A stretch of 26,059 nucleotides of DNA from a virus. Position numbers and translations under genes: made by a program. The stretch is taken from positions 1-26,059 of the IMG/VR virus record IMGVR_UViG_3300027816_000368; one strand, written 5' to 3'. The notes beneath the pieces were generated by a model. That model was not told the DNA's origin, ran no database searches, and saw only the letters and a program-made list of their open reading frames with translations. This document shows positions 1 to 26,059 of this stretch, one piece after another; position 1 is the stretch's first letter, and each line of letters opens with the position of its first letter.

Positions 1-1276
1 ATCTTGTAGGTCTGAATTCATCAATTGAAAGAGGTATACCATTAGGTTTAAGATAGCTTTCTTTCAACTCTTTAACGATGGTTTGTTGAGCTACAGTAAC
101 CTCAGCTCTAATCTTTCTGAATCCCCACTTTTCCCAAGCTTTTACTATATGGTCATAGTAATCAACTATTCGATCTGTCTTAAATCTGTCAATGTCTAGT
201 ACATAGTAGTTACCTTGATGGTCTACACCAATAGTAACTAGGGCTGTATAGTCAGCTTTTTTACGAAGAGAGAAAGCAAAGTCAATAGCAGCATAAATAT
301 TAAGCTTCCTATCTCTAATATACCAATCCCCTTCTTTATTCTGAAGTATAGATTTATCAAAATACTGAAACTTCTCTGAGCTAATCCTTGCAACATCTTC
401 ACTATTTGGATTATTGTAGTATTGTGCATAAAATTGTGTAGCATCAATGTATTTAGCTTTAATTCGTGCTAGTTCTTTATCATCAAACCCAAATCGTTTA
501 CCATCTGCACGAGTTTGTTTAGGCCAGAGGAACTCTCCATTAGTCTCAACTACTCTTTGAAACAACTCATAAACTTCTTCTTCGGAAGTAATATCACCAT
601 CATCACCATAGATAGTTTCTTTCATAGCTACCATGGTATCATATATATCTTTTGGATGGTACCTAGTACCTACAACCCACTCTCTCGCTCCTGGATTTTC
701 AATGGAAGCAAGTTGAGAATAAGCTGCCTCAACTTTCTCACGACCATCAGCTGTATAAGCGTTCCCAGGTACAACAATGTCGTCAAGAACAACAACGTCA
801 GCATGAAAACCTGTGGTATTAGATGTAAGACCAACAGCTTTACAGGTTGCATCTCGAATCCCTTCTAATTTACGTTGAGGGTGATCAACAGCAATTTCAG
901 AAACTGCCCATTTCTCACGTTTACCTTCTTCTGGATGAATCATCTCAGGCCAGTACCTACGATAAATAGGACTATCTATAATCTGTTTAATAGCATATAA
1001 CTGTTTCTCAGCTAGATCAGCTGTAGCAGAGACATATAGAATCGTTGTTTCTGGATATTTAGTAATCCACCAAGCAGTTCTATATGCAATCAACTTACTT
1101 TTCATGTGTCCACGAGGAAGTAAAACTAATTGGTTGTTCTTAGCTTCAGAACGAGTCCACCATTGAATTAGTTCTTCATGAACAGCTCCTAACATCAAGT
1201 GTGGAGCTACAAGTTTAATAAAGATTGACAAGTCTGCTTCTGCTGACTCTCTAATCTGATCTAATTTATCTTTCAT
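1..1276 (-). CDS. terL: Terminase large subunit (partial, C-terminus beyond left edge)
   Basis: DNA-packaging motor: an ATPase that pumps DNA into the prohead, plus a nuclease that cuts concatemers. About 425 residues are visible. The N-terminal half has a Walker A variant LLPRGHMKSK (about residues 51-60), a Walker B stretch ADVVVLDDIV (about 160-170), and the coupling-type segment VVGTRYHPKD. The start of the RNase H-like nuclease domain shows in YAAIDFAFS, carrying the first metal-binding Asp. The PRGHxKS form of Walker A is typical of T7-like and related podovirus terminases. Start ATG at 1276 overlaps the upstream stop by one base (TAATG), so translation is probably coupled. It is the last gene of the leftward operon in view. 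Confidence 0.93.
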   Translation of the reverse strand, partial: MKDKLDQIRESAEADLSIFIKLVAPHLMLGAVHEELIQWWTRSEAKNNQLVLLPRGHMKSKLIAYRTAWWITKYPETTILYVSATADLAEKQLYAIKQIIDSPIYRRYWPEMIHPEEGKREKWAVSEIAVDHPQRKLEGIRDATCKAVGLTSNTTGFHADVVVLDDIVVPGNAYTADGREKVEAAYSQLASIENPGAREWVVGTRYHPKDIYDTMVAMKETIYGDDGDITSEEEVYELFQRVVETNGEFLWPKQTRADGKRFGFDDKELARIKAKYIDATQFYAQYYNNPNSEDVARISSEKFQYFDKSILQNKEGDWYIRDRKLNIYAAIDFAFSLRKKADYTALVTIGVDHQGNYYVLDIDRFKTDRIVDYYDHIVKAWEKWGFRKIRAEVTVAQQTIVKELKESYLKPNGIPLSIDEFRPTR

Positions 1277-1512
1277 TATCTATATCTAGCTGCTTTTTTA
1301 GCTACATTCTTTGGCTGTGCTACAAACTGTTTACCTTTTCTATTACCTTCTGCTTTAGCTCTATTAGTAGCAGCTTTTTCAGCTGGACTTAGAGCTTTCC
1401 AAGCAGCATCTGGTAGATATCTTTTCTTACCTTTAGATGGAGTACCATCAGAAGTTCTCCACTTTTGCTTAGTCCAGTTTTTTAAAGACTGTTGTGACTT
1501 AGCTAAAGCCAT
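1276..1512 (-). CDS. Small basic protein, DUF5872-like (78 aa)
   Basis: A 78-residue lysine/arginine-rich protein: 21 K/R against 4 D/E. It contains SLKNWTKQKWRT, RYLPDAAWKALSP and a KQFVAQPKNVAKK tail. I recall this pattern from small proteins of marine phages and some algal viruses (DUF5872-type); that recall is not checked here. It sits between the large terminase (one-base overlap) and another basic protein (shared base at 1512). A nucleic-acid-binding or virion role is plausible from charge and position, but nothing shows a function directly. Confidence 0.8.
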   Translation of the reverse strand: MALAKSQQSLKNWTKQKWRTSDGTPSKGKKRYLPDAAWKALSPAEKAATNRAKAEGNRKGKQFVAQPKNVAKKAARYR

Positions 1513-1694
1513 TATTTATAACCTCCACCAGCTTTTTTATACTCACGAGCTAACATCTGAGCTTTACGAGCTGACCATTCACCTGGATCTCCACCCTTAC
1601 TACCAGCTTTAATCTTATTAAACAGACTTTTTCTTAAAGTAGGTTTAGTGTAGTTACCAGCTTGATTAACTTTAGACTTAGGTTTTTTTACCAT
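1512..1694 (-). CDS. Small basic protein (60 aa)
   Basis: A 60-residue basic protein with GNYTKPTLRKSLFNKIKA near the middle and a C-terminus WSARKAQMLAREYKKAGGGYK-like in character. This kind of sequence recurs beside the neighbouring basic proteins in marine phage genomes (from memory). The ATG at 1694 overlaps the upstream gene's end by 7 bases. Function unknown; charge suggests DNA or RNA contact. The plus-strand frame over the same bases is a shadow. Confidence 0.78.
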   Translation of the reverse strand: MVKKPKSKVNQAGNYTKPTLRKSLFNKIKAGSKGGDPGEWSARKAQMLAREYKKAGGGYK

Positions 1695-1960
1695 TTTACT
1701 TTATCCGCCCAGTATGCAGCTGACATTTTACCTTTAGATATATTACTCGCATGGCGAGCTTTAAAAGATTTCTGTCTAGCTTTTTGTTTAGCAGTTTTAG
1801 GATTAGATCCAGCACCACTTACTCCTTGTTGTCCAAAGCGAATAAGCTTTTCTTTATCTCCTACTTTAGCTAATACAGCATGACTCTTAGTAGGGTGACC
1901 TGGAGTACGTTTAGGTTTGTTATAACCTGAAAACGTCTCACTGCCTTTTTTAATAGCCAT
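1688..1960 (-). CDS. Small basic protein (90 aa)
   Basis: A 90-residue basic protein opening MAIKKGSETFSGYNKPKRTP and continuing with a short hydrophobic core (VLAKVGDKEKLIRFGQQG). It ends with KSFKARHASNISKGKMSAAYWADKVKW-type residues. The same architecture recurs in phages, next to terminase or lysis genes, as a conserved protein of unknown function. It lies two bases from the upstream 40-residue gene and overlaps the downstream one by 7 bases. Role unknown; could be a minor virion or nucleoprotein component. Confidence 0.8.
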   Translation of the reverse strand: MAIKKGSETFSGYNKPKRTPGHPTKSHAVLAKVGDKEKLIRFGQQGVSGAGSNPKTAKQKARQKSFKARHASNISKGKMSAAYWADKVKW

Positions 1961-1962
1961 GA

Positions 1963-2085
1963 CTATTTCTTTTTGCTTTTAGCAGGTTTAGCCATCATCT
2001 TTTTACCTGATTTGCTTGCTGCTTTTTTAGCTGCTGCCATACCTGATTTAGTATAAGCGTATTTCTTTCCGTTTACCATTGGCAT
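1963..2085 (-). CDS. Tiny lysine-rich protein (40 aa)
   Basis: A 40-residue ORF: begins MPMVNGKKYAYTKSGMAAAK and has 13 lysines and no acidic residue. Ribosome binding site AAAGGAGA sits 7 bases before the ATG at 2085, which makes it a convincing gene despite its size. Very similar MPMVxGKKY…TKxGMAAAKKA proteins are common in phage genomes (recalled, not searched). Fourth member of a run of basic proteins; likely nucleic-acid-binding by composition only. Confidence 0.8.
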   Translation of the reverse strand: MPMVNGKKYAYTKSGMAAAKKAASKSGKKMMAKPAKSKKK

Positions 2086-2096
2086 AATATTCTCCT

Positions 2097-2534
2097 TTAA
2101 TTAAAGTTTTTAGTTCCACTACCATTTATTACTAACGCTTGTTTACGAGGTTTAGAACCCTCTTCACAAAAACTAATGTGTATCCAACGATCAAACTCCA
2201 AAATAACTTGATCATATGGAATATCACTTGATATAATCTTTTTAATAATGTCTTTAGGTGTTCCAAAGGATGGACAGATAATATCTGCCGCCAATCCTTT
2301 CGTGTGTTGACTTGTCGGTTTGCTTCCAAGTAGGTTATTAACCAAAATAGACCGATAGCCACTATTAACAATAACAGGTTTTCCAAGTAAGGTTCTGACA
2401 CGTTCTAGTCCTTCAGCTAAAATTTTTAGATTAGTTAAAATCAAAGGGCTAGCTGGAGTATTGTCTATTCCGTGCCTATCTGCTAGTTCTGATGCTGTTA
2501 ATTCTTCAAGCGTAAAGTGCTTTGTTAATTTCAT
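2097..2534 (-). CDS. Peptidase M15 endolysin
   Basis: A zinc D-Ala-D-Ala carboxypeptidase/endopeptidase-like enzyme that cuts peptidoglycan peptides at lysis. The 145 residues hold the family signature: VNSGYRS (about 57-62), SQHTKGLAADI (75-85, with zinc-binding H77 and D84) and WIHISF (117-122, H119 as third ligand). The N-terminus KHFTLEELTAS is the usual start of phage M15 enzymes. No signal peptide is seen, so release to the periplasm would rely on a holin. It overlaps the holin-like gene (2531-2534), forming a lysis module. Confidence 0.9.
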   Translation of the reverse strand: MKLTKHFTLEELTASELADRHGIDNTPASPLILTNLKILAEGLERVRTLLGKPVIVNSGYRSILVNNLLGSKPTSQHTKGLAADIICPSFGTPKDIIKKIISSDIPYDQVILEFDRWIHISFCEEGSKPRKQALVINGSGTKNFN

Positions 2535-2896
2535 TTCTTCTTAATGTAGAATAAACTTCTTTCACCAAATAGATAGAAACCAACTGCACTTGCAAAGTTA
2601 TCGACTTCTGGTGTTGATGTTCCATTTAAGTGCATAACAGCCCAAGTAGTCAATACTAGTAAACCAATAGCTGGACGCATGAGTCTTACAACTGCTTCTA
2701 CCCATAGATATGAAGGATTACCTCCACCAGCTTCATTCATGACTTTAAAGAACTCTAAGTCAATTTGTTTCATCTGAGCATATTGTTCTATAGTAGCTGG
2801 TTTAAATTGATCTGGTGCTACAAATCTGTTAATTAAAGACTTGCCTAGATCTACTGCTAAAGGGCCTAAAGCTGCTAATAAAGTTATTGGGTCCAT
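2531..2896 (-). CDS. Holin-like membrane protein
   Basis: A 121-residue protein with a hydrophobic N-terminal helix (LLAALGPLAVDL), a polar middle with an amphipathic stretch (EQYAQMKQIDLEFFKVM), and a clear membrane segment RPAIGLLVLTTWAVMHL (about 74-90) preceded by the VRLMRP pattern. This layout resembles the three-TM holin family found next to phage and gene-transfer-agent lysins. It directly precedes and overlaps the M15 endolysin by 4 bases (ATGA), which supports a role in inner-membrane permeabilisation. No experiment-level support; family assignment is from pattern. Confidence 0.65.
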   Translation of the reverse strand: MDPITLLAALGPLAVDLGKSLINRFVAPDQFKPATIEQYAQMKQIDLEFFKVMNEAGGGNPSYLWVEAVVRLMRPAIGLLVLTTWAVMHLNGTSTPEVDNFASAVGFYLFGERSLFYIKKK

Positions 2897-2897
2897 A

Positions 2898-3080
2898 TTA
2901 TTTGAATAAGTTATTTAAAAGTAATACAATGACTGTACCAAAAGCACCAAGAAGTATTTGTTCTAATCGTTTTAAACGAGCATTAATCTGCTCATAACGC
3001 ATAGCACAGATTTCTTCGTGTGTACTTAGGCGATGATCTACGTCTTGGATGTCAGGCTTGGTCATTTCTGTTAGTTCCAT
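2898..3080 (-). CDS. Coiled-coil plus C-terminal TM protein, possible lysis accessory
   Basis: A 60-residue protein with an N-terminal heptad-like helix (HEEICAMRYEQINARLKRLEQ) and a C-terminal membrane segment (ILLGAFGTVIVLLLNNLF). The layout matches small phage haemolysin XhlA/holin-like accessory proteins. It lies one base upstream of the holin-like gene and overlaps the fibre-chaperone gene by 10 bases. It could be a second holin, a holin regulator or a spanin-like partner. The lysis link is inferred from position and topology. Confidence 0.6.
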   Translation of the reverse strand: MELTEMTKPDIQDVDHRLSTHEEICAMRYEQINARLKRLEQILLGAFGTVIVLLLNNLFK

Positions 3081-3547
3081 TTCTGATTAGTAACAATCTT
3101 AATAAATTCTTCTAAGTATTCACAAGCAGCTATCTCAGCTTCAAGTCTATCTGCTTCAGCTACAATCTTAGCTCTTTCAGTCACAATCTTAGATGGAATG
3201 TCGATATTACGTTCTACTTTACGAATAACATACCAGTCTGTTTGTGCTAAAAGCTTACCAGCTGTATCTTTAATCTGTGCAATAAAATTAGATTTAAGAC
3301 CTTTAGTTGTAGACTTATTGCCTTCAGAATCTGTTTCTTCTTTGTCGTCTAATGGTTTTGGATTAGTTGGATTGCCGTCCCAGTAGAATCTATCATCGAG
3401 CCTAATTGGATCTGCTACCCAGATAATCCCAATAGCTAGTTTTTCTGCTTCAGTTGATTTGTATAACCAATCTGAACCATATTGAGTACCTTTTGCATCA
3501 ACAAATGGTACACCTTCAGTAAGTCGTTTTCCGTTAATTAAAAACAT
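3071..3547 (-). CDS. Tail fibre assembly/chaperone-like protein
   Basis: A 158-residue protein. The C-terminal half reads LLAQTDWYVIRKVERN, then IPSKIVTERAKIVAEADRLE. That is the TDWYVIR…ER motif of phage tail-fibre assembly proteins, which help fibres fold or attach. The N-terminal part (about 1-70) is β-rich and may be a small virion-associated or C-terminal-fibre-like segment. Ribosome binding site AAAGGAAA precedes the ATG at 3547. It lies immediately after the large adhesin gene, the normal place for such a chaperone. Confidence 0.6.
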   Translation of the reverse strand: MFLINGKRLTEGVPFVDAKGTQYGSDWLYKSTEAEKLAIGIIWVADPIRLDDRFYWDGNPTNPKPLDDKEETDSEGNKSTTKGLKSNFIAQIKDTAGKLLAQTDWYVIRKVERNIDIPSKIVTERAKIVAEADRLEAEIAACEYLEEFIKIVTNQKWN

Positions 3548-3568
3548 AATTTTTCCTTTGTTAAATTG

Positions 3569-6500
3569 TTACCTTGCCAAGCTATTCTTAAAGGGGTTCT
3601 CGCTAAATGCTGCATAGATTATATTTTCACCACTTCCGTTCCATCCAGCAAAAGAATTTCTCATTTTGAATCCGTTACTTAAAAAGTCTACCAATACAAA
3701 TCCACTACCTTCTGCTCCAGAAGAACTTGCAAGTAGATAGTTACCAATAACATTATAAGTTGCTCTAGCAGAGTCAACGATAATCCATTCATTTACAGCA
3801 TTAGTAACTTTAATCATTAAAAATTTAGGTCTAAAGCCAAGATATATAAACGGACCATCTGTAGAACCATTACCTGTGTAAGAACCAAATTTACTAAACC
3901 CTGCTATTTCTGCCCAAGCATAAGTAATCATTGGATTACTTGTTCCAGCTCCCATAGCTGAGTTATTTATAGATATTACTGATGATGTTGGGTCAGTAGA
4001 GTTCCAAGGTGCTACTCCAGTTGCAAATGCTCCAGTACCATTAAGTAATAGATAGCCATTATTGCCTCCCATGTTCTTGTGATACACAATCCAATTCTCT
4101 GTTGTGTTTCTGCGTCTAGCAATAATGAATACAGGGGCAACACCAAGTCCATGTCCTATAGTTCCATTTGACCCTGTTGATGTCCAACTAATAATACTAA
4201 ACCCAGCAGTTGTGTTTGCTTGAACAGTTGATGTAATAGAACCTTGCGTGTTAGATGATGTAGTTCCACCATTAGCTTTCCATGTCCAAGCTACTAAAGT
4301 TCCATAATTTGAGTAATTAGAATTTCCCACAGTAAAACTTGATGCACCAATAGCAGTTAAAACATCACTATCAGTTCCTTCAGCATTAGTTAAATTAGAA
4401 TATAATTGTTTAGTAATTCCTCTATTAGTATCAATTAGAGCATGATCATAAGATGCACTTCTTTTTTTAAACCATAAAAAGTCAGGTTGAAAATTAGATG
4501 AAATTACTTGTGTTGTAGGGCTACCATTAGTTCCTGTATAGGCAGTAGCATCCATATAGCTATTACCTTTTTTGATAGTGCTATCTGGAAGGTTGTAAGT
4601 GTTTAGTGCTAAATGATTTGTTCTTGGTGTGTATGCGAATGGTCTTTGACCAAAGTTATATACCCATGATGGAGTTCCACTTGATGCGTTCCAGACATAA
4701 GCATGAAATACTCTAGATCCTATTGTTGAATATGAAGAAAAATCATATGTATATTGCAATACACCATTCTTATACCAATAAGAGATATTATTATCTAAGT
4801 CTAAAGCAAGAGCTAGAACATCGCTATTGGTGTATGTATATGCAGAAGTTACATAAGTATTAGTGCCATTAACTATTCTTGCAATACCAGATGTTGGATG
4901 CCAATACATACCAAATTTATCTTGTTCAGCAGCAATTGTATCACTACCAGTAAACCCAAATCTACCACCTATAGTTCCACTTGTAACACTAGATCCTACA
5001 GCTTCCCAGTACCATTTACCAGAAGTTGCTCCTATTGTAGATTTGTTTCCACATACGTTAGTTGAAGAAGCCCAGTTTAAATTTCCAGCAGATAATGTTC
5101 CACTAACTGAAGCAAAATCCAATGGATTCAACGTCGCATAATTAGCCACAGTCGTACTTGTTAGCGTAGGGCTATCATACATAACAGAATAACTTTGATC
5201 TGATATATCATTGACATTCCATCCAGTTCCAATAAACCAATTGTTATAGTTTCCACTATAATCAGTTGCAATAGATGGAGCTGCATAAGGAACTACACCA
5301 TAAGATATTGTAAAGCTACCATTATTTGTAAGAGTAAAGTTATTAGGAGAGTTATCAATTAGTGTTGAATCTTGTAATGTTAATAATTGTGTATTAGCAA
5401 TAGCTGTTAATTTAGTTGTCGTTGGTTTAAATTTAGACGTATATACAGCAGTGCCATTTACAATTCTAAATCCATGTATAAAAGCATTAAGATAGTTTGT
5501 AGAATCTCTGCCAATTCTAAATGCACCAGATGTTCCTGGGTAATGAATTGAACTTGTGCTTATATTAATAGTTGTTGGTAATGGAATACCATTAATATAG
5601 GCTGTAATCGTAGATCCATTTCTAACAATAGCAATATGATTCCACTGATTAGATTGCATATTATGGGCACCAAAACTTGTATCTGTATTATTAGTTCCAT
5701 TGGTAGAATATGCAAGGTTTAGATTACCACCACTGTAATAAATAACCATGGCTCTATTTGTAGATCCTTCATATCCATAGTTAAATAATACTTGATTAGT
5801 TTGAGAATTTGGCCATACAAATGCTTCAATAGTCCAGTTGTTATTACTAAAGTTAAATGCAGATGTTGGAGTTAATGATACAAACTGACTTGATCCATTT
5901 AACAAAGCACCATATTGATATGATAATGAACTCGAATCATTAGCAAACTTTAGATAGAATCCATTAGTGCCATAAGTGCCTGTGTATTTTTTAGGTTTCC
6001 ATACTCCAGTGATTGCATCTGTTTCACCGAATGATGATGGTGTTAAGGCTTGTCCGTCAATACTATAAAATTCAGTCATATAACCATCAAAATAATCACC
6101 AGATGTTCTAGCATTTCTGCCAATATTATGAGCAATAGTATTGTTCCATGCTAAGTCTGTATTTTGAGTGACTGGAGTTCCACTAAATGTATATTCAACG
6201 CCATTAACATAAACTCTATGTCTATTTGCACCAGTTGCCTGTGTTGTATCTATTGTTAATACAACATGATACCAAGCTGATGGATCACGAAATACAGCTG
6301 CTGTTGTCATGCCAGTAGACCATGGACCCCAATATAATATATTGCCAGATGTTAATCTGAAGTCCATATTGCCACTATCAGAGTCGGCACTATAAGCACT
6401 TAAGAACTTTTGATCTACGCCGAGAGTTCCTCTTTTAAACCAAAAAGATATTGTAAATGTTTTTCTATTTCCAGCACTTGCTGGTGTTCTTAATAAATAA

Positions 6501-6583
6501 GCACTCGCTGCACTTCTAAAGCGAAGTGAGTTGTTTATGTCATAGCCAGTAGTTTCTATGGCACCACTAGGTAGTAAGCTCAT
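3569..6583 (-). CDS. Large tail fibre/adhesin with LamG-LamG-SPRY domains
   Basis: A 1004-residue receptor-binding candidate. Visible order: concanavalin/LamG-like domain 1 (about 40-185: FTISFWFKRG, WYHVVLTID, YVNGV); LamG domain 2 (about 245-400: WTIEAFVWPN, WNHIAIVRNG, TAYINGI); a SPRY-like domain (about 520-645: GKWYWEAVG, YWYKNGVLQYTYD); and a C-terminal region (about 695-1004) with repeated GF…I.W motifs, FLWFKKRS and FIIARRR. Serine, threonine, asparagine and glycine dominate, as in extracellular β-structures. It likely binds a host surface glycan. Start ATG at 6583 overlaps the upstream stop by one base. Confidence 0.85.
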   Translation of the reverse strand: MSLLPSGAIETTGYDINNSLRFRSAASAYLLRTPASAGNRKTFTISFWFKRGTLGVDQKFLSAYSADSDSGNMDFRLTSGNILYWGPWSTGMTTAAVFRDPSAWYHVVLTIDTTQATGANRHRVYVNGVEYTFSGTPVTQNTDLAWNNTIAHNIGRNARTSGDYFDGYMTEFYSIDGQALTPSSFGETDAITGVWKPKKYTGTYGTNGFYLKFANDSSSLSYQYGALLNGSSQFVSLTPTSAFNFSNNNWTIEAFVWPNSQTNQVLFNYGYEGSTNRAMVIYYSGGNLNLAYSTNGTNNTDTSFGAHNMQSNQWNHIAIVRNGSTITAYINGIPLPTTINISTSSIHYPGTSGAFRIGRDSTNYLNAFIHGFRIVNGTAVYTSKFKPTTTKLTAIANTQLLTLQDSTLIDNSPNNFTLTNNGSFTISYGVVPYAAPSIATDYSGNYNNWFIGTGWNVNDISDQSYSVMYDSPTLTSTTVANYATLNPLDFASVSGTLSAGNLNWASSTNVCGNKSTIGATSGKWYWEAVGSSVTSGTIGGRFGFTGSDTIAAEQDKFGMYWHPTSGIARIVNGTNTYVTSAYTYTNSDVLALALDLDNNISYWYKNGVLQYTYDFSSYSTIGSRVFHAYVWNASSGTPSWVYNFGQRPFAYTPRTNHLALNTYNLPDSTIKKGNSYMDATAYTGTNGSPTTQVISSNFQPDFLWFKKRSASYDHALIDTNRGITKQLYSNLTNAEGTDSDVLTAIGASSFTVGNSNYSNYGTLVAWTWKANGGTTSSNTQGSITSTVQANTTAGFSIISWTSTGSNGTIGHGLGVAPVFIIARRRNTTENWIVYHKNMGGNNGYLLLNGTGAFATGVAPWNSTDPTSSVISINNSAMGAGTSNPMITYAWAEIAGFSKFGSYTGNGSTDGPFIYLGFRPKFLMIKVTNAVNEWIIVDSARATYNVIGNYLLASSSGAEGSGFVLVDFLSNGFKMRNSFAGWNGSGENIIYAAFSENPFKNSLAR

Positions 6584-7086
6584 TAGCTAAGGGCTCCTGA
6601 TGCAGTAACGTATACATTGGTACCATCTGTAAAGTATGATAACAAGTAAGTACCTGCTGTTGAGATTGTTGCTAGAGTTGATGCACCTACTTTAGTTGTA
6701 GCTGCAGCTGAGATAGAGTAACCTGAAGTATTTACTAAAAGAACCCAACCAGATTGACCTGCTGTGATATTAGTAAAGGTAAGTGTGAATGTACCTGTAG
6801 GAGTACATTTAAAATTGTTAGTCACGTTCATGTCAAATGAACCATCATTGTCAGTAGTGACTGTACCACGTTGTGCACCACTCCAAGTTTGGTCTACATC
6901 AACATAAGCAATATCAGCATCTGCTACTGCAGCACCTATATCACCTGGAGCTGTGTTCGCTTTAACATACGCTAAGATCTGAGCACCAGTAACCTTTTTA
7001 GAGGTACCTGCTTCGTTGATTTCAAACTCGTTTGCCCCAACAACTGACCCTGCTGCGGTTAAGCCTGATATTTTTACATTTGCCAT
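6583..7086 (-). CDS. Tail fibre/structural protein
   Basis: A 167-residue protein. N-terminus KISGLTAAGSVVGANEFEINEAG followed by KKVTGAQI is a pattern I know from many marine phage fibre proteins. The C-terminal half is a β-rich T/S/G/N sequence (TFTLTFTNITAGQSGW, YLLSYFTDGTNVYV), similar to trimeric fibre or attachment domains. It sits between the RITE-repeat protein and the large adhesin in a contiguous fibre block, with zero or one-base gaps. A virion-surface component is inferred; exact role unknown. Confidence 0.7.
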   Translation of the reverse strand: MANVKISGLTAAGSVVGANEFEINEAGTSKKVTGAQILAYVKANTAPGDIGAAVADADIAYVDVDQTWSGAQRGTVTTDNDGSFDMNVTNNFKCTPTGTFTLTFTNITAGQSGWVLLVNTSGYSISAAATTKVGASTLATISTAGTYLLSYFTDGTNVYVTASGALS

Positions 7087-7389
7087 TTAGTAACTCCTCT
7101 TCCAAATTCCGTTAATATTTTTATACATGATAAAGTTAGTTGTCCAGTTTCCATCCCATTTTACAAATATCTCTAGTGGTTTCCAAGCACCACTGTAATA
7201 ATAATAAGCTTCTTGTGCATAAGGTATTAATGTTGCTTCTGCTACAATAGAGCTACTTCCAGCATTTACTTGTATATCATTTGTAATCCGTGTATCACCA
7301 GATTCAGTAATACGAGTATCATTTGTTTCTGTAATACGAGTAACTTCTATTGGTGTTGCGTCAAATTGTGCATATTGAATTAGAGGCAT
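7087..7389 (-). CDS. Short RITE-repeat fibre protein
   Basis: A 100-residue protein. Residues about 17-40 hold three copies of a TRITExxD unit (TRITETNDTRITESGDTRIT). The C-terminus (FVKWDGNWTT…YKNINGIWKRSY) matches that of the adjacent 320-residue protein (YVKRGGTWST…YKNISGSWKRVY). The two genes therefore look like paralogues, with this one lacking the long repeat body. Tail or fibre location is inferred from the block and from similar RITE proteins in marine phages. Confidence 0.75.
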   Translation of the reverse strand: MPLIQYAQFDATPIEVTRITETNDTRITESGDTRITNDIQVNAGSSSIVAEATLIPYAQEAYYYYSGAWKPLEIFVKWDGNWTTNFIMYKNINGIWKRSY

Positions 7390-8352
7390 TTAGTATACTC
7401 GCTTCCAACTACCACTAATGTTTTTATAAACTGCTACTGGTGTACTCCAAGTTCCACCACGTTTAACGTAAGGAATGGTTTCTTTCCAAACACCAGCAGT
7501 TCTATAATACATCGTAGAACTAAAATCAATATCTGTTCCATCAGCTGCTAATGTACCTGTACCTGTCTTACTAAATGTAGCAAAGAACTTAGGTACTGGT
7601 ATAGCATTTATTGAGCCTGATGCTGATAAACTTGTAGCACCATAAACTATTTTTAATCCAGTATTAGCTAAACTACCTGTACCGTTTAGATTACTTAATC
7701 CTTTAGCAAGTAATGTAGGATCTATTGTAATTGATCCAGTTGCATTTAGATTAGAGGATCTGTATGCAACAATATCAGGACTTGTAGAAACTGTACCTAC
7801 ACCGTTAAAGTTATGGGTATGTCCAATAAACATACCAATACTTGCAAATAAATGTGTACCTGTAGTTTGTAAATCAGATACCCCATTTAAAGTCAAACTC
7901 GGTATTACATTTAAACTACCTGTTGCATTAAATGCACCAAATCCAAATTTAGCTACAATCGGATCAGAGGATATACTTGCAGTTCCAGTAAACGAACTAG
8001 AAGCTGGCATTGTAAGAACACCATCATTTGTTAGTGTTCCAGCTCCATTCAAAGGAGCTATGCCATACAATCTCTTAAGTGGTGTGACAGTAAAAAACGC
8101 TTCACTACCATTATCCCAATATACTTTGAGTGTTGCTTGTCCTACTGTACTGAGTGAACCACTACCTGTAAAACTAGATTCACCTTCAATAAACTTCTCT
8201 GTGACTCGGAAGACATCTGCTTCCGTTATTCTAGGATCACTTGCCTCTGTAACTCGAGGTCCATCCCAGAAGTATCCCTCGGTAACTCGAAACTCATCGG
8301 CTTCCGATATGCGAGAATCACCGTTCTCAAGGACACGAAAGCCATCAGCCAT
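7390..8352 (-). CDS. Fibre protein with RITE repeats and ten 20-residue β repeats
   Basis: A 320-residue protein in three parts. Residues 5-55 contain about five R(I/V)(S/T)E units (SRISEADEFRVTEG, PRVTEASDPRITEADVFRVT). Residues 61-270 carry a motif like FxGTGSL at 61, 101, 121, 141, 161, 182, 202, 222, 242 and 262, a strict 20-residue period, with the copy expected near 81 degenerate. The C-terminal 35 residues (YVKRGGTWS…SWKRVY) match the next gene's end. A periodic β-solenoid or β-prism fibre shaft is the simplest reading. Probably a receptor-contact or side-fibre component. Confidence 0.8.
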   Translation of the reverse strand: MADGFRVLENGDSRISEADEFRVTEGYFWDGPRVTEASDPRITEADVFRVTEKFIEGESSFTGSGSLSTVGQATLKVYWDNGSEAFFTVTPLKRLYGIAPLNGAGTLTNDGVLTMPASSSFTGTASISSDPIVAKFGFGAFNATGSLNVIPSLTLNGVSDLQTTGTHLFASIGMFIGHTHNFNGVGTVSTSPDIVAYRSSNLNATGSITIDPTLLAKGLSNLNGTGSLANTGLKIVYGATSLSASGSINAIPVPKFFATFSKTGTGTLAADGTDIDFSSTMYYRTAGVWKETIPYVKRGGTWSTPVAVYKNISGSWKRVY

Positions 8353-8356
8353 GTTA

Positions 8357-8749
8357 TTAAGCTAGCGTTAAGTCGATATTGCCAATTGAAAACTCTAACG
8401 TATCGCCATCAGCTACAGTCTTAGATGCTGTCATAGAACCGTGCCATAGTAAATTACCACCAGATACGTTATCAAAAATACCAATGTGAGATACTGTACC
8501 ATAACCTGCACCTGAAGCTGTGAAGCTTACGGTGTTAGTATTTGAAGTTGTACCACCTGGACTTGATGCTGCACCGAATGTAACTGACTGACGTGCATAG
8601 CCACCAGTAGAAACTTCAGTACCACCACCTGTATCATCTGGAGCTGCAGTGTAAAGTGCAACGTACCATGCTGTAGGACGTGTTGCAGAACCTGTAGTCA
8701 TCGCCCAATCAAGCAATAACTTTTCTGCGTAGTTTGATAATGCTGCCAT
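8357..8749 (-). CDS. Tail/fibre-associated structural protein
   Basis: A 130-residue protein with WYVALYTAAPDDTGGGTEVS near the N-terminus, GGYARQSVTFGAAS, then a β-rich half with HIGIFDNVSGGNLLWHG and a last strand TLEFSIGNIDLTLA. This LYTAxPxxxGGGTEV…YARQ…F pattern recurs in phage tail or fibre proteins of many genomes (recalled). Ribosome binding site AAAGGGGAAA before the ATG at 8749 supports the start. Function in the particle not established. Confidence 0.7.
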   Translation of the reverse strand: MAALSNYAEKLLLDWAMTTGSATRPTAWYVALYTAAPDDTGGGTEVSTGGYARQSVTFGAASSPGGTTSNTNTVSFTASGAGYGTVSHIGIFDNVSGGNLLWHGSMTASKTVADGDTLEFSIGNIDLTLA

Positions 8750-8764
8750 GTATTTCCCCTTTAA

Positions 8765-9097
8765 TTAAGAACTAACTTTAAACCAAATATCTCCATTTGC
8801 ACCACCTGATGGAGAACTTGTACTTACTGTTACTTTTTGTGTAATGCTTACATAGTTGTTGTATACGGTTTGCATACTTGCTAGGTAATCAACACCACCT
8901 ACTTCAATCCCACCAACATTGGTAAGCTTGTTACTATTCATATCAAGATCTTGTTCCATGACGTTTGGTTCGCCAACTGGATTATCTCGATATAAAACCT
9001 TGTCTTGTAATTCTGCTTCTAAAGCGTCAAACGCGTTATTAAGCTGCGTAGTGGTTGCATAACCAGACGATATGGTAGGTAGCGTAATTTTAGCCAT
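8765..9097 (-). CDS. Fibre-type protein with N-terminal anchor motif
   Basis: A 110-residue protein opening MAKITLPTISSGYATTTQLN and continuing with a helix (FDALEAELQDKVLYRDN). The motif PVGEPNVMEQDLDMNSNKLTN is a common attachment-type element in podovirus fibre proteins. The C-terminal part ends in GANGDIWFKVSS, similar to fibre tail ends. It starts 8 bases inside the HNH gene. It is the first of the run of fibre genes; a virion-anchoring role is inferred. Confidence 0.72.
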   Translation of the reverse strand: MAKITLPTISSGYATTTQLNNAFDALEAELQDKVLYRDNPVGEPNVMEQDLDMNSNKLTNVGGIEVGGVDYLASMQTVYNNYVSITQKVTVSTSSPSGGANGDIWFKVSS

Positions 9098-9350
9098 TGC
9101 GTTTTTTCCTCATTGCTTCTTTTTTTAAATTTGTTTTAGCAGAAACAACTCTTAAGTTCTTTTTGCTATTTGTTCCTCCACTAGAGAGGGGTTTCTTGTG
9201 ATCTACTTGTCTTGAATCTCCAACAGATAATCCTGACATCTTACGAGCTGCATTACGTTTAGCTCTGTCTTTAACACGACCTGGTTTAGATGACTTCTCC
9301 CAGTTTAGTTCTTTCTTGTAGTCACGACGACCATTAGTCATGTATGGCAT
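9090..9350 (-). CDS. HNH endonuclease
   Basis: An 86-residue basic protein with a ββα-metal HNH core: QVDHKKPLSSGGTNSKKNL (about residues 48-66), with D49-H50 and the following Asn, then NLKKEAMRKKR. Short HNH proteins beside terminase genes often take part in DNA packaging; free-standing ones can be homing endonucleases. Position next to the probable small terminase favours the first. A start at the second ATG (9341) would remove three residues and cannot be excluded. Confidence 0.82.
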   Translation of the reverse strand: MPYMTNGRRDYKKELNWEKSSKPGRVKDRAKRNAARKMSGLSVGDSRQVDHKKPLSSGGTNSKKNLRVVSAKTNLKKEAMRKKRNG

Positions 9351-9352
9351 GG

Positions 9353-9544
9353 TTATGGGTATAGATACTCAGGACCGTTGGTCTCAAAGTATAACCTTGC
9401 TAAATCTGGTAATGATAAACCTGATACACCTAAGTCAGTTTCTAGAGCAACCTTAAGTCCATCATTGTACTGAGTAGGATAACTCTTTGTAACACAGTAA
9501 GCTCTGAATGTATCAGCGTTTGGATATTTAAACATTATTGACAA
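9353..9544 (-). CDS. Hypothetical small protein (63 aa)
   Basis: A 63-residue protein, MSIMFKYPNADTFRAYCVTK…, with an acidic-hydrophobic C-terminal half (LSLPDLARLYFETNGPEYL). It overlaps the upstream gene by 17 bases and lies 2 bases from the HNH gene, so it belongs to the same transcript. No family recognised, no TM or signal peptide. A packaging or virion accessory is possible by position only. Confidence 0.65.
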   Translation of the reverse strand: MSIMFKYPNADTFRAYCVTKSYPTQYNDGLKVALETDLGVSGLSLPDLARLYFETNGPEYLYP

Positions 9545-10067
9545 CCTTTAAACCAATACGTTCTAGATCACTAGCAACGTCTTTATTCATTCCGAGAATT
9601 TGTTTTTTCTCACGTTCAAGTTCTTCCTTGGAAGGACGACCTCGTTTTTGCATGTAACCTTTTTCAACTAAGTACTTTGCAGCGTTAACACCTTTAGCGT
9701 CATTATCAAGTGAAGACACCATAAGAGCTTTAATAGCTTTAGCTTTAATTCGAATATCTAGTTCTTCACGCCACGCTTTAATCTCGTCTTTAATTGCAGG
9801 GATTGTGTCCCCTTGTAACTTTTGCCAGTGATCCCAGGAATTGAATACGTCCATTGCGAACTCATACTCAAGTCCTGGTACGTGATCATAGGCCATATAC
9901 AACTTCTTGAGGGAAAGATACTCTACGCCGTCACGAGTAATATCTTCTGCTTTGAGGGTGAAGATAGGGGGATACTTCGCATCTACACCATAACGTAGCT
10001 CCCAGAATAGACTCTGAGTTCTATAGCGACCCATTTCATCTTTCAAAGAAGCATAATTTATTTTCAT
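9528..10067 (-). CDS. Probable terminase small subunit
   Basis: A 179-residue protein, first gene of the leftward operon. The C-terminal part has KRGRPSKEELEREKKQ followed by a helix (MNKDVASDLERIGLKV). I associate this RGRPSK…E…KK tail with small terminase or DNA-maturation proteins of T7-like marine phages. The middle is helical (AIKDEIKAWREELDIRIKAKAIKAL). If correct, it recognises phage DNA and recruits the large subunit encoded at the other end of the operon. Identification is tentative; a scaffold or unrelated structural protein is the alternative. Confidence 0.5.
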   Translation of the reverse strand: MKINYASLKDEMGRYRTQSLFWELRYGVDAKYPPIFTLKAEDITRDGVEYLSLKKLYMAYDHVPGLEYEFAMDVFNSWDHWQKLQGDTIPAIKDEIKAWREELDIRIKAKAIKALMVSSLDNDAKGVNAAKYLVEKGYMQKRGRPSKEELEREKKQILGMNKDVASDLERIGLKVVNNV

Positions 10068-10070
10068 GGT

Positions 10071-10085
10071 AAATCTTTCAGATTT
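10071..10085 (-). promoter_or_regulatory. Hairpin next to the first start codon of the leftward operon
   Basis: On the minus strand AAATCT-GAA-AGATTT forms a six-pair stem with a GAA loop, ending 3 bases before the ATG at 10067. The only Shine-Dalgarno-like bases (GAAAGA) lie in its loop and 3' arm, so folding could limit initiation. Weak stem of A/T pairs; role inferred. Confidence 0.35.
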
Positions 10086-10139
10086 CTAGTCAAGACGGAT
10101 TATTTAGTTGTTTAAGACGAATTTATAGTTTACTTGAAT

Positions 10140-10168
10140 AGTATATCATAAAATTATTAAATTGTCAA
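10140..10168 (-). promoter_or_regulatory. Sigma70-type promoter for the leftward structural operon
   Basis: Reading the minus strand: -35 TTGACA (10168-10163), spacer of exactly 17 bases, -10 TATACT (10145-10140). Transcription would begin near 10133, about 66 bases before the probable small-terminase ATG at 10067. The -35 is perfect and the -10 matches five of six positions. This suggests host RNA polymerase reads the packaging and fibre genes. Confidence 0.8.
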
Positions 10169-10185
10169 GTATTATTTGTATTTAG

Positions 10186-10245
10186 TTTATTATTTATATA
10201 ATTATTATAATTATAATTATATTATATATAATATATATATATAAT
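10186..10245. other. 60-base pure A/T tract (possible unwinding element)
   Basis: No G or C occurs from 10186 to 10245, and the tract continues AT-rich to about 10308 with many alternating TA steps and TATAAT-like words. It lies between the divergent gene blocks. It could be a DNA unwinding element of an origin, or contain rightward -10 boxes; no clear rightward -35/-10 pair was found. Confidence 0.5.
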
Positions 10246-10313
10246 CTATAATTCTATATAGCTATACTATAGTACTATAATTATATAATTATATAATAAT
10301 AATTAAACACCGA

Positions 10314-10380
10314 GCATGGTGAAGAATGAACCATGCGAGGGGTAGGCATAGTTTATAATTAAGAATCCTACCCCGAGCAT
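10314..10380 (+). ncRNA. Two hairpins with competing pairings (structured leader RNA candidate)
   Basis: Hairpin A: GCATGGT (10314-10320) pairs with ACCATGC (10330-10336) around a 9-base loop. Hairpin B: GGGGTAGG (10339-10346) pairs with CCTACCCC (10367-10374) around a 20-base loop. Stem B can extend through tandem G·A pairs (GA 10337-10338 with GA 10375-10376) and ATGC/GCAT (10333-10336 with 10377-10380), but those four bases also form the 3' arm of A. The two extended folds exclude each other. No U-tract follows, so it does not look like a simple terminator. Confidence 0.5.
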
Positions 10381-10413
10381 ACAGTTTAGTCGTTACACGA
10401 TGTCAAGAGTCCG

Positions 10414-10440
10414 ATCTCTAGAATTTCTATGAGATAATTT
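10414..10440 (+). other. Hairpin followed by short T-run
   Basis: ATCTC (10414-10418) pairs with GAGAT (10431-10435). Inside it TAGA (10419-10422) pairs with TCTA (10426-10429) around ATT, leaving one bulged T at 10430. AATTTTTAG follows. It could act as a weak terminator or as one arm of a larger leader RNA. Confidence 0.4.
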
Positions 10441-10443
10441 TTA

Positions 10444-10497
10444 GTCTTAATGCAACCTAAGAGCTCTGATGGTAACCCCCTGGGTACCGTCTAAGAC
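10444..10497 (+). other. Nested stem-loop
   Basis: Outer stem GTCTTA (10444-10449) with TAAGAC (10492-10497). Inner stem GGTA-CCC (10471-10478, one bulged A) with GGG-TACC (10482-10488) around a three-base loop. At 54 bases it is too short for a tRNA and lacks a T-arm. Read here as part of a structured leader. Confidence 0.4.
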
Positions 10498-10515
10498 AAC
10501 ACTCTTACTAACTAA

Positions 10516-10548
10516 CAACAATAATTATCCCCCAGTAGAATATTGTTG
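10516..10548 (+). other. Hairpin with 8-bp stem
   Basis: CAACAATA (10516-10523) is exactly complementary to TATTGTTG (10541-10548), with a 17-base loop containing a C5 run. No T-tract follows. Possible RNA processing or protein-binding element. Confidence 0.4.
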
Positions 10549-10665
10549 TAATAAAACCAAGCAATACTAACCACATCTAACTCATTGATATAAATCACAT
10601 TACATATTTCAACCTTGTCAAACCCATTATCTTTTGTAACCCGCTCTCTATTCACCATCCTAAGA

Positions 10666-10690
10666 CCGCTTACGCGGCCATGTTACCGCG
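10666..10690 (+). other. GC-rich hairpins with alternative pairings
   Basis: CCGC (10666-10669) can pair with GCGG (10674-10677), or CGCGG (10673-10677) with CCGCG (10686-10690). They lie at the start of the GC-richer part of the intergenic region and add to the evidence that this is structured RNA. Confidence 0.35.
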
Positions 10691-10710
10691 CTCAATCGCC
10701 GCTAGGGCTC

Positions 10711-10827
10711 ACACACTCAATTCATTTTATCACATGGTCAAGACCTTCCACTTCGTTCCAGCGAGAAACGCTTCGCGTTTGTCTTGACTATCATGTGAAC
10801 AATAAATTTCGAGTGTGTAAAACACTC
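10711..10827 (+). promoter_or_regulatory. Long structured 5' leader with switch-like alternative stems
   Basis: Directly upstream of the first rightward gene. Inner tip: AAACGC/GCGTTT (10766-10771, 10775-10780) with a TTC loop. Main stem: CACATG+GTCAAGAC (10731-10744) with GTCTTGAC (10781-10788) and CATGTG (10792-10797), 14 pairs with a TAT bulge. Outer stem: ACACACTC (10711-10718) with GAGTGTGT (10811-10818). The outer 3' arm can instead fold locally, GAGTGT (10811-10816) with ACACTC (10822-10827). The two states exclude each other and end about 20 bases before the ribosome binding site (AGGAG), so a regulatory leader is plausible. Confidence 0.55.
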
Positions 10828-10860
10828 GTAGTAAACATTTTAATTTTACAGGAGTATATC

Positions 10861-11010
10861 ATGAAATCTTATTCAATAGATCCAAAACAATTCTATCTAT
10901 TCAATGAATGGAACTTCGACGATATGGAAGCTGATGATTACGAAGAAGCTTATTTCAGCTATCTTCTTGACCATATTGAAGAAGCATATGACAATGATTA
11001 CGAGTTCTAA
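10861..11010 (+). CDS. Hypothetical acidic early protein (49 aa)
   Basis: MKSYSIDPKQFYLFNEWNFD… is a very acidic 49-residue protein rich in D, E and Y (DDMEADDYEEAYF, DHIEEAYDNDYEF). Ribosome binding site AGGAG 8 bases before the ATG. It is the first gene after the structured leader and is closed by an intrinsic terminator 15 bases after its stop. Its acidity and first-gene position fit early phage proteins that mimic DNA or bind host factors, but that is only a guess. Confidence 0.7.
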   Translation: MKSYSIDPKQFYLFNEWNFDDMEADDYEEAYFSYLLDHIEEAYDNDYEF

Positions 11011-11024
11011 CGCTACAAAAAATA

Positions 11025-11055
11025 GTCCCTTCTTTTGTGAAGGGACATATTTTTC
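11025..11055 (+). terminator. Intrinsic terminator
   Basis: GTCCCTTC (11025-11032) pairs with GAAGGGAC (11039-11046), a perfect 8-bp stem with a 6-base loop, followed by ATATTTTTC. An A-rich run precedes it. It follows the 49-residue early gene and would trim or attenuate transcription into the next gene. Confidence 0.8.
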
Positions 11056-11090
11056 TTCGAAAATTCTCAATTATATAAGGAAATTATATT

Positions 11091-11426
11091 ATGGCAACAA
11101 CTAAAAAAGTTTATTCAGGTCCTAAATTTGATTTTGATTCATTCAACAATCTTACTAAAAACCAACCAGTTGGAACTCGTTTGTTCCTAGCTGAACAGCT
11201 CATTCGTGACATCAAGACAGCTTACGATGACAACGACAATCCTAACTTTGACGCAGCTCGTAAATTATTACGCGATGTCAAAGAATTACGCATCGCACAC
11301 AAAGCACAAGTTGCTCAGTATATGCAAGAGCGTGACGCTTATGCTGACAATCGTGGTCCTGCTGAGTTAGCTTACAAACAAGAAACATCATCAGCTGACT
11401 ATGGTCGTAACGACGCAACAGCTTAA
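11091..11426 (+). CDS. Hypothetical early protein (111 aa)
   Basis: A 111-residue soluble protein with a helical centre (TRLFLAEQLIRDIKTAYDD, DAARKLLRDVKELRIAHKAQVAQYMQERDAY) and a polar tail. Ribosome binding site AAGGAAA precedes the ATG. No family recognised and no zinc, TM or signal feature. It is framed by two intrinsic terminators, so its level is probably set separately from its neighbours. Early transcription-unit position suggests host takeover or regulation, which is inference. Confidence 0.75.
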   Translation: MATTKKVYSGPKFDFDSFNNLTKNQPVGTRLFLAEQLIRDIKTAYDDNDNPNFDAARKLLRDVKELRIAHKAQVAQYMQERDAYADNRGPAELAYKQETSSADYGRNDATA

Positions 11427-11437
11427 CTTTATCAATC

Positions 11438-11466
11438 GGCAGGGCTTCGGCTCTGCCTTTCTTTTT
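11438..11466 (+). terminator. Intrinsic terminator with UUCG tetraloop
   Basis: GGCAGGGC (11438-11445) pairs with GCTCTGCC (11450-11457), one G·T wobble, closed by a TTCG tetraloop, followed by TTTCTTTTT. A textbook Rho-independent terminator, 11 bases after the stop of the 111-residue gene. Confidence 0.9.
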
Positions 11467-11477
11467 AGGAGTCTCAA

Positions 11478-11651
11478 ATGTATTATAAATTGTATAATCC
11501 ATCTACTAATGCTACAATGTTTTATCCTGAATTATCTGATTGGTTATTCTACAAAGGTTGGCGTATTGAGCGTGAAGCTAAAGCTTCCGAAGTTGACCCA
11601 TTCGAGATTGATGCTGTCGAATATGACATGATGCAAGAGTTATTCGAATAA
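11478..11651 (+). CDS. Hypothetical protein (57 aa)
   Basis: A 57-residue protein, MYYKLYNPSTNATMFYPELS… with an acidic C-terminal half (SEVDPFEIDAVEYDMMQELFE). Ribosome binding site AGGAG 7 bases before the ATG, directly after the T-run of the terminator. Codon use resembles its neighbours. No family recognised. Confidence 0.7.
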   Translation: MYYKLYNPSTNATMFYPELSDWLFYKGWRIEREAKASEVDPFEIDAVEYDMMQELFE

Positions 11652-11657
11652 CTATTT

Positions 11658-11671
11658 CGCCCTTCGGGGCG
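11658..11671 (+). other. CGCCC-TTCG-GGGCG hairpin
   Basis: Perfect 5-bp GC stem with a TTCG tetraloop, 6 bases after the 57-residue gene's stop. No T-tract follows, so it is more likely an mRNA stabiliser or processing block than an efficient terminator. Confidence 0.6.
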
Positions 11672-11730
11672 GTCGGTCATAATCAGCTAAGATATCTGCA
11701 AACTTTTTAACTATGTGAACGGAGTGAACT

Positions 11731-11901
11731 ATGTGTGATAATCGTTGTGAATTTGAACAACAAGTAAATGAAGAAGCTCATTATTATCATGTCTTAAATG
11801 ATTTTGAAGAGCTTCTTACAAGATACGGTGCCCGTAAAGTATTCGGTGATCTTGGCACCGAATTTATTCTAAAAATTACCAGGGAATTATCAAATGAATA
11901 A
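11731..11901 (+). CDS. Hypothetical protein (56 aa)
   Basis: A 56-residue protein, MCDNRCEFEQQVNEEAHYYH…, two cysteines near the start, helical and acidic, ending LGTEFILKITRELSNE. Ribosome binding site GGAG 7 bases upstream of the ATG. The next small ORF starts inside its last codons (ATG at 11894). No family recognised. Confidence 0.65.
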   Translation: MCDNRCEFEQQVNEEAHYYHVLNDFEELLTRYGARKVFGDLGTEFILKITRELSNE

Positions 11902-11998
11902 TAAAAATTATTGGGTTAATTATTATCTTTACAAAGCACATTGTCAGATGTTACAATATGCTTTATCGTTAAGAAGAGAAGGTCGTTATGAAACTTGA
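11894..11998 (+). CDS. Tiny hypothetical protein (34 aa)
   Basis: A 34-residue ORF, MNNKNYWVNYYLYKAHCQML…, basic C-terminus (LSLRREGRYET). It overlaps the upstream gene by 8 bases and the downstream gene by 11, with an AGGGA ribosome binding site. Tight coupling on both sides makes it a likely real gene, but its size leaves doubt. Confidence 0.45.
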   Translation: MNNKNYWVNYYLYKAHCQMLQYALSLRREGRYET

Positions 11999-12212
11999 AG
12001 ATATTATTTATGCTCATAATACATCTGTAAAAGAATTTATGGATGGTGGTGAACTTGAATGGGATTTATATACTGACTTGTATGATTACTATACAAGTAA
12101 AAATCAATTGTCTTATGCTGCTCATAAAGCAATTGATGTAGATCCAATTCAAGAAGTTAGCAGTCTTTTCGCAGAAGATTGCAGAAGTTTAGGTATTTCA
12201 TACTGTGAATAA
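11988..12212 (+). CDS. Hypothetical protein (74 aa)
   Basis: A 74-residue acidic protein: MKLEDIIYAHNTSVKEFMDG, YDYYTSKNQLSYAAHKAID and a short C-terminus with two cysteines (EDCRSLGISYCE). Ribosome binding site GAGAAGG before the ATG. No TM, signal or known motif. Part of the small early gene string. Confidence 0.7.
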   Translation: MKLEDIIYAHNTSVKEFMDGGELEWDLYTDLYDYYTSKNQLSYAAHKAIDVDPIQEVSSLFAEDCRSLGISYCE

Positions 12213-12226
12213 CAAGGAGAAGAGAT

Positions 12227-12385
12227 ATGCCAGAAATTGATCATGATTGGGATAAAATCCAAAAGTATAGACCTAAATATGACTTCTTTGACAAAATTGT
12301 CATGGGAATTATACTTATCACTTTAGGTTTTTGTAGTGCAGCTTTACTATTAGCTGTAATAAATAATCCTAGATTTTGTATATGA
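12227..12385 (+). CDS. Small single-TM membrane protein (52 aa)
   Basis: A 52-residue protein with a charged N-terminal half (DHDWDKIQKYRPKYDFFDK) and one membrane helix (IVMGIILITLGFCSAALLLAVI, about 24-45). Ribosome binding site AAGGAGA precedes the ATG. Topology probably N-in. Such early membrane peptides may alter host envelope functions; nothing more can be said. Its stop is 2 bases before the strong hairpin at 12387. Confidence 0.7.
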   Translation: MPEIDHDWDKIQKYRPKYDFFDKIVMGIILITLGFCSAALLLAVINNPRFCI

Positions 12386-12386
12386 C

Positions 12387-12428
12387 GCCATACGATTGCA
12401 ACACTAGTGTGTGTTTGCAATCTATGGC
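12387..12428 (+). repeat. Strong hairpin, copy 1 of a repeated element
   Basis: GCCATA+GATTGCAA (12387-12401, one bulged C) pairs with TTGCAATC+TATGGC (12415-12428), 14 pairs, with a loop that itself can pair CAC/GTG. The 3' part GTGTGTxxGCAATCTA (12409-12424) recurs at 16665-16680 in another hairpin, also right after a stop codon. No T-tract. A processing or insulating element is likely. Confidence 0.65.
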
Positions 12429-12442
12429 TTGCAAAACATTCT

Positions 12443-12470
12443 TATAGTATATTCAAACGAGTATACTATA
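12443..12470. promoter_or_regulatory. Perfect 9-bp inverted repeat
   Basis: TATAGTATA (12443-12451) and TATACTATA (12462-12470) are exact reverse complements separated by 10 bases. They are centred 19 bases apart, about two helical turns, as in an operator for a dimer. A TATACT -10-like hexamer lies in the right arm, though no good -35 is seen. Confidence 0.4.
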
Positions 12471-12501
12471 TGGGTAATTTTGCCCGTAATCAAGGAGTCA
12501 A

Positions 12502-12684
12502 ATGATGTTAGCATTCAGATACATCTCACGCAATTTCTTTGATGTCTTTTGGGGAGATGGTTGGGATAACTGTGCAAGAGTCAAACGAACTCGTGATAAT
12601 GAGTTTGTTATTGTTCGTGCATACAAGAAACCACCAAAAGATTTTGTTAAACTTTTAAAGGAATCAAAACATGAAGCCATATAG
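12502..12684 (+). CDS. Hypothetical small basic protein (60 aa)
   Basis: A 60-residue protein, MMLAFRYISRNFFDVFWGDG…, with VKRTRDNEFVIVRAYKKPPKDFVKLLKE. Ribosome binding site AAGGAG before tandem ATGs (12502, 12505); either may be used. It overlaps the amidoligase start by 14 bases, so it is the first gene of that operon. Whether it takes part in the peptide chemistry is unknown. The antisense frame is a shadow. Confidence 0.65.
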   Translation: MMLAFRYISRNFFDVFWGDGWDNCARVKRTRDNEFVIVRAYKKPPKDFVKLLKESKHEAI

Positions 12685-14233
12685 TTTTGCTGAATTTAAT
12701 AAACGCTTTAATATGTTTGGATGGTTACATCCTGACATTCGTCAAACATATTGGACCAAAGAAGATACTGATTGGGATTACGAAACGCAATCAACAATTC
12801 GTAAAACCTATACGCTATCTACAATTTGGTACAATGATGTGCGTTTAATACAGTTTTATACCAATGACGATGGTAATGGTCATAGAAAACTAACTTGTTA
12901 TAATGTTTATCGTGAACATGCGAAACAAGTAGGTCTTACAACCCATCAAAGTTATAGATGTAATGCATCTACAATTATGGATGCGTTGTATTATCGTGTT
13001 AATGCACCTAATTACTATAACAAAAATGGTACACTCAAGAAAGGTTTTTGGAGTGCTTTAGTAAGACGACTAAGATCTAATGCTTTACGATCCAGTTGGG
13101 TTACACAACACATGTTGCATGAAGGTATTAGGATTGCTGAAGCTAACTATCCTGGTGCTAATTATGAAACTATAGAAAACTATCTTGAATCTAAAAATGT
13201 ACCATCATGGTCTTATTACAAAGACTTCTTAACTCGTGAGTTTCACATTGATGGTGAACAAAGACGAGTAAGACTTGGTACTAATGGTTGGGTACAAGTT
13301 CATAAAACTACTGATCCAAGATCTTATGGGTATACTTACAATGAACGCAATGATATTTGGTTAACATCTATTCAATTCTATCATGATGGTCATGTATATA
13401 ATCGTGATGAAGTAGACATTGTAGAATGTAGAACATGTGGTACTGAAACAGTATCTGAACTTTGTATTGATGGTGTATGTCATCACTGTCTTGATGCTAG
13501 TTACAAAATACATAACTATTCTACTCGTGTAGAAAGTATGCTTAAGTTCAAAGCTACACGCGTTAGACCTAACACTGTGTATCTTGGTTGTGAACTTGAG
13601 TATGAAACAACCAATCGTAACAAAGCACAACTTGGTGTTGGTAAGTTACTACATGGTCATGCTCTTATGAAATCAGATGGTTCAATTCGTAATGGTTTTG
13701 AGATTGTAACATGTCCTGCTACATTGGACATTCATTTACAAGTATTCAAATCATTCTTTGATAACTTACCACCTGATCTTAAAGTAGAAAAGAATGTAGG
13801 TATGCATGTTCATATCAGTCGGAAACCCTTGAGCCAGTTGACTCTTGGTAAGTTGACTGAGTTTCTTAATCGTCAAGATAATAAACAATTCATTGCACAT
13901 ATTGCAGGTCGCATAGATAATAGCTATGCTCGTATGAGTAATGAACGCACAGTTACATTTCCCTGGCGTAACAAACATGGTGGTGATAGATACAATGCAC
14001 TCAATCTAAACAATCAGAATACTGTAGAAGTTAGGTTGTTTGCAACACCAATGAACTACAAGGAATTTGCAAGTCGTATTCAGTTTGTTCAAGCACTTGT
14101 AGATTACTGTAGTCCTGCTCAATCTAGTGAGTCGTTAAAGAAACAAACTCACTATGAAGCATTTATGCATTGGTTATCTCAACGAAGAAGGATGTTCCCA
14201 GAACTTAGTTATCATTTGAAGGAGTTTGTATAA
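12671..14233 (+). CDS. Zinc-ribbon/amidoligase (COOH-NH2 ligase) protein
   Basis: A 520-residue protein whose C-terminal domain (about 300-480) is an amidoligase of the glutamine-synthetase-like fold. Visible are GCELEYE (306-312, metal-binding glutamates), KSDGSI (334-339), GFEIVTCP (342-349), GMHVHIS (377-383) and NTVEVRLF (450-457). These enzymes use ATP to join a carboxylate to an amine, as in peptide tagging. A C4 zinc ribbon precedes it (C253-x2-C256, C270-x2-C273). The first 240 residues match no family I know and could bind the target. Ribosome binding site AAAGGAA. Stop and next start share a base (TAATG), so the ligase is co-translated with the amidotransferase. Confidence 0.85.
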   Translation: MKPYSFAEFNKRFNMFGWLHPDIRQTYWTKEDTDWDYETQSTIRKTYTLSTIWYNDVRLIQFYTNDDGNGHRKLTCYNVYREHAKQVGLTTHQSYRCNASTIMDALYYRVNAPNYYNKNGTLKKGFWSALVRRLRSNALRSSWVTQHMLHEGIRIAEANYPGANYETIENYLESKNVPSWSYYKDFLTREFHIDGEQRRVRLGTNGWVQVHKTTDPRSYGYTYNERNDIWLTSIQFYHDGHVYNRDEVDIVECRTCGTETVSELCIDGVCHHCLDASYKIHNYSTRVESMLKFKATRVRPNTVYLGCELEYETTNRNKAQLGVGKLLHGHALMKSDGSIRNGFEIVTCPATLDIHLQVFKSFFDNLPPDLKVEKNVGMHVHISRKPLSQLTLGKLTEFLNRQDNKQFIAHIAGRIDNSYARMSNERTVTFPWRNKHGGDRYNALNLNNQNTVEVRLFATPMNYKEFASRIQFVQALVDYCSPAQSSESLKKQTHYEAFMHWLSQRRRMFPELSYHLKEFV

Positions 14234-15171
14234 TGTGTATCGCAATCTATAAACCAGAAGGTAAAGTAATATCACTAGCAACACTTAAAGAATGTTATAC
14301 ATCTAATCCAGATGGTGCTGGATTTATGTATGCAGAAAACAAGAAACTACATATTGAAAAAGGTTTCTTCAGCTTTCAATCTTTCTATGATGCATTTAAG
14401 AAACATGAAAGCAAACAAACAGTAATTCATTTTAGGATTAAAACACATGGTAAAATTGATACAGCAAATTGTCATCCCTTTGCAGTTAATAATGCAATTG
14501 GCTTTGTCCACAATGGCGTTATTAGTGGGCTTGGTGACGCTGACTTCAGTGATACTGTTAGGTTCAATGAAACAATTCTTCGTCCTCTTGTTAATAAGTG
14601 GGGTAATCTTGCTCTCTTTCAAGATCCTATTGTAAACTTACTAGAGTCTAGAATTGGTTATAGTAAGCTTGTCTTCCTTGATAGACATGGTAATCATAAG
14701 ATTATGAATGAAGGTAAGGGTGTGTGGGATGATGGTGTATGGTTCTCTAACACAAGCTACAAACCTTATGTTGCACCAGCAACTACAAGTGTTAGTGGTT
14801 GGGATGATCTTGAATATGATTGGCGTAAGTCTAAATCATATACACCGTATTGGTATACTAAAAATGTAGCACCAATTAAAAAGAAATCAACAATCGAAAT
14901 GGGTGATGTTGTAGAATTACTCGAAGATATTGCTGATCCTGGTACACAAAAAGTTCATGAGACTGGTACAATCTTTGAAGTTGTTGGTGTTAACCAAGAC
15001 TTTACTTGTGATCTCATGACTGAATCTGATATTGAAGGTGACAATGATGAGTATGATTTTCTTTACAATGTACCATTTCATTCTCTTGAACTTCTTGAAG
15101 ATGAAGATCCTGTAGGTAAACCAGCATATCATAACTATGCATCACCTTATTTATTGAAAGGATCTAAATGA
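14233..15171 (+). CDS. Class II glutamine amidotransferase-like protein
   Basis: A 312-residue protein starting MCIAIYKPEG; after Met removal Cys2 is the N-terminal nucleophile. HFRIKTHG (66-73, Arg68) and VHNGV (92-96, Asn94-Gly95 oxyanion hole) complete the Ntn glutaminase site; NPDGAGFMY is another family motif. It should release ammonia from glutamine. Residues about 210-300 form an extra β-rich, acidic domain (EMGDVVELLEDI, GTIFEVVGVN) of SH3-like appearance. It lies between the amidoligase and the ATP-grasp gene, a three-gene set predicted for peptide or amide synthesis in phages. A regulatory or transferase role on a peptide carboxylate is inferred. Confidence 0.85.
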   Translation: MCIAIYKPEGKVISLATLKECYTSNPDGAGFMYAENKKLHIEKGFFSFQSFYDAFKKHESKQTVIHFRIKTHGKIDTANCHPFAVNNAIGFVHNGVISGLGDADFSDTVRFNETILRPLVNKWGNLALFQDPIVNLLESRIGYSKLVFLDRHGNHKIMNEGKGVWDDGVWFSNTSYKPYVAPATTSVSGWDDLEYDWRKSKSYTPYWYTKNVAPIKKKSTIEMGDVVELLEDIADPGTQKVHETGTIFEVVGVNQDFTCDLMTESDIEGDNDEYDFLYNVPFHSLELLEDEDPVGKPAYHNYASPYLLKGSK

Positions 15172-15923
15172 GTCTTAAGTTATTTCCTTACAAAGCTGGA
15201 AGTATATCAGCTAAAAGATTGGCTAGATCCCTTGGTATTCTAAGGGTTCGGCCAACCTACAATGCTAGACGCAAAGATGTGATAATTAATTGGGGTAATA
15301 GTCATCCACCAAACTTTAGATGGATGGAACAAGACTTAAATAAACCTCATGCAATTGTAAAAGCTTGTGATAAACTTGAAACATTTAGAATATTACAAGA
15401 AGATAATGACTTTAAACATTGTCCTAAATGGACTTATGATAAAAATAAAGCTGCTAATTGGATTAATGAAGGTGAAATAATTTATTGTAGGTCTACTACT
15501 ACTGGTCATAGTGGTCGTGGTATCGTTATTGCTAGTTCAATTGATGAGCTAATTGATGCACCTTTATATACTGTTAAGACTAAACATCGTGACGAATATC
15601 GTGTTCATATTTTTAAAGGAGAAGTGTTAGATGTACAAAAGAAAAAGAAAAGACTTGGATTTAATGGAACTTCTTCAGGTATTCGTAATCATTCTAGTGG
15701 GTGGGTATATGCTAGAAGTGATGTTGCAATTCCTGATATGCTATGCACCATTGCTATGGAAGCTGTTCTTCTTTTAGGTTTAGACTTTGGTGCAGTAGAT
15801 ATAGGTCACAAAGTTAATGAAAATAAATTCTTTGTGTTCGAAGTTAACACTGCACCAGGTCTTGAAGGATCTACTCTTGACAAATATTCAAAAGCAATAT
15901 ACAATTACTATAGGAGTCTATAA
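15168..15923 (+). CDS. ATP-grasp ligase (RimK-like)
   Basis: A 251-residue ATP-grasp enzyme that would activate a carboxylate as acyl-phosphate and join it to an amine. Visible: the N-terminal NWGNS (41-45), a glycine-rich ATP loop TTGHSGRGIV (111-120), EYRVHIFKGEVL (143-154), and the metal-site tail FGAVDIG…FEVNTAPG (207-231, with D211, E225, N227). Family members include RimK and peptide ligases that add amino acids to proteins. Start ATG at 15168 overlaps the amidotransferase stop (ATGA). With the two preceding genes it completes a peptide-modification operon. Substrate unknown. Confidence 0.87.
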   Translation: MSLKLFPYKAGSISAKRLARSLGILRVRPTYNARRKDVIINWGNSHPPNFRWMEQDLNKPHAIVKACDKLETFRILQEDNDFKHCPKWTYDKNKAANWINEGEIIYCRSTTTGHSGRGIVIASSIDELIDAPLYTVKTKHRDEYRVHIFKGEVLDVQKKKKRLGFNGTSSGIRNHSSGWVYARSDVAIPDMLCTIAMEAVLLLGLDFGAVDIGHKVNENKFFVFEVNTAPGLEGSTLDKYSKAIYNYYRSL

Positions 15924-15925
15924 TT

Positions 15926-16273
15926 ATGTCTTATGATGTTGGAAGTTTTGTATCGTTTTTTAGTATTGATGAAAGCTTTGAAAATATTAATTTAAATCTT
16001 ATAGAAGATTACATTGATGATCTTTCTTGGTATGAAATAGTATCAGTAAATAATCCTAATGATGACTTTATTACTGTTAGATCTTTAAGTCAAGGTGAAG
16101 ATATTGTTGTACTTAAAGATGAATATCAAATTCATACTAAAGAATCTTTAAGAAATTATTTAAATGAGTTATTAAAATATAAAGAAGTTAATAAAAAGTA
16201 TTATGATATATGTAAAAAAATCAATCAACTATACCGTAAACAAGAGTTTAAATTTCAAGGAGTATATTCTTAA
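15926..16273 (+). CDS. Hypothetical acidic protein (115 aa)
   Basis: A 115-residue protein. The N-terminal half is acidic and β-rich (VSFFSIDESFENINLN, WYEIVSVNNPNDDFITVRSLSQGEDIVVLKDEYQIH). The C-terminal half is helical (SLRNYLNELLKYKEVNKKYYDICKKINQLYRK). It sits two bases after the ATP-grasp stop, in the same operon, so it may be a partner or substrate. No family recognised. Its stop overlaps the next ATG (TAATG). Confidence 0.7.
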   Translation: MSYDVGSFVSFFSIDESFENINLNLIEDYIDDLSWYEIVSVNNPNDDFITVRSLSQGEDIVVLKDEYQIHTKESLRNYLNELLKYKEVNKKYYDICKKINQLYRKQEFKFQGVYS

Positions 16274-16428
16274 TGACTAAGATACATGTTATATTTATTG
16301 TGGTAATGAGTGCCCTAGCTATATGGGGAACAGAAAAAGCGTTTAGTCAAATTACTACGATACTAGCACCAGATGGTTCAGTAGTAGTATGTCAAACAAT
16401 GCCTAACGGTACTGTGGTTTGTGCGTAA
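16273..16428 (+). CDS. Small secreted protein with two cysteines (51 aa)
   Basis: A 51-residue protein with a signal-peptide-like start (MTKIHVIFIVVMSALAIWGT, likely cleavage near AFS). A mature part follows: ITTILAPDGSVVVCQTMPNG, then TVVCA, with two cysteines that could form a disulphide. Small exported 'TTI…PDG…C…VVC' proteins are frequent in marine phages (recalled). Probably periplasmic; function unknown. One-base overlap with the upstream stop. Confidence 0.72.
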   Translation: MTKIHVIFIVVMSALAIWGTEKAFSQITTILAPDGSVVVCQTMPNGTVVCA

Positions 16429-16438
16429 AGGAATATAG

Positions 16439-16645
16439 ATGAGATGTTTAGCTTGTAATAGAAACTTAAATGACTTTGAGTCTACTAGGAAATCTGCTAT
16501 AACAGGTGAATATGTAGACTTATGTAACCATTGTTTTCATGAAGTAGAACAAGAAATCCCTACTAAAGAACGCGATGATCTGCGTTCTGAAGAAGAGATT
16601 TTTGATGACAATGTAAATCCTAATGACTTTGAAGCACCACTATGA
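16439..16645 (+). CDS. Zinc-finger protein (68 aa)
   Basis: A 68-residue protein with a C4 zinc site: CLAC (3-6) and CNHC (29-32). A strongly acidic tail follows (EEEIFDDNVNPNDFEAPL). Ribosome binding site AAAGGAA before the ATG. Similar small phage zinc-ribbon proteins are common but their roles vary. Its TGA (16643-16645) is the first base pair edge of the hairpin at 16644. Confidence 0.72.
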   Translation: MRCLACNRNLNDFESTRKSAITGEYVDLCNHCFHEVEQEIPTKERDDLRSEEEIFDDNVNPNDFEAPL

Positions 16646-16678
16646 TTGTCCGCAAACGCTTGGCGTGTGTCGGCAATC
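16644..16678. repeat. Hairpin, copy 2 of the repeated element, between convergent genes
   Basis: GATTG+CCG+ACGC (16644-16659, with a bulged T and an internal loop) pairs with GCGT+CGG+CAATC (16663-16678). It shares GTGTGTxxGCAATCTA with the hairpin at 12387-12428. It separates the rightward zinc-finger gene from the leftward pqqA and could stop or stabilise both transcripts. No T-tract on either side, so Rho-independent action is unlikely. Confidence 0.65.
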
Positions 16679-16686
16679 TAGGGGTG

Positions 16687-16758
16687 TTACTTGTTCATTA
16701 CATACATTGTAACTTCAAAGCCAAAGCGCATTTCAGTAGCTGCTGGTTTAGTCCACAT
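16687..16758 (-). CDS. pqqA: PqqA, precursor peptide of pyrroloquinoline quinone (23 aa)
   Basis: Host PqqE, PqqD, PqqB and PqqC convert one Glu and one Tyr of this peptide into PQQ, the cofactor of methanol and glucose dehydrogenases. The 23 residues open MWTKPAATEMRFG and continue FEVTMYVMNK. They contain the invariant E15-V-T-x-Y19 core and the MWxKPA start of known PqqA; K. pneumoniae PqqA is also 23 residues long, with E15 and Y19. Ribosome binding site AAAGGAGA (16765-16772) lies 6 bases before the ATG. It has its own promoter at 16807-16835 and a 5' hairpin. No pqqB-E genes are in the window, so the host must supply them. Lying on the opposite strand to all neighbours, it looks like an independent cargo gene. 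Confidence 0.92.
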   Translation of the reverse strand: MWTKPAATEMRFGFEVTMYVMNK

Positions 16759-16782
16759 GTTAAATCTCCTTTATAGTTTATG

Positions 16783-16800
16783 ATAGAATTTTCATTCTAT
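16783..16800 (-). promoter_or_regulatory. 5' hairpin of the pqqA transcript
   Basis: On the minus strand ATAGAAT-GAAA-ATTCTAT forms a 7-bp stem with a GNRA (GAAA) tetraloop. The predicted transcription start is near 16800, so the hairpin lies at the very 5' end of the mRNA, a position known to protect against RNase E. Confidence 0.6.
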
Positions 16801-16806
16801 ACTACT

Positions 16807-16835
16807 ATTATACTATAAAGAATGAAAACTGTCTT
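16807..16835 (-). promoter_or_regulatory. Sigma70-type promoter of pqqA
   Basis: Minus strand: -35 AAGACA (16835-16830, 4 of 6 matches), spacer of exactly 17 bases, -10 TATAAT (16812-16807, perfect). Start near 16800, then the 5' hairpin, then ribosome binding site and ATG at 16758. It gives pqqA expression independent of the rightward operons. Confidence 0.7.
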
Positions 16836-16868
16836 GTGGATAAGTGTGAACAATTACTAAGGAATATC

Positions 16869-17045
16869 ATGAATAACTTTACGCATGCTATTGTAGATGA
16901 TGGTGAGATCATCAGAAAATTTAGATGGTCTCGACGAGAAGTTAAATGGTATAAAGATACCCATCCTGGAGTAGAAGTACTAGAACTACCTAAGCAATCT
17001 GAAAAAGTTTTTAACTTTGATGACTATGAAGAGGCACCTTATTGA
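16869..17045 (+). CDS. Hypothetical protein upstream of primase (58 aa)
   Basis: A 58-residue protein, MNNFTHAIVDDGEIIRKFRW…, with SRREVKWYKDTHPGVEVLEL and an acidic tail (FNFDDYEEAPY). I choose ATG 16869 because AAGGAA lies 7 bases upstream; a GTG at 16836 in the same frame would overlap the pqqA promoter. It overlaps the primase TTG start. Possibly a replication accessory by position. Confidence 0.65.
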   Translation: MNNFTHAIVDDGEIIRKFRWSRREVKWYKDTHPGVEVLELPKQSEKVFNFDDYEEAPY

Positions 17046-17734
17046 GTAAGTTTATTAGACATACATCATGCCCTAAGTGTGGATCTAGGGATAATCTTGC
17101 TGAGTATGATGACCATGTATGGTGTTTTGGTTGTAAGTATTACAAGACCAAGGATGATATACATACTCTACGAAGCAGATTGCAGAGTCAGCAGACGATG
17201 CTATCTGATGAGATTAATTTAGATCTTACTGACGATATACCATTGTCAGCTAAGCAATGGTTGCTTAAGTATGGCATTACTAACGAAGAGATCCGCCAAA
17301 ATAAAATTGCGTGGGATGCAAATAACCAGGTATTGATTTTGCATTATACGCAAAATTACTGGCAGGGTAGATGCTTTGGTAATCAGCATCAAAAGTATTT
17401 GTCTAAGGGTAATAAGCCATTGACTATTTACGGTAATGGTGATACAATTGTATGTGTGGAAGATATCTTATCAGCTATAAAGATTGCTAGGTTATCACCT
17501 ACATATTGTGCAACACCGCTACTTGGCAGTAGTATGCCCCTAGAAACTACACAATCGCTCTCAGAACAATTTTCTAATATCATAGTATGGTTGGATAGGG
17601 ACAAGGCTAAAGATGCGATTAAGATGGCAAGAAATCTGAAACAAAGGGGTATTAATAGTGAGGTAGTAATCTCACCTAAAGATCCTAAAGAATATGACAA
17701 AGGAGAATTACTTACTTGGTTGAAGAACAGATAA
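17042..17734 (+). CDS. DNA primase (zinc-binding and TOPRIM domains)
   Basis: The primase half of a T7-gp4-like pair; it makes RNA primers for lagging-strand synthesis. The 230 residues hold a C4 zinc ribbon (C10-x2-C13, C28-x2-C31) that reads the template. A TOPRIM catalytic domain follows, with VCVEDILSA (E140) and IIVWLDRDKA (D185, D187). Start is TTG at 17042, overlapping the previous stop, with GAGG upstream. It overlaps the helicase gene by 19 bases. In T7 both activities are in one polypeptide; here they are separate genes. Confidence 0.88.
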   Translation: MSKFIRHTSCPKCGSRDNLAEYDDHVWCFGCKYYKTKDDIHTLRSRLQSQQTMLSDEINLDLTDDIPLSAKQWLLKYGITNEEIRQNKIAWDANNQVLILHYTQNYWQGRCFGNQHQKYLSKGNKPLTIYGNGDTIVCVEDILSAIKIARLSPTYCATPLLGSSMPLETTQSLSEQFSNIIVWLDRDKAKDAIKMARNLKQRGINSEVVISPKDPKEYDKGELLTWLKNR

Positions 17735-18954
17735 TAAATTTATTCTGTAAAGATAGAAATTACTTTACAAAGTATTACAAGTATGTTAATATTAATTATA
17801 TTAAAATAAACTATAGTAATATATTTAAGCTATTTATAGTAATAGACTATTACTATAACAAATATAATAATAATAATATAACTAAAGAAGAATTAGAGTT
17901 AGCTTATAACTCTAACTATTTACTTAAGGACTCTGAAAGAAAAGAACTATCCGATCTTTTAGATCGTGTCTTATCAGCTGAATTACCTAACCCTGATGCA
18001 GTCGTCACTCTGCTTGAAGAGCATCGTAGACGCTGCCTAGCTGGAGACTTAGCTAGACTAGCTTTAGATGTTGAAGATGGTAAGAGTGATGTTAAAGAAC
18101 TTATGGATAAGTTTACTGAGTTTGAGCATCAAGAGGTTACATCTGATGAACCTACAGCTATTGAGCTTAACTTAAGTAATCTACATACATCTCAAGTAGC
18201 TACACCTGGTCTAAGATGGAGACTAAACTTTCTTAACCAGTCACTAGGTTCGCTACGCAAAGGTGACTTTGGATTTGTATTTGCTAGGCCTGAGACAGGT
18301 AAGACTACCTTCTTAGCTAGTGAAATATCCAAGATGATTGAACAAACTGATGGTGATATCATTTGGTTTAACAACGAAGAGCAAGGTAACAAAGTCGCTA
18401 TTCGGTGTTACCAAGCTGTACTTGGGGTAACAGCCGAACAGCTCTTTAAAGATATTGAAAGAAATCAAGCTTTGTTTGAAAGTAAAACAGGTAGTAGGTT
18501 AAAGATATATGACTTTGAAGATTCATCTAGGGCTTCACGCATAGATGCTATACTCAAAGAATCTAATCCTGCATTAATTATCTTTGACCAGATAGACAAG
18601 ATCAAAGGGTTCAAGCATGATCGTAATGATCTAGAACTCAAACAGATTTACCAATGGGCTCGAGAGATAGCTAAAACATATGCACCAGTCATAGCAATCT
18701 GTCAGGCTAGTGGTGAAGCAGAAGGAAAACTATGGCTAACTATGGACATGGTTGACAGCAGTAAAACTGCTAAACAAGGAGAAGCTGACTGGATACTAGG
18801 TATAGGTAAAGAACAAGATAACTCTAGTCGTTATAGATATTTAAATATCACTAAGAATAAACTACTAGGTGACTCTGATACATTACCCGAACTACGACAT
18901 GGTTCAGCTCAAGTTATGATGAAAGCGGAGATAGCAAGATATGAAGATTTGTGA
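17716..18954 (+). CDS. Replicative DNA helicase (DnaB/T7-gp4-like)
   Basis: A 412-residue RecA-fold hexameric helicase. Walker A FARPETGKTTF (189-199) follows GSLRKGDFGFV. WFNNEEQGNK is the next motif, Walker B is PALIIFDQIDKI (about 285-296), and AICQAS…SSKTAKQGEADW matches motifs H3/H4. The N-terminal 60 residues are AT-coded, Y/N/I-rich and low in complexity, ahead of a helical domain (about 70-140) of the type that contacts primase. Start is TTG at 17716, with AAAGGAGA 10 bases before. No ATG exists until deep in the frame. Works with the primase just upstream at the replication fork. Confidence 0.88.
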   Translation: MVEEQIINLFCKDRNYFTKYYKYVNINYIKINYSNIFKLFIVIDYYYNKYNNNNITKEELELAYNSNYLLKDSERKELSDLLDRVLSAELPNPDAVVTLLEEHRRRCLAGDLARLALDVEDGKSDVKELMDKFTEFEHQEVTSDEPTAIELNLSNLHTSQVATPGLRWRLNFLNQSLGSLRKGDFGFVFARPETGKTTFLASEISKMIEQTDGDIIWFNNEEQGNKVAIRCYQAVLGVTAEQLFKDIERNQALFESKTGSRLKIYDFEDSSRASRIDAILKESNPALIIFDQIDKIKGFKHDRNDLELKQIYQWAREIAKTYAPVIAICQASGEAEGKLWLTMDMVDSSKTAKQGEADWILGIGKEQDNSSRYRYLNITKNKLLGDSDTLPELRHGSAQVMMKAEIARYEDL

Positions 18955-19102
18955 TGCAACAGTACAAGATATTTTAGATTTTGATCATAGTATTTCAGTA
19001 GAAGATGCGGAAGACCTATTGCTTTTTTCTTCACAAGATGATACAATAGAAGAAGCTATTGATAAATTTTATGGAGAACCGCGAGGAGAATGCGCCCTTT
19101 AA
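18941..19102 (+). CDS. Hypothetical acidic protein (53 aa)
   Basis: A 53-residue acidic protein, MKICDATVQDILDFDHSISV…, helical, ending EEAIDKFYGEPRGECAL. It overlaps the helicase end by 14 bases and the polymerase start by 13, so it is embedded in the replication operon. Likely translated by coupling, with no clear Shine-Dalgarno beyond GCGGAGA upstream. No family recognised. Confidence 0.6.
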   Translation: MKICDATVQDILDFDHSISVEDAEDLLLFSSQDDTIEEAIDKFYGEPRGECAL

Positions 19103-20244
19103 TCATTGATGTTGAAACAACAATATCTAACAAAGGTAATCCCTTTGATAGAACTAATAAACTTTGTTATGTAGGAACTAATCATGGACTCTATCCGATT
19201 GAATATTCTAATAATCCGTATAAAAGTAATCTTGATAAGATTCAAGATCAGATTGATGCTGCTGAAGTTATCGTTGGTTTCAATATTAAATTCGATTTAC
19301 ATTGGCTTAAAAACTATAAGATAAACTTCGAAGGTAAAAGAATATGGGACTGTCAGTTGGTACATTATATCTTAACTAACCAGACTGAGATGTTCCCTAG
19401 TCTTAACCATGTGTGTAAGTACTATAACTTTGAAACTAAGATAGATGTTGTATCAGAAGAGTATTGGAAAAATAAAATAGATACTACTAACATTCCTGAA
19501 GACATTCTTAGAGAGTACTTAGCACAAGATATTAAACTAACACAACAAGTTTATGACATACAAGTTAAACAACTTGAAGCTTTACCGCATCTTAAGAGAC
19601 TTGTTAGCTTACACAATCAAGACTTAGTAGTCTTACAAGATATGGAGTACAGCGGTCTTTTATATGACGTGGTAAAAAGTAAACTTAAAGGAGATGAATT
19701 AGAAGATGAACTTATTAAGATTGATGAATGGTTGTTTCAGTTTCATCAGTGCCCTGATTTCAATCCCAATAGTACTGATCACCTTAGTGCTTTCCTCTAT
19801 GGTGGGGATATTGGCCTTAAACGGAGAGTGGTTGTTGGGACTTTTAAGACAGGCACTAGGGCAGGTCAACCTAAAGAACGTTGGGAAGACTACACTGTAA
19901 CATTTAAACGATTAGTTAATCCACTGAAAGGATCTGAGTTAATGAAAGAAGGGTTATACTCTACAGATGAGAATACTCTTAGGTCTTTACGTGGAACTAA
20001 AGAAGCTAAAGAGATCATAGAAACTTTACTATTCCGATCTACGATTGAGAAAAGATTATCCACATACTATCGTGGTTTAGTCAAATTGATTGAGGATCAT
20101 AACTGGGATACAGGAACTATCTTTGGTCAACTGCATCAGAGTGCTACAAGAACAGGTCGACTATCATCTAGTAAACCTAACTTACAAAACTTTGATGGAG
20201 AAATAAAAGAACTATTTGGATCTAGGTATGCTACTACAAGCTGA
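19090..20244 (+). CDS. DNA polymerase family A, N-terminal part (3'-5' exonuclease and palm start)
   Basis: A 384-residue polypeptide carrying the proofreading exonuclease: LIIDVETT (D7, E9), GFNIKFD (D69) and YLAQD (Y143-x3-D147) are all intact. The thumb follows, then the start of the palm with QSATRTGRLSSSKPNLQNF, a classic pol A motif, up to ELFGSRY. It stops at 20242-20244, just before motif A, which continues in the +1 frame. Ribosome binding site GAGGAGA before the ATG. If fused to the next frame, about 620 residues would result, close to a T7-type polymerase. Without it this part has exonuclease but no polymerase activity. Confidence 0.85.
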   Translation: MRPLIIDVETTISNKGNPFDRTNKLCYVGTNHGLYPIEYSNNPYKSNLDKIQDQIDAAEVIVGFNIKFDLHWLKNYKINFEGKRIWDCQLVHYILTNQTEMFPSLNHVCKYYNFETKIDVVSEEYWKNKIDTTNIPEDILREYLAQDIKLTQQVYDIQVKQLEALPHLKRLVSLHNQDLVVLQDMEYSGLLYDVVKSKLKGDELEDELIKIDEWLFQFHQCPDFNPNSTDHLSAFLYGGDIGLKRRVVVGTFKTGTRAGQPKERWEDYTVTFKRLVNPLKGSELMKEGLYSTDENTLRSLRGTKEAKEIIETLLFRSTIEKRLSTYYRGLVKLIEDHNWDTGTIFGQLHQSATRTGRLSSSKPNLQNFDGEIKELFGSRYATTS

Positions 20245-20953
20245 CGCAAAACAATTAGAGTGGGTTGGTGCTACGTACTTATCTCAAGATCAAGTAGCTT
20301 TACAGGAGATATGGGATAGTGTTGATCAACATTCTGACAATCAAAAAAGGTTTGGGTTACCAAGTAGACTTGTCGCTAAAACATTTGTTTTCAGACTTAT
20401 CTACGGAGGATCTGCGTACTCTTATGCAAACGATCCAAACTTTAAAGACATTGGAAATGAAAAGTTCTGGCAAGGAGTCATAGATCAATTCTATGATAAA
20501 TACAAAGGTCTTCGAGACTGGCACAAAAAGATTGTAGATGATGTTAAACGAGATGGGTATCTACGGATGCCTACAGGTAGAACATACCATTACAAACCTG
20601 ACCTTAAGTATAATAGAGCCGAGTGGCCACGCACCAAGATCCTTAACTATCCAGTGCAAGGACTTGGCGCTGACCTAATGGCTATAGCTAGGGTTAGTTT
20701 ACGAAATAGATTAAAAGAAAAGGAAGGAGTAACACTTGTTAATACAGTGCATGATTCAATAATACTTGACTTTAATCCTAATATATGGGATAATATAAGT
20801 ATAGTCAATTTAGTTGACAAATGTTTTAATGATATACCAGCAAACTTTAAGAAGTTGTTTGGTAAAGACTTCAACTTACCAATGAGAGTTGAATGTCAAA
20901 TTGGCCCCACTTGGGGAAATATGGAGGTAGTACATGCAAGTAACCGTGATTGA
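20216..20953 (+). CDS. DNA polymerase family A, C-terminal part (polymerase active site)
   Basis: A 245-residue frame carrying the catalytic core: motif A LLQADAKQLEW (Asp about residue 10), motif B RLVAKTFVFRLIYGG, and motif C VHDSI. It is +1 relative to the exonuclease part and overlaps it by 29 bases. The frame opens at TTG 20216, or ATG 20228, but neither has a convincing ribosome binding site. So it is either translated by +1 frameshifting near TCT-AGG-T, made as a second subunit by re-initiation, or an artefact of a one-base error. All three catalytic motifs are intact. Confidence 0.85.
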   Translation: MDLGMLLQADAKQLEWVGATYLSQDQVALQEIWDSVDQHSDNQKRFGLPSRLVAKTFVFRLIYGGSAYSYANDPNFKDIGNEKFWQGVIDQFYDKYKGLRDWHKKIVDDVKRDGYLRMPTGRTYHYKPDLKYNRAEWPRTKILNYPVQGLGADLMAIARVSLRNRLKEKEGVTLVNTVHDSIILDFNPNIWDNISIVNLVDKCFNDIPANFKKLFGKDFNLPMRVECQIGPTWGNMEVVHASNRD

Positions 20954-21425
20954 TGTAGCACAAGAAACTCTATCAGCTAAGAATGGTAGAACATTTCAAC
21001 AATTAGTTGTATCTTACAAGAACGATAAAGGTATGGCTCAAGCTAAAAAGCTAGTGTCATTTGCAAACCCTGATCTATTCAAAGCAGCTAAGTCTTGGAC
21101 TAAAGATCAGATTATCAATGTCAAAACAGTTAAGAATGACAAGACTGGTTATTGGGATTGGGTAGGACTAGAAGGAGAAACTGTGGCAGAATCTAAACCA
21201 ACAGCATCAGCAACAAGAGTAACTGGATCTAACTATGAAACTAAAGAAGAACGTGCAGCTAGACAGGTATACATTATCCGTCAATCTTCACTAGCTACAG
21301 CTGTAGACTTATTAGGTCAAGGTGCTTCAACCGATACAGTTATTGAAACAGCTAAAGTATTTGAAACTTATGTATTGGGTAACACAGGTTCATTTGACGA
21401 TTTACCTGATGATATTCCTGAATAG
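20934..21425 (+). CDS. Single-stranded DNA-binding protein
   Basis: A 163-residue protein with a β-rich N-terminal domain (MQVTVIDVAQETLS, FQQLVVSYKND, INVKTVKNDKTGYWDWVGL, about 1-85) consistent with an OB fold. A linker and helical part follow, with a strongly acidic C-terminus (FDDLPDDIPE) like the protein-interaction tails of SSB and T7 gp2.5. It overlaps the polymerase end by 20 bases; ribosome binding site GGAGG. Coats exposed single strands and recruits replication proteins. Family call rests on position, fold pattern and tail rather than a clear signature. Confidence 0.75.
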   Translation: MQVTVIDVAQETLSAKNGRTFQQLVVSYKNDKGMAQAKKLVSFANPDLFKAAKSWTKDQIINVKTVKNDKTGYWDWVGLEGETVAESKPTASATRVTGSNYETKEERAARQVYIIRQSSLATAVDLLGQGASTDTVIETAKVFETYVLGNTGSFDDLPDDIPE

Positions 21426-21433
21426 GAGTTAGT

Positions 21434-21808
21434 ATGAAAAAGTGGGAAGTCTGGATTATAAGGGCATTGCTAGCCTCTGGAATTATATTATGTTTACTTT
21501 CATGGTCAATGTTCTTTACCAGACTTGACGCTAAAGAATTAAAATATCTGCACTATCACTATAATGATAATGTAGTTATTACTTTATCAAATGTAGATTG
21601 TATGATTCCTGAGATAAAAGATTTATATCCATGGGCTGCAATAGCTACACGAGTAGATGGTAATAGATTAATTGCATGTTACAAAGGCGAGGGAGACATG
21701 ATTGAAATCCAATGGTATAAAGGAGATAAGTCTGTTTTCCCTGCTAATGTATTTTTAGTAGATCCAAATCAAGATAAAACTTATAAGAAAGTGATACCTA
21801 ACAGTTAA
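21434..21808 (+). CDS. Membrane-anchored hypothetical protein (124 aa)
   Basis: A 124-residue protein with an N-terminal membrane anchor (WIIRALLASGIILCLLSWSMFF, about 7-28). A soluble, probably periplasmic domain of β type follows (NVVITLSNVDCMIPEIKDLY, RLIACYKGEGDMIEIQWYKG), with two cysteines (57 and 82). It sits between the ssDNA-binding protein and the 5'-3' exonuclease and shares a base with the latter (TAATG). No family recognised; an envelope role such as superinfection exclusion is only a guess. Confidence 0.7.
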   Translation: MKKWEVWIIRALLASGIILCLLSWSMFFTRLDAKELKYLHYHYNDNVVITLSNVDCMIPEIKDLYPWAAIATRVDGNRLIACYKGEGDMIEIQWYKGDKSVFPANVFLVDPNQDKTYKKVIPNS

Positions 21809-22506
21809 TGATAGCCCTTATTGATCAAGATTTATTATGCTATAGATGTGCTGCTAGTGCCGAGAATGATGACCTCGGCATTGCTATATATAGGATAGAC
21901 GAACTACTAGATAACATTCTTAATAAGACTGAGGCTACTAGTTACAGAGCATTCTTAACTAGCTCATCTAATTTTAGAAAACAAATTTATCCTGAGTATA
22001 AAGCTAATCGTACTCAACCTAAACCTAAACATCTAAGAGATCTGCAAGTATACAGCTTAGAGAAACTTAATGCTGAATATGCACCTGATGGATTAGAAGC
22101 TGACGATGCTCTAGCAATTAATCAAATAGAAGATACTATCATATGTTCTCTTGATAAAGACTTATTACAAGTACCTGGTCACCACTTTTCTTGGGAGATT
22201 AATGGTAAAGGTTGGTCTAGACCTGATACATTTATAGAACAATCAGAACTAGAAGGTTTAAGATTATTCTATAAACAATGTCTTAAAGGAGATACATCAG
22301 ATAATGTTAAAGGTATAGAAGGATTAGGCGAAAAGAAAGCAGCTAAAATACTTGCTGATTGTACATCTCAACAAGAAATGTTTAACATTGTAAGAGATCT
22401 GTACGGAAACGATGAAGAGTTTATCATGAATGCAAGTGTGCTATGGATTCTTAGATCATTAGATGACAACTGGAAGGATAGGTTTGATGCCCTCATTCAA
22501 GAGTAA
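21808..22506 (+). CDS. 5'-3' exonuclease (FEN/T7 gp6-like)
   Basis: A 232-residue metal-dependent exonuclease that removes RNA primers and degrades host DNA for recycling. Visible: LIDQDLLCYR (first metal Asp), YKANR (helical arch), GLEADDALA, IICSLDKDL, and the helix-three-turn-helix LKGDTSDNVKGIEGLGEKKA (about 160-181) with catalytic Asps. The order matches T5 D15-type and T7 gp6 nucleases. It is followed by endonuclease I with a 20-base overlap, together a host-DNA breakdown pair. Confidence 0.9.
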   Translation: MIALIDQDLLCYRCAASAENDDLGIAIYRIDELLDNILNKTEATSYRAFLTSSSNFRKQIYPEYKANRTQPKPKHLRDLQVYSLEKLNAEYAPDGLEADDALAINQIEDTIICSLDKDLLQVPGHHFSWEINGKGWSRPDTFIEQSELEGLRLFYKQCLKGDTSDNVKGIEGLGEKKAAKILADCTSQQEMFNIVRDLYGNDEEFIMNASVLWILRSLDDNWKDRFDALIQE

Positions 22507-22870
22507 GTTAGAAGAAAAAGTATGGGCAACACTTAAACGTGAGTATCCTTCAGTAAAGTATGAACCTAACAAGTTTAAGTTTATACAACCTGAAATAGAA
22601 AGAACTTATATACCTGATTTCAAGACAGGTCGTAGTAATATATTCCTCGAAGCCAAGGGTAAGTTAGACTTAGAAACAAGAAAGAAGATGATCTGGTTTA
22701 GGGATTCTAATCCTAATATCAGAATTATATTCTTATTTCAGAACCCTGATAATAAGATTACTAAACGAAGTAAAACAACCTATGCTATGTGGGCTACTGA
22801 TAATGGCTTTGAATGGCTAGACTTTAGAAAGGATTGGCTTAATGCTTATAAGCAATTGTGTAAAAAATGA
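22487..22870 (+). CDS. Endonuclease I (T7 gp3-like Holliday-junction resolvase)
   Basis: A 127-residue nuclease resolving branched DNA before packaging and cutting host DNA. Motifs: FKSKLEEKV (catalytic Glu), YEPNKFKF, RTYIPDF (catalytic Asp) and FLEAKGKLD (E-x-K), matching T7 endonuclease I FRSGLEDKV, TPDF and ETKG. I choose ATG 22487 because GGAAGGA lies about 9 bases upstream; ATG 22463 would add eight residues with no family support. It overlaps the exonuclease gene. Confidence 0.9.
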   Translation: MPSFKSKLEEKVWATLKREYPSVKYEPNKFKFIQPEIERTYIPDFKTGRSNIFLEAKGKLDLETRKKMIWFRDSNPNIRIIFLFQNPDNKITKRSKTTYAMWATDNGFEWLDFRKDWLNAYKQLCKK

Positions 22871-23036
22871 TGATGGTAGTTATGACTTTGATTTCCATGT
22901 GGACCCTAATGAAGCTGCATTTCTTATGGATCACGCTATTAAAGATTTAATCCACCACGGAATTATTCAAGTTAATTTAGACGAAGCAGAACAAGAGTTT
23001 GAGATTCATAAAGAACAAGGAGGAAGTGTACAATGA
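22842..23036 (+). CDS. Hypothetical acidic protein (64 aa)
   Basis: A 64-residue acidic protein, MLISNCVKNDDGSYDFDFHV…, with a helix (NEAAFLMDHAIKDLIHHGIIQVN) and EAEQEFEIHKEQGG. Ribosome binding site AAAGGA 8 bases before the ATG. It overlaps endonuclease I by 29 bases and the next tiny ORF by 4. Small phage proteins of this DPxEAxFLxxxAI type recur in replication operons; function unknown. Confidence 0.68.
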   Translation: MLISNCVKNDDGSYDFDFHVDPNEAAFLMDHAIKDLIHHGIIQVNLDEAEQEFEIHKEQGGSVQ

Positions 23037-23146
23037 TTCAACTAAGATATCTGAAAGAAGGCAATAGCCCTTTACTCTTACAATATAGACATAACTTTAT
23101 ATTGTTTGCAACTAGATGGAAAGCAGTTACTACAAAGGTACAATAA
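23033..23146 (+). CDS. Tiny basic protein (37 aa)
   Basis: A 37-residue ORF, MIQLRYLKEGNSPLLLQYRH…, basic with a hydrophobic middle (FILFATRW). An unusually strong ribosome binding site AAGGAGGA lies 8 bases before the ATG, which overlaps the previous stop (ATGA). Its stop is one base before the next ATG, so it links two genes. Function unknown; the ribosome signal is the main support. Confidence 0.6.
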   Translation: MIQLRYLKEGNSPLLLQYRHNFILFATRWKAVTTKVQ

Positions 23147-23147
23147 T

Positions 23148-23894
23148 ATGAGTAAGATTCTTTTATTAGATATAGAGATGGCCCCTAACGTAGCTCACGT
23201 ATGGGGTATATGGGATCAGAACATTGGTATCAATCAATTACAAGAGTCCTCTTATGTCATGTGCTATGCAGCTAAATGGCTAGGGGATAAAAAGATGGTG
23301 TTTGATTCTGTTAAGAAGTCTGGTGAGAAAAAGATGTTAGAAGGTATCCATAAACTTCTTGATGAGGCAGATGCAGTTATACACTACAATGGTAAGAGAT
23401 TTGATATTCCATCTCTTAATAAAGAATTCTTACTACATGGAATGTTTCCTCCTGCACCATTTAAAGAGATTGACTTACTTACTGTAGCTAAAGGTAGGTT
23501 TAGATTTGTATCTAACAAGCTAGACTATGTAGCTCAACAACTAGGTTTAGGTAAGAAGACTGAACATAGTGGCCATGAGTTATGGGTACAATGTATGGCA
23601 GGTATCCCTAAAGCTTGGAAGATTATGGAAGAATACAATCGTAATGATGTTATACTTCTTGAGAAAGTATATAACAAGTTTAAACCTTGGATTAAGAATC
23701 ACCTTAATCGTAATCTAATAGAAGGTACAGACTTATGTTGTCCTACTTGCTCATCTAAAAATTTCCAGCGAAGAGGGTATAACATGACTTCGGCAGGCAA
23801 ATATCAACGATATCAATGCCGTAGCTGTGGTAATTGGTTCAGAGATAACAAAAACTTAAAAGAAAAAGGTCAACTAAAGGTGGTAAATATATGA
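23148..23894 (+). CDS. DnaQ/PolB-type 3'-5' exonuclease with C-terminal zinc ribbon
   Basis: A 248-residue protein, start MSKILLLDIEMAPN (D8, E10 of the exonuclease). HYNGKRFDIPSL holds a further Asp, and EEYNRNDVILLEKV carries the YxxxD third motif. The C-terminal part is a C4 zinc ribbon: CCPTC, then CRSCGNWFRDNK, resembling zinc domains of some IS1-type proteins. I choose ATG 23148 over an upstream TTG since AAAGG precedes it. A second proofreading or RNA-trimming exonuclease beside the polymerase's own domain; the ribbon may direct it to DNA. Confidence 0.82.
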   Translation: MSKILLLDIEMAPNVAHVWGIWDQNIGINQLQESSYVMCYAAKWLGDKKMVFDSVKKSGEKKMLEGIHKLLDEADAVIHYNGKRFDIPSLNKEFLLHGMFPPAPFKEIDLLTVAKGRFRFVSNKLDYVAQQLGLGKKTEHSGHELWVQCMAGIPKAWKIMEEYNRNDVILLEKVYNKFKPWIKNHLNRNLIEGTDLCCPTCSSKNFQRRGYNMTSAGKYQRYQCRSCGNWFRDNKNLKEKGQLKVVNI

Positions 23895-24112
23895 AACCAA
23901 TAGCCTGGTTAGTTAAAGAGTATGATAGTAAAGGAACTTTAGTTTGGCAAGGTTTACTAATGAGTGAGCCTACTGAATTATCTTGGATGAAAGATTTAAA
24001 AAGTAAACAACATAACCTTGAAATTATACCATTAATACCTGATGAAAAGAATATTAAAAGGATTACAAATGTTAAGAAATATGATTCTAGTAGGTTTGTT
24101 ATTGGCTTGTAG
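23891..24112 (+). CDS. Hypothetical protein (73 aa)
   Basis: A 73-residue protein, MKPIAWLVKEYDSKGTLVWQ…, with alternating β-like segments and a PLIPDEKNIKR stretch. It overlaps the exonuclease end by four bases (ATGA) and contains the start of the lipoprotein gene in another frame. The MKPIAWL…TL.W.g pattern recurs in small phage proteins (recalled). Function unknown. Confidence 0.65.
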   Translation: MKPIAWLVKEYDSKGTLVWQGLLMSEPTELSWMKDLKSKQHNLEIIPLIPDEKNIKRITNVKKYDSSRFVIGL

Positions 24113-24245
24113 TGGGTGTACACAATTTGCTGCATCTGTCTCAGGGACTTTTGTAGGAAACATAGCATCAGATAGAATGCTTAAAGAACTAGACAAGGAT
24201 AAAAAAGATGATACTAAACAAAAGATTCCTAAGAAAACTTTATGA
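24069..24245 (+). CDS. Small lipoprotein (58 aa)
   Basis: A 58-residue protein with a signal peptide and lipobox: MLRNMILVGLLLACSGCTQF, where LLAC gives the likely lipid-modified cysteine. A short mature part follows (VSGTFVGNIASD) and a lysine/aspartate-rich tail. I choose ATG 24069 because AAAAGGA lies 6 bases upstream; ATG 24042 would put nine polar residues ahead of the signal. An envelope lipoprotein; a spanin-like or exclusion role is possible but unproven. Confidence 0.7.
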   Translation: MLRNMILVGLLLACSGCTQFAASVSGTFVGNIASDRMLKELDKDKKDDTKQKIPKKTL

Positions 24246-24546
24246 TTGTTATAAAGAACTACCACCATTCTGTAGTCTTAGGATGCCTCCTGCTCGCAAG
24301 GTAACTTTTGAAGTCATTGACGAAACTGATTACATGGGTATGTTTATTCCTTACCCTATGCGAATTCAAATCTCTACTTCTAATGAGACATTCTATCAGA
24401 TATCTGAAACAATACTTCATGAAATGATACATCTTTATTTGTTTTATAATAATCATACTGACTATAATCAGCATGAACAAAAGTTCAATGAGATTGCTGA
24501 TAAAGTTTGTGAATATTTATTACTAAGTCGTGAACATTTTGGTTGA
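24208..24546 (+). CDS. SprT-like zinc metalloprotease
   Basis: A 112-residue protein with the HExxH zinc site HEMIHLYLFY (H71, E72, H75). The third ligand is probably H89 in NQHEQKFNEIAD, as in SprT/Spartan proteins. The N-terminal half is β-rich (VTFEVIDETDYMGMFIPYPM). SprT proteins cut DNA-bound or cross-linked proteins; a phage version might clear the template. It overlaps the lipoprotein gene by 38 bases. The TGA stop lies inside the -35 box of the next promoter. Confidence 0.78.
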   Translation: MILNKRFLRKLYDCYKELPPFCSLRMPPARKVTFEVIDETDYMGMFIPYPMRIQISTSNETFYQISETILHEMIHLYLFYNNHTDYNQHEQKFNEIADKVCEYLLLSREHFG

Positions 24547-24571
24547 CAAGTATATAATAAATTGTTATAAT
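24543..24571 (+). promoter_or_regulatory. Perfect consensus sigma70 promoter
   Basis: TTGACA (24543-24548), exactly 17 bases, TATAAT (24566-24571). Both hexamers match the consensus in full. Start near 24578, only a dozen bases before the ATG at 24591 and just at the ribosome binding site, so a very short leader. It would drive the DUF3310, small and reductase genes. Confidence 0.85.
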
Positions 24572-24590
24572 ATTAGGTAAGGAGATAACT

Positions 24591-24959
24591 ATGAGTGCAT
24601 TAGATAAACAAGTAGCAGGAAAGCATTATAAAGAATTAAAAATCCAACCTATTCAATATATTACAGCTAACAATTTACCCTATATCGAGGGTAATGTAGT
24701 TAAATATATTACTAGATGGAGACATAAAGGTGGTATAGAAGACTTGAATAAAGTTATTCATTACGTTGAACTATTAAAGGAGTTAGAAGTTGGCAAGTCA
24801 GAACGATCACACAGGAGCGAGACTAGTCTCAAAGACATTATCAAAAGAGGGCCAAGAAAATTGGGATCTTATATTTGGAAAGCGTATGAAAGAACAAAAG
24901 CTTTCTTCCGAAGATCTAAACAATCTAAACCAGGATACCCAGGCAGCTACATATTCTAA
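24591..24959 (+). CDS. DUF3310 protein with overprinted tail (122 aa)
   Basis: The first 67 residues are the DUF3310 core: HYKELKIQPIQYITANNL, IEGNVVKYITRWRHKGGIED, LNKVIHYVELLKELE. This core usually ends a phage protein near that point. Here the frame stays open for another 55 basic residues, which lie over the next gene in a different frame, so a lost stop is likely. DUF3310 proteins are found in phage nucleotide-metabolism regions; function not settled. Ribosome binding site AAGGAGA, directly after the consensus promoter. Confidence 0.8.
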   Translation: MSALDKQVAGKHYKELKIQPIQYITANNLPYIEGNVVKYITRWRHKGGIEDLNKVIHYVELLKELEVGKSERSHRSETSLKDIIKRGPRKLGSYIWKAYERTKAFFRRSKQSKPGYPGSYIF

Positions 24960-24981
24960 TGGTCGGTCATCAGAAAGTTAA
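24790..24981 (+). CDS. Small phage protein, NDxTG family (63 aa)
   Basis: A 63-residue protein, MASQNDHTGARLVSKTLSKE… then NWDLIFGKR. The NDxTG…SK…NWDxIFGK pattern is one I recall from small proteins of many phages, usually after DUF3310. TTG start at 24790 with AAGGAG 6 bases upstream. It overlaps 170 bases of the DUF3310 frame. The conserved pattern favours this frame as the real older gene. Function unknown. Confidence 0.7.
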   Translation: MASQNDHTGARLVSKTLSKEGQENWDLIFGKRMKEQKLSSEDLNNLNQDTQAATYSNGRSSES

Positions 24982-24983
24982 TT

Positions 24984-25169
24984 ATGCAACGTACTTTTCA
25001 AGAATTATGCGAAGATCTTAAGAAATTTGACGAGACAACGCTCTTAGAGCTTCTTGATATTTCTTCTGAAGAACTTGTCGATAAGTTTCAAGACAAGATA
25101 GAAGAGAATCTAGATAGATTACTAAAAGAAACAGATAACGAACTAGAGGAATATGATACTTATGAGTAG
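24984..25169 (+). CDS. Hypothetical acidic helical protein (61 aa)
   Basis: A 61-residue protein almost entirely helical and acidic: MQRTFQELCEDLKKFDETTL, LELLDISSEELVDKFQDKIE and a tail of E and D. It resembles small phage proteins coded before the ribonucleotide reductase (FDE..LLELL.I..EELV, recalled). The reductase starts 8 bases inside it, so the two are translationally linked. Role unknown. Confidence 0.7.
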   Translation: MQRTFQELCEDLKKFDETTLLELLDISSEELVDKFQDKIEENLDRLLKETDNELEEYDTYE

Positions 25170-26059
25170 TTTACCAAGTGTTTACCAAGAAGTAATAGCA
25201 ATGAGCAGATATGCTCGTTTTATACCTGAAAAGAATCGCAGAGAAACTTGGAAAGAAACAGTTACACGTCTTACTAATTACCTTAAAACTAAAGTTAATT
25301 TAATTGACGATGAGTGGACAGAATTACATAATGCAGTTCTAAACTTAGAAGTTATGCCTTCTATGCGTTTACTAATGACTGCAGGGGAGGCTTGTGAAAG
25401 AGATAATATCGCTGCTTATAACTGTAGCTATCTTGCTGTTAATAATAAACGTGCTTTTAGTGAAGCTTTATATATACTCATGAACGGTACAGGAGTTGGA
25501 TTCTCTTGTGAACGTCAAGAGATTTCTAAACTTCCAGAGATTCCAGCTGAATTAAAGTATGTAGATGACATTATATCTGTAGAAGACAGTAAGCTAGGTT
25601 GGGCTAAAGCCTTTAAGAAACTCTTATCTTCCTTATGGGAAGGTGATATCCCTACGTTTGACTTTAGTAAAGTACGTCCAGCTGGTGCTAGACTTAAAGT
25701 ATTTGGTGGTCGTGCTAGTGGCCCTGAACCATTAAAAAAACTATTTGACTTTGTAGTTGAAACGTTTAAACAAGCTAAAGGTCGTAAGCTTACATCTATA
25801 GAAGTACACGATATTATGTGTATGATTGGTGAGATTGTAGTAGTTGGTGGTGTTAGAAGATCAGCACTTATTTCTCTATCTAACTTGACTGATCGCAGAA
25901 TGCGTGAAGCTAAAATGGGAGCATGGTATAATGATTATCCACACAGAGGCCTTGCCAATAACTCTGTCGCCTACACAGAAAAACCCGACAGTGAAACTTT
26001 CATGGAAGAATGGCTCAGCTTGGTTAAGTCCAAGTCAGGTGAACGAGGAATCTTTAATC
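25162..26059 (+). CDS. nrdJ: Class II (B12-dependent) ribonucleoside-triphosphate reductase, partial
   Basis: Makes deoxynucleotides for phage DNA from ribonucleotides using adenosylcobalamin, so it works with or without oxygen. About 299 N-terminal residues are seen before the right edge. The monomeric RTPR pattern is clear: MPSMRLLMTAGEACERDN, AYNCSYLAV (C88, first redox cysteine), LMNGTGVGFS, VRPAGARLKVFGGRASGP, and GGVRRSALISL. These match Lactobacillus-type RTPR and phage homologues. Start ATG 25162 overlaps the preceding stop by 8 bases. The catalytic loop cysteines lie beyond the window. A cobalamin-using host or environment is implied. Confidence 0.9.
   Translation, partial: MSSLPSVYQEVIAMSRYARFIPEKNRRETWKETVTRLTNYLKTKVNLIDDEWTELHNAVLNLEVMPSMRLLMTAGEACERDNIAAYNCSYLAVNNKRAFSEALYILMNGTGVGFSCERQEISKLPEIPAELKYVDDIISVEDSKLGWAKAFKKLLSSLWEGDIPTFDFSKVRPAGARLKVFGGRASGPEPLKKLFDFVVETFKQAKGRKLTSIEVHDIMCMIGEIVVVGGVRRSALISLSNLTDRRMREAKMGAWYNDYPHRGLANNSVAYTEKPDSETFMEEWLSLVKSKSGERGIFN

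Follow-up and report, generated by a model that had tools for sequence, protein, structure and literature searches.

A host-type pqqA gene in an MEP401-like phage genome and its relatives among phages of methylotrophs

PQQ derives from the peptide PqqA, the residues E15 and Y19 of which are turned into PQQ. Among the Pqq proteins, PqqA alone serves as a substrate, one molecule being destroyed for each PQQ, whereas the enzymes of the pathway turn over. In cyanophages, psbA encodes a photosystem protein that is lost by damage, and some copies of this gene contain group I introns. The two cases are alike in that a phage would resupply one used-up pathway protein, and some phage pqqA genes are also intron-bearing, but they differ in that the photosystem protein is lost by damage, whereas the PqqA precursor is consumed as a substrate. 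Phage PqqA has already been reported for the Lake Baikal virus VP_266, a predicted Methylophilaceae virus for which the same purpose was proposed as is proposed here (Coutinho et al. 2020, PMC7678222), and pqqA, pqqE and pqqD were among the virus-encoded genes of a reservoir study (PMC13188868). VP_266 is T4-like and also encodes methanol dehydrogenase, whereas the stretch of DNA analysed here (a virus record of 26,059 bases, hereafter referred to as the window) is MEP401-like (Zobellviridae) and carries pqqA alone.

The window gene, its host counterpart and its genomic setting

The gene and the neighbours used to define its locus are as follows.

16687..16758, minus strand: pqqA, 23 codons, MWTKPAATEMRFGFEVTMYVMNK (translation; PF08042 and TIGR02107 profile matches)
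16439..16645, plus strand: ORF of 68 amino acids, convergent with pqqA, function not assigned (no Pfam or PHROG match)
17042..17734, plus strand: DNA primase, the marker for records spanning the pqqA site (phrog_47, E=6.4e-26)

The translation of the minus strand agreed exactly with the pqqA coordinates and length, and the peptide contains the E-x-x-x-Y core (E15-V-T-M-Y19). It scored 42.4 bits (E=6.4e-11) against Pfam PF08042 and 40.4 bits (E=1.8e-10) against the equivalog TIGR02107, above the curated cut-offs of 21.1 and 20, respectively. These results bear out the original prediction of a 23-codon minus-strand pqqA with an E15/Y19 core, and the identification of the ORF as a genuine pqqA is well supported by the two profiles. 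The PHROGs profile search returned no match for the gene, which fits its having been overlooked in phage annotation.

Alignment with host sequences, which had been suggested as a check, showed no difference between the window peptide and a PqqA of Methylophilaceae that is among the commonest in these hosts. The window gene further resembles the host gene (PF08042, TIGR02107) in having a predicted promoter and a ribosome binding site of its own; it differs in that it stands alone in a replication module, and the phage records tested lack PqqE. Judged from its sequence, the window pqqA is a host-derived homologue kept under selection. It is predicted to act as the substrate of PqqE/PqqD and to be converted to PQQ, the host having an identical peptide. 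Methylophilaceae are described as having 3 to 12 copies of pqqA, against usually one of each other pqq gene (PMC4109929). We detected pqqA in 149 of 150 sampled Methylophilaceae genomes, 141 of which had at least two copies by table count; prophages or contamination from binning may account for some of these copies. The OM43 strains LSUCC0401 and KB13 have three copies each, and in both strains an ORF of 32 amino acids with a Cys-rich end (CTCPIC) lies between tandem pqqA copies (loci L528 and L527). That the host of the window phage makes PQQ, as originally predicted, is well supported by the identity of the peptides, by the near-constant presence of pqqA in the family, and by MEP401, which infects an OM43 methylotroph.

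The window encodes a large terminase, a primase, a DnaB-like helicase, a split family A DNA polymerase and an amidoligase, together with a weak match to a glutamine-amidotransferase. Its nearest cultured relative is the OM43 phage MEP401 (Zobellviridae); the two have 18 genes in common, which are about 62% identical. The terminase, primase, helicase and DNA polymerase genes surrounding pqqA identify a bona fide phage genome, and pqqA lies in minus orientation within the plus-strand replication module of this MEP401-like phage. The family A polymerase is split over two overlapping ORFs (19090-20953), as reported for MEP401-type phages. In the window lineage, pqqA was present in all seven records spanning the site; eight of the 25 polymerase or terminase relatives contain the primase, the eighth ending inside it. 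The lineage records without pqqA are those without the neighbouring primase or ending within it, and relatives with TerL only say nothing about pqqA loss.

Distribution and selection among methylophages

A tblastn search of 50,697 phage records gave 12 matches, corresponding to nine cultured methylophages (Venkman, P19250A, MEP301, MEP401, MEP402 and four Melnitz isolates; 9/9 found), the environmental phage MW202481, which was the only other true phage record matched, and two records named “Acinetobacter phage MD-2021a” (CAKLQF020000010.1 and CAKLQH020000055.1). The last two were set aside, the one examined being a bacterial chromosome with pqqBCDE. MEP431-434 and Venkman EXVC038S have taxonomy entries, their genomes lying outside the set searched, and HIM624-A is a partial genome consisting of the structural module only (PMC10580990). 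In IMG/VR, two degenerate DNA patterns recovered at least 156 PqqA genes, including that of the window, with at least 118 distinct 23-codon sequences; these counts are lower bounds, biased at each pattern's own codons. When 51 pqqA-bearing records were grouped by shared genes, six multi-member groups and nine singletons were obtained, corresponding to at least six genus-level groups. PqqA was found in all 50 of the pqqA-bearing records tested with profiles, none of which had PqqE over the cut-off. Relative to the earlier single reports, pqqA thus proves to be widespread across methylophages, and the search of related phages originally suggested as a check found it in both the lineage relatives and the nine cultured methylophages.

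The gene had been predicted to be easily missed because of its shortness, and six phage records examined agree with this: pqqA is unannotated in those of MEP401, Venkman, MEP301 and P19250A, and is overlapped by an opposite-strand hypothetical ORF in those of Melnitz and MW202481. The annotation of Melnitz by its authors involved five gene callers and manual curation. In their main texts (supplements apart), the papers on Venkman, MEP301, MEP401/402 and Melnitz do not name pqqA as a phage gene. The gene has therefore been missed by both gene callers and curators in published methylophage genomes.

We estimated pN/pS only at the codons left free by each search pattern, because pattern codons bias the counts. 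Genes retrieved with the first-half pattern gave a ratio of 0.08 over codons 10-23; those retrieved with the second-half pattern gave 0.28 over codons 2-12. Third-position identity was 0.67 within and 0.61 between lineages, against a random expectation of 0.63, and synonymous sites are therefore near saturation while the viral PqqA peptide has been kept. Residues W2, K4, P5, R11, G13, E15, T17 and Y19 were invariant among the 118 distinct viral genes listed, several of these positions lying within the search patterns; one variant outside those 118, seen in L606 and L624, carries Cys instead of T17. Selection on viral pqqA is strongly purifying: neither a lost reading frame nor a lack of synonymous bias, the outcomes that would have spoken against the original prediction, was observed.

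Predicted expression signals, leader RNA and group I introns

The sites flanking the window gene, all on the strand of pqqA, are listed below.

16807..16835, minus strand: sigma-70-like promoter, AAGACA-17-TATAAT (pattern scan; layout recurs in the relatives L404 and L399)
16783..16800, minus strand: 5' stem-loop where the transcript is predicted to start, ATAGAAT-GAAA-ATTCTAT (folding; class enrichment; relatives)
16766..16772, minus strand: ribosome binding site AAAGGAG, separated from the ATG by 7 nt (sequence; similar sites in relatives)
16640..16681, minus strand: 3' hairpin directly after pqqA and the convergent plus-strand ORF (folding; relatives)

The ribosome binding site and the GAAA-loop hairpin of the original prediction were located at 16772-16766 and 16800-16783, respectively. 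For the promoter with 17-base spacing, the scan alone was at chance level, with two promoters found against 2.0 expected in shuffled sequences, but the layout recurs in the lineage relatives L404 and L399 (ATGACA-17-TATAAT). The 5' hairpin of the window has a folding energy of -4.4 kcal/mol (z -1.4 by itself). It occupies the same position in L404 and L399, and recurs with different stem letters in L400 and L402. Among 112 non-redundant leaders of viral pqqA, 29.5% had a perfect stem of at least 7 bp, versus 3.1% in shuffled sequences; farther upstream the corresponding values lay much nearer each other, at 6.4% versus 1.7% and 3.7% versus 2.1%. This test separates the 5' hairpins more clearly than does folding energy, which sets them only modestly apart from the control region (mean z -1.08 versus -0.71), and 5' hairpins are enriched as a class in viral pqqA leaders. 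No Rfam family matched in the 5' region of the window gene. The 3' hairpin, absent from the original prediction, is stronger (-16.2 kcal/mol, z -5.0) and lacks a T run; its apical pairs in L399 and L404 have changed letters with complementarity kept. It is probably a 3' end or processing signal shared by pqqA and the convergent ORF. Taken in order, the predicted promoter, 5' hairpin, ribosome binding site, gene and 3' hairpin suggest a self-contained monocistronic unit.

Other phages and some hosts have a different leader, which is absent from the window. The leaders of 12 phage pqqA genes (L036, L065, L070, L084, L119, L137, L193, L217, L068, L037, L034 and L087) share UCAAG-N3-GA...UC-N3-YGAUCUG and a covarying stem (covariation 0.481 versus 0.113 in shuffled alignments). 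This leader RNA precedes pqqA by about 30-47 nt in many phages and, in OM43 hosts, precedes the first of the tandem copies. The model matched once per record in the searched records, before pqqA, with the exception of one weak match (E 0.42). It matched once each in 14 of the 150 Methylophilaceae genomes, these 14 being 1.1-1.4 Mb in size. In 12 of the 14 loci the script placed pqqA 41-46 nt downstream, and L566 was read by eye (OM43 host leader loci with pqqA: L557-L559 and L561-L570). With the host sequences added, covariation was 0.464 versus 0.145 in shuffled alignments. Searched against Rfam, the phage loci gave no family match for the leader. An H-type pseudoknot was considered and dropped, its second stem not being held in all aligned members on inspection by eye. 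One of the leader-bearing methylophage contigs, L084, also has a match to the ROSE_3 RNA thermometer (1445-1510, plus strand; 54.3 bits, cut-off 43).

The leader pattern identified 98 stretches in IMG/VR, 82 of which were followed by an intact pqqA and two of which were cut; the other 14 were mostly followed by a truncated, variant or intron-bearing pqqA. In 10 of these 14, pqqA was broken off at one common place, where a group I intron was detected (Rfam RF00028; L653 84.9 bits, L597 65.3 bits, against a gathering score of 50). Twelve phage contigs with both exons (L597, L653, L185, L661, L662, L663, L665, L583, L602, L625, L626 and L629), the window not among them, have introns of 231-278 nt at the same site in codon 14, and removing the intron in silico yields intact PqqA in all 12. 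None of the 150 host genomes showed the interrupted site, and the intron therefore looks phage-specific. A literature search found no paper joining a group I intron with pqqA.

Proposed role and alternative explanations

We consider it probable that the window carries a genuine pqqA from a Methylophilaceae host, kept by selection, with which the phage resupplies PqqA so that methanol oxidation by the host continues. The gene would have been acquired from an OM43 or LD28-type host and retained by selection, and the phage would express PqqA from its own monocistronic unit during infection. Host PqqE/D, proteases and PqqB/C would then convert Glu15 and Tyr19 of the phage peptide into PQQ, which would load methanol dehydrogenase (XoxF), sustaining methanol oxidation, energy and C1 carbon as host expression falls. 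On host shutdown, the supply of PqqA would fail first, the Pqq enzymes and methanol dehydrogenase persisting; as PqqA is consumed and the enzymes persist, the phage would need only pqqA. Resupply of pqqA alone matches the hosts' amplification of pqqA alone. Infection would thereby raise the PQQ supply, to the benefit of the phage. Methanol dehydrogenase is the most likely user of this PQQ, and a methylotroph host argues against glucose dehydrogenase, the other enzyme originally put forward. Some observations count against this explanation: hosts already hold several pqqA copies, so the added phage dose might be small; PQQ has been added to OM43 medium (PMC9004378), so some strains may import it; and no PQQ alcohol dehydrogenase match was found in the 41 pqqA-bearing phage records tested.

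The same sequence evidence would equally fit a phage PqqA that feeds PQQ synthesis for redox or stress protection, or for PQQ release, rather than for methanol-dehydrogenase flux, as it does not distinguish the end use; this is nonetheless unlikely, since all the cultured pqqA phages infect one methylotroph family, in which PQQ methanol dehydrogenase is the established PQQ user. Phage PqqA might instead stop PQQ synthesis by competing for or inhibiting PqqE/PqqD as a decoy. Titration of the chaperone PqqD by so short a peptide is conceivable, but none of the results speaks for it. Loss of the reactive residues would be expected in a decoy, whereas the two modified residues and most of the core are unchanged among the distinct viral genes listed and the host substrate has the same sequence as the window peptide, making this very unlikely.

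The locus might act as DNA or RNA rather than as a peptide gene, either as a site for recombination or integration that matches host pqqA, or as a regulatory RNA. Host pqqA is conserved and multi-copy, and structured 5' regions are present, but near-saturation of synonymous sites under a conserved peptide, the completeness of the genes with their ribosome binding sites and the restoration of the frame by intron removal render this explanation slightly less probable again than a decoy. The least credible possibility is that of a neutral passenger copied from the host: the gene is small and cheap and its peptide equals that of the host, but its occurrence in at least six lineages and the strong purifying selection contradict neutrality.

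The proposed resupply of PqqA to the host pathway may extend from the window to the phages of methylotrophs in general. With somewhat less assurance than for the window gene, we regard pqqA as likely to be a near-universal, overlooked core gene of these phages and the methylotroph counterpart of cyanophage psbA, a consumable substrate being resupplied in at least six lineages, some with the covarying leader RNA of OM43 and some with phage-specific group I introns. If the gene works as proposed, phages of an abundant group of marine methylotrophs would directly support methanol oxidation during infection, through a consumed substrate rather than an enzyme. The cultured pairs MEP401/FZCC0133 and Venkman/H5P1 make the proposed role directly testable, and the leader RNA and introns pose new regulatory questions in streamlined ocean bacteria.
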